From positions 1 to 41,135 of the forward strand of contig CALVEB010000018.1 of NCBI GenBank assembly GCA_944326465.1: 41,135 bases of DNA, given 5' to 3'. Below, in pieces: positions 1-41,135 of the stretch. The notes beneath the pieces were generated by a model. The model was not told where the DNA came from. It ran no database searches and worked only from the letters and a program-made list of their open reading frames with translations. Source of the DNA: Candidatus Gastranaerophilales bacterium (GTDB taxonomy: Bacteria > Cyanobacteriota > Vampirovibrionia > Gastranaerophilales > Gastranaerophilaceae). The position numbers were made by a program, and so were the translations under genes. The first letter of the stretch is position 1; each line of letters starts with the position of its first letter.

Positions 1-77
1 GATTTGTGGACGGAGCGCGAGCCGTACACTATTCCGCTAAAAACAGGCAACGCATAAATCTTGCGTTGCCTGTTTTT
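1..77. repeat. Left copy of a 77-bp terminal inverted repeat
   Basis: The first 77 bases are the exact reverse complement of the last 77 bases (41059-41135); the match stops at base 78. The inner half is a terminator hairpin and the outer 38 bases are GC-richer than the surroundings. The match is exact and sharply bounded, and 77 is a common final de Bruijn k-mer size. I therefore infer that both window ends share one assembly-graph node, meaning a longer repeat lies outside the window in inverted copies. A transposon terminus is much less likely. Confidence 0.9.
39..77. terminator. Bidirectional intrinsic terminator hairpin in the left repeat
   Basis: A perfect 16-bp stem (39-54 with 62-77) closes a 7-base loop, with A/T runs at both ends so that either strand gives a U tract. 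It lies just past the stop codon of the minus-strand gene at 80-430 and would end that transcript. Confidence 0.8.
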
Positions 78-79
78 TA

Positions 80-430
80 TTATCTTCTTCTGAACGGATT
101 TCTCCATTTTATGTGATGTTTTTTGGCTGGTTTATTGTGTTTTCTCTGGAAAAATTTTGTATTTTTCTTATGTTTTGGTTTCGGTTTGACATTTGATTTA
201 TGCCTGTGGAATTGAAATTTTTTATGCTGCTGCTCTTTTTTAAGCTTTTTATGTTTTGTTTTTTTGTGTTTTTTAACTTTTTGCGGCCCGTGTGAATGCG
301 GTTTAAACATTCTGTGCTGCGCACTGCGTCCATTATCTCTATGATGCGGAGCAGCCAGACAGTCTGCACTTAATCCCATGCTTAGAAAGACCATACCGGC
401 CAGTAATAATGATAACAGTTTTTTCTTCAT
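80..430 (-). CDS. Secreted, extremely His/Lys-rich small basic protein (unknown function)
   Basis: A 116-residue protein with a clear N-terminal signal peptide (positive MKKK, hydrophobic core to about residue 22, likely cleavage after Leu-Ala-Ala near 27). The mature part of about 89 residues holds roughly 25 Lys, 14 His and 9 Arg and almost no acidic residues, arranged as repeated KKH, KHKK and HRHK clusters, and it ends FRRR. No known domain is recognised. The composition could suit metal, nucleic-acid or polyanion (LPS) binding, but this is inference. A GAGG ribosome binding site 7 bases before the ATG supports the start, and a TATAAT -10 box lies on the minus strand at 477-472. The gene ends into the terminator at 39-77. 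Confidence 0.75.
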   Translation of the reverse strand: MKKKLLSLLLAGMVFLSMGLSADCLAAPHHRDNGRSAQHRMFKPHSHGPQKVKKHKKTKHKKLKKEQQHKKFQFHRHKSNVKPKPKHKKNTKFFQRKHNKPAKKHHIKWRNPFRRR

Positions 431-753
431 ACATTAACCTCTCTTTTTCCCTGATTAAAACTCCCCATATCATTATAACGAAATATAAAAATAAATGTTT
501 ATTTTATACTCCAAAAACATTACATAACGTAACAAATTGGTAATGTTAGCTTTTTTTAGTTTAAAATATCCCAACAGGTTTATAAACTTAAAACTTACGG
601 ATATAAATATATTAAATTAATGTGAAAATACCCATAATTAAATAGGATAAGTCTCCAATTTATTTTATAAATATTAAAAATTATAATATTTAGACATTAA
701 ATTTGTATTTTTTTTGCATTTTTTATGTATAATATTTATGAAAGGATAATAAT
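431..753. other. AT-rich intergenic region with divergent promoters and a dyad
   Basis: About 320 bases of very AT-rich DNA between two divergent genes. Visible are a minus-strand TATAAT (477-472) for the basic protein, a plus-strand TATAAT (728-733) for the ATPase, and an 8-bp inverted repeat AACATTAC/GTAATGTT at 516-523 and 540-547 that could be an operator. No convincing coding frame was seen. Confidence 0.5.
728..733 (+). promoter_or_regulatory. -10 box for the AAA ATPase/RloB pair
   Basis: TATAAT lies 20 bases before the ATG at 754, with an AAAGGA ribosome binding site at 741-746 between them. The -35 is unclear: TTGTAT at 703-708 gives a long 19-bp spacer. Confidence 0.5.
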
Positions 754-2094
754 ATGTTAATTGAATTTAGTGTTAAAAATTTTAAATCAATTAAAAATAA
801 GGTGACTTTAACGATGCAAGCTTCTGCGGATAATACTATTTCTAAGAATATTGCTAAAATTAAACTTCCTCAAATCGATGGCAAAAAAACATTATATCGC
901 ATTCTTAAAACTTCTGTTATATATGGTGCAAATGCATCCGGAAAATCAAATTTATTTAAAGCCATGGACACAATTCGACAAATAATTATAAGTTCTAATT
1001 TTTATCATCCTAATCAGGAAATTCCAATTGATAATTTTAGATTAGATATGAAATGTATTAGCCAACCGACGGAATTTCATTTTATATTTGTTCAAAATAA
1101 TATAAAGTATGCTTATCAAGTAATGTTGACGAAAAAGAAAATTTTAGAAGAAAACTTGTATTATTGGCCCAATGGTCGTCAGGTAAAAATATTTGAACGT
1201 AATGAGAACAATATAAATTTTGGAAATTTTAATAAAACAAAAAATAAGGAGACACAACTAAGAAATAAAATATACGCAGAAGATACAGCAGAAAATATTT
1301 TATTTTTATCAATGGCGAATAAAGTTAATATACAACCGGTAAAAGATGCCTTTAATTGGTTTGCAACAAAACTTATTTTTATGGACAGGATAATTGGAAT
1401 AGGGTCTGATACTACAAGAATGTTGGTTGAGAAGGTTATAAGTAATCAAAATGTATTAAATTATTTACGTATAGCTGACCCGCAGATTGCAGATTTTATA
1501 CTTATTGAGAATGATGCAGACTTAGATGAAAATCACCCTATGAATGCTTTTATAAGAACAGTTATTTTACCGGAAATTGCACGGAAAGAAAATATTAAAA
1601 TCGAAAGTATCGGTAAAATTGTTGGCAAAGCATATAACGAAAAAACCCGAAGAGTTGGAATTGGAGAAAATGGTGAAAAAGTTTTAGTTGACTTTGATAT
1701 TTCTGACGAATCTGATGGTACACAACGATATTACGGTCTGATTGGTCCAATAATATCTAGTTTAAAAAAGGATTGTACAATTTTGTTTGACGAATTAGAA
1801 TTACGTCTACATCCTTTGCTTTCCAAAGGGATTATTGAATTATTTACATCCGAAGCAAATTTGAAAAATGCGCAATTAATAATTACATCTCATAATGTTA
1901 ATCTAATTGATTCAAAAGGATTATTTAGAAGAGATCAAATATGGTTTACTGAAAAAAATCAATCTAGTGAGACAGAATTATATTCTCTTGATGACATTAT
2001 AGGTGTTCGTAATTCAATGATTAGGTCTAAAAATTATTTGAAGGGAAAATTTGGTGCAATTCCCGATTTAAACTGGGAGCATGTGCATGAATAG
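754..2094 (+). CDS. AAA family ATPase of the RloA/AbiLi type (phage-defence ATPase)
   Basis: A 446-residue SMC/OLD-like ABC-type ATPase. The N-terminus (IEFSVKNFKSIK) is the usual start of AAA15/AbiLi ATPases, Walker A is GANASGKSN at about 58-66, a signature-like SDGTQR follows late, then Walker B TILFDELELRLHP at about 341-353 and a His switch in ITSHNVNLID. Known biology: such ATPases pair with RloB, AbiLii or DUF4435 TOPRIM-like effectors in abortive infection systems (AbiL, RloAB, PARIS). Here the partner gene overlaps the 3' end, which fits the assignment. A good ribosome binding site and TATAAT precede it. Its base composition is clearly more AT-rich than the metabolic genes nearby, suggesting transfer. 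Whether it is active against phage is not visible from sequence. Confidence 0.88.
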   Translation: MLIEFSVKNFKSIKNKVTLTMQASADNTISKNIAKIKLPQIDGKKTLYRILKTSVIYGANASGKSNLFKAMDTIRQIIISSNFYHPNQEIPIDNFRLDMKCISQPTEFHFIFVQNNIKYAYQVMLTKKKILEENLYYWPNGRQVKIFERNENNINFGNFNKTKNKETQLRNKIYAEDTAENILFLSMANKVNIQPVKDAFNWFATKLIFMDRIIGIGSDTTRMLVEKVISNQNVLNYLRIADPQIADFILIENDADLDENHPMNAFIRTVILPEIARKENIKIESIGKIVGKAYNEKTRRVGIGENGEKVLVDFDISDESDGTQRYYGLIGPIISSLKKDCTILFDELELRLHPLLSKGIIELFTSEANLKNAQLIITSHNVNLIDSKGLFRRDQIWFTEKNQSSETELYSLDDIIGVRNSMIRSKNYLKGKFGAIPDLNWEHVHE

Positions 2095-2704
2095 ACACAT
2101 TGAAGAAATCCGACGTGGAAGAAATTTACGTTCAATTAAAAAAAATGTATACATTTCTTGTGAAGGTAAAACAGAGAAGGCATATTTAGTTGGGCTTAAA
2201 AAACAATTCTCTCAAAAAGTTAATATAAAAATAAGTTATACTAACAAAACTAACGCTAAAGATATTGTTAAAAATTTAAAAAGCAAATTCAAATCTGAAT
2301 ATGAAAAAGATGATTTAAGATACTGTATATTTGATTGCGATGAAAATTCTTCACAAGATTTACTTGTTGCAAAAGAGTTAGCAACACGAGAAAATGCAAA
2401 GATAATTTTTTCGAATCCTTGTTTTGAAATATGGCTTTTATGGCATTTTGAGAATAATTTTTCTTATCAAAATTCTAGAGATAAGTTAAAGAAATTGATA
2501 GAAAATTATATAAGACCTGCCTATTGGACATTAAACAATAACCCTAATTTATATGAACTTATAAAAGAACATCTTAAAACTGCTCAAATGAATTATTATC
2601 AACGAAAAGAGCAATTAGAACGTGAAAATATTAATTGGTACTCACGAGAAAGTAATCCATTTTCTAATTTAGATGATTTGTACAGTGATTTAGCAGCCTT
2701 ATAA
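2087..2704 (+). CDS. RloB family protein (TOPRIM-like effector partner of the ATPase)
   Basis: A 205-residue protein of the RloB/AbiLii family. Diagnostic elements are CEGKTEKAYL (Glu26 in the first acidic motif), FDCDEN at 82-87 (acidic pair), and SNPCFEIWLLWHF at 109-121; this order resembles the acidic centre of TOPRIM nucleases. An in-frame ATG six bases upstream (2081) is possible, but the GGGAG at 2075-2079 sits at ideal spacing for 2087. The gene overlaps the ATPase by 8 bases, implying translational coupling and a two-protein complex. I infer that the ATPase senses or scaffolds and this subunit is the nuclease or toxin. The 3' side runs straight into a broken DUF1848 gene on the other strand. 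Confidence 0.87.
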   Translation: MNRHIEEIRRGRNLRSIKKNVYISCEGKTEKAYLVGLKKQFSQKVNIKISYTNKTNAKDIVKNLKSKFKSEYEKDDLRYCIFDCDENSSQDLLVAKELATRENAKIIFSNPCFEIWLLWHFENNFSYQNSRDKLKKLIENYIRPAYWTLNNNPNLYELIKEHLKTAQMNYYQRKEQLERENINWYSRESNPFSNLDDLYSDLAAL

Positions 2705-2757
2705 ATTATTATATCATTTTAAACTGAAAAATATTTAATAAACCTATAATATATTAC

Positions 2758-2907
2758 TCAATCAACTACATTAGGGGGCAATTCATATCATGTAACTTTA
2801 TTGGGAAATAAAGGATTCAGTGAATGTACAAAGCCTTCCTTAAATCTTTTTAAAAGCCAGTTTGTATAATATTGTACGGTATCTGTTCTTGAGCCTGTAT
2901 TTAATAT
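2758..2907 (-). pseudogene. Degraded N-terminal fragment of a DUF1848 family gene
   Basis: On the minus strand a continuous frame encodes ILNTGSRTDTVQYYTNW followed by LLKRFKEGFVHSLNPLFPNK-VT, then an in-frame TGA, YELPPNVVD, and a second TGA. This matches the start of DUF1848 proteins (radical-SAM-like family, pattern GSRTD...NP..P..V.RY.L.P..VD C). The two stops fall where the family has Arg and Cys, so each needs one base change. The start codon is missing and the rest of the protein (normally a few hundred residues) is absent. The fragment ends about 50 bases from the RloB stop, consistent with truncation when the defence pair arrived. Family recall is from memory, not a search. Confidence 0.7.
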
Positions 2908-2958
2908 TTTATATAAAACAAGACTAAGAAAAAACTATAAATTCCAGATTCAACTTAT

Positions 2959-2977
2959 TTATGCCTAAAAGGCATAA
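2959..2977. other. Small hairpin in the leader of the 3046 gene
   Basis: A perfect 8-bp stem TTATGCCT/AGGCATAA with an AAA loop lies about 70 bases before the next gene. It has no U tract, so it is more likely an operator or mRNA feature than a terminator. The rest of 2705-3045 is the DUF1848 remnant plus AT-rich promoter DNA (TTGCTA at 2999-3004 is a possible -35). Confidence 0.4.
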
Positions 2978-3045
2978 TTCGTAATACAATATAAGTATTT
3001 GCTATTTTTAGAAAAATAATAAATAATAATATAGAAAGGGTTTGT

Positions 3046-3276
3046 ATGAATTTGAAAAACGATGAGGACATATTACAAAATCTGAAAGATGCTGACTGTT
3101 CCGGTGAATTCATAGAAGAATTTTTTAAGTTAAAAAAATACGGGCATAGTAAACTGCTTGTACAATTACTTTTTAAGCATAAGAATTATCTTCTTGAAAA
3201 TCTTCACAAGGCGCAAAGGAAAATAGATTGTCTTGATTATTTGATTTTTCAAATAAATCGCAGTATTGCATCCTGA
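3046..3276 (+). CDS. Small helical protein of unknown function (76 aa)
   Basis: A short, mostly helical, soluble protein (LKDADCSGEFIEEFFKLKK...HKAQRKIDCLDYLIFQI). The pattern, a helical pair around a DCLDYL segment, resembles small hypothetical proteins I recall next to MerR-type regulators and redox or detoxification genes in gut Firmicutes; this is recollection only. AAAGGG lies 8 bases before the ATG. It is the first gene of the same-strand run 3046-5653 and sits 30 bases before the hydrolase, so it is probably co-transcribed. No catalytic motif is visible; a regulatory or adaptor role is possible. Confidence 0.65.
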   Translation: MNLKNDEDILQNLKDADCSGEFIEEFFKLKKYGHSKLLVQLLFKHKNYLLENLHKAQRKIDCLDYLIFQINRSIAS

Positions 3277-3306
3277 TTATAATATTTCAACACAACGGAG
3301 GTATAT

Positions 3307-4344
3307 ATGTTAAAAAAACTATTATTATTTGTAATAACATTTGTATTAATTATAGGAGGAACAAGTATGAGTATTGCAAAAAACAATGATTGGGACAAAA
3401 CATTTGCTAAAAGTGATAATGTAGATGTTCAAAAAGTAAGTTTTAAAAACAGATATGGTATAACTCTTGTTGGAGATTTATACACGCCGAAAAATAAACC
3501 GTCAGGGAAAATGGCTGCGATAGCCGTGGCCGGCCCTTTTGGTGCGGTTAAAGAACAGGCCTCAGGTTTGTATGCTCAAACTATGGCAGAAAGAGGATTT
3601 ATAACACTGGCGTTTGATCCGTCATACACAGGTGAAAGTTCAGGAGAACCGAGAAATGTATCATCTCCTGAGATTAACACGGAGGATTTTTCTGCTGCAG
3701 TTGATTATTTAAGTAACAGAGAAGATGTAGATCCGGAAAAAATCGGAATTATCGGTATTTGCGGATTTGGCGGTTTCGGGTTGAATGCAGCGGCTATTGA
3801 TACAAGGATTAAAGGAACTGTTACGATTACTATGTATGATATGACAAGAGTCACTGCAAACGGATACTTTGATGCAATGGATGAAAATGCACGCTATGAA
3901 TTAAAAGAATCACTTAATAAACAGAGAACCGAAGATTTTAAAAACGGAACTTATGCAAAAGCAGCAGGTTTACCTGAAAAATTGACAGGTGAAGAACCGC
4001 AGTTTGTCAAAGATTACTATGGATATTACAAAACTTCCCGCGGTTTCCATGAACGTTCAATTAACTCTAACGGAAACTGGAATACAACAGCTTCTCTGGC
4101 GCTAATCAATATGCCTATTTTGGCTTACAGCAATGAAATCAGAAATGCAGTATTGATAATTCACGGTGAAAAAGCTCACAGCAGATATTTTTCAGAAGAC
4201 GCTTTCAAAAAACTTAAAGGCGGCAATAAAGAACTTTTGATTGTTCAAGGCGCTAACCACGTTGATTTGTACGACAATCTTGAAAAAATTCCGTTTGATA
4301 AAATCGAACAATTTTTTACAACTTACCTCAAGGAGAATAAATAA
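3307..4344 (+). CDS. Exported alpha/beta hydrolase with Cys nucleophile (dienelactone hydrolase-like)
   Basis: A 345-residue protein with a hydrophobic signal peptide (residues 1-20, possible cleavage after SIA at 24). The hydrolase core shows YGITLVGDLYTP, the nucleophile elbow GICGFGG with Cys152 in place of Ser, and a late His in GANHVDLYD. A Cys nucleophile is typical of dienelactone-hydrolase-like enzymes. GGAGG precedes the ATG at 3307. A second consensus site, AGGAGG, is embedded in the signal-peptide codons, 7 bases before an in-frame ATG at 3367. Initiation there would give a cytoplasmic form starting MSIAKNN. The stop overlaps the next ATG by one base, indicating an operon with the cupin and CMD genes. 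The substrate is unknown. Confidence 0.85.
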   Translation: MLKKLLLFVITFVLIIGGTSMSIAKNNDWDKTFAKSDNVDVQKVSFKNRYGITLVGDLYTPKNKPSGKMAAIAVAGPFGAVKEQASGLYAQTMAERGFITLAFDPSYTGESSGEPRNVSSPEINTEDFSAAVDYLSNREDVDPEKIGIIGICGFGGFGLNAAAIDTRIKGTVTITMYDMTRVTANGYFDAMDENARYELKESLNKQRTEDFKNGTYAKAAGLPEKLTGEEPQFVKDYYGYYKTSRGFHERSINSNGNWNTTASLALINMPILAYSNEIRNAVLIIHGEKAHSRYFSEDAFKKLKGGNKELLIVQGANHVDLYDNLEKIPFDKIEQFFTTYLKENK

Positions 4345-4796
4345 TGAAAAAATTACTATTGATATTATTTGCGATTATAATAACAGGAGGTATAACTATG
4401 GCAAAAGAATTAGAACAACCATTTGCAAAAGGTGAGATTAATCCATATAGCAAATTTTTTACCGGAACAACACATCTTCAAAGGCTTGTAGAACGGGATG
4501 ATATCTGGAATTCGTCCATTGCAAATGTGACATTTGATGCGGGGGCAAGGACAAACTGGCACAAACATTCAGGAGGTCAGATACTACTTGTAACAGCAGG
4601 AGAGGGGCGATATCAGGAAAAAGATAAAGAAATACAAATTCTTAAAGCCGGCGATGTGGTGAAAATTCCGCCAAATGTTGAACACTGGCACGGGGCAGCA
4701 CCGGACAGCGAATTTGCACATATTTCAATAGAGCCGAATATTCCTGATAATGAAACGATCTGGCTTGAGCCTGTTACAGACGAACAATATAAATAG
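4344..4796 (+). CDS. Cupin domain protein with signal peptide (carboxymuconolactone-type cluster)
   Basis: A 150-residue single-cupin protein. The metal-binding cupin motifs are WHKHSGGQILLVTAGEG and GDVVKIPPNVEHWHGA, giving three or four His ligands plus Gln/Glu. Residues 1-20 form a signal peptide with possible cleavage after TMA. As in the preceding gene, codons for Thr-Gly-Gly contain AGGAGG 7 bases before an in-frame ATG at 4398, which would yield a cytoplasmic protein starting MAKELEQ. The upstream start at 4344 also has AGGAG at good spacing. Cupins of this kind commonly neighbour carboxymuconolactone decarboxylase family genes, as here. Its reaction is not known. Confidence 0.88.
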   Translation: MKKLLLILFAIIITGGITMAKELEQPFAKGEINPYSKFFTGTTHLQRLVERDDIWNSSIANVTFDAGARTNWHKHSGGQILLVTAGEGRYQEKDKEIQILKAGDVVKIPPNVEHWHGAAPDSEFAHISIEPNIPDNETIWLEPVTDEQYK

Positions 4797-4807
4797 GAGT
4801 GCAGGTT

Positions 4808-5653
4808 ATGTTTAAAAAGATATTATCTTTACTTATTGTATTTATAATGGCTCAAAACTTTATTTGGGCACAGTTGATTAGTAATGAGGATAAAACGATG
4901 ACAAGAACAGATATTTGTAAAGAGAACTATAAAACACTTTTTGGCGGTGAAGCTTTGAGTCCTGCTGGTGACGATCCTGAAATGATGGCCATTTTGCAGA
5001 AATATATTTTTGGCGAAGTTTTTACGGTTGGCGAACTTGATATTAAAACGCGGGAAATGATAACTGTTACTTCACTTGCTGTTCAACAGACGTTACCGCA
5101 GCTAAAAGCGCATATCAACGGGGCATTGAATGCAGGAGTTACTCCGGTTGAATTGAGAGAGGCTATTTATCAGCTTGCGCCGTTTATCGGTTTCCCTAAG
5201 ACTTTGAATGCTCTGGGTGTATTAAACGAAGTGTTTAAAGAAAGAGGGGTTGCCACTCCTCTGAAATCAACGGCAACGGTTAAGGAAGAAGAGCGCTATG
5301 AAAAAGGTTTGGCAATTCAAAATCCTCTATATGGCGATGAAATAAAAGTTTCAATGGAGGGCTTGCCTGACAATATGGGAGCAGATGTTGCAAGATTTCT
5401 AACAGAAGTCTGCTTTGGCGATTTTTATACACGAGAAGGGCTGGATTTGAAAACAAGAGAACTTTTAATGTTGAGTGCACTTGTCACAACAGGCAATACA
5501 GAAACATTAAAGAGCCATATTAAAGGGAATTTGAAAGCCGGAAATACAAAGGAAACAATAACAGCGGCAATAATACAGTGTTTGCCTTACGTGGGTTTCC
5601 CGAACACACTTGCTTCTCTCAGGGCAATGAAGACAGTCTTTGCTGAAGAATAG
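4808..5653 (+). CDS. Tandem carboxymuconolactone decarboxylase-like (AhpD-like) protein with signal peptide
   Basis: A 281-residue protein with two repeated CMD domains, each with the pattern GEVFT/GDFYTREGLDLKTRE followed by LKAHINGALNAG or LKSHIKGNLKAG and a PF(Y)VGFP(N/K)T segment. The conserved His of each repeat is present and the AhpD CxxC pair is absent, so it resembles gamma-carboxymuconolactone decarboxylase rather than a peroxidase. The ATG at 4808 has AGGAG 8 bases upstream, better than the GTG at 4799. Residues 1-20 form a signal peptide ending FIWA. A third internal start (ATG at 4898, preceded by GAGGA) would produce a soluble form MTRTDICK. It is the last gene of the operon. 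Confidence 0.87.
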   Translation: MFKKILSLLIVFIMAQNFIWAQLISNEDKTMTRTDICKENYKTLFGGEALSPAGDDPEMMAILQKYIFGEVFTVGELDIKTREMITVTSLAVQQTLPQLKAHINGALNAGVTPVELREAIYQLAPFIGFPKTLNALGVLNEVFKERGVATPLKSTATVKEEERYEKGLAIQNPLYGDEIKVSMEGLPDNMGADVARFLTEVCFGDFYTREGLDLKTRELLMLSALVTTGNTETLKSHIKGNLKAGNTKETITAAIIQCLPYVGFPNTLASLRAMKTVFAEE

Positions 5654-5687
5654 CTAACTTTTATAAAATATTTTTTCATCTACAACA

Positions 5688-5716
5688 ACAAAACCGACAA
5701 AAATTGTCGGTTTTGT
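5688..5716. terminator. Bidirectional terminator between convergent genes
   Basis: A perfect 13-bp stem (5688-5700 with 5704-5716) closes an AAA loop. It is followed by a T run on the plus strand and has A-rich sequence on the other side. It lies between the plus-strand CMD gene and the minus-strand lipoprotein gene. Confidence 0.85.
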
Positions 5717-5726
5717 AATTTTTTTA

Positions 5727-6407
5727 TTAATTATTTAATATAATTTTTCTTCTTTTCATCACTAACAGCAAAATTAGACTAAGAAACAGTATTCCGCCTG
5801 CAATTGTGCCGCCTATTGCAAGATAATTTAATAAAATAAATTCTACATAAATATCATTATTTTGAGTATAATCTATAGGCCAGCATAATTCACGATCTCC
5901 ATTTACAATTTTTGCATTATGCGATTTAGGTTTACAAGGCAATTTGACCGTAATCTTTGATTTATATATGTCGTTGATATTAACATTCGTTGCTGTATTA
6001 GGATCTACTTCTTTTTTAAAACCTTCTACATAGCCTGCAAGTCTGTATTTATCATAGAAAAAATGTTTTTCTGCTGTTAGAAGTCTTTCTCCTGCTGGTT
6101 TCAATATTCTTACTATATCTTTAAGGTCATTATTTAATAAGTCCGGAACAGTTGTTATATACTTTGCTCCAACCATTTTATCTTCTGTTATTTTTACTTT
6201 TTCTGTTCTCGTATTTTCATTATCAACCGGTTTCAGGTCCTCAAAAGTAGTGTCAATTTTTTCGTAAGTCCCGAGTTCCTGATTTATAAGAAAGTCATTT
6301 TCGACAACCGCATTCCCTTTGTTGTCAAACGTGATAGTTGTATCTGTTTTTACGCAGCCTGTCGTAAATATCATTGTCAAAAAGAGCATCAGGAAAAGTT
6401 TTTTCAT
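5727..6407 (-). CDS. Membrane-anchored lipoprotein, LppM/DUF3153-like
   Basis: A 226-residue protein beginning MKKLFLMLFLTMIFTTGC, a lipoprotein signal with Cys18 in the lipobox. It has a mainly beta-rich extracytoplasmic region (TITFDNKGNAVVEN...) and one C-terminal transmembrane helix (about 197-219) ending in a KRRK basic tail. Lipid anchor plus C-terminal helix is the layout of LppM/DUF3153 proteins, a family known in Cyanobacteria and Actinobacteria; the match is by layout and the start motif only. The start at 6407 has a GGAG 8 bases upstream; a longer frame to 6440 lacks a signal-like beginning. It diverges from the glycosyltransferase genes. Confidence 0.7.
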   Translation of the reverse strand: MKKLFLMLFLTMIFTTGCVKTDTTITFDNKGNAVVENDFLINQELGTYEKIDTTFEDLKPVDNENTRTEKVKITEDKMVGAKYITTVPDLLNNDLKDIVRILKPAGERLLTAEKHFFYDKYRLAGYVEGFKKEVDPNTATNVNINDIYKSKITVKLPCKPKSHNAKIVNGDRELCWPIDYTQNNDIYVEFILLNYLAIGGTIAGGILFLSLILLLVMKRRKIILNN

Positions 6408-6475
6408 ACATAGATCTCCGTTTTTTATACAATATAGCATACGTGTTAGAATACTGCAATAATTTACGGAATATT

Positions 6476-6512
6476 AATCCGGTTGTCATATCCGGATTTT
6501 TTATGGTATAGT
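6476..6512 (+). promoter_or_regulatory. Promoter with overlapping dyad before the GT9 gene
   Basis: An inverted repeat AATCCGG/CCGGATT (6476-6482 and 6492-6498) encloses a -35 TTGTCA (6483-6488). An extended -10 TGGTATAGT ends at 6512, with an 18-bp spacer. The dyad is followed by TTTT and could pass for a terminator. No plus-strand gene ends upstream, so an operator over the -35 is the better reading. Confidence 0.55.
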
Positions 6513-6549
6513 TATTTGCAGCCGGAGTTTTGGCTAAAGGACGGGATTT

Positions 6550-7617
6550 GTGGAAAAGAATACTTTTTCTGACGCAGATAATAGAAAAAAGGTTTTGATA
6601 ATTAAATTGTCATCTCTCGGGGATGTTATATTTAATGTGCCTCTTGCCAATGTTTTGAAACAAAACGGATATGAGGTTTCATGGCTTGTCGGAGAAAAAG
6701 GATTTGATATTGTTAACGACAACCCGTGTGTAGATAAAATATTTTTTGCCCCGATTGAAAAGTGGAAAAAATCCAAAAATATTTTCAAAAATCTTAAAGA
6801 AGCTTGTGAACTTTTGCGACAATTGCGCCGTGAAAATTTTGACATTTGTCTTGACACCCAAATGCGTCTGAAAAGTTTGTTTTTTACAAGATTTTGTAAT
6901 GCAAAAAGACGGATTATATCAAAAGACGCAAAAGAATTTTCAAAATTCGGCGCAAATGAAATAATCCCTTCTATAAGAGATGAAAACAACAGTATTGTAA
7001 AAAATTATCTTAAATATGCGCAGTATCTCGGACTTGATGTTGATAATATAACAGTTACATTGCCTCAAGCTTCAAAGGAAGTTATACAGAAAGTTGATGA
7101 ACTTTTGCAAGATGTTGACCGCACAAAGCCGCTTGTTGTTATTGCCCCTGCAACAACATGGATTGGAAAACACTGGGATAAGAATAACTGGAAAGTTTTG
7201 ATATCAGAGCTTGAAAAAGAATACACTCTTATTTTTACCGGAACTAAAAACGATAATGACCTGATAAACTACATTGGCGGGGATAAACATTTAAATATTG
7301 CCGGCAAAACCTCTTTGAAAGAATTGATAGAAGTTTTAAGACGTGCGGATATGGTAATTTCACTTGACAGCGGGACAACGCATCTTGCCTGGGCAACACA
7401 GAACCCGAAAATTGTTTCTATATATTGCTGCACTCCCAAAAATCTGTACGCTCCTGTGGGTGACAGCAATAAGTATGCTGCGATTGCAAGTTCAATATGT
7501 GTTCCGTGCCACCACAAAAAATGCCGCGCGATTGAAAAATATGCCTGCACTGCATCTCCCGCGCCGGAAATTGTTCTGGAAAAAATACATAAATTATTTT
7601 CAGGAGAGAACAAATGA
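6550..7617 (+). CDS. Glycosyltransferase family 9 (LPS heptosyltransferase-like)
   Basis: A 355-residue GT9 protein. It starts with the family N-terminus VLIIKLSSLGDVIFNVPLAN, has a central AIAPATTWIGKHWDKNNW segment where the nucleotide-sugar domain begins, and LDSGTTHLAWATQNP, the family motif for ADP-heptose binding. A C-terminal cluster of Cys (CVPCHHKKCRA) is also typical of WaaC/WaaF-like enzymes. It should transfer a heptose-type sugar to the lipid A core at the inner membrane. It starts with GTG (AAAGGA upstream) and overlaps the next gene by four bases (ATGA), so the two transferases are coupled. The exact acceptor is unknown. Confidence 0.88.
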   Translation: MEKNTFSDADNRKKVLIIKLSSLGDVIFNVPLANVLKQNGYEVSWLVGEKGFDIVNDNPCVDKIFFAPIEKWKKSKNIFKNLKEACELLRQLRRENFDICLDTQMRLKSLFFTRFCNAKRRIISKDAKEFSKFGANEIIPSIRDENNSIVKNYLKYAQYLGLDVDNITVTLPQASKEVIQKVDELLQDVDRTKPLVVIAPATTWIGKHWDKNNWKVLISELEKEYTLIFTGTKNDNDLINYIGGDKHLNIAGKTSLKELIEVLRRADMVISLDSGTTHLAWATQNPKIVSIYCCTPKNLYAPVGDSNKYAAIASSICVPCHHKKCRAIEKYACTASPAPEIVLEKIHKLFSGENK

Positions 7618-8546
7618 AAAATTTACAAAACATTCTAGCTAAAATCAAAGATGATTTTCACAATGACAGAAAAGAATATGCCCTTGGTACCCCCGAGGTA
7701 TCTGTAATAATTCCTGTATACAATGTCGAAGATTATATTTATGACTGTTTGCATTCTGTTGTAAACCAAAGTTTTAAAAACATAGAAATTATAGTTGTAA
7801 ATGACGGTACAAAAGATGACAGCGGAAAAATCGCAGATGAATTTGCAAAATACGACAGCCGCATAAAAATTGTTAATCAGAAAAATCAAGGCCTTTCGGC
7901 TGCGAGAAACACAGGCATGGATACGGCAAGCGGAAATTATATATGTTTTATTGATAGTGATGACTGGATTGAAACGAATTTTATAGAAAGCTTATACAAT
8001 GCAATAAAAGAAGAAAATGCCGATATAGCCTGTGCCACAATTATCCGCAAACGTAAAAATTCTCAAAAGTATAGAGTACATTATACAGAAAAGAATGTTT
8101 ATACAACTCTTGAAAATAAAATTAATGCCTGCCGCATACCTGTATGCTGCTATGTCTGGAATAAATTATACAGGTTTGACAAAATAAAGAAATTCAAATT
8201 TAAAACAGGTATTTATTACGAAGATGTTCAATGGACACCGGAAGTATTGAAACAAACTGATAAACTGGTTACTGTTCCTGATACGGCATATTATTACAGG
8301 GTGAACAAAAATTCTATTGTCAAAAAGATACCGTCACAAAAGAAACAGGATGATTCATACAATGCTAAAAAATATATTATCAAATTTTTTGACGAAAATC
8401 ATCTGCCGCTTTCTAAAAAAGAGAGAACTATAACGAAATTTGTACATTATTTTTTGAACATACCTGTACTAAAAATCAAAGAATATGCTGATACACAAAC
8501 CTTCTGGCTGTTAGGTCTTTTGCCGGTTTTCAAAAAACAAATTTAA
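7614..8546 (+). CDS. Glycosyltransferase family 2
   Basis: A 310-residue GT-A fold enzyme. VSVIIPVYNVEDYIYDCLHS is the nucleotide-binding start, VNDGTKDDSG the next loop, GLSAARNTGMD follows, and FIDSDDWIE contains the DxD metal site. The acceptor side has YYEDVQWTPEVL, typical of WcaA/EpsJ-like enzymes. It likely adds a sugar to LPS core, O-antigen or another surface glycan in the same pathway as the coupled GT9 gene. Its 3' end overlaps the convergent emrB end by 4 bases, leaving no room for a terminator between them. Confidence 0.9.
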   Translation: MKNLQNILAKIKDDFHNDRKEYALGTPEVSVIIPVYNVEDYIYDCLHSVVNQSFKNIEIIVVNDGTKDDSGKIADEFAKYDSRIKIVNQKNQGLSAARNTGMDTASGNYICFIDSDDWIETNFIESLYNAIKEENADIACATIIRKRKNSQKYRVHYTEKNVYTTLENKINACRIPVCCYVWNKLYRFDKIKKFKFKTGIYYEDVQWTPEVLKQTDKLVTVPDTAYYYRVNKNSIVKKIPSQKKQDDSYNAKKYIIKFFDENHLPLSKKERTITKFVHYFLNIPVLKIKEYADTQTFWLLGLLPVFKKQI

Positions 8547-10117
8547 TTTTCACCAGACTTAACCTTAACAGCCTGAGCCTTTTTAATACGTATTAGCAAT
8601 AACAGCGGGATTACCGCAAAGCATAATGCGCCGAATATTCTGAAAGAATCAATGAACGCCCAGAGAGTTGATTGTTTTACAAGCTGTCCGTACATAGAAT
8701 ACTGTGCCATATACTGCGCAAAACCGGCTTCTGTATATTGTGCAAGTGTTCCGGCTGTTGCCTGAATCCTTTCAATAAAATTAGGGTTTAACTCATGCAA
8801 TTTACCAACCAGCATATATTGATGCACCTGCGCAAACCTTGTAAGCATAGTCGCAACCAGTGATGTCCCGACCGCACTTCCTATATTTTTTAACAGGTTT
8901 TGTAACCCTGTCGCATTTGTCATCTGTTCATTACGCAAGGTGTCAACCGATAAATTCATAATAGGAACCATAGACAACCCCATTCCCATTCCCATAAAGA
9001 AATTCGGTATTGCAATATTCATATTGGATATTTGTAAATTCAAAGAGCCAAACACCAGCGTTGCGCCTCCGATAAGCGACAATCCTATCATAACCATAAG
9101 TCTGTTATCCATACGGTTTGTCAGAACAGCTGTTAAGACCATTGCCGTCATACTTCCGAACCCTCTCGGCATCATAGTTGCCCCGCTTAAAAATGCAGTA
9201 TATCCCATCATACTCTGCAAAAATTGCGGAAGTATTGCAAGTGATGCATATAATACCGCCTGAATAACAACCTGAATAATAGTTCCGGCTGAAAAATTTC
9301 TGTCCTTAAACACCGATAAATCAACTAAAGAATTTTTGTTTGTAAGTTGTGAATGGAAAAATAAAATACACGCAACAACCGAAACACCAAATGTCCATCT
9401 TATCCATGTTGCATTAAACCAATCGGCATTATTCCCTTTATCAAGAACAGTTTGCAGAGTAACAAGCCATATTGTCAGATAGAAAAAGCCACGCCCGTCG
9501 ATTTTTACATTTTTTTGTTTCTTTGCATAAGGCGGATCCTCAAGAAGTTTATGACATAAAAGAGCAGCCGCACAGCCAAAAGGTACATTGATAAAGAATA
9601 TCCACGGCCATGTCCAGTTATCCGTAATCCAGCCGCCTAAGACAGGCCCGATGATTGGTGCAAGAATTACCCCCATGCCAAATATTGACATTGCAAGCCC
9701 GCGTTTTTCTTTTGGAAAACTTTCAATCATAATCGCCTGTGATATCGGTAAGATGCCGCCGCCGCCAAAGCCTTGCAGAACTCTTGCAAAAATCATAAAT
9801 TCAATGTTCTTTGCCATGCCGCAAAGCATTGAAGCTATAGTAAACATCATTATACTTATAATAAAAAAGTTCTTACGTCCGAAAACCTTACTAAAAAAGT
9901 CAACAGCAGGAATTACAATACCTGCAGCGATTAAGTAGCTTGTCAAAATCCACATGGATTCATCACGTGTGGCTGAAAAACTTCCTGCCATGTGTGGTAA
10001 GGCAACGTTTCCGATTGTGCCGTCAAGTACATAGATGAATACCGCAAGCATTACAGGTATTACCATTATCCACGGGTTTACACCCGGCGTCCATTCTTCT
10101 TGTTTTATATCTGTCAT
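8543..10117 (-). CDS. emrB: EmrB/QacA-type MFS drug exporter (DHA2 family), first copy
   Basis: A 524-residue DHA2 (14-helix) major facilitator. Motif D1 is seen in VLDGTIGNVALPHMAG, motif A in DFFSKVFGRK, and the antiporter motif C in GMGVILAPIIGPVLGGWITD. It should be the inner-membrane, proton-driven component of a tripartite pump with the EmrA adaptor upstream and the TolC-like channel divergent. An AGAGA site precedes the ATG. The order marR-emrA-emrB on the minus strand matches E. coli-type emr operons. A second, related exporter lies at 18374-19933. The drug range cannot be read from the sequence. Confidence 0.92.
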   Translation of the reverse strand: MTDIKQEEWTPGVNPWIMVIPVMLAVFIYVLDGTIGNVALPHMAGSFSATRDESMWILTSYLIAAGIVIPAVDFFSKVFGRKNFFIISIMMFTIASMLCGMAKNIEFMIFARVLQGFGGGGILPISQAIMIESFPKEKRGLAMSIFGMGVILAPIIGPVLGGWITDNWTWPWIFFINVPFGCAAALLCHKLLEDPPYAKKQKNVKIDGRGFFYLTIWLVTLQTVLDKGNNADWFNATWIRWTFGVSVVACILFFHSQLTNKNSLVDLSVFKDRNFSAGTIIQVVIQAVLYASLAILPQFLQSMMGYTAFLSGATMMPRGFGSMTAMVLTAVLTNRMDNRLMVMIGLSLIGGATLVFGSLNLQISNMNIAIPNFFMGMGMGLSMVPIMNLSVDTLRNEQMTNATGLQNLLKNIGSAVGTSLVATMLTRFAQVHQYMLVGKLHELNPNFIERIQATAGTLAQYTEAGFAQYMAQYSMYGQLVKQSTLWAFIDSFRIFGALCFAVIPLLLLIRIKKAQAVKVKSGEN

Positions 10118-10158
10118 ATTTTTCTCTTTATTTATATTCCGCTATCTAATTTAATTAT

Positions 10159-10190
10159 ATAAGCCTTTTACTGTCAAGTAAAAGGCTTAT
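10159..10190. other. 14-bp hairpin between emrA and emrB
   Basis: ATAAGCCTTTTACT and its exact complement enclose a GTCA loop in the 97-base gap between two genes of one operon. On the minus strand there is no U tract after it, so complete termination is unlikely. It could act as a partial attenuator, processing site or 3' end stabiliser that sets the adaptor-to-pump ratio. Confidence 0.6.
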
Positions 10191-10214
10191 TAGAATTTAT
10201 TAACTTATAAAATA

Positions 10215-11213
10215 TTAACGTATTCTGACTTTTGGTACAACAGACATACCCGGAACTATATTGTATTCTTCAGGATCTATTTTTTCGGTGAATACAATCT
10301 TAACAGGTATTCTCTGAACAATTTTAACGAAAGATCCTACTGCGTTTTCAGGCGGGAACATACTTGATTTAGCCCCTGAACTTCTCTGGATACTGTCAAC
10401 TTTACCCTTGAAAACTTTATCAGGATATGTGTCAATTTTAATTTGAACTTCCTGTCCCGGTTTCATGTGTCTTAACTGATTTTCTTTATAGTTTGCAACA
10501 ACCCACACATCATCCGGTACAACGACAAATAAAGGGGTTCCGACTTGAACATACATACCTTTTTCTACACGTCTGTTTGAAACAGTTCCGTTTTGCGGAG
10601 CATAGATTTTGGTATAAGAAAGATTAAGTTCTGCCTGATCTTTCAATGCTTTCAACTCTTTTAAGTCAGCATCGGCAACTTTTGTTCCTTCTTTTGAAAA
10701 CAATGCCTGTTCAGCAGTTGTCTGTTGCGCCTGAGCCGCATCATATTTAGCCTGCGCCGTATCAAGTGTCTGTTTTGAAACAGCCCCCTGTTCATAAAGA
10801 TTTGTATATCTTTCCAAATCTTTTTTCGCAACTTCAATATTTGTATTTGCAGCAGTCAAATTAGCCTTTGCATTTGTTTGATTCAATAATGCTCTTTCAT
10901 AACGAGCTTTTGCCTGTTCAACTTTGACAATATAATCAGCATCATCTATTTTTGCGACTAAATCGCCTTCGTGAACTCTCTGGTTATCAGTAATATACAC
11001 ATCCGTAATCTGGCCTGCAACACGAGGTGCTACCTGTACGGTTGTTGTTTCAACATAAGCATCATCGGTTGATTGGAACATTAATGTTTCATGGATAAAA
11101 TATCCGACACCTATCGCAACTAGGATTCCTAATCCTATAGCGAGATATCTTTTTTTAAGTTTTTTGTGTTCATGACTTTCGGTATGTTCAATATTTTCTG
11201 TTTTTTCTTCCAT
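10215..11213 (-). CDS. emrA: HlyD/EmrA family periplasmic adaptor
   Basis: A 332-residue membrane fusion protein. A short cytoplasmic N-terminus rich in Glu and His is followed by one transmembrane helix (about 25-45), then the biotinyl-lipoyl half TTTVQVAPRVAGQITDVYITDNQRVHEGD, and a long coiled-coil hairpin (about 80-195, rich in Ala, Gln and Lys). The second lipoyl half is TKIYAPQNGTVSNRRVEKGMYV, followed by beta-barrel and membrane-proximal domains. It links the EmrB pump to the TolC-like channel. It lies 33 bases after marR, with GAGG 8 bases before its ATG. Confidence 0.93.
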   Translation of the reverse strand: MEEKTENIEHTESHEHKKLKKRYLAIGLGILVAIGVGYFIHETLMFQSTDDAYVETTTVQVAPRVAGQITDVYITDNQRVHEGDLVAKIDDADYIVKVEQAKARYERALLNQTNAKANLTAANTNIEVAKKDLERYTNLYEQGAVSKQTLDTAQAKYDAAQAQQTTAEQALFSKEGTKVADADLKELKALKDQAELNLSYTKIYAPQNGTVSNRRVEKGMYVQVGTPLFVVVPDDVWVVANYKENQLRHMKPGQEVQIKIDTYPDKVFKGKVDSIQRSSGAKSSMFPPENAVGSFVKIVQRIPVKIVFTEKIDPEEYNIVPGMSVVPKVRIR

Positions 11214-11246
11214 TTTTATTACCTCATATTCTCTATTTAACGGGGA

Positions 11247-11714
11247 TTATATATTCATTTTTACAAACTCTTCTATAGAATTTTTAAATCTTCTTAGAGT
11301 TAATTGTAAAGCATCTATTTCTTCTTCGGAAAAAGACTTTGTAGTATTTGTAAAATGACTTTCTATTCTGTCACTTATTTCTTTCAATTTTTTCAAACCT
11401 TTTTCAGTTATACCCATTTTTTTGACAAGCCGGTTGTTTTTTGTATCAATAAACCTTGTGATAAGCCCCATTTCTTCAAGCGTATCAAGTATGCGACCGG
11501 TGTTCGCTCTGTCTTTAAGTATAAGTTTTGCAAGATCTCTCTGACATATTCCTGCATTACATGATATTGTATCAAGTACAGTATATTCGTCAAAGTTTAA
11601 ACCCATATCTATTTTTTCAAATAACTGATTTGCAGACTTCTTCATCAGTCTTGCTGTCTGTTCTAAATCATAATATATACTGTCTGTAAAATGTTTTTGT
11701 TGTTTTTTTGCCAT
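11247..11714 (-). CDS. MarR family repressor of the emr pump, first copy
   Basis: A 155-residue winged-helix regulator. The DNA-binding region holds NFDEYTVLDTISCNAGICQRDLAKLILKDRANTGRILDTLEEMGLITR, followed by the wing with KNNRLVKKMGITEKG. It is expected to repress marR-emrA-emrB and tolC and to be released by a small-molecule ligand. I chose the ATG at 11714 (MAKKQQ, preceded by GGAAAAG) over the TTG at 11723. The intergenic region upstream carries three TTGTAAA/TTTACAA half-sites. The paralogue at 17820 shares the segment DLAKLILK.RA.TGR.L..LEE.GL, showing common origin. Confidence 0.92.
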   Translation of the reverse strand: MAKKQQKHFTDSIYYDLEQTARLMKKSANQLFEKIDMGLNFDEYTVLDTISCNAGICQRDLAKLILKDRANTGRILDTLEEMGLITRFIDTKNNRLVKKMGITEKGLKKLKEISDRIESHFTNTTKSFSEEEIDALQLTLRRFKNSIEEFVKMNI

Positions 11715-11728
11715 CTTTTCCAATTTGC

Positions 11729-11793
11729 TTTACAATTTTAACATATTGTTGTAAAAAAAATATGTTGCATTTACAACAATATTATGCTATCAT
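11729..11793. promoter_or_regulatory. MarR-type operator and tolC promoter
   Basis: A perfect 13-bp inverted repeat, ATATTGTTGTAAA at 11743-11755 and its complement at 11770-11782, plus a further TTTACAA half-site at 11729-11735. The right arm overlaps a plus-strand promoter: -35 TTGCAT at 11765-11770, a 17-bp spacer, and -10 TATCAT at 11788-11793. The position between divergent marR and tolC fits autoregulation and coordinate repression by the MarR protein (inferred). Confidence 0.7.
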
Positions 11794-11837
11794 ACTAATA
11801 GATAAAAAGCAAGTAGTTTAAATAAGGAAAATAAAAA

Positions 11838-13235
11838 TTGAAAAAGATAATCTCAATAGCACTGGTTGTAAGCATTTTAGGTATAAATAGCATACCTGCA
11901 TTTGCCCTGAAAGAAGAAAACGCAGACAATAATGCTCCTCGTCAGTTCAAGAGCATGGTTAAGAAAAATAAACGGACTGGTGATGATTATAAATTTGCTT
12001 ATGTAAATTTAGATTACTGGACAAAATTTAATGATGATATATTAAGCAGTTATATTCAGAAAGCTATTTTGAATAACTATGATTTAAAAATGGCAACACT
12101 TTCAACAGAAGAATACTACCAGCAGGTAAAATTACAATTTGCAAACCAATTACCTATGGTAGGGGTTGGATTTGCACCTAACTATGTAAAGATGCCAAAT
12201 GTTTCTAGCGGTGACTGGATGTTTGCCATGCCGGGACTTGTAAGCTATGAGTTCGACATATTTCTCAAAAACCGCGACAAAACAAAGTCCGCAAAGAAGA
12301 ATTACGAAGCATCAAAATATGATGAACGCGCTGCATACATTTCTGTTGCGGCAGCAGTTGGCACAACTTATTTGAACATTGTTCAACTTGATAAAATGAT
12401 AGAATTGCAAAAAGAAATTGTAGCCGACAGAGAAGTCATTTATGACTTGATGCTTGCAAGTAACCGTGAAGGTCTTGTATCTACGGCAGATACCGTAAAA
12501 GCAAATAAAGCATTGGTCAACGGACAGACTGAACTTTTGGAATTAACAAAACAGAGAGATCAGCTGCTGCACCAGCTTGCTGTTTTAATCGGTGAAAGCC
12601 CTGAAAACGCAGTTAATTTAGAACGGGCAACACTTGATGACATTGCTTATGATCATGCAATACCTGAAAGTATTTCAACGGACATTATAGTTCAGCGTCC
12701 TGATTATATGAAAGCAGAGGCAATGGTTGAAAAAGCCGGTCTTGATGTCAGAATCGCCAAAAAAGAATTTTTACCGACAATAAATTTAAACGGATTGGCA
12801 TTTTTTAACACATCAAATTTTGGCAGTTTATTTTCAACAAAAGGAATGTTATACGCATTAGGCGGCGGAGCACTGTTACCGTTATTCACAGGCGGAGCAA
12901 AGGTTGCAACACTAAGATTGCGTAAAAATACTTATGAAAGGATTTTGCAAAACTACTATAAAACCAATCTGACAGCAATGCAGGAGATAAACGATTCTCT
13001 TGTTGCAGCAAGATTGGATAAAGAAAAAATGGAACGCACATTGAAACAGGCTAATTTGGAACGTGCTGATTATAAATATAACGAAATGCGTTATAATCAG
13101 GGCACGATTTCAAAACTGGATTTAATCCAATATAGAGAAAACCTGTTATCAATAGATAAACTGGTTGCGAAACAAAAAGTTGAATGCATGGTCGATTATA
13201 TCGGTCTGTATAAGGCAACCGGAACAAAGATATAA
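11838..13235 (+). CDS. TolC/NodT-like outer-membrane efflux channel
   Basis: A 465-residue outer membrane factor. A signal peptide (KKIISIALVVSILGINSIPAFA) is followed by two OEP repeats, each a long coiled-coil stretch with beta segments; family landmarks are YEFDIFLKNRDKTKSAKKNYEAS, QRPDYMKAEAMVEKAGLDVRIAKKEFLPTI and the C-terminal YRENLLSIDKL. No lipobox Cys is present, unlike many NodT proteins. It starts with TTG, preceded by AAGGAAA. It should form the exit channel for the EmrAB pump encoded divergently, and perhaps for the second pump at 18374, which lacks its own partners. Confidence 0.92.
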   Translation: MKKIISIALVVSILGINSIPAFALKEENADNNAPRQFKSMVKKNKRTGDDYKFAYVNLDYWTKFNDDILSSYIQKAILNNYDLKMATLSTEEYYQQVKLQFANQLPMVGVGFAPNYVKMPNVSSGDWMFAMPGLVSYEFDIFLKNRDKTKSAKKNYEASKYDERAAYISVAAAVGTTYLNIVQLDKMIELQKEIVADREVIYDLMLASNREGLVSTADTVKANKALVNGQTELLELTKQRDQLLHQLAVLIGESPENAVNLERATLDDIAYDHAIPESISTDIIVQRPDYMKAEAMVEKAGLDVRIAKKEFLPTINLNGLAFFNTSNFGSLFSTKGMLYALGGGALLPLFTGGAKVATLRLRKNTYERILQNYYKTNLTAMQEINDSLVAARLDKEKMERTLKQANLERADYKYNEMRYNQGTISKLDLIQYRENLLSIDKLVAKQKVECMVDYIGLYKATGTKI

Positions 13236-13278
13236 AGTATAATCATCACCTCTTTACTTTAAAAACTAAAGTGAAGCC

Positions 13279-13307
13279 CCGGCAATTTCTCCAGTTGCCG
13301 GTTTTTC
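13279..13307 (+). terminator. Terminator of tolC
   Basis: CCGGCAA (13279-13285) pairs with TTGCCGG (13295-13301) and is followed by TTTTT. It lies 44 bases after the tolC stop. The rest of the gap to 13402 shows nothing further. Confidence 0.8.
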
Positions 13308-13402
13308 TTGTGTAAACAGAATGTTTGTGCCGGACAGACTCCGGAGGTATTAAGGACGGCTTTATTATACAGGATTGTTTTGTCCAAAAGAATAACCGTA
13401 TC

Positions 13403-14305
13403 TTACATATTCCGTGTTATGCACTTTTCACGCGTGCAATGCGGTTCAGGATGTATCAATATATCAGTTTTCCCTAATGCTTTTTCAATAGCTTCTTCTA
13501 TTTCATCACAAATCTTATGGCATTTTAAAATAGTCATATCTTTCGGAAATATAAGCGTTATTTCTATATCCTTTTCCGCTCCAACCTTGCGCGTTTTAAG
13601 GCTCTTATAATCTATAACACCGCTGGATTTGAAATCCGTTATTATTGATTCTATTTTCTTAATATCTTCCTCGGGTAGTGCCCCGTCCAGCAAGTTATTC
13701 AGAGTTGATTTAGATATTGAAAATCCCGCTTTTAGTATAAATAAAGCCATTATTATCGCTATAACAGGGTCTAACACAGCAATACCCGTGAGTTTTATCA
13801 GCAGTAACCCCAGCATTACTCCAAATGACGAATAAATATCTGTTCTTAAATGCTGTGCATCTGCATACAGGGAAACAGAGTCGGATTTTTTTGCAACATA
13901 AAACAGATAACTACTAACCAAAAAGTTTGCAGCCACTGATGCAAGCATTACATAAATACCTATTGTTGAATCTATCTCGCCAGCAGCCCCGCTAAAAAGT
14001 TTTTTACAGGCTTCAAAAATAATATAAAATGCTGCAAAAATTATCAAACCGCCTTCTATAAATCCTGACATATCCTCATATTTTCCATGCCCGAACGGAT
14101 GAGCCTTGTCTGCGGGTTCAGAAGAACGCATTACCGCAAAAAACGTGAGTACTGATGCAAGTACATCACTCAATGAATGTATAGCTTCTGAAATAATACT
14201 TATACTGCCTGTTATTATGCCGGCAATAAATTTCAAAATTATGATTACTATATTTGAAGTTATTGAAAGACCGGCCGCAAACTTTTTTTCTACTGTCAAA
14301 TCCAT
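13403..14305 (-). CDS. Cation diffusion facilitator (CDF) family metal exporter
   Basis: A 300-residue six-helix transporter. Metal site residues appear in SEAIHSLSDVLAS (helix II, H...D) and YADAQHLRTDIYSS (helix V), with the HPFGHGKYEDM loop between. The C-terminal cytoplasmic dimer domain ends in HPEPHCTREKC, an added His/Cys-rich tail. It should export Zn, Mn, Fe or similar divalent ions; the HxxxD + DxxxD-like site does not settle which. Its start lies 3 bases after the ispF stop, and its GAGGA site is inside ispF, so the two are co-transcribed. Confidence 0.92.
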   Translation of the reverse strand: MDLTVEKKFAAGLSITSNIVIIILKFIAGIITGSISIISEAIHSLSDVLASVLTFFAVMRSSEPADKAHPFGHGKYEDMSGFIEGGLIIFAAFYIIFEACKKLFSGAAGEIDSTIGIYVMLASVAANFLVSSYLFYVAKKSDSVSLYADAQHLRTDIYSSFGVMLGLLLIKLTGIAVLDPVIAIIMALFILKAGFSISKSTLNNLLDGALPEEDIKKIESIITDFKSSGVIDYKSLKTRKVGAEKDIEITLIFPKDMTILKCHKICDEIEEAIEKALGKTDILIHPEPHCTREKCITRNM

Positions 14306-14307
14306 TT

Positions 14308-14787
14308 CTAATCCGCTTTCCTCAACATTACAACTGCATGTGCCTCTATTGCTAATTCTTTTCCTACTGCGTCCATTTTTTCATTTGTCTTAGCTTTAAT
14401 AGAAACATTTTCAAGATCCGTTTCCAAAATTCTACACAGAACCTCTTTCATCTTAGGAATATAAGGCATCATTTTAGGTCTTTGCGCAACAATATTACAG
14501 TCAAGATTATTTAAAACATATCCGTGGCTTTTAACCAGTTCGTAAACATGTTTCAATAAAACAGTGCTGTCTGCGTCTTTATACAAAGGATCCGTATCAG
14601 GGAAAAGTGTTCCGATATCACTCAACGCTAGCGCTCCGAGCAATCCGTCAATCACGGCATGAATTAATACATCGGCATCAGAGTGACCCAAAAGTCCTTT
14701 CTCGTGTGTAATCTTTACTCCGCCCAGTATTAAATCACGGCCTTCTGTAAGTTTATGAATATCGTATCCCAATCCAATCCTAAACAT
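14308..14787 (-). CDS. ispF: 2-C-methyl-D-erythritol 2,4-cyclodiphosphate synthase
   Basis: A 159-residue enzyme of full family length. GYDIHKL holds the metal-binding Asp and His; GLLGHSDADVLIHAVIDGLLGALALSDIGTLFPDTDP contains the family signature with the third ligand and active-site loop; TNEKMDAVGK is the C-terminal signature. It converts CDP-methylerythritol phosphate to the cyclodiphosphate in the MEP isoprenoid pathway in the cytoplasm. GAGG stands 6 bases before the ATG. It is first in an operon with the CDF transporter. Confidence 0.97.
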   Translation of the reverse strand: MFRIGLGYDIHKLTEGRDLILGGVKITHEKGLLGHSDADVLIHAVIDGLLGALALSDIGTLFPDTDPLYKDADSTVLLKHVYELVKSHGYVLNNLDCNIVAQRPKMMPYIPKMKEVLCRILETDLENVSIKAKTNEKMDAVGKELAIEAHAVVMLRKAD

Positions 14788-14833
14788 CTTTTACCTCAGC
14801 GTAAATTACTTGTATAAAAATTATACCACAAAA

Positions 14834-14857
14834 AGCGCCTTTGTTAACAAAGGCGCT
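14834..14857 (-). terminator. Terminator of the Hsp31/PfpI-like gene
   Basis: A perfect 24-base palindrome (AGCGCCTTTGTT and complement). On the minus strand it is followed by TTTTT. It sits 10 bases after the stop of the gene at 14867-15592. Confidence 0.8.
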
Positions 14858-14866
14858 GAGAAAAAT

Positions 14867-15592
14867 TTATTCATTTTCTGTCAAATATTTTATGATTGCC
14901 CGTGCAAAAGTTTCAGAGGATTGGAAATTCTGTCCCGTAATTAAATTATCATCTCTGACCACATTGACTGCCCCGACACTTTCTTTAACAAAAACTGCGC
15001 CTGCTTCTTTTAGTGCATCTTCAAGAAAAAAAGGAAGCATATTAACTTTTTTATAAGCCTGTTCTTCATCATTAGTAAAACAGGTTAGCCGTCTGCCGTT
15101 GACAAACGGAATACCGTCCTTTACCGCCGGTAAAAGTCCTGCCGGCCCGTGACATATTGCCGCGATAAGTTTTTTATGCCGGTTAAAGTAGCTAATTATT
15201 TCGCCGAGTGCGTCGCATTTTGCAAGATCAAACATCGGCCCGTGGCCTCCCGGTAAAACTATTGCGTCATAAACCGTATAATCAATAGTTTCAAGAGGCA
15301 TAGTATCGTTTAAGGCTTTTTTAGCTTCATTCCATTTAATATCTCTTATCAAATTTTCGCTGGCCGGATCAACAGGTGCAATATCTCCTGTAGGTGTGGC
15401 TACTGTAACCATATAATCTTCCTTTAGAAACGCGAGATATGGCACGGCAAATTCTTCAAGCCAGACCCCTGTCCTGTCATGATTTTTTGCTTCGCAGGCA
15501 TTTGTCACAACCATCAAAATACGTTTTGGCAATTGGCAGGCATCTACAATTACTTCTTCTGTAATATCATTGTCTTGTGCATCGTTTGGCAT
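14867..15592 (-). CDS. DJ-1/PfpI (Hsp31-like) class I glutamine amidotransferase-like protein
   Basis: A 241-residue protein with the Hsp31-type layout. RILMVVTNACEAKNHDRTGVWLEEFAVPY contains the conserved Glu, YDAIVLPGGHGPMFDL is the strand-turn before the elbow, AAICHGPAGLL carries the nucleophile Cys, and LTCFTNDEEQAY is typical of the glyoxalase III/Hsp31 subgroup. It likely handles methylglyoxal or damaged proteins. The frame extends 26 codons upstream, but AGGAGG precedes the ATG at 15592, so that start is used. It is transcribed toward ispF but separated from it by a terminator. Confidence 0.88.
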   Translation of the reverse strand: MPNDAQDNDITEEVIVDACQLPKRILMVVTNACEAKNHDRTGVWLEEFAVPYLAFLKEDYMVTVATPTGDIAPVDPASENLIRDIKWNEAKKALNDTMPLETIDYTVYDAIVLPGGHGPMFDLAKCDALGEIISYFNRHKKLIAAICHGPAGLLPAVKDGIPFVNGRRLTCFTNDEEQAYKKVNMLPFFLEDALKEAGAVFVKESVGAVNVVRDDNLITGQNFQSSETFARAIIKYLTENE

Positions 15593-15662
15593 AAAATCCT
15601 CCTTTTTTAATCTAATAAAAAAGGAAATGACAGTTGCTGACATCCCACAGCAGAGGAATTTA

Positions 15663-16355
15663 TTATTCACATGTTTTTTTGCCGTCCCAGCTTAAATCAT
15701 CACATTTAAAGTAATCAAAATTTTCGTTTTGCAGCACCCATGCAGCACAGGATGTTCCTGACCGTAATGAACAGGCTGTTTCAAACGGATAACGCGTCTC
15801 TTCTTTTGTACCGAAAGGTACTATACCTTTTTGTGTTACATAAAAATAGAAAACATCTTTGCCCAATTGATTTGGCTTTTGAGAGCCGTTAATATCAATA
15901 CTAAACTCACTGCATGTATTACTTAGAGCCCCTGTTCCTGCATTTGTATTGCAACCTGAGCTTTTAAAAGTAAAATACCTTAAAATCATACCATTTTGTA
16001 AAATTGCATAATTTGAAGTGCTGGCAAAACTATCTGTTTTGCCCCAGTTTGCAGACTGATTCTTAACATTTACATATCTATTATCAGCACATCCTTCGTA
16101 TGTATGTTCGCATATTTTGTATACTTTAAAATATTCTATAATATCTTCTGATGAAAAATCAGGTTTTTCGTTAGCTATATTCATATTGTATGCAAAAGAT
16201 AATTCGGAATAAAATTTTTTAAGCTTTGTTATCAATATTTTTTCCTGATATTTTTCAATCAAAGAAGGTATGGTTAATGCTGCTACGATGCCTATTACGG
16301 CAAGTGCAATCAAAACTTCAGCAAGTGTAAAAGCAAATCCATATTTTTTAAACAT
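15663..16355 (-). CDS. Type IV pseudopilin-like protein with class III signal
   Basis: A 230-residue protein with a prepilin N-terminus, MFKKYGFAFTLAEVLIALAV, then a hydrophobic helix to about residue 30. The usual -1 Gly is two residues too early; cleavage after Ala8 would put Phe at +1 and Glu13 at the required +5. The remainder is a Cys-containing globular domain (CEHTYEGCADNRY; CSLRSGTSCAAW; CDDLSWDGKKTC), probably disulfide-bonded outside the cell. Such lone pseudopilins are numerous in Gastranaerophilales. It belongs to a type IV pilus or type II secretion-like apparatus; no other component is nearby. Confidence 0.88.
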   Translation of the reverse strand: MFKKYGFAFTLAEVLIALAVIGIVAALTIPSLIEKYQEKILITKLKKFYSELSFAYNMNIANEKPDFSSEDIIEYFKVYKICEHTYEGCADNRYVNVKNQSANWGKTDSFASTSNYAILQNGMILRYFTFKSSGCNTNAGTGALSNTCSEFSIDINGSQKPNQLGKDVFYFYVTQKGIVPFGTKEETRYPFETACSLRSGTSCAAWVLQNENFDYFKCDDLSWDGKKTCE

Positions 16356-16516
16356 TAATTATCTCCTATCTAAAAAGTAGTAAATTCTTTTTTAATAAAT
16401 CTATTAAATCATGTTATACTATTTTTTAAATACTTTGTCAATATATAAAGAATTTTTTATATCGTTAAACTGAATAATTGTTACCGTTAAAATTACATCA
16501 AAATACGGAGCAGAAT

Positions 16517-16831
16517 ATGGATGACATTAAAAAACTTCTTGGCAGGAGGATTAAAGAATTACGGCTCAAAAATAAACTTTCACAGGAAGAACTCGCTGAA
16601 AAAATTGATATTGCCGAAAGAAATTTAAGCAAAATAGAATGCGGCGTTAATTTTATACGTGCGGAAAAACTTGGCAAATTGGCAGATGCTTTGAATGTTA
16701 CGCCTAAAGATTTATTTGATTTTGAGCACCAACAAAACCTTTCGGAAATTAAACAAGAATTAATTAGTGCAATTAACGAAAGCGATGAAAAGTTACGATT
16801 TGTTTATCAGATATATAAAATAGTTTACTAA
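16517..16831 (+). CDS. XRE family helix-turn-helix regulator
   Basis: A 104-residue protein with an N-terminal lambda-repressor-like HTH (GRRIKELRLKNKLSQEELAEKIDIAERNLSKIECG) and a C-terminal helical tail (QNLSEIKQELISAINESDEKLRFVYQIYKIV), likely for dimerisation. The ATG at 16517 has GGAG 6 bases upstream; the longer frame to 16478 lacks a site. Two CGTTAAA copies upstream (about 16463 and 16484) could be operator half-sites. It sits 38 bases before a HicA-like gene on the same strand, which suggests an antitoxin role as one option; a housekeeping regulator is another. A similar XRE protein lies at 32256. Confidence 0.85.
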   Translation: MDDIKKLLGRRIKELRLKNKLSQEELAEKIDIAERNLSKIECGVNFIRAEKLGKLADALNVTPKDLFDFEHQQNLSEIKQELISAINESDEKLRFVYQIYKIVY

Positions 16832-16860
16832 TTGAAAATTATATTTTAGCGTTTCATAAT
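16832..16860 (+). promoter_or_regulatory. Promoter for a leaderless HicA-like mRNA
   Basis: TTGAAA (16832-16837), a 17-bp spacer and CATAAT (16855-16860) form a near-consensus sigma-70 promoter. The ATG at 16870 lies 9 bases beyond the -10 box, where transcription would begin, and there is no ribosome binding site. Leaderless translation is inferred. Confidence 0.55.
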
Positions 16861-16869
16861 TATGGTAAT

Positions 16870-17211
16870 ATGAAAATCAATAACATTACAACTTATCAAC
16901 ACACGTCTACTTTTCAAGGTTCAAGAGATAAATTTATAGAAAAAATAATCAATTCAGATACCCCGAAAAAGATTAAGATACTTGCGTCCGATGTTGAGCG
17001 GATCTGTGAATCATTAGGTTTTCAGCGCAACAAAAAACGCGGCTCTCACATGTCTTTTAAAATCTCCGAAACTGAAAATATCGCTTTTGTTACACCGCAT
17101 AACAACAAAAATGAAATAAGTGCAACTGACAAAAACAAATTTAAAGAACTGCTTAAAAGATTTTATAAAAAGCCCGAAAAAAAAGATAATTCACTGGATA
17201 CTACTGTTTAA
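16870..17211 (+). CDS. HicA-like (YcfA fold) protein with FQG-type N-terminal leader
   Basis: A 113-residue protein. Residues about 35-100 resemble HicA mRNA interferases: ASDVERICESLGFQRNKKRGSHMSF contains the helix and the RGSH motif with the putative catalytic His60, and IAFVTPHNN matches the following strand with a VPxH-like element. The first 20 residues (MKINNITTYQHTSTFQGS) are an extra leader of a kind I associate with Gastranaerophilales proteins. No HicB partner follows; instead an XRE gene precedes it. Either it is a toxin with a non-canonical antitoxin, or a domesticated dsRBD-like protein. Its 3' end overlaps the convergent GNAT gene by 21 bases. Confidence 0.72.
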   Translation: MKINNITTYQHTSTFQGSRDKFIEKIINSDTPKKIKILASDVERICESLGFQRNKKRGSHMSFKISETENIAFVTPHNNKNEISATDKNKFKELLKRFYKKPEKKDNSLDTTV

Positions 17212-17733
17212 ATATTCTATATCGGAATGTATAATCGCAAAAGTTTCTTTGATATCTGCATCAATATGTTCCGGCAGAATTCCTTTATATGGCAGATAGT
17301 ATAAATCCATTGGCAACGGGCCTTTACCTGAAGGGTAAAAATAATCGTAATCCAGTTTTTGCGCACCGAGATTTGTATAAAATTTTATTCTGCGGAGAGT
17401 ATTTGGGACATTTTTGTCAGGCTTTTCAACTTCAAGATAGATACCTTTTTTAAACTCTTCCAACAGAGCTTTCAAAATCCTGCCACCGTAACCCTTTGAA
17501 TGAAACTGTTTAAACACGGCTATATAGTCAAGCCACAAACTGTCCCCTGCAATAGTAAAAACTATGTATCCGACAGACTGTCCGTCTTCAATGACTGATT
17601 TTACAAAATAATGTCCGCCTTCAATCAATTCACAAAAACGTGCGTATGACTTGAGTTCTTCCGGCGGAAACTGTTCTGTCATATTATTATAAATAATTTT
17701 GAAGTTATGAATGTCAACAGGTTTAAATTCCAT
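17191..17733 (-). CDS. GNAT family N-acetyltransferase
   Basis: A 180-residue acetyltransferase. LWLDYIAVFKQFHSKGYGGRILKALLEE carries motif A with the acetyl-CoA pyrophosphate loop (Q/HxxGYG), followed by IYLEVEKPD and the FYTNLGAQKLDYDYFYP segment typical of the fold end. The substrate is unknown. GGGAGAG precedes the ATG. It converges on, and overlaps by 21 bases, the HicA-like gene, so antisense interaction between the two transcripts is possible. Confidence 0.87.
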   Translation of the reverse strand: MEFKPVDIHNFKIIYNNMTEQFPPEELKSYARFCELIEGGHYFVKSVIEDGQSVGYIVFTIAGDSLWLDYIAVFKQFHSKGYGGRILKALLEEFKKGIYLEVEKPDKNVPNTLRRIKFYTNLGAQKLDYDYFYPSGKGPLPMDLYYLPYKGILPEHIDADIKETFAIIHSDIEYLNSSIQ

Positions 17734-17819
17734 TTTCTCTCCCGATCAAATGGTATCACAGAATTACACAGGCGGCAATATATGTTGTAATTCCTGTAAA
17801 ATTGTGGTAAAAAGTAGTT

Positions 17820-18281
17820 ATGACTTTTGAACACTATACAGAAAGTTTACCGTATGAATTGGAGTTAACGTCGAGGGTTTTGCACGAAACCATCGTCAGA
17901 TTTTTTAATGAAAACAATTTTGGTATCACTCATGATGAATTTGTTGTGCTGGATACTTTATCTATAAATGACGGAATTTCTCAGATAGATTTAGCCAAAC
18001 TCATACTCAAAGGCCGCGCGCATACCGGACGTTTTTTGATGTCACTGGAAGAGAAAGGGCTTGTTGTACGCAGTCCTTCCAAAAAAGGCAAAAGATTGAT
18101 TATGCAGAATTCTGTAACAGCAAAAGGCCGACTGGTCTTGCAAAAAGTCAGTGATTTTATTGAGCGGTACATAAATGATATGAATTTGCAGGATAAACAG
18201 GAAAATGCAGCCAAATTAATTCAACTTTTGCGTGTAGTCAGGAGCGATTTGCTTGAAAGGTTTGATATAAAATTCCAATAA
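17820..18281 (+). CDS. MarR family regulator, second copy
   Basis: A 153-residue winged-helix protein paralogous to the one at 11247-11714: HDEFVVLDTLSINDGISQIDLAKLILKGRAHTGRFLMSLEEKGLVVR is the DNA-binding core and SKKGKRLIMQNSVTAKG the wing. It is immediately upstream of a second EmrB-type exporter, so it probably represses that pump and itself. A TTGTAATT-like site lies about 40 bases upstream, and strong palindromes lie between it and the pump gene. No good ribosome binding site precedes the ATG. Confidence 0.9.
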   Translation: MTFEHYTESLPYELELTSRVLHETIVRFFNENNFGITHDEFVVLDTLSINDGISQIDLAKLILKGRAHTGRFLMSLEEKGLVVRSPSKKGKRLIMQNSVTAKGRLVLQKVSDFIERYINDMNLQDKQENAAKLIQLLRVVRSDLLERFDIKFQ

Positions 18282-18301
18282 AAATTTTAAAAAACAACTT
18301 G

Positions 18302-18347
18302 CAATATAAAAGCAATTATGCTTTTATATTGTGTAGATAAATCTACA
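18302..18347. promoter_or_regulatory. Two adjacent palindromes between marR and emrB (second module)
   Basis: A perfect 13-bp inverted repeat (18302-18314 with 18319-18331, loop ATTA) is followed at once by a 7-bp one, TGTAGAT-AA-ATCTACA (18332-18347). There is no T run, so a terminator is unlikely. Position 27 bases before emrB and 21 after marR suggests an operator, an attenuating hairpin, or both. Confidence 0.6.
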
Positions 18348-18373
18348 GATAGTAAAAACAACAAGAGGGAACA

Positions 18374-19933
18374 ATGGCAGAAACAGCAGTAATTGCGGGA
18401 GAAAATAAAAATATAAGCCCATGGATAGTAATGATACCGGTAATGCTTACGATATTTATGTTTGCGTTGGATGAAACTATTTCGAACGTAGCATTACCAT
18501 ATATGGCCGGAACTTTTTCCATAAGCCATAACGAATCAACATGGATTATCACAAGTTATCTGGTTGCAAGCGGTATTGTTATCCCGACAGTTGATTTTTT
18601 CAGTAAGTTAATGGGAAGAAAGGCATATTTTTTGTTAAGTGTTGCGATATTTACCATGGCATCGGTTCTGTGCGGATTGGCGACATCTATGCCGATGATG
18701 TTGTTAGGACGTATTTTGCAAGGTATTGGCGGCGGCGGAATTATGCCTATCGGTCAGGCGATAATCTTTGAAATTTTCCCTAAAGAAATATTATCAAGAG
18801 CAATGGCTGTATTTGGCCTCGGGGTTGTACTTGCGCCGATTATGGGGCCTGCTTTAGGCGGCTGGATTACCGAAAATTGGTCATGGCCGTTTATTTATTT
18901 TATCAATTTACCTTTCGGGATTATTGCATTTTTACTCATTAAAAAATTGATTTACAACCCGCCTTACGCAAAAAAGCAAAAAAATGTTACTATGGATTAC
19001 AAGGGATTTTTCTTCCTTGCAGTATGGCTGTTGACATTGCAGATTGTGTTAGATAAAGGTAATGATGCAGACTGGTTTGGAGCAGCGTGGATTTGTAAAA
19101 CCTTTGCAATATCAATGATGAGTTTTGTTGCATTTGTTGTTGTACAGATAAAAAATCCTAAATCACTTGTTGATTTGTCTGTATTAAAGAACGGGAATTT
19201 CTTATTCGGGACAGTGGCATCTATTGTATTAATGGGTGTAATGATGGCATCATCAGCGATTTTGCCTTCAATGCTTCAAAACCTTATGGGTTATACCTCA
19301 TTTTTAAGCGGTCTGTCAATGGTTCCGCGCGGTGCTGGATGTATGCTTGCATCTATTTTAACAGGTTTGCTTACAACAAGGTTTGGTGAAAAAACAATGA
19401 TAATTGCCGGATTGATAATTTTGAGTATTGGCGGTTTGTTATTCGGCGAGATTAACACACATATTGCACTGGCGAATATTGCAATACCGAACTTTTTATT
19501 CGGACTTGGCATGGTAATGGCAATGGTGCCGATGATAAGTCTTTCTTGTTCAACACTGCATAATGAACAGCAAACTAATGCGGCCGGTGTGCAAAATTTG
19601 TTAAAAAATATCGGTGCTGCTATTGGTACGTCTATATCAACGACCATGATATCAAGGTTTTCACAGGCACACCAGCACATGATGGTTGAACATCTTAACT
19701 TTGATAATCCGGCTTATATGAGCAAACTTGATTCGCTGAGCGGTACTTTTGAATCTCTTGTTGATTCAAATACCGCAGAATATATGGGACAATACCAGAT
19801 TTATCACGAATTACTGCAGCAGTCTACTTTATGGGGGTATGTAGAAACATTCAGATACTTTGCGATTGCAACAATTGCCGTAATCCCGCTGGTACTGTTG
19901 ATTAAAGGAATTAAAAGAACAAAAGCTGAATAA
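18374..19933 (+). CDS. EmrB/QacA-type MFS drug exporter (DHA2 family), second copy
   Basis: A 519-residue 14-helix exporter strongly similar to the one at 8543-10117 over its whole length: LDETISNVALPYMAGTF (motif D1), DFFSKLMGRK (motif A), GLGVVLAPIMGPALGGWITE (motif C), and shared NPPYAKKQKNV and DKGN.ADWF segments. The essential-looking acidic residue in helix 1 is kept. Unlike the first copy it has no adjacent EmrA or TolC gene, so it may act alone or borrow those partners. GAGGG precedes the ATG. It is followed after 27 bases by the KAP NTPase gene on the same strand. Confidence 0.92.
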   Translation: MAETAVIAGENKNISPWIVMIPVMLTIFMFALDETISNVALPYMAGTFSISHNESTWIITSYLVASGIVIPTVDFFSKLMGRKAYFLLSVAIFTMASVLCGLATSMPMMLLGRILQGIGGGGIMPIGQAIIFEIFPKEILSRAMAVFGLGVVLAPIMGPALGGWITENWSWPFIYFINLPFGIIAFLLIKKLIYNPPYAKKQKNVTMDYKGFFFLAVWLLTLQIVLDKGNDADWFGAAWICKTFAISMMSFVAFVVVQIKNPKSLVDLSVLKNGNFLFGTVASIVLMGVMMASSAILPSMLQNLMGYTSFLSGLSMVPRGAGCMLASILTGLLTTRFGEKTMIIAGLIILSIGGLLFGEINTHIALANIAIPNFLFGLGMVMAMVPMISLSCSTLHNEQQTNAAGVQNLLKNIGAAIGTSISTTMISRFSQAHQHMMVEHLNFDNPAYMSKLDSLSGTFESLVDSNTAEYMGQYQIYHELLQQSTLWGYVETFRYFAIATIAVIPLVLLIKGIKRTKAE

Positions 19934-19960
19934 AAATTATTTTTCTGATAATATTATCTT

Positions 19961-22558
19961 ATGCATAATGACAATACGATATCAAAACCATCAGAAGATC
20001 TTTTAGACTATAAATACTATGCCTATTATCTGGCACAGGCAATATTAAATATTAACAACAGCAATCAAAGTTACGCGATTGGTGTATGCGGCAAATGGGG
20101 CGACGGTAAAACATCGGCAATAAATCTGGCTCTGGAATATTACAAACATCTTGAACAACATCATGATTTGTCTATCCAAAAAATAGATAAACTTATAGAT
20201 AATAACAAAACATACAATTCACAAAAGAAAAAATCTTACAGACAACTTTTTGAACTGGTTCTGAAATTTCTTGTTGCTGCGTCGGGTATTATTTTAGCAG
20301 GTATTTCCGGTTATATTGCAGCAAAAAAAATTTTACAATTTTTGGCGCCATATAACCTCGGATTTGTTTTTTGGATTTTGCTTATAATCACCATTCTTTA
20401 TTTTCTTGTGTTATTTTTCATAGATAAGTACTACAAAGAAGTACCGGATTTTTTGCGGAAGTTTTTATATACGAATGAAACAGCCCCTATAATTAAATTT
20501 AATGTATGGAATTATCATTCTCCGCAGGATATACAAAAAGAATTTTTCAAAAATCTTACCGGACAATTAGGACAAAATTCTTTTCCGTGTGATGAAGAAC
20601 TCATTAAACTTTTGAACAAATATGTAAAATCACTCATTAACCTTCCGCTTTTTCCGGTTGAGGAAGGTGAGTTTAATTTGAAAAATAAAATTAGCAGTCT
20701 GCTAAAAGATAAGTGCAAAGATCAAAAAATAATTATAGTCATAGACAATATTGACAGGCTCATGCCTGATGAGATATTGATGGTTTTTAAACTTGTGAGA
20801 ACACTCGCGGATTTCCCGAATTTCATCTATATACTTGCCTATGACAGAACGCAAGTGGTTGAAATTCTTGACAAACAATACAATATGAACGCAGACAGCT
20901 ATATTAAAAAAATTGTTCAAACAGAAAAATCTCTCCCGATTATATCTAAACAAAGACTTGCCGATCTGTTTTTTAATGAAATAAAAGACTATCCGCTTAA
21001 TGATGAAGTAAAGGAAGATTTAAAACTTCTACTGGATGAAGTTGTTCTAAACAGATACATATCTAACATTCGCGATATATATAAATTCTTGAATGTTTTT
21101 GACTTTAATTACGCTGTTTATAAGAATGAAAACCTTAATCTGTATGATCTGATTGGCATAAGCATTGCCGAAACCTTTGATAAGAATTTATATCAATTTA
21201 TAAAAGATCATAAACACAAATTATGCCGCAGGTATGATCCTGAGTTGATAAAAGATAAATACATCTTTGAAAACAGGTACTTTTTAGGTCTTTTATTTCC
21301 TAATGCTTTTAAACCGCTCATGAGCCAGCAGCAAAAATCCGATGAACAAAAAGAATTGCAAACCATGCAATTTACACTCAATCGGCTTAGTGCACGCAAC
21401 AGCAGTTATCGCCGGATATTTAATGAAGCTTTTTTCAACAATTATTTTAAGGCCAACTTTGGGAAAGAATACATTTTACAGCAGGAAATCGACAGCTTAT
21501 TGAATACTCTTGATAAGCCGGAAGATTTTGCTGTTAATTTTCTTGAGGTATATAAAAACAATCCGGCTAAAATAATTGATTTTGTCACCTACTGGGATAC
21601 TGATTACAACAAGACTTATAATACACCTGACAATGTTTTAAAACTAATGAAAAACTTTTTGCTTATCAAAACAGATGACAGGAACTTTTATAGCAATAAC
21701 CATTCTACGGCAGACGTAATAAAAAACATGGCAAAAAATGAATGCCGCATCCGCGATGTTCTATCTGTTATAGATGAGACAAAAACCAACTTCAAAACAT
21801 TTTTATATCCTTATATATTAATACTTTGCCATGTGACAAAATTTCCGCAGACCAATCCGCCTCAACTTAAAGAGCAGGAACAAAAACTTCTTAACAAAAT
21901 TTGTTCTTACTTTAACAACAACCTTGATTTTTCTGCAATAGCAAAAGAAAAACGCCCATATCTCTGTCTGGAATATCTCTATAAATATCTTGAATGCCAG
22001 ACAAGTGTCTTAAATATTGTTGATGAATTACTAAAACCTGAAAATGAAGATGTATTGGTCGAAGTATTAAAAGACTCACGGAACTCTTATACAATAAGCG
22101 ACAGTGAATATGCGCGGATTGCTAAATTCTTTAAAGAAATCGGCAAAGACAAAGAACTAAAACAACGACTCATAACAATCTATAAAAAAGGTTCTAAAGA
22201 TGAAAAATACATGGTGTCTGATGGATACGAATCTATTAATATAGTCGACAAAATATTGTATAATGTTTTAGAGATTGACGGCCTCTGGGGTAATGTCGCT
22301 ATAATCAAATTCTTTAATCAGGAAATACGTAATGAGGATGACGAATTAGCATTTCTGCAAGCACTAGAGGCAAAATTGTCTACATACAGCGATGAGGATT
22401 TAAAAATTGTAAAAAACCTGCTGAAAGAAAAAGGTCTTGTGCCTGAGGATAGACGCTTAACGAGTCAAAAGAAACCGTATTATGTAAAAAAGTATCCTGT
22501 ATTTAGTGCTGTACTAGATAAATTAGAATACATACTCGGGGCAGACCAAAATTCATAA
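19961..22558 (+). CDS. Membrane-anchored KAP family P-loop NTPase
   Basis: An 865-residue protein. Walker A is GKWGDGKTS at about 44-52; two transmembrane helices (about 103-122 and 134-153) are inserted between Walker A and the conserved FNVWNY (180-185); Walker B with the KAP signature is IIIVIDNIDRL at about 257-267, followed by FIYILAYDRTQV. This layout defines the KAP NTPases (named for Kidins220/ARMS and PifA). PifA of plasmid F blocks phage T7, and bacterial KAP proteins are often found in defence loci. The C-terminal 500 residues are helical with no recognised domain. No ribosome binding site is seen; a GATAAT lies 8 bases upstream. The neighbours are a drug pump and UvrA2. Confidence 0.9.
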   Translation: MHNDNTISKPSEDLLDYKYYAYYLAQAILNINNSNQSYAIGVCGKWGDGKTSAINLALEYYKHLEQHHDLSIQKIDKLIDNNKTYNSQKKKSYRQLFELVLKFLVAASGIILAGISGYIAAKKILQFLAPYNLGFVFWILLIITILYFLVLFFIDKYYKEVPDFLRKFLYTNETAPIIKFNVWNYHSPQDIQKEFFKNLTGQLGQNSFPCDEELIKLLNKYVKSLINLPLFPVEEGEFNLKNKISSLLKDKCKDQKIIIVIDNIDRLMPDEILMVFKLVRTLADFPNFIYILAYDRTQVVEILDKQYNMNADSYIKKIVQTEKSLPIISKQRLADLFFNEIKDYPLNDEVKEDLKLLLDEVVLNRYISNIRDIYKFLNVFDFNYAVYKNENLNLYDLIGISIAETFDKNLYQFIKDHKHKLCRRYDPELIKDKYIFENRYFLGLLFPNAFKPLMSQQQKSDEQKELQTMQFTLNRLSARNSSYRRIFNEAFFNNYFKANFGKEYILQQEIDSLLNTLDKPEDFAVNFLEVYKNNPAKIIDFVTYWDTDYNKTYNTPDNVLKLMKNFLLIKTDDRNFYSNNHSTADVIKNMAKNECRIRDVLSVIDETKTNFKTFLYPYILILCHVTKFPQTNPPQLKEQEQKLLNKICSYFNNNLDFSAIAKEKRPYLCLEYLYKYLECQTSVLNIVDELLKPENEDVLVEVLKDSRNSYTISDSEYARIAKFFKEIGKDKELKQRLITIYKKGSKDEKYMVSDGYESINIVDKILYNVLEIDGLWGNVAIIKFFNQEIRNEDDELAFLQALEAKLSTYSDEDLKIVKNLLKEKGLVPEDRRLTSQKKPYYVKKYPVFSAVLDKLEYILGADQNS

Positions 22559-22580
22559 ATCATTTTTTATATGGTATAAT
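22552..22580 (+). promoter_or_regulatory. Extended -10 promoter for the UvrA-like gene
   Basis: TGGTATAAT (ending 22580) with TTCATA 17 bases upstream at 22552-22557, overlapping the KAP stop codon. This gives the UvrA-like gene a start of its own in addition to any read-through from the KAP gene. Confidence 0.6.
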
Positions 22581-22604
22581 TTATCAGAGCGGAGTGGATA
22601 ATAT

Positions 22605-25103
22605 ATGCAAAATGAAGAAGACTTAAAACCTGATAAAATACTTGTGCGCGGGGCAAATGTACACAATTTAAAAAATATAGATGTGGATATTCCGCTGAAT
22701 AAAATAGTCGGTATTGCAGGAGTATCAGGTTCGGGCAAATCCTCTCTGGCACTCGGCGTACTGTATGCAGAGGGTTCACGCCGCTATCTGGAAGCGTTAT
22801 CAACATACACCCGCCGAAGAATGACGCAGGCTGCAAAAGCGCAGGTTGATGAGATTTTATATGTGCCGGCTGCGCTTGCACTCCACCAGCGTCCGGGAGT
22901 ACCGGGGATACGCAGTACCTTTGGCACAGGCACGGAATTATTGAACAGTTTAAGGCTTATGTATTCAAGGCTTGCAAACCACAGATGCCCTAACGGACAC
23001 TATCTTGAGCCGACACTATTAGTTGCTGCCGGTAAAGAACTTGTTTGTCCTGTATGCGGCGTACATTTTTATGCCCCCGGCGCGGAAGAACTTGCGTTTA
23101 ACAGTCAGGGAGCGTGTGAACATTGCGGCGGTGTCGGCACGATAAGAACTGTTGATGAATCAACTCTTGTTCCTGATGAATCGCTTACAATAGATGAGGG
23201 CGCTGTTGCGCCATGGAACTCGTTGATGTGGTCGCTTATGACTGATGTCTGCCGTGAAATGGGTGTACGTACAAATATCCCGTTCCGTGAACTTACACCT
23301 GAAGAAAAAGATATTGTATTTCACGGGCCGGCGGTTAAAAAACATATCTTCTACAAAGCTAAAAATTCCAATCAGGCCGGAGAAATTGACTTTACATACT
23401 TTAATGCTGTTTATACAGTTGAAAATGCCCTCAAAAAAGTCAAAGATGAAAAAGGCATGAAGCGTGTTGAAAAATTTCTAAAAGAGGATATCTGTCCGTA
23501 TTGTCATGGAACACGCCTGTCAGAAGCTGCACGCGCCTCGAAACTCCGCGGCATATCACTTGATGAAGCTTGTAAAATGACTTTGTCTGAACTTATAAAG
23601 TGGGTGGAAGGTGTGCCGGCCTCTTTGCATGAAAAAATGCGTCCAATGGCAGAAGCAATTTGCGAATCTTTTCAGGCAACCGCCAAACGTCTGACAGATT
23701 TAGGATTAGGATATCTTTCTCTTGACCGCGCCGCATCAACACTTTCAACCGGAGAAAGACAGAGAATGCAGTTGGCGCGTTCTGTCAGAAACCGCACAAC
23801 AGGTGTTCTGTATGTACTTGATGAACCGTCTATAGGATTACACCCCGCAAATATTAAAGGTTTAAACGCAGTAATGCATGATCTTGTATCTGACGGAAAT
23901 TCCGTTGTACTTGTAGATCATGATACGCAAATCCTCTCTGAATCCGACTGGATTATTGAAATGGGGCCAGATTCAGGCGCCGACGGAGGTGAAGTTATTA
24001 CGCAAGGCTCTATTCCTGATGTAATTAAAAATCCTGTCTCAAAAATAGGCCCGTTTTTATCAGGAAATCCAAATTCACGCTTACTGCCGCACACAGAAAG
24101 TTCAGAAATCTTTATTAATGGAGAAATTTCTCTTTTAACATCAGAAATACATACTGTTAAACCTCTGGATGTCCGCATACCAAAAGGCCGCCTGACAGTT
24201 GTAACCGGTGTGTCAGGTTCGGGCAAAACAACCTTGATTTTAGAAAGTCTTATTCCGGCACTGGAAAATCACATTGCAGAGAAAAAATTACCGGAGCATA
24301 TTAAAAGTATAACAGCAGAGGGCATTAAACAGGTGAAACTCATAGACGCAACGCCTATCGGTATAAATGTGCGTTCAACTGTTGCCACTTATGCAAATGT
24401 TCACGATGAATTAAGAAAAGTATTTGCCAGAACACCGGCTGCAAAAGAAGCGGGTTACAAGGCCGGAGATTTTTCATATAACACAGGAGACTTGCGCTGC
24501 CCGACCTGTGACGGAACCGGCAGTATCAGCCTCGATGTCCAGTTTTTACCTGATGTAGAAGTTGCCTGTCCGGATTGCAGGGGCTCAAGATATTCAAAAA
24601 AAGCCGAAAGTATAAAATATAAATCAAAAAGCGGTGAAAGTTATTCATTGCCCGAACTTATGGCAATGGATATCAACCATGCCCTTATTGCCTGTAAAGA
24701 TTTAAACATTGTCAGACAAAGACTACAGGTTCTAAAAGATCTCGGGCTCGGTTATCTTACACTCGGCGAAGCAACCCCGAGCCTGTCAGGCGGTGAGGCA
24801 CAACGGCTGAAACTTGCCTCAGAAATGGGACGAAAACAGGAAGATACAGTTTTTGTCTTTGATGAACCAACTATCGGACTCCACCCGCTTGATGTACAGT
24901 CGCTTTTAGGCGTATTTCAAAAATTGATTGAAAATAAAGCAACGGTTATTGTTATAGAACATGACCTTGATGTAATAAGAAATGCTGATTATATTATAGA
25001 CATGGGCCCCGGAGGCGGAGAAGACGGCGGCAGAATTGTAGCATCCGGTACCCCAAAAGAAATCTCGGATTGCCCCGATAGTATTACCGGTAAATTTATT
25101 TAA
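22605..25103 (+). CDS. UvrA2-type ABC ATPase (class II UvrA, lacks UvrB-binding domain)
   Basis: An 832-residue UvrA-like protein against about 940 for UvrA. It has two ABC ATPases: Walker A GVSGSGKSSL (39-48) and GVSGSGKTTL (about 535-544), signatures LSTGERQRMQLA and LSGGEAQRLKLA, and DEPSIGLHP and DEPTIGLHP. Zn-finger Cys pairs are kept (CPVCG, CEHCGG, CPYCHG, CPTCDGTG...CPDCRG). Only about 19 residues separate the first two Cys modules, where UvrA carries its UvrB-binding domain, so that domain is missing. Class II UvrA proteins include DrrC (daunorubicin resistance) and Deinococcus UvrA2. It probably binds DNA-drug adducts without recruiting UvrB. It follows the pump and KAP genes on the same strand. 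Confidence 0.9.
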   Translation: MQNEEDLKPDKILVRGANVHNLKNIDVDIPLNKIVGIAGVSGSGKSSLALGVLYAEGSRRYLEALSTYTRRRMTQAAKAQVDEILYVPAALALHQRPGVPGIRSTFGTGTELLNSLRLMYSRLANHRCPNGHYLEPTLLVAAGKELVCPVCGVHFYAPGAEELAFNSQGACEHCGGVGTIRTVDESTLVPDESLTIDEGAVAPWNSLMWSLMTDVCREMGVRTNIPFRELTPEEKDIVFHGPAVKKHIFYKAKNSNQAGEIDFTYFNAVYTVENALKKVKDEKGMKRVEKFLKEDICPYCHGTRLSEAARASKLRGISLDEACKMTLSELIKWVEGVPASLHEKMRPMAEAICESFQATAKRLTDLGLGYLSLDRAASTLSTGERQRMQLARSVRNRTTGVLYVLDEPSIGLHPANIKGLNAVMHDLVSDGNSVVLVDHDTQILSESDWIIEMGPDSGADGGEVITQGSIPDVIKNPVSKIGPFLSGNPNSRLLPHTESSEIFINGEISLLTSEIHTVKPLDVRIPKGRLTVVTGVSGSGKTTLILESLIPALENHIAEKKLPEHIKSITAEGIKQVKLIDATPIGINVRSTVATYANVHDELRKVFARTPAAKEAGYKAGDFSYNTGDLRCPTCDGTGSISLDVQFLPDVEVACPDCRGSRYSKKAESIKYKSKSGESYSLPELMAMDINHALIACKDLNIVRQRLQVLKDLGLGYLTLGEATPSLSGGEAQRLKLASEMGRKQEDTVFVFDEPTIGLHPLDVQSLLGVFQKLIENKATVIVIEHDLDVIRNADYIIDMGPGGGEDGGRIVASGTPKEISDCPDSITGKFI

Positions 25104-25109
25104 AAAACT

Positions 25110-25134
25110 AAATATTATCCATAGGGTAATATTT
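25110..25134. terminator. Weak hairpin between convergent genes
   Basis: AAATATTATCC pairs with GGGTAATATTT (one G-T pair), loop ATA, between the UvrA-like and LdpA stops. The stem is AT-rich and the T runs are short, so termination is plausible but weak. Confidence 0.45.
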
Positions 25135-25137
25135 GAT

Positions 25138-26079
25138 TTACTCAACAGATTTAACTAATAAACAGGCTTTTTCAAGAGCCTGATTAAATACATATTCATT
25201 ATTCCAGAAGTCATCGCGGTCAATAGAGCTTCGTACAATTTTGCGGGCATAAGATCCGACAGCAATTCCATTAAATTGTATTCCGCATAGGTGTGCCAGT
25301 TCTGCTGTTTTTGAATTTGTTCCGCCTGACAGCATCAAATATGCTGCCAGCCGTTCATTTTGTACGATTTCTGCTGTCGCGACAGCCTGCAGTGTTGTTT
25401 TATAATCATCACATCCGCCGCTCATCGGAAACCCGTCGGCTTGAATTATCGTCGTATATGGCATGCGGCACTCCAGTAATTTTTTTATACGTTTAATCAT
25501 AGCCGCGTCACTTATTTTACCGTGGCTTGTACAAATACTTAGCATGCCTGTATACAATTGATTTATTGTTTGCCATTTAGAAAAAATATCCTCATCATCC
25601 ACACCCATTGCGTGCAGTTCAATACAATCAATGCCTTTTGCTATTAGAGGCGGAAGCACAACATTCAGATCAATGTTTTCTGATGTATAACTAATTGCGC
25701 CTTTTGAACAAACTTTTGCACATTTTCCGCAGCCGATACATTTCAGGCGTTTAACTTTATGATATTTTATTGCGTTGTTCGGACAAATTTCATCACATTT
25801 TCCGCAGCCGATACATTTTTCATAATCTATTTGCGCCTTAGAGATATGCGGATCACCTTTAATTCCAACGCTTACACAAAGGTATGCATCATTTACCCCC
25901 GCTTTTGCAAGCCCGCGTTTTGCAGCATCCAGAACTTCTTCTTTTGCAGACAAATCAAAGAGGCGGCAGCCTGCTTTTGCATATAGAGCCACAAGTTTTT
26001 CAACTTCTGCTGCATCTTCATTGCCGGCTCCGCATACCAGCTTAAAACAGTTGCGTTTTTCCAGTAAATCTTTTAACAT
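25138..26079 (-). CDS. ldpA: LdpA-like iron-sulfur protein
   Basis: A 313-residue protein. The N-terminus FKLVCGAGNEDAAEVEKLVALYAKAG is the LdpA pattern. Two 4Fe-4S motifs follow (Cys 89, 92, 95, 99 and Cys 114, 117, 120, 124), then a TIM-barrel-like C-terminal half with GIDCIELHAMGVDDE and QADGFPMSGG. In Synechococcus, LdpA is a redox-sensing input to the circadian clock, and this domain combination is largely cyanobacterial. No clock or photosynthesis genes are nearby, so the role here is probably a more ancient redox one. It starts 5 bases after the PBP-A-like gene, so they share an operon. Confidence 0.8.
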   Translation of the reverse strand: MLKDLLEKRNCFKLVCGAGNEDAAEVEKLVALYAKAGCRLFDLSAKEEVLDAAKRGLAKAGVNDAYLCVSVGIKGDPHISKAQIDYEKCIGCGKCDEICPNNAIKYHKVKRLKCIGCGKCAKVCSKGAISYTSENIDLNVVLPPLIAKGIDCIELHAMGVDDEDIFSKWQTINQLYTGMLSICTSHGKISDAAMIKRIKKLLECRMPYTTIIQADGFPMSGGCDDYKTTLQAVATAEIVQNERLAAYLMLSGGTNSKTAELAHLCGIQFNGIAVGSYARKIVRSSIDRDDFWNNEYVFNQALEKACLLVKSVE

Positions 26080-26084
26080 AAAAG

Positions 26085-27281
26085 CTAACCTGCCAGAGTA
26101 TTATAAATTAATTCTGAGGCTCTGACAATAAATTCTTTACCGAGCGGAGAATTATGAGGGCGGTTTGCCAGAATTACTACGATATATTTTTTGTCCTTAG
26201 GCGTATAAACAATACCGGCATCGCCAAGCATAGAACCTATATCACCGGTTTTATGCAGGAAAGTGGCACCTGCCCCGAGTCCGGCTTGAATTAAACGGTT
26301 GTTATGGACATGCCCCATATAATCAAATATTTTTTCGCGTGATGTTGTGCTTAAAAATCCCGGATTATCTATATTATATAAAATACGGGCCATTTCACGT
26401 GCTGTTGTTTTATTAGTACCTGCCAAATCCGGCAGCCATGTCTGCATATGGGTCTTTTTCAAACCCCAATCTCTAATCCCGCTGTTTACATTAGTCATAG
26501 AGCCTATTTTTGCAACGAGCATATTAGTTGCGGAATTATCGGATTCCGTAATCATTATACGCGCCAGATCATCTATTGAATATTTTGAGCCTCCGGCTTT
26601 AAATTGCAGACTTCCGGAACCTTCTGTCCGAAAATATTCAGTCAATGTCATATCATCATAAATATTTACATCATTGCTTTCTATTGCCCTGAATAATTGA
26701 ACAAGTACAGGCAATTTTATAATACTTGCAGTTGCAAAAACTTCATCAGCATTCATATCAACATAGCTTCCGTCCTCGTAGTTCCAGACGTAAACAGCGG
26801 GATGAATTGAAGGGTATGCTGCTGCAAGCCCTATAAGCTGATTTTTCAAACTTTCTATTTCTTGTCCTTCTGTAATCTCTGACATAAGAGGCTTTTCAGT
26901 ATTTGCTCCCTGTAATGAGCGTTGTCCCAGATACCAGCTGTTTGAAATATAGTTTGCTGTTGGAAAGCGCATCTGTTCATAATCTGCTTTTAAGTACCCG
27001 TAAGATGACCCGCCCTTCAATATCGGTTTCACGTAGTGATTGAACCCGGCAGGTAAAACAAATAGACCTATTAAGCTTACTAAAAATACAGATATAATTC
27101 TGTGTATTAAATTATTTCGTTTAACCTTTTTACTGTTAACATTATTTCTTAGCGGAACAGGTTCGGAATTTGTCTGTCTTTGAGTTTCTCTATAGTAAGT
27201 TTTACGTGCCAGTGATGAATTGTACTGTCTGCTGTAGCTTGTATAGTAAGAATTGCTATATTTTCTTGCAAATTCCGGCAT
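26085..27281 (-). CDS. PBP-A-like serine hydrolase (class A beta-lactamase fold, Glu166 not evident)
   Basis: A 398-residue membrane-anchored protein. A basic, Tyr/Asn-rich cytoplasmic tail (1-58) precedes one transmembrane helix (about 59-80), a linker, and a class A beta-lactamase-like domain. Active-site motifs are S186-I-I-K189, SDN at 247-249 and KTG at 344-346. The omega-loop region HMQTWLPDLAGTNKTT shows no Glu where class A enzymes have Glu166, so rapid deacylation is not expected. Cyanobacterial PBP-A is a DD-peptidase of just this type. I therefore favour a peptidoglycan peptidase over a resistance enzyme. GGAGG precedes the ATG. Confidence 0.8.
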   Translation of the reverse strand: MPEFARKYSNSYYTSYSRQYNSSLARKTYYRETQRQTNSEPVPLRNNVNSKKVKRNNLIHRIISVFLVSLIGLFVLPAGFNHYVKPILKGGSSYGYLKADYEQMRFPTANYISNSWYLGQRSLQGANTEKPLMSEITEGQEIESLKNQLIGLAAAYPSIHPAVYVWNYEDGSYVDMNADEVFATASIIKLPVLVQLFRAIESNDVNIYDDMTLTEYFRTEGSGSLQFKAGGSKYSIDDLARIMITESDNSATNMLVAKIGSMTNVNSGIRDWGLKKTHMQTWLPDLAGTNKTTAREMARILYNIDNPGFLSTTSREKIFDYMGHVHNNRLIQAGLGAGATFLHKTGDIGSMLGDAGIVYTPKDKKYIVVILANRPHNSPLGKEFIVRASELIYNTLAG

Positions 27282-27306
27282 AAAAATCCTCCGCTATAAT
27301 CCCAAG

Positions 27307-27336
27307 ATAATATCATTTTACTTTAACATAATGCAA
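27307..27336 (-). promoter_or_regulatory. Promoter for the PBP-A-like/LdpA operon
   Basis: On the minus strand TTGCAT (27336-27331), an 18-bp spacer and TATTAT (27312-27307), followed by GGAGG and the ATG at 27281. It lies in the 77-base gap after the YihY gene. Confidence 0.6.
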
Positions 27337-27358
27337 TAGGCAAATTGGTTACATTTTT

Positions 27359-28258
27359 TTAAGAACGTTTTTGTATTTTTTCTAATGCTTCAAACGAATC
27401 ACGAATTTCCTGCGCTTTTTTATTCAACCGGTTATATACCTGTGAGTTTATCTCTGCGCCCACAAGAATAAGGATTGATGTATAGTACAGCCAGACCATA
27501 AGCACTGCAAACGCACCGATTGTGCCGTATACCATGTTATAAGTTTTCAGATTGTTTACATAAATTGAAAATCCCCATGAACCAACCAGCCAGAATGTAC
27601 AGAAAAACCATGTTCCCGGCAGCGTACTGCGCATTTTAAATTTTTCGTTGCCGCGTAAATCCGGAAGAATATAATAACTTAAAAAAGCCATTAAAAACAA
27701 CGCCGCAAATGCTATCGGCCACCTGATTATAAGCCATATAGCAGCAGTTGCCCAGGACATATTCAAATGTGTTGTCATAAAATGAATAATTACTTTACCA
27801 AAGACAATAAGGTTTATGCTCAAAAACATAACAAGAGTGTCAACAAACACCATTAACAAAGACAAGAATCTTGTGTAAATAAAACTTCTTGTTTCATTAA
27901 CTTTATAAGCTCTGTTCATCCCTTTCAAAACAACAGCAACGCCGTTTGTCGAAAGAATAAGAGTAACAATAAACCCTATAATGGCAACAGTTTTTCCGTG
28001 AGAAAATATCATTGCCTCGGATAATACAGTATAAATCAAATCCATTGCCTGTTCCGGCATTATGTTAGAGAGAAACCGCAATATGGGATCCATAAGAGAT
28101 TTATTTCCCATCCAGCCGAAAACAGCCATCAAAAATAACATAAAAGGAAAGATGCCAATGACCATCATAAAGCCCATTTCGGCCGCCATTCCGTAAAAGT
28201 CATTTTTTATTACAGAGATTACAAGTCTTTTTATCCCGCGTATAAGAGTTTGTTTCAC
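27359..28258 (-). CDS. YihY/BrkB family inner-membrane protein
   Basis: A 299-residue protein with six predicted transmembrane helices and the family pattern: an early FYGMAAEMGFMMVIGIFPFMLFLMA helix (the usual A..s...l.p.l), a middle YYILPDLRGNEKFK, and the late YGTIGAFAVLMVWLYYTSILILVGAEIN signature. The family was once called ribonuclease BN in error; its function is unknown. It starts one base after the nrnA stop, so the two are co-transcribed. Confidence 0.92.
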   Translation of the reverse strand: MKQTLIRGIKRLVISVIKNDFYGMAAEMGFMMVIGIFPFMLFLMAVFGWMGNKSLMDPILRFLSNIMPEQAMDLIYTVLSEAMIFSHGKTVAIIGFIVTLILSTNGVAVVLKGMNRAYKVNETRSFIYTRFLSLLMVFVDTLVMFLSINLIVFGKVIIHFMTTHLNMSWATAAIWLIIRWPIAFAALFLMAFLSYYILPDLRGNEKFKMRSTLPGTWFFCTFWLVGSWGFSIYVNNLKTYNMVYGTIGAFAVLMVWLYYTSILILVGAEINSQVYNRLNKKAQEIRDSFEALEKIQKRS

Positions 28259-28260
28259 TG

Positions 28261-29226
28261 TTAAATTTTCCGTTTCCTTATTTCATCAAGAATTTTGTTA
28301 GCAGCAGTACCCGGAGCAGATTTTATCACGCATCCTGCCGCACAGGTATGACCGCCGCCGCCAAATACAGCGCATATTTCTGATACATCAATATCTTTGC
28401 TTCGCATTGATATTTTAGAAATACGCGTACCTATCTCACGTACAATAAAAGCTACTTTAGTTGTTTCTATTGCGCGTAATTTTTCAGCAAGACCTTCGGT
28501 ACAATCATCACCCGCCGAAAATCTTTCCATATCTTTTTTATAAATAATTGAATATGCAATTGTATCATTATTAGCAAATTTTGCATTACTTATGCAATAT
28601 GCCTGAAACATAACCATACTTCTGGAATTTGTTTCATAGCAATTTTTATAAACTTCAACCGCGTCAACTCCTTTAGCAACAAGCTCAGCCGCTGTTTTAA
28701 AAGTTGCAGGAGTTGTATTGCTAAACCTGAATGATCCCGTATCTGTTAAAACAGCCGTATAAAGACAGGTTGCTGTTTCAAGATCTGTCTGCCAGTTGAA
28801 TTTCTGTATTAAGCCGTAAAGTAACTCGCCGGCTGAACTGGCCTTAATATCAACTATGTTTAAATCAGCATATTTAGTATTAGTTTTATGATGGTCAATA
28901 TTCACTGTGTACAAAGCTTTGTCAAAAAGTATTTTTGCTTCCTCAAAACGGTTTTCAGCAGCAATATCCACACATATTGCAAGGTCATAGACCATGGATT
29001 TATCAAACATATCAACATGTTTTGCCTGAGATATTTCCGGTAAAAATTCATAAATTTTAGGTACTTTTGAAAGTACGAGCATATCACATTTTTTCTTAAA
29101 ATTTTTCCCTATAACATGATACAGCGCGCACATACTGCCAAGAGTATCCCCGTCCGGATTAATATGCGAAATTATCAATATATTTTTTGCTGATTTTATG
29201 ATATCATTTAAGTTAGCACAATCCAT
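28261..29226 (-). CDS. nrnA: DHH/DHHA1 phosphoesterase, NrnA-like (nanoRNase/pAp phosphatase)
   Basis: A 321-residue protein. DHH motifs: SHINPDGDTLGSM, CVDIAAENRF, NIDHHKTNTKYAD, TDTGSFRFSN; the DHHA1 end shows FGGGGHTCAAGC. These hold the two-manganese site and the substrate-binding glycine loop. NrnA degrades nanoRNA dinucleotides and 3'-phosphoadenosine 5'-phosphate. Length and domain order fit NrnA and not RecJ or GdpP. It is divergent from the DUF721 gene, with only 34 bases between starts. Confidence 0.92.
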   Translation of the reverse strand: MDCANLNDIIKSAKNILIISHINPDGDTLGSMCALYHVIGKNFKKKCDMLVLSKVPKIYEFLPEISQAKHVDMFDKSMVYDLAICVDIAAENRFEEAKILFDKALYTVNIDHHKTNTKYADLNIVDIKASSAGELLYGLIQKFNWQTDLETATCLYTAVLTDTGSFRFSNTTPATFKTAAELVAKGVDAVEVYKNCYETNSRSMVMFQAYCISNAKFANNDTIAYSIIYKKDMERFSAGDDCTEGLAEKLRAIETTKVAFIVREIGTRISKISMRSKDIDVSEICAVFGGGGHTCAAGCVIKSAPGTAANKILDEIRKRKI

Positions 29227-29260
29227 TCTTAAAGTTTATCACAAAAACACCGCTAAGAGT

Positions 29261-29605
29261 ATGTCGAAAAAAATTCTATACACAAACTTTACAACAACAG
29301 AAGAATTAGTGGAAACATTGCTGGGCAAAACAGAGGTAAAAAAAGCCATAACCCGCAATAGTTTGTACAAATTCTGGGAGAAGGCAGCAGGCAAAAAGTT
29401 TGCGGCCCGTTCAAAACCGTATTCAATGCTCGGCGGAGGTGTAATGGTGATTGCTTGCGAAAACGCAATTGTGGCACAGGAACTTATGCTGAAAAAAACT
29501 CAATTACTGTTTAAACTTGAGCCATATTTAAAATCTTTAAAATTGAATGTAAAAGATTTGCGTTTTGACCCTAAAAAATGGGTTGTAGAGACCGGTGAAG
29601 ATTAA
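29261..29605 (+). CDS. DUF721 (DciA-like) protein
   Basis: A 114-residue protein with the DUF721 pattern: a helical start, LYKFWEKAAGKKFAARSKPYSMLGGGVMVIACENAIVAQELMLKKTQLLFKLE. The family includes DciA, the ancestral loader of the replicative helicase, in which this domain resembles a KH fold. I chose the ATG at 29261 because the earlier in-frame start (29198) lies inside the divergent nrnA gene. It is followed after 13 bases by dapF. Confidence 0.75.
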   Translation: MSKKILYTNFTTTEELVETLLGKTEVKKAITRNSLYKFWEKAAGKKFAARSKPYSMLGGGVMVIACENAIVAQELMLKKTQLLFKLEPYLKSLKLNVKDLRFDPKKWVVETGED

Positions 29606-29618
29606 TAGAGGGAATTAT

Positions 29619-30452
29619 ATGAAAACGATAAAAATAACAAAAATGCAAGGCTGCGGCAATGATTTTGTAATTATTGATTACGAAGAATATTTAAAGACCG
29701 GACTTGAAATGCCGGAACTTGCAAAAAGGATTTGTGACAGAAATTTTGGTGTCGGTGCAGACGGAATGATTATCCCGAAAACCGATACTGTGAATACGGA
29801 TATCGGCTGGTATTTTTATAATTCAGACGGCTCAACTGCGCAAATGTGCGGCAACGGAATGAGATGTTTTGCAAAATACGTTTACGATAAAAAACTTGTC
29901 AATAAAAAGCAGTTCAGTGTAGAAACACTTGCGGGAATAATTAAACCTGAACTTCTTGACAACGGGTTAGTAAAAGTTGATATGGGTATTCCGATTTTGG
30001 AAGCTGAAAAAATTCCGTTTAAAGGTGAGAAGAAAATTCAGGCGTTAGATAAAGAATTTGAGATTATGCCTGTATCAATGGGAAATCCGCATTGTATTAT
30101 TTTTACAGACGACGATCCTATGCATCTTGCTGAAAATTACGGGCCAACTATAGAAAAACATCCGTTTTTCCCTGAAAAAACTAATACAGAATTTGTGAAA
30201 GTCATTAGCGGCCATGAAATAGAAATGCGTGTTTATGAGCGCGGCTGCGGCATAACACTGGCTTGCGGTACTGGTGCATGTGCAAGCGTTGTTGCATGTA
30301 TTTTAAATAACTTAACAGAAAATAAAGTTAAGGTAAATCTTCTCGGAGGGGCTGTATTCGTTGAATGGCAAGGCTCTAAGGAGGATTCTGAAAAAAATAT
30401 TTTCTTAATCGGTCCGGCTGAATACAGTTTTTTTGCTGACTATATATTGTAA
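29619..30452 (+). CDS. dapF: Diaminopimelate epimerase
   Basis: A 277-residue enzyme of full length. Catalytic Cys residues appear in MCGNGMRCFAKY and LACGTGACAS, with the N-terminal KMQGCGNDFVIID and the GNPHCIIF motif. It interconverts LL- and meso-diaminopimelate for lysine and peptidoglycan synthesis, showing a meso-DAP wall. The ATG at 29619 is preceded by GAGGG at 6 bases and begins at the family's normal N-terminus; the frame opens 8 codons earlier without support. Confidence 0.97.
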   Translation: MKTIKITKMQGCGNDFVIIDYEEYLKTGLEMPELAKRICDRNFGVGADGMIIPKTDTVNTDIGWYFYNSDGSTAQMCGNGMRCFAKYVYDKKLVNKKQFSVETLAGIIKPELLDNGLVKVDMGIPILEAEKIPFKGEKKIQALDKEFEIMPVSMGNPHCIIFTDDDPMHLAENYGPTIEKHPFFPEKTNTEFVKVISGHEIEMRVYERGCGITLACGTGACASVVACILNNLTENKVKVNLLGGAVFVEWQGSKEDSEKNIFLIGPAEYSFFADYIL

Positions 30453-30502
30453 AATTAAAGACTTTCAGATAAGATAGGATAAGTAAAAAGGAGAAATAAA
30501 TT

Positions 30503-30802
30503 ATGAAAACTTATGAGTTACTCGCAATATTTAAACCGAATTTAGATGCTGAAGAAATCGACAAAGCAATTGAAAAAATTACAGCATCAGTAGTTGAATT
30601 TAACGGAAAAGTAGAATCTACAGACAAAATTGGCAGAAAAAAACTGGCCTATGAAATCCAGAATTTCCGTGACGGATTTTTTGTATCATCAGTTTTGTCA
30701 ATACCTGCAGAAAACGTAGCTGAATTCAGACGCCAATTAAGACTTAATGACAACATTTTAAGAACAATGTTTATGGAAGTCGCTGCTAAAGCTAAAGCGT
30801 AG
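30503..30802 (+). CDS. rpsF: Ribosomal protein bS6
   Basis: A 99-residue protein beginning MKTYELLAIFKPNLD with the bS6 ferredoxin-like core (GRKKLAYEIQNFRDGFFV, LNDNILRTMF). It binds S18 and 16S rRNA in the small-subunit platform. AAGGAG precedes the ATG. The order rpsF-ssb-rpsR is the usual bacterial cluster. No S6:S18 autoregulatory motif is evident in the 50-base leader. Confidence 0.97.
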   Translation: MKTYELLAIFKPNLDAEEIDKAIEKITASVVEFNGKVESTDKIGRKKLAYEIQNFRDGFFVSSVLSIPAENVAEFRRQLRLNDNILRTMFMEVAAKAKA

Positions 30803-30874
30803 AAAAGCGTAAGCGCGCTCTCAGAAATATTATTTCAAGGCTTATAGATGATGGCTTGAATAAAGTTTATGTAG

Positions 30875-30894
30875 GTTGGGCTTTCCAGCCCAAC
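30875..30894. repeat. TGTAGG-type palindromic intergenic element
   Basis: GTTGGGCT/AGCCCAAC with a TTCC loop, preceded by TGTAG. A similar element with different stem bases occurs at 31951-31973, so these look like members of a dispersed hairpin family. Confidence 0.45.
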
Positions 30895-30895
30895 A

Positions 30896-30984
30896 AAAAT
30901 AAAGCCGGCAACAAGGTAACCGGCGAGGTACAAGAAAATCAAATGAAAGGCGGCTTACGGGGATCGTAGGCTATGGTGAAAAAA
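30896..30984 (+). repeat. ssb leader duplication, copy 1
   Basis: An 89-base unit repeated at 31051-31140 with about five differences, three of them C-to-T. Both copies keep a hairpin GCCGG...CCGGC and a second one, GGCTTACG...CGTAGGCT, and end in ATGGTGAAAAAA. The 66 bases between copies continue the frame from this ATG as a 33-codon reading frame (30973-31074) with no known product. Confidence 0.85.
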
Positions 30985-31074
30985 CAGGTGCGAGGGATAA
31001 GTCCCGAGAGATTTGAAAAATTTCTTCGAAAGACACCCGAGTGCGTTGACAAAATAAAGCCGGTAACAAGGTAA
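30973..31074 (+). CDS. Possible 33-codon reading frame in the ssb leader
   Basis: From the ATG in the first leader copy a frame runs MVKKQVRGISPERFEKFLRK and on to TR, then stops inside the second copy. It shares its first four codons and upstream AGG with the longer ssb start. It may be a leader peptide made by duplication of the ssb initiation region, or a chance frame. No homology is recognised. Confidence 0.25.
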   Translation: MVKKQVRGISPERFEKFLRKTPECVDKIKPVTR

Positions 31075-31140
31075 CCGGCGAGGTATAAGAAAATTAAATG
31101 AAAGGCGGCTTACGGGAAATCGTAGGCTATGGTGAAAAAA
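31051..31140 (+). repeat. ssb leader duplication, copy 2 (contains a possible ssb start)
   Basis: Second copy of the 89/90-base unit, ending exactly where the ssb gene begins. The hairpin GCCGGT/ACCGGC (6 bp) is slightly longer than in copy 1. It includes the ATG at 31129, which is in frame with ssb. Confidence 0.85.
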
Positions 31141-31539
31141 ATGTCAGTAGCAAAAGCAGTAGTAACAGGAACAGTATACAGAGCGCCGGAAAAACGGTTT
31201 ACACAGAACAATATTGCAGTTTCAGCATTTGTTTTGAACATAGGCGAAAGAAACGAAATATTAATCCGTGTTGTATCAAGACGAAACAGCCTTGATGAAA
31301 TAGTATCATCACTTTCAAAAGGTGATAGAGTGCTGGTTGAAGGCCGACTCCAGACTAATACAGTAAAAACTGACGACGGTGCGGAACGCAGAATATATGA
31401 AATTGATGCGAATGCAGTAGAGAAATTGTCAGGCGGAGCATCTGTTTCATCAGGTGTTTCAAGTGCTGATGACATTGTTAAGTTTGAATCGGATGATTTT
31501 TCAAACGAATTAATCAATGAGGACGAGATCCCGTTCTAA
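31141..31539 (+). CDS. ssb: Single-stranded DNA-binding protein
   Basis: A 132-residue OB-fold protein: AVVTGTVYRAPEKRFTQNNIAVSAFVLNIG, a VEGRLQT loop, and the acidic C-terminal tip NEDEIPF that recruits repair and replication proteins. It is short compared with common SSBs of 150-180 residues, because the linker is short. The ATG at 31141 (MSVAKAV) fits the family start; an in-frame ATG at 31129 with AGG upstream would add MVKK. The start lies at the edge of a duplicated leader. Confidence 0.93.
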   Translation: MSVAKAVVTGTVYRAPEKRFTQNNIAVSAFVLNIGERNEILIRVVSRRNSLDEIVSSLSKGDRVLVEGRLQTNTVKTDDGAERRIYEIDANAVEKLSGGASVSSGVSSADDIVKFESDDFSNELINEDEIPF

Positions 31540-31575
31540 TTTGACAAAAGAGAAAAAACATGATACAAAAATAAA

Positions 31576-31605
31576 GACGGCTGTTTTTAAGATTACAGTC
31601 GGGTC
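31576..31605 (+). promoter_or_regulatory. Hairpin in the rpsR leader
   Basis: GAC..CTGT pairs with ACAG..GTC around an internal loop (GG/TCGG), in the 94-base gap before rpsR. It could be a regulatory or processing site, but the pairing is short. Confidence 0.3.
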
Positions 31606-31633
31606 GAAATAACTAGAAAGGTAAATAAAATAA

Positions 31634-31864
31634 ATGGCTAAACAGGATTTAGACAAGAAAAAACGTAAAAGCTGTAGTCTTTGCGGCGATAAGGTAGAAT
31701 CTATTGACTACAAAGACGGCGCAAAATTAAGAAGATACCTGACAGAAGCTGGAAAAATTATTCCTCGTCGTATTACAGGTAATTGCGCAAAACATCAGAG
31801 AATGGTAGCAAAAGCTATTAAACGTGCAAGAGAAGCAGCAATTATTAATTACGTTTTTGATTAA
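31634..31864 (+). CDS. rpsR: Ribosomal protein bS18 (zinc-binding type)
   Basis: A 76-residue protein with the bS18 core [47 protein letters not shown] plus the later C..H give a zinc-ribbon-like Cys set (C+ form). It pairs with S6 in the 30S platform. AGAAAGG lies upstream. Confidence 0.97.
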
Positions 31865-31882
31865 TAAATGATGCGAATAGAT

Positions 31883-31915
31883 ATAAGGCGGGCATGCACA
31901 GCATGCCCGCCTTAT
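31883..31915 (+). terminator. Strong hairpin after rpsR (likely transcript end)
   Basis: A perfect 15-bp stem (ATAAGGCGGGCATGC and complement) with an ACA loop begins 18 bases after the rpsR stop. There is no T run, so it may mark a factor-assisted end or protect the 3' end. Confidence 0.5.
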
Positions 31916-31984
31916 GCACTCTTTACCTTTGCGGGATGACGTGGAAGAAATGTAGGGTGCAATTTATTGCACCAGTTATTTTCA

Positions 31985-32025
31985 GGGGCACTAAGGCACT
32001 ATGGGGCTAAGGCACTAAGTAGTTA
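31985..32025. repeat. GGCACTAAGG mini-repeat cluster
   Basis: Three copies of a GGC(A)CTAAGG-like unit in 41 bases. The same words occur inverted at about 32109-32125 and direct at about 41012-41037, near the right terminal repeat. Confidence 0.6.
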
Positions 32026-32255
32026 CAAAAAGCAGTATATGAGGCCTGTATACATGTCCTGCATTTATAAAAAGGGGCAACACTGATTATTAAAGCATTA
32101 CCCCTTTTTTAACTCCTTAGTGCCCTGTCTTGGATTTGCTTGTCGCTGCGTTCGCTAATAACGAGTACGCTTTCGCTTTAACTCTTCGCTCACTTGCTAT
32201 TAGATATTATATAGTATAAAATTGTACTCTATATAATTTTATTATAGAGGTGCAA

Positions 32256-32576
32256 ATGAATACTAAAGAGCTTTTAGGATTAAAAATTAAAGAATTTCGC
32301 CGCCAGAAGAAAATGACTCAGGAGCAATTGTCGGAAATTATCGGGCTTGATAACGGCTATATAAGTAAACTTGAAGTCGGTCAGAATTTCCCGACTATAG
32401 GCACGCTTGAAAAAATAGCTCAGGCGCTTGATGTTGAATTGTATGAATTATTCCAGTATACTAATCTCAAAATTAGGGAAAAAGATTTTAAATCAGAAAT
32501 TATAAAAATCTATGATAATCTGAATAAAGAAAAACAGTTTACGCTTTATCGTGTGGCAAAGGGATTATCTGAATGA
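32256..32576 (+). CDS. XRE family helix-turn-helix regulator, second copy
   Basis: A 106-residue protein with an N-terminal HTH (GLKIKEFRRQKKMTQEQLSEIIGLDNGYISKLEVGQ) and a helical C-terminal part (KDFKSEIIKIYDNLNKEKQFTLYRVAKGL). It resembles the XRE protein at 16517 in layout. The ATG at 32256 has AGAGG at 5 bases and is better than the GTG at 32250. It sits alone between repeat-rich DNA and the alcohol dehydrogenase gene. Its target is unknown; the structured DNA at 32625-32731 is one candidate. Confidence 0.87.
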   Translation: MNTKELLGLKIKEFRRQKKMTQEQLSEIIGLDNGYISKLEVGQNFPTIGTLEKIAQALDVELYELFQYTNLKIREKDFKSEIIKIYDNLNKEKQFTLYRVAKGLSE

Positions 32577-32624
32577 TTTCTTAAGCAATCATTCTAAATT
32601 TTGTCCCGATAGTCTGCAATTTGT

Positions 32625-32731
32625 ATAACCCTCACCCGACTTTCTAAGTCCGTCTGCTCATTAAAAAATTCTGTCCTCTTTCTCCATAAAAGGTATCCTT
32701 GTGTTCATAACACAAGGCTCGGGAGGGTTAT
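32625..32731. other. Structured intergenic element before the alcohol dehydrogenase gene
   Basis: ATAACCCTC..CCGA (32625-32639) pairs with TCGGGAGGGTTAT (32719-32731), with a 2-base bulge. Inside it a perfect 9-bp hairpin CCTTGTGTT/AACACAAGG (32697-32717, loop CAT) sits against the closing stem. It could be an unrecognised RNA element or a dispersed repeat; it ends just before the adh -35. Confidence 0.5.
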
Positions 32732-32742
32732 CTAAAAAATTC

Positions 32743-32771
32743 TTGCAAATCAAAACAAATCTAAGTATAAT
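32743..32771 (+). promoter_or_regulatory. Promoter of the alcohol dehydrogenase gene
   Basis: TTGCAA (32743-32748), a 17-bp spacer and TATAAT (32766-32771), then AAGGAGAG before the ATG at 32806. This is a near-consensus promoter and suggests strong expression. Confidence 0.75.
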
Positions 32772-32805
32772 ATGTTTGTAAAAGTGTTAAGAAAGGAGAG
32801 ATATT

Positions 32806-34014
32806 ATGTGGGAACAAGATATTAATATCAATGAAGTTCGCGAGATTCGTACAAGAACAAGTGTGTTCTTTGGTGTTGGTGCAATAAAGAAAATTGATGA
32901 TATTGCACGTGATTTGAAAACAAAAGGCATTGATAAAGTTATTGTAATGTCCGGTCGTAACGCATACAAGGCTACCGGAGCATGGGATTATGTAGAAAAA
33001 GCCCTGAAAGATAACGGTATCGGCTATGTAAATTATGATCAGGTAACTCCAAACCCTACAACACACCATGTAAATGATGCAGCAAAACTGGCAAAAGAAT
33101 TCGGCGCAAAGGCAGTTGTTGCAATAGGCGGCGGCTCTCCGACAGATGCAGGTAAATCAGTTGCAATTCTGCTTGAATATCCTGACAAAACTGCTAATGA
33201 TATTTATGAATTCACATTCACACCGGAAAAAGCTGCTCCGATTGTTTCTATTAACCTGACTCACGGTACAGGTACTGAAACAAACAGATTTGCAGTCGTA
33301 ACTGTTCCGGAAAAAGATTTTAAACCTGCTATCGCATACGATTGTATTTATCCTATGTACGCAATTGATGATCCGCAGTTGATGACAAAATTATCACCGA
33401 AACAAACCAGATATGTTTCAATAGATGCGGTTAATCACGTTGTTGAAGCTGCTACAAGTGCTGTGCTTTCACCATACTGCGTAACACTTGCACGTGAAGT
33501 TATTGCACTTGTTCATCAGTATTTGCCAAAAGCTCTGGAAAATCCTGATGATTTGGAAGCAAGATATTTCCTCGCTTATGCTGCTATGATGGGCGGTGTA
33601 TGTTTTGATAACGGGCTGTTACACTACACCCACGCTCTTGAACATCCGTTGAGCGCAGTAAAACATGAACTATCTCACGGGTTAGGGCTGGCAATTCTAT
33701 TACCTGCCGTAATTAAAACTATCTACAAAGATAAAGCACATATTTTAGCAGATATCCTCTCTCCGTTAGTCCCTGATTTGAAAGGTACAGCGGATGAAGC
33801 TGATAAGGCGGCTAAAGGTGTTCAGGCATGGCTGCAGTCAGTTGGTGTGTCAGAAAAACTTGAAGATGAAGGTTTTACAGAAGCTGATGTTGAAAAACTT
33901 GTAAATCTGGTTTATACAACACCTTCTCTAAGCGGTCTTCTGGATATCGCACCGAGCGGAAACGGCCGTGACGTTGTAGAAGCTATTTACAGAAATTCAT
34001 TAAAGCCTCTATAA
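32806..34014 (+). CDS. Iron-containing alcohol dehydrogenase family protein
   Basis: A 402-residue group III dehydrogenase. NAD(P)-binding GGGSPTDAGKSVAI, then THGTGTETNRFAVVT, the metal region SIDAVNHVVEAAT (Asp and His ligands), and LEHPLSAVKHELSHGLGLAILLP (the other His ligands). It reduces aldehydes or ketones or oxidises alcohols with Fe2+ or a similar metal, as in fermentation. It has a strong promoter, a strong ribosome binding site and a strong terminator, so it is a highly expressed single-gene unit. The exact substrate is not readable from sequence. Confidence 0.93.
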   Translation: MWEQDININEVREIRTRTSVFFGVGAIKKIDDIARDLKTKGIDKVIVMSGRNAYKATGAWDYVEKALKDNGIGYVNYDQVTPNPTTHHVNDAAKLAKEFGAKAVVAIGGGSPTDAGKSVAILLEYPDKTANDIYEFTFTPEKAAPIVSINLTHGTGTETNRFAVVTVPEKDFKPAIAYDCIYPMYAIDDPQLMTKLSPKQTRYVSIDAVNHVVEAATSAVLSPYCVTLAREVIALVHQYLPKALENPDDLEARYFLAYAAMMGGVCFDNGLLHYTHALEHPLSAVKHELSHGLGLAILLPAVIKTIYKDKAHILADILSPLVPDLKGTADEADKAAKGVQAWLQSVGVSEKLEDEGFTEADVEKLVNLVYTTPSLSGLLDIAPSGNGRDVVEAIYRNSLKPL

Positions 34015-34031
34015 GGTTTTTAAAATAATAC

Positions 34032-34067
34032 AAGACCTCCTTTTAAAGTTAAAAGGAGGTCTTTTTT
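34032..34067 (+). terminator. Terminator of the alcohol dehydrogenase gene
   Basis: A 14-15-bp stem (AAGACCTCCTTTTAA and complement) followed by TTTTTT, 18 bases after the stop. Confidence 0.9.
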
Positions 34068-34111
34068 CATTTTTGTAGTATAATAAATCTGTAAATAAAG
34101 GAAAAGATATT

Positions 34112-34408
34112 ATGATGAAAATTACCCCGAAAATGACACCTGAAAAGGTAGTTGTAAAAGCAAATACCATAGTTAAAAAATTTTATAATAATCAGGGTAT
34201 ATTAACCCTCTCATCAGAATTTGACAAAAAAAGCGGTAAACTCAAAAAAGATGTTTTTATGAATCAAAACGGTACAAAACCTGTTCGTATATCCAAATAT
34301 GACAGTAATGAACATGTTATATTAGATACTTTTTACAAGGCTGACGGCAGCCCTATGGGTTCTGTAGATTATACAGATATTAATCATAACCTTGATTTGA
34401 TGATATAA
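34112..34408 (+). CDS. Small unknown protein (98 aa)
   Basis: A soluble protein with no signal peptide. The C-terminal two thirds look beta-rich, with two similar units: SGKLKKDVFMNQNGTKPVRISKY and HVILDTFYKADGSPMGSVDY, each a strand, a NG or DG turn, and a strand, as in short beta-meander repeats. No family is recognised. AAGGAAAAG precedes the ATG, and a TATAAT lies at 34079-34084. It is 7 bases before the U32 gene and so is likely co-transcribed with it. Confidence 0.65.
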   Translation: MMKITPKMTPEKVVVKANTIVKKFYNNQGILTLSSEFDKKSGKLKKDVFMNQNGTKPVRISKYDSNEHVILDTFYKADGSPMGSVDYTDINHNLDLMI

Positions 34409-34415
34409 TTAAGTC

Positions 34416-36185
34416 ATGAAAAAGACTGAACTTCTTGCACCGGCAAAAGATAAAAATACCGCAATCAGCGCTATTAATTGCGGGGCTGACGCTGTTTATA
34501 CCGGCGCAGCTTGTTTTGGCGCAAGAAAAAACGCACCTAATTCACTTTCTGATATTAAAGAAATCGTAGATTATGCTCATAAATTCTATGTAAAAGTGCA
34601 TGTCACAATCAATACTATTTTGACAGACAGCGAGTTAATACAGGCGGCTGAATTAATAAAGCAGCTTTACGTAATAGGAGTTGATGCAATAATAGTTCAG
34701 GATGCAGGTATAATTGAACTTGCCGAACGCGGAGAAATCCCGCCGATAGTATTACATGCAAGTACACAATGTGATACCAGAACACTGGAAAAAGCAAAAT
34801 TCTTTGATGAAACAGGTGTTTCACGCGTAATTCTTGCACGCGAATTGTCCTTAGACCAAATACGTGAAATATGTTCAAATATCACGGCAGAAGTTGAAAC
34901 ATTTATCCACGGCGCCCTTTGTGTTTCTTACAGCGGTCAATGCTATCTAAGCCAATATATAGGCGGCCGCTCCGCAAACAGAGGAGAATGCGCCCAGCCA
35001 TGCCGCAAAAAGTACTCTCTTGTTGATGATAAAGGAAATATTATAGCTAAAGATAAGTACTTGTTATCCTTACGCGATTTTAATGCCTCCGAACATGTTA
35101 AACAGCTTGTTGAAGCAGGCGTTAAATCTTTTAAAATAGAAGGCCGGCTAAAAGACGAAAACTATGTAAAAAATGTGGTTGCCTATTACAGGCAGAAATT
35201 GGATGCCATTTCTCAAAAAACATCTTCAGGCAAGGTATTTTTTGATTTTGAACCTGATGTGAATAAGAGTTTTAACCGCGGCTTTACTGATTACTTTTTA
35301 GCAGGACGTAAGAAATGTTTTAATTTTGACACTTCAAAATCTGTTGGAGAAAGACTTGGCAAAATAACAAAAATTTATAAAGATAGCTTTGAATTGGAAT
35401 ATAACGGCAAGATTAATCCGCAGGACGGATTATGTTTTAAGTCTGATGGCGAACTTACAGGCTGCCTTGTTAATAAGACCTGCGGGAACAGAGTTTATCC
35501 GAATAAAATGACCGGACTCAAAACAGGTATAACTGTTTATAGGAATTTGAATGTTGAATTTGAAAAACAACTAACAAATTCACGTACTAAACGCCGTATC
35601 AGGGTAGATTTCAAATATGCAGACGGAATTTTGACAGTAGTTGATGAGGACAACAATATTGCCGAAATTCCTGTTATGTCTGACGTAAAGCCGGAAAATC
35701 CGGATAAAATGCAAGAAAATTTTATCAGACAACTGAAAAAAACAGGTGAAAGCGATTTTTATGCAGAAAATGTTGAAATAAAAAGCGATTTACCATTTCT
35801 GCCGGTTTCTCAAATAAATGCTCTGCGACGCGAAATTCTTGATAATCTTATGACAGAAAGGTTGAAAAATTACCCGCGAGAAGTACAAAAACCGCTAAAA
35901 TATGCAAAATTTCCTTTAGCGGATTATGATTACCACGCTAATGTTCACAACCAGACTGCACGAAAGTTTTATGAAAAATGCGGCTGCAATATATTGGAGA
36001 AATCGTTTGAAACACACATTCCGGCTAGAGATAATATTGAACTTATGCGGACAAAACACTGTCTTAAATTCGCCTTTGACATGTGTAAATCGCCCGAAAA
36101 ACTTTTTTTGATAGATGAAAAAGGTCAAAAGTACCTCCTTAAATTTGACTGTAAAAACTGTGAAATGGTTGTTTTGAAGCCTTAA
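34416..36185 (+). CDS. Peptidase U32 family protein (RlhA/YdcP-like)
   Basis: A 589-residue protein. The U32 domain (about 1-300) starts ELLAPAKDKNTAISAINCGADAVYTGA, has FIHGALCVSYSGQCYLSQYIGGRSANRGECAQPCRKKY with the conserved Cys cluster, and IEGRLKDENYVKNVVAYYR, the U32 signature. The C-terminal half matches the layout of DUF3656-containing members. E. coli RlhA is needed for 23S rRNA C2501 hydroxylation, and others act in tRNA or ubiquinone hydroxylation, so an RNA-modification role is more likely than proteolysis. The Cys set suggests an iron-sulfur site. Confidence 0.87.
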   Translation: MKKTELLAPAKDKNTAISAINCGADAVYTGAACFGARKNAPNSLSDIKEIVDYAHKFYVKVHVTINTILTDSELIQAAELIKQLYVIGVDAIIVQDAGIIELAERGEIPPIVLHASTQCDTRTLEKAKFFDETGVSRVILARELSLDQIREICSNITAEVETFIHGALCVSYSGQCYLSQYIGGRSANRGECAQPCRKKYSLVDDKGNIIAKDKYLLSLRDFNASEHVKQLVEAGVKSFKIEGRLKDENYVKNVVAYYRQKLDAISQKTSSGKVFFDFEPDVNKSFNRGFTDYFLAGRKKCFNFDTSKSVGERLGKITKIYKDSFELEYNGKINPQDGLCFKSDGELTGCLVNKTCGNRVYPNKMTGLKTGITVYRNLNVEFEKQLTNSRTKRRIRVDFKYADGILTVVDEDNNIAEIPVMSDVKPENPDKMQENFIRQLKKTGESDFYAENVEIKSDLPFLPVSQINALRREILDNLMTERLKNYPREVQKPLKYAKFPLADYDYHANVHNQTARKFYEKCGCNILEKSFETHIPARDNIELMRTKHCLKFAFDMCKSPEKLFLIDEKGQKYLLKFDCKNCEMVVLKP

Positions 36186-36296
36186 TCGGTTATTGTTAAT
36201 AATTCTTAACATTGTCCGATAATAAAAAGCAATTTTTTTCTATTGATATACTTTATATATATGTAAGTAATATCAAGAGAGAAGAGAGAAACAGCA

Positions 36297-36536
36297 ATGA
36301 CAGCTAATGCATTTGGAACAGTAACCAGAAGAAGAACCGTTAAAAAAGAATTTAGCATTGAAGATATAAAATATCTTGAAAAGAAAGATAGAAGAATGCG
36401 TTTTAATAATGCTCAGGATCCGATATATTATGTATTTGAGTGTCTTGAGAACAGGCCGATTAAAACACTGGCAAAAGAATTTGTAAGAGATTCATTTATG
36501 GACATTGCAAATTTTGTATCAAGAGTTGTAAGATAA
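36297..36536 (+). CDS. Small basic conserved-looking protein of unknown function (79 aa)
   Basis: A basic, probably helical protein (TVTRRRTVKKEFSIEDIKYLEKKDRRMRFNNAQDPIYYVFECLENRP). It has its own promoter-like TTGATA (36243-36248) and a terminator directly after it, so it is a single-gene unit. A polypurine stretch (GAGAGAAGAGAGAAA) precedes the ATG. No domain is recognised. Confidence 0.65.
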   Translation: MTANAFGTVTRRRTVKKEFSIEDIKYLEKKDRRMRFNNAQDPIYYVFECLENRPIKTLAKEFVRDSFMDIANFVSRVVR

Positions 36537-36577
36537 GTTGGAAAATCAATAAGGAATTTAGGAAACAGGTAAACATT

Positions 36578-36603
36578 AAAGATGACTACGGTCATCTTTT
36601 TTT
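36578..36603 (+). terminator. Terminator of the 36297 gene
   Basis: AAAGATGAC pairs with GTCATCTTT (loop TACG), followed by further T residues. Confidence 0.88.
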
Positions 36604-36617
36604 ATTTATACAACAGA

Positions 36618-36747
36618 CCGACGCGCGGTAAACGGAGTAGGCAGCGCGCCGGATCTGCAACCCGCTTTGGAGGGATTATTCGTATAATCCACTGAGACTA
36701 TTTTAAAGCGGATTAATATTTTTCATAAAAATAGCCGTTTTCACGGC
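36618..36747. ncRNA. Candidate structured RNA (three successive hairpins), unassigned
   Basis: In the 425-base gap (36537-36961) three hairpins follow each other. CCG-A-CGCGC pairs with GCGCG-C-CGG (36618-36652). CCGCTTT pairs with AAAGCGG (36662-36711) around a 7-bp GGATTAT/ATAATCC hairpin with a TCGT loop. GCCG pairs with CGGC (36734-36747). The GC content is higher than in the flanks. It matches no RNA family I know, and strand and function are open. The rest of the gap is AT-rich with nothing further. Confidence 0.4.
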
Positions 36748-36949
36748 CGAACTCATATTGGTAAAAGGTTAGTGTGTGTAGGAGAAAATAAAGAAAAAGA
36801 AAATGGTTTATATTTCATGTATTCCACAATTTAATATATCCATAACATATATATTGAATATATTTTACATATCTTAATGGATATAAAACGATGCCTTAAA
36901 TATTCTTTTTGCGGTTTTTAAATTTTCTGTTCTAAAACTTTTTATCATA

Positions 36950-36955
36950 TATAAT
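36950..36955 (+). promoter_or_regulatory. -10 box of the zincin gene, leaderless layout
   Basis: TATAAT ends 6 bases before the ATG at 36962, so transcription would start at or next to the start codon. There is no ribosome binding site, and the -35 is not clear. Confidence 0.45.
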
Positions 36956-36961
36956 GTTATT

Positions 36962-37783
36962 ATGCTTGAAAAGGATCTAGTCAAATATTTTAAATCACTT
37001 GGTCTGGAAGTGCACAGAGCGACAAAAGCCCGCGGGCATCAGGGATTTTTTATGAAAAACAGGATTGACATTTCCCGAAACCTTCCCCAAAATCGCGTGG
37101 TACCTACTTTGCTGCATGAATTTGCGCATTATATTCATTCAAAGCTTGAGCGTGATATAAACAAATCCGGCGGTTCGCTTGAAGTGATTTTTTTGAGTAA
37201 AAATCCGGACATTAAAGAAGAATTAGTTAAAGTTACGCATTTCGTTGATGAAAATTCACTTTGTATAAGACTTTTGGAGCATAAAGCGCGTGTAAAAGAA
37301 AGAATTAAGCAGTTTGAAAATATTATTAAGGCAGAATATCCAAACTTTTTGCGTTCTAAGAAGTTTAAAGAGTTTGATAAATATATAAAACGCTCTAAGG
37401 CGCGGTATTTATTAAAATACGACAGGGTAAAGTTAATAGGCGGATTTTTCGGCACACGTGAGGAAATTTTTACAATAGACAACCTTGAGAGGGATTTTCC
37501 TGATATGCCGCAGGCGTTTTGTGCATATATACGATTGCGTTCTGCAATGCGAAAGCAGGCGCGTATAACCGCGAGAATGAGTAAATATAAAAAATATTAT
37601 GAGCGTCCGACAGAACTTTTTGCAAGGTTTGTTGAAGGGTTGTATCTGGATAAAGAGTGGACAGAGGCATTAGCACCGGTGACAGCTGCCATATTTTATG
37701 AACTGCTTGAAAACGGACATTTTATGGAGTTGGAAACCGTATTAGATATGACAGGTGTGTGCAGGAAACAATGCGTTGTATAA
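36962..37783 (+). CDS. Zinc metalloprotease-like protein (HEFAH and RPTELFAR motifs)
   Basis: A 273-residue soluble protein. H52-E-F-A-H56 in LLHEFAHYIH is a zincin active site, and a conserved-looking ERPTELFARFVEG near residue 213 could supply the third ligand Glu. The middle part (about 60-200) is basic and helical. The late RPxExFAR segment is like that in zincin domains of large phage and mobile-element polyproteins, and the early HExxH resembles ImmA/IrrE, but I cannot assign a family. The N-terminal 45 residues (DLVKYFKSLGLEVHRATKARG) may be a substrate- or DNA-binding region. There is no signal peptide, so it acts in the cytoplasm. Leaderless start; convergent with the TPR gene. Confidence 0.7.
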   Translation: MLEKDLVKYFKSLGLEVHRATKARGHQGFFMKNRIDISRNLPQNRVVPTLLHEFAHYIHSKLERDINKSGGSLEVIFLSKNPDIKEELVKVTHFVDENSLCIRLLEHKARVKERIKQFENIIKAEYPNFLRSKKFKEFDKYIKRSKARYLLKYDRVKLIGGFFGTREEIFTIDNLERDFPDMPQAFCAYIRLRSAMRKQARITARMSKYKKYYERPTELFARFVEGLYLDKEWTEALAPVTAAIFYELLENGHFMELETVLDMTGVCRKQCVV

Positions 37784-37785
37784 GT

Positions 37786-39549
37786 CTATGACAGCCGGCG
37801 AATCATTTCATGCGCTTCTTCACATTCAGGGAATGTTGATACTATTTTGTCCAGCTGTGCAAGCGCTTTATCGGCTTCCCCGAGTTTTTCAAGGCATTTT
37901 GCACTGCTCAAAAGAAGATTTAAATTCAGAGGGTTGTCTTGAAGCATTTTTTCAAAGATAGTATTTGCCTGCTCGTAATTCCCGAGTTCATAGTAGCAGA
38001 GCCCTAAAAGGTTTTCTACATCATGCGTTTTTTCAACTTCATAAGATGAAATAAAGTAGCGTTTTGCTTCTTCATAATCCTTTGTGAGAAATTTTATTTT
38101 TCCGGCAATGTAGGTGACAAAACTTTCATTTGGCGCTAATTTTAGAGCTTTTTCGATTTCTGTCCATGCATTGTCAAAATCCTGCAATAAAATTTTATTT
38201 AATGCTGAAAAAGCAAGCGCATTTACATCATCCTGTTTTTTCTCAAGAGCCTTCCGGTAATATTCATCCGCCTGTTTAAAATCTGTTGTTGCATGGAGAT
38301 AATTAGCGTATTCAAACAGTATTGAAAAATTGTCAGGGGCAGCATTAAGAGCTTTTTCAAATTCATCTTTAGCATAATCAAACAACCGTTTTGAAAGATA
38401 TATTACCCCGAGGTCTTTGTGTGCCGGAGCAAAATCAGGGTTGAGTTCTATTACTTTTTTGAGGATTTTTTCAGCTTTGTCCATGTCATTTGTCATGACA
38501 CATACGTGAGCAAACTCATAATACAATTCATGCGATGCGTTTCCCATTACAATAATCCGCTCGTAAATATCTTTTGCTTTTATCGGCTGACCGATTTTCA
38601 GATATAGATTAGCCAGTTTTTGTGACATTGTAACGGATTTAGGGTTGAGCATAACCAGATGCGCAAGAATACCTATTGCCATATCTAATTTACCAACCAT
38701 TTCGTAACAGGTTGCGAGATTATATTGATAATTCGGTTTTTCTGGGTGGCTTGCAACAAGCATTTTGTAGTGCTTAATTGCGTTTTCAAAATCCTGAGCC
38801 TTTACTTCTGACAGAGCCATTGCTATAAGATATGCGTCCTGATGTTCCAGATCATAAGCTTTTTGGAAATATACACAGGCTTCTTTATGTTTATTTTGTA
38901 TCTGCAATATTGACGCAATATTATAATATGTTATAGAACTTGAATCATCCAATTCCGCTGCTTTGATAAAGTTTTCATAAGCTTTTTCAAGATTTCCGAT
39001 TGTCACATAGGATGTACCGAGATTGTTGTAAAGCTGCGCATGGTCAGGATTAAGTTCAAGGGCCTTTTCCAGATAATATACACTTTCATCAAATTTTTTC
39101 ATAGACATATAGGCTGTACCTATGATGTAGAAAATTGTGTAGTCGTTATCTGAAAAAGCTATTGCTTTTTTGCCGAGTTCAATTGCTTTTTCCGGTTGTT
39201 TGGATTTGACATAAATTATGCACAGACATTTATAAGCTTCAAGGTAATTTTCACGTAACTCAAGTACTTTTTGATAGGCAGGAACAGCGTGAAGATAATC
39301 TTCAAGATTGTCATAACAGTTTGCAAGATAAAACCAGCTTGCTGCATCATCAGCATTATATTTGACAATTGTCTCAAAAACACTGCGGCCTTCTTCATAA
39401 TTATCAAGGTTAATATCGCAAAGTCCGAGAAGTTTTAAAGCTTCAATATCTCGTTCATCATCTTCTATAAGAATTTTAAGCTCGTCACGGGCTTGAGTGA
39501 ATTTTTTTTCATTAATCAAATCTTTTATATTATCTAAAGTCATTTCCAT
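37786..39549 (-). CDS. Tetratricopeptide repeat protein (about 16 TPRs)
   Basis: A 587-residue protein made almost wholly of 34-residue TPR units from residue 1 to the end (for example AYKCLCIIYVKSKQPEKAIELGKKA, SVYYLEKALELNPDHAQLYNNLGTSYV). No catalytic, glycosyltransferase or membrane segment is seen, so it is a cytoplasmic scaffold. I chose the ATG at 39549: a TTGCGC-N17-TATAAT promoter lies on the minus strand at 39587-39559, with TATAAT ending 9 bases from this ATG, a leaderless layout. The longer frame to 39651 would overlap mnmE. The stop is 2 bases from the convergent zincin stop. Confidence 0.9.
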   Translation of the reverse strand: MEMTLDNIKDLINEKKFTQARDELKILIEDDERDIEALKLLGLCDINLDNYEEGRSVFETIVKYNADDAASWFYLANCYDNLEDYLHAVPAYQKVLELRENYLEAYKCLCIIYVKSKQPEKAIELGKKAIAFSDNDYTIFYIIGTAYMSMKKFDESVYYLEKALELNPDHAQLYNNLGTSYVTIGNLEKAYENFIKAAELDDSSSITYYNIASILQIQNKHKEACVYFQKAYDLEHQDAYLIAMALSEVKAQDFENAIKHYKMLVASHPEKPNYQYNLATCYEMVGKLDMAIGILAHLVMLNPKSVTMSQKLANLYLKIGQPIKAKDIYERIIVMGNASHELYYEFAHVCVMTNDMDKAEKILKKVIELNPDFAPAHKDLGVIYLSKRLFDYAKDEFEKALNAAPDNFSILFEYANYLHATTDFKQADEYYRKALEKKQDDVNALAFSALNKILLQDFDNAWTEIEKALKLAPNESFVTYIAGKIKFLTKDYEEAKRYFISSYEVEKTHDVENLLGLCYYELGNYEQANTIFEKMLQDNPLNLNLLLSSAKCLEKLGEADKALAQLDKIVSTFPECEEAHEMIRRLS

Positions 39550-39558
39550 AGTAATATT

Positions 39559-39587
39559 ATTATAACAGGAACTGGACAAAAGCGCAA
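39559..39587 (-). promoter_or_regulatory. Promoter of the TPR gene
   Basis: On the minus strand TTGCGC (39587-39582), a 17-bp spacer and TATAAT (39564-39559). The ATG follows 9 bases later with no ribosome binding site. Confidence 0.5.
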
Positions 39588-39608
39588 ATATTGTGCTAAT
39601 GTAATTGT

Positions 39609-40955
39609 ATGAACATTTTACAGGAATTTGACACAATAACGGCAATAGCAACCCCTATAGGCACAGGCGGAGTCGGTGTAATAAGAACTTCCGGCGATAA
39701 GAGTTTTGATATTATAGAAAAAATTTTTACGAAAAAAAATCTTGAAGCCGGCCGTATTTCGCATGGCTGGATAGTTGACGGCGGCAAAAAGATAGATGAA
39801 GTTATTATTCTGCCATTTAAGGCGCCTAATAGTTATACCGGCGAAGATGTTATAGAAATTCACTGCCACGGCGGAATTAATGTTGTCCGCAACATTCTTG
39901 ATCTTGTGTTGAAACACGGAGCACGCACAGCAGAACGCGGTGAATTTACCAAGCGCGCTTTTCTGAATAAAAAAATGGATTTGTCGCAGGCAGAAGCTGT
40001 TGCTGATTTAATACACGCAAAAACACGTAACTTTGCCAGACAATCCGCAAAAAATTTATCAGGAGTACTCGGTGAAAAAATTAAAGAAATACGCACTGAT
40101 ATTTTTAATGTGTTGTCAAAAATAATTGCCGGTATAGATTTTCCGGAAGATGTTGCAGAGCCGGAATATCCTTATATAATTTCAGAGTTTGAAAAATCAC
40201 TTAACAAGATAGATAAGATTCTTGCGGGTGCAAAGTCATCAGATATATTAAGACAGGGTGTCAAAATTGCGATAGTTGGCCGGCCAAATGTCGGGAAATC
40301 CTCTCTTTTTAACACTTTACTTAATGTTGAGCGTGCAATTGTAACAGATATCGCAGGAACAACCCGTGATGTTTTGAAGGAAAATCTTGACTGGGATATT
40401 GCAATAACCCTGATAGATACGGCCGGAATACGTGAAAGTGAAGATGTAGGTAAAGTCGAAGAAATAGGGATTGAATATTCAAAACAGTCAGCCGAAGATG
40501 CTGATCTTGTGCTTTTTATGTATGATATTGCGGCAGGCATGACTGATGAAGATAAAACTATTCTCAATTTAATTAAAGACAAAAAACACATTGTTATTGC
40601 AAATAAAATAGATCTTTTGCCCGAAAGCAAAAGCGCTGCGTCTGGCGGAGAAATATTGATTTCAACAAAAACCGGTGCTGGTATTGAAGATTTGAAAGCA
40701 AAAATAAAAGAGATTGTCTATAATTTTTCACCGGATGAAATGGAGTTTGTGACGAATAAACGCCAGCAAGACTGCCTTGAAAAATGTCGTGAAAATTTAA
40801 AACTGGCACTTTTAGCCGCACAAAACAGAGAATTGCAGGATCTTATTTCTATTGATTTGAAATCAGCACTTTTGTATCTTGATGAAATAACCGGCGAGGT
40901 TATAACCGATGAGATATTAAATAATATTTTTGATCACTTCTGTATAGGAAAGTAG
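39609..40955 (+). CDS. mnmE: tRNA uridine-5-carboxymethylaminomethyl GTPase MnmE
   Basis: A 448-residue complete MnmE. The N-terminal folate-binding domain has DTITAIATPIGTGGVGVIRTSG and SYTGEDVIEIHCHGG; the inserted G domain has GRPNVGKSSLFN (near 223-234), TDIAGTTRD, DTAGI and NKIDL; the C-terminus FCIGK has the catalytic Cys. With MnmG it modifies U34 of certain tRNAs. The GTPase arginine-free, potassium-dependent type is known for the family. It is divergent from the TPR gene, with 59 bases between starts. Confidence 0.98.
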   Translation: MNILQEFDTITAIATPIGTGGVGVIRTSGDKSFDIIEKIFTKKNLEAGRISHGWIVDGGKKIDEVIILPFKAPNSYTGEDVIEIHCHGGINVVRNILDLVLKHGARTAERGEFTKRAFLNKKMDLSQAEAVADLIHAKTRNFARQSAKNLSGVLGEKIKEIRTDIFNVLSKIIAGIDFPEDVAEPEYPYIISEFEKSLNKIDKILAGAKSSDILRQGVKIAIVGRPNVGKSSLFNTLLNVERAIVTDIAGTTRDVLKENLDWDIAITLIDTAGIRESEDVGKVEEIGIEYSKQSAEDADLVLFMYDIAAGMTDEDKTILNLIKDKKHIVIANKIDLLPESKSAASGGEILISTKTGAGIEDLKAKIKEIVYNFSPDEMEFVTNKRQQDCLEKCRENLKLALLAAQNRELQDLISIDLKSALLYLDEITGEVITDEILNNIFDHFCIGK

Positions 40956-41011
40956 AACATCTTAGAATGTATGCCAAAAAACGCCATGGAAGAACGAAGG
41001 TCACAAGTTGT

Positions 41012-41037
41012 GAGGCACTAAGGCAGTAAGGAGTTAA
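41012..41037. repeat. GGCACTAAGG mini-repeat, third location
   Basis: GAGGCACTAAGGCAGTAAGGAGTTAA, split as GAGGCACTAAGG and CAGTAAGGAGTTAA, shares words with 31985-32025 and is nearly the reverse complement of 32109-32125. A TCACAAGTTGTGA palindrome (41001-41013) is adjacent. Confidence 0.55.
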
Positions 41038-41058
41038 TAAAGACGTTAAGTTCGTATC

Positions 41059-41097
41059 AAAAACAGGCAACGCAAGATTTATGCGTTGCCTGTTTTT
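41059..41097. terminator. Terminator hairpin in the right repeat
   Basis: The same 16-bp stem and 7-base loop as at 39-77, in opposite orientation, about 100 bases after the mnmE stop. Confidence 0.75.
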
Positions 41098-41135
41098 AGC
41101 GGAATAGTGTACGGCTCGCGCTCCGTCCACAAATC
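41059..41135. repeat. Right copy of the 77-bp terminal inverted repeat
   Basis: Exact reverse complement of bases 1-77. Its inner edge coincides with the start of the terminator stem. See the left copy for interpretation. Confidence 0.9.

Follow-up and report, generated by a model that had tools for sequence, protein, structure and literature searches.

The intergenic stretch between rpsF and ssb in a member of Candidatus Gastranaerophilales is probably made up of one complete and one half copy of a structured RNA repeat of about 159 nt that is dispersed and lineage-specific, an old and slowly spreading element that has been adopted as a 5' leader. The window analysed here is the whole 41,135-nt contig CALVEB010000018.1 (assembly GCA_944326465.1). 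Direct support comes from the repeat family itself and its limits among the sampled genomes, from a hairpin designated P1, from the sense placement of the unit at gene starts, and from relatives whose corresponding sites lack the unit, the gap between the flanking genes being longer where it is present. Small bacterial repeats are often viewed as neutral or parasitic filler of tolerant gaps. This unit lies mostly against start codons in the sense orientation, often between same-strand genes and before core genes; if it acts, a dispersed repeat can rewire core-gene translation across a lineage of bacteria whose regulation is little studied.

The upstream gene, which we take to be rpsF (30503-30802, forward strand), owes its name to an earlier reading of the sequence rather than to a family search, and its orthologues were found by similarity. 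Downstream lies ssb (31141-31539, forward strand; alternative in-frame start at 31129), whose best family matches are SSB models at scores below the curated cut-offs. The stretch between the two genes is presumably transcribed within the rpsF-ssb message. Within it, 30896-30961 and 31051-31116 are 95% identical over 66 nt at an offset of 155, a match far beyond chance, and 30963-30984 and 31119-31140 are identical over 22 nt at an offset of 156, the shift reflecting one base inserted between the two blocks. The 66-nt block contains three substitutions, each a C in copy 1 and a T in copy 2, and the copies differ further at a GGGGATC/GGGAAATC step. Two hairpins fold in the sequence of both copies, the first of them pairing differently in the long-range fold. 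The first-pass annotation had described a duplicated unit of about 90 bases, offset by 155, with both hairpins kept and three C-to-T differences; the duplication, the hairpins and the substitutions all proved real, and the size did not, since alignment of 31 units gave a true length of about 159 nt. The repeated 90 nt represent the 3' part of this unit and its 5' part (30982-31050) sits between the two copies, so that the layout is half a unit followed by a whole one. Copies elsewhere align across the supposed spacer, confirming that the window carries a whole unit preceded by the 3' half of another. The upstream, 5'-truncated unit (3' half only) occupies 30896-30984 of the forward strand and is matched by the covariance model R1, described below, over 30860-30984 (E 2.2e-11), and the complete 159-nt unit occupies 30982-31140 on the same strand (156.5 bits), this sequence being among those from which R1 was built.

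All parts of the complete unit lie on the forward strand. The lower stem of P1 is formed by GUGCG (30988-30992) and UGCGU (31042-31046), and the upper stem, which covaries between copies, by GGG (30994-30996) and CCC (31036-31038), capped by a variable top (30997-31035) whose length is very different among copies. A conserved linker, UGACAAAAUAAAGCC, follows at 31047-31061; the proposed partner of its GCC is the GGC at 31104-31106 or, locally, that at 31077-31079. Next come a 3' hairpin, GCUUACG/CGUAGGC (31108-31127), with a nearly invariant 3' arm (GUARGCU), and a Shine-Dalgarno-like GGTGA with an A-rich spacer (31131-31140). This GGTGA is the unit's own 3' end and the nearest Shine-Dalgarno-like site to ssb in the window. 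At 31129-31143 the unit tail also gives ssb an extra upstream in-frame start (MVKK), and some copies at exbD, rplU and rpmA extend the frame in a comparable way.

A search of the same genome with 30880-31160 as the query recovered two further loci. On contig C14 one unit precedes an exbD/tolR-like gene, and on contig C26 an array separates rplU from rpmA; copies were also found in relatives, so the unit does extend beyond this locus, a point the first-pass annotation had proposed checking. Contig C26 ends inside the rpmA array (L005, 5000-5322), indicating that arrays may break short-read assemblies and that copy numbers may thus be underestimated. In the 31 aligned units the order of parts is AAACAGGTGCGAG, a variable hairpin, CCCGAGTGCGTTGACAAAATAAAGCC, a variable stretch, AAAAGGCGG, UCGUARGCU and the tail. 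The model R1 was built from an alignment, A1, of 28 units: six of the 31 first units were left out, namely L030 and L040:1474 with chimeric 3' ends and the near-duplicates L026, L013:2211, L044:1699 and L046:1502, and three were added (L027 twice, L041). With seven candidates scored per genome under strict filters in both surveys, R1 matched 56 of the 383 genomes sampled from the same family, in 9 of 41 genera, and 37 of the 386 in a phylum-wide sample, 36 of these 37 belonging to that family. The exception, a lone weak match in G588, lies by eye inside coding sequence and was set aside. Within the sampled genomes and seven scored candidates each, the unit is so far family-specific, and the 327 of 383 family genomes without a match under these filters indicate that any function is dispensable. 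Deeper scoring of eight genomes (E<=0.01) gave between 5 and 22 matches per genome, and the lowest-scoring of them may be fragments or chance hits. The present genome has six, five at the three loci and a partial one on contig C5 (E 0.007). An exact 24-nt core pattern was found in 14 stretches in named genomes, entitled Candidatus Gastranaerophilales (10), 'uncultured bacterium' (3) and Heliobacteriaceae (1). The split rpoC1/rpoC2 genes of the relatives match cyanobacterial-type models.

The unit does not correspond to a known RNA family in Rfam 15: across the whole window nothing reached the gathering score, and a 481-nt query had three matches at E-values up to 10 (1.6 to 4.3), whose scores were well short of gathering. 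Searches for a phage, plasmid or viral origin returned no blastn match in phages and plasmids at the sensitivity used and none in viral contigs with two exact patterns, which are narrow tests. No description of the repeat was found in the open-licence literature searched.

Folding of the unit into a conserved structure is best documented for P1, in which the GUGCG/UGCGU lower stem is followed by an internal loop (A opposite GAG) and then by the upper stem. The lower stem is nearly invariant and carries little information on pairing. The upper stem occurs in many compensatory forms (GGG/CCC, AGGG/CCCU, GGAG/CUCC, GAGG/CCUC, GCGG/CCGC, GGAA/UUCC, GCUG/CAGC and GGUG/CACC), and its pairs 1 to 4 form in 39, 39, 35 and 25 of 41 distinct combinations, levels reached when partners were shuffled in 12, 0, 1 and 0 of 2000 trials, respectively. 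Among 79 distinct inserts the mean stem was 3.29, compared with 2.40 for shuffled arms and a maximum of 2.71 in 1000 shuffles; the insert pattern gave no insert for 31 of the 112 copies. Although the shuffle control keeps relatedness, so many kinds of pair are not easily accounted for without conserved pairing. The variable top of P1 is reduced to GGAGCGAAGCUCC in L027. Outside P1 there are near-invariant blocks, and the pairings are weak. For the 3' hairpin the effect is small (mean 4.80 vs 4.61; 1 of 300 shuffles reached the observed value, 54 copies). A middle hairpin, GCCGGU/ACCGGC, was rejected as a general feature, being present in some copies only and having its observed mean reached in 16 of 200 shuffles (84 copies). 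The proposed GCC/GGC pairing fits a paired change in 70 of 74 distinct copies (GCC with GGC in 37, GC plus another base with AGC in 33) but follows clades, and a further 37 copies do not have the motif as written. Column covariation (APC, 87 copies) is dominated by relatedness. Folding z-scores for six single units were -3.4, -2.3, -3.7, -2.7, -3.8 and -0.5, the window unit giving -3.4 and the L045 unit being no stabler than shuffles (-0.5). The unit thus has the many dispersed intergenic copies per genome expected of a small interspersed structured repeat, with conserved structure at P1 only. Of the two readings offered by the first-pass annotation, a 'mobile RNA-like repeat' is the better because copies are scattered through single genomes as well as across genomes and the hairpin covaries.

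Placement of the unit is strongly biased. From 119 R1 matches, 112 were retained after removal of five second views (L030, L040 twice, L045 twice) and two partial matches (L013, L124), and these form 96 arrays at 85 loci, with one full match in 82 arrays, two in 12 and three in 2. Relative to the unit, the upstream and downstream genes are oriented ++ in 64 arrays, -+ in 12, +- in 10 and -- in 8, one flank being unknown in the remaining two. In 68 of 96 arrays the unit's 3' end is no more than 60 nt from a sense start, the position directly 5' of a gene that characterizes cis-regulatory RNAs; the corresponding count for an antisense gene start, taken from the 5' end over the same 60 nt, is 4 of 96 (binomial p 5e-16, with orthologous loci counted as independent). 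As the arrays derive from hits of selected genomes and include recurring orthologous loci, the counts are not independent, and a few of the starts, which come from a home-made caller, are wrong (e.g. L143, L149, L157 and, through a short gene that escaped the caller, L125:1503). In 45 of the 68 sense-start arrays the start is within 5 nt of the unit end, and in the other 23 the unit ends 6-48 nt upstream of it. At distant starts such as those of rpoC1 and rpmA, a canonical AGGAG usually follows the unit, so the Shine-Dalgarno sequence is not supplied by the unit there.

These counts bear on the proposal that the unit is a purely selfish, BOX-like intergenic repeat without effect that survives only in tolerant gaps. 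The distribution is patchy and limited to one lineage, copy number is variable, and 14 of 96 arrays hold two or three full matches, all as such a repeat might be expected to behave. In the study of BOX, RUP and SPRITE repeats of Streptococcus pneumoniae (PMC3049150), a parasitic origin is argued for BOX-type repeats, which are, like the unit, small, dispersed, structured, variable in copy number, confined to one lineage and devoid of machinery; the comparison is one of description. BOX elements are over-represented between convergent genes according to the same study (PMC3049150), whereas the unit favours the sense position before start codons (68 of 96 arrays, against 4 antisense), is often found between genes of one strand (both neighbours sense in 64 of 96) and lies between convergent genes in just 10 of 96. 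The idea of a common dispersed repeat with no effect on ssb therefore holds as regards dispersal, but the placement is not that of a neutral repeat, and the selfish explanation is unlikely. A parallel in placement is provided by the TAACTGA direct repeats that precede start codons in Beggiatoaceae and Cyanobacteria, which also lie a few nucleotides from the starts of unrelated and in some cases essential genes, and for which a post-transcriptional role has been proposed (PMC4679880). Those repeats are 7-nt units with little Shine-Dalgarno character, whereas the present unit is about 159 nt long, folds and often ends in a Shine-Dalgarno-like sequence. The build of the unit is like that of BOX-type repeats, and its placement like that of TAACTGA repeats.

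Proximity to a start varies with the unit tail, although the tail classes are patterns set after the data were seen. None of the 19 arrays with a hairpin tail of the GGAGCGGCTACGCTCC type, mostly from genus g7, lies at a start, as compared with 5 of 7 arrays with a TACGTA-palindrome tail and 63 of 70 with the remaining tails, here termed SD-like. Nine arrays, again mostly from g7 and with GGAGCGGCTACGCTCC-type tails (L029, L046, L100, L103, L109, L118, L119, L121 and L141), end 3-13 nt from the stop of the opposite gene, as if units of this type near opposite stops had been reused as two-way terminators or trailers. A palindrome tail of the CTACGTACGTAG type precedes rpmA, ahead of the native Shine-Dalgarno sequence, at L111, L114, L137, L140 and L144, and occurs with no start nearby at L142 and L146.

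The genes downstream of the 68 start arrays belong to 37 families. Thirty of these were scanned for names, from partial sequences and with many scores below curated cut-offs: SSB, TolR/ExbD, L27, L21, RpoC1, RpoC2, S3, S19, YebC, PurH, S11, S4, SecY, L11, DnaK, ClpX, L17, L9, RecA, AtpG, TolQ/ExbB, Hcp, MtnA, an oxoacid oxidoreductase subunit, S17, dihydroorotase, CarA and YchF were recognized, and two of the scanned families had no match. With units at the starts of so many families, the notion of a regulatory duplication controlling ssb is too narrow, although a cis effect on ssb is plausible from the position of the unit. A broader version of this notion is that the unit is a true cis-regulatory RNA, riboswitch-like or protein-binding, that governs a set of growth genes and has been inherited vertically with frequent loss. 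Six of the 37 families recur in two or more genera (rpmA, exbD, rplU, rpoC1, rpoC2 and one unnamed), and genera g1 and g7 share four where 0.065 would be expected for an assumed 1000 genes. Ribosomal proteins make up 10 of the 30 scanned families, which together with two RNA polymerase subunits is above expectation by our judgement. The near-invariant blocks outside P1 and the grouping of rpmA copies from g7 and g11 in the copy tree also fit such an RNA. Yet g16 and g20 have at most one downstream family in common with any other genus, g20 by itself contributes six of the ten ribosomal genes, most genomes of the family have no unit, and the 19 of 96 arrays with a hairpin tail have no start nearby. 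On balance we regard such a vertically inherited regulator as unlikely, the lean towards ribosomal genes making it slightly less so. The unit does have an affinity with lineage-specific structured RNA candidates identified by comparative genomics, in that it is a conserved structured RNA without a known ligand (PMC2864571); it falls outside the Rfam 15 families.

The copies appear to have both spread within genomes and persisted at old sites. Mean identity is 65% between copies of the same genome and 57% between genomes, but in G141 and G206 same-genome copies are no closer to each other than to copies from different genomes (56% and 57%), which indicates that part of the copy history is old. 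In a midpoint-rooted tree of 100 copies, read without support values, the g7 and g11 rpmA copies form their common group, the rpoC1 copies of the same two genera lie near each other, and the rplU and rpmA copies of g1 are nested among them. Within-genome likeness together with the cross-genus families suggests either within-genome spread combined with old shared sites or a set of preferred targets. About 100 nt upstream of the unit, judged by eye, are common to the ssb and exbD leaders of G002 (L009, L014), implying that longer composites were moved or copied.

Sites with and without the unit bear on its arrival. Across 27 rpsF-ssb loci from 28 genomes, the gap measures 309-504 nt in four loci with a unit and 1-136 nt (median 18.5) in 22 loci without one; a fifth unit-bearing locus, L178, begins inside the array and was left out of the measurement. 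G005, the sole genome of the same genus without a unit, already has a 104-nt gap at ssb. At rpoC1, compared in 11 loci from 13 genomes of genus g11, the unit lies immediately upstream of the native AAAAGGAG in five. By eye, three loci without it (L205, L209 and L211) have a hairpin, a short A-rich stretch and the same AAAAGGAG site, and three others (L201, L204 and L207) have other sequence there. At rpoC1 there is A-rich sequence on either side (ACAAAA and ATAAAA), suggestive of what may be a short target duplication. Of the features of a MITE, the rpoC1 sites offer similar, A-rich flanks, with no terminal inverted repeat seen by eye. The occupied and empty sites at ssb and rpoC1 differ between species rather than strains, and as there is no clear target-site duplication or terminal inverted repeat, insertion is deduced from presence and absence between species. 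In the leaders of exbD in G005 (L217) and G154 (L219), short stretches resemble by eye the unit's 3' half with no full unit present, and are perhaps remnants of lost copies. Leaders with the unit have neither a stronger nor a weaker Shine-Dalgarno sequence at ssb, exbD or rpoC1. At ssb the mean anti-Shine-Dalgarno match was -5.2 kcal/mol with the unit (n=5) and -4.9 without (n=21; L198 yielded no ssb start), computed with an assumed anti-Shine-Dalgarno sequence rather than one read from this genome. The exbD means are not clean, L215 having been scored as lacking a unit that its leader contains.

With regard to origin, the unit could be a non-autonomous relic moved by a Y1 transposase (IS200/IS605, REP) or by a reverse transcriptase (group II intron), an idea compatible with a repeat adopted as a leader. 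The unit is dispersed and stranded, has hairpins and A-rich flanks, and bears at its 5' end GUGCG, which is reminiscent of group II introns. Co-occurrence points the other way: of 22 unit-bearing genomes, 7 have Y1_Tnp and 12 have RVT_1 (in one case as a weak, broken match), and among 124 genomes lacking the unit the counts are 43 and 53, although such tests are blind to machinery that has since been lost. The three Rfam matches up to E 10 also include no group II, HEARO or IS605 RNA. A REP/IS200-type Y1 partner thus shows no association, and derivation from a group II intron finds neither a match to group II RNA models nor an associated RVT_1, making this account of the origin quite unlikely.

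The first-pass annotation had also noted a 33-codon frame opening at the first ATG, and the frame is indeed open (30973-31074, forward strand). A leader peptide encoded there, regulating ssb by attenuation or coupling, is nonetheless highly improbable. Other copies are open for 23-40 codons and L007 has the same C-terminal residues as the window frame, but among the 16 copies with such a start, identified by pattern, the frames run from 8 to 40 codons in different registers, with no conservation between copies, and in the closest ssb orthologue, G001, the frame is shifted past the variable loop. The conserved short frame of a leader-peptide attenuator is therefore not found. A scan for promoters and terminators gave nothing above chance, and no terminator-like site is present in 30700-31300. 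The ATGGTGAAAAAA taken as a peptide start is more simply read as the Shine-Dalgarno-like GGTGA and A-rich spacer that, in the downstream copy, precede the ssb ATG.

For the repeat adopted as a leader, the comparisons suggest a course of events in which the unit would spread by inserting itself where A-rich sequence lies close to a ribosome-binding site, and copies would persist where the 3' end, a hairpin followed by GGTGA or GGTATAAA and an A run, can sit in the translation-initiation region of the gene that follows or shortly before it. In many copies the tail is probably used for initiation, and tandem copies would be gained and lost by recombination. We infer a regulatory effect of the unit on downstream genes from its sequence and position, most likely a modest one in cis, in which hairpins adjacent to the start influence how the downstream cistron is translated or processed. 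A bolder reading, which is possible though not probable, is that the unit is a transposable 5' leader that enters in the sense orientation at initiation regions, becomes part of the leader of essential genes and places unrelated genes under shared control at the RNA level. In many copies it would then serve as a ribosome-binding module, for ssb, ribosomal proteins and RNA polymerase subunits, in Gastranaerophilales.

A second dispersed repeat, with the hairpin GTAGGTTGGGCTTTCCAGCCCAAC, lies at 30871-30894 of the window and abuts the truncated unit, and related copies adjoin or sit within unit arrays of relatives (L007, L011 and L018).
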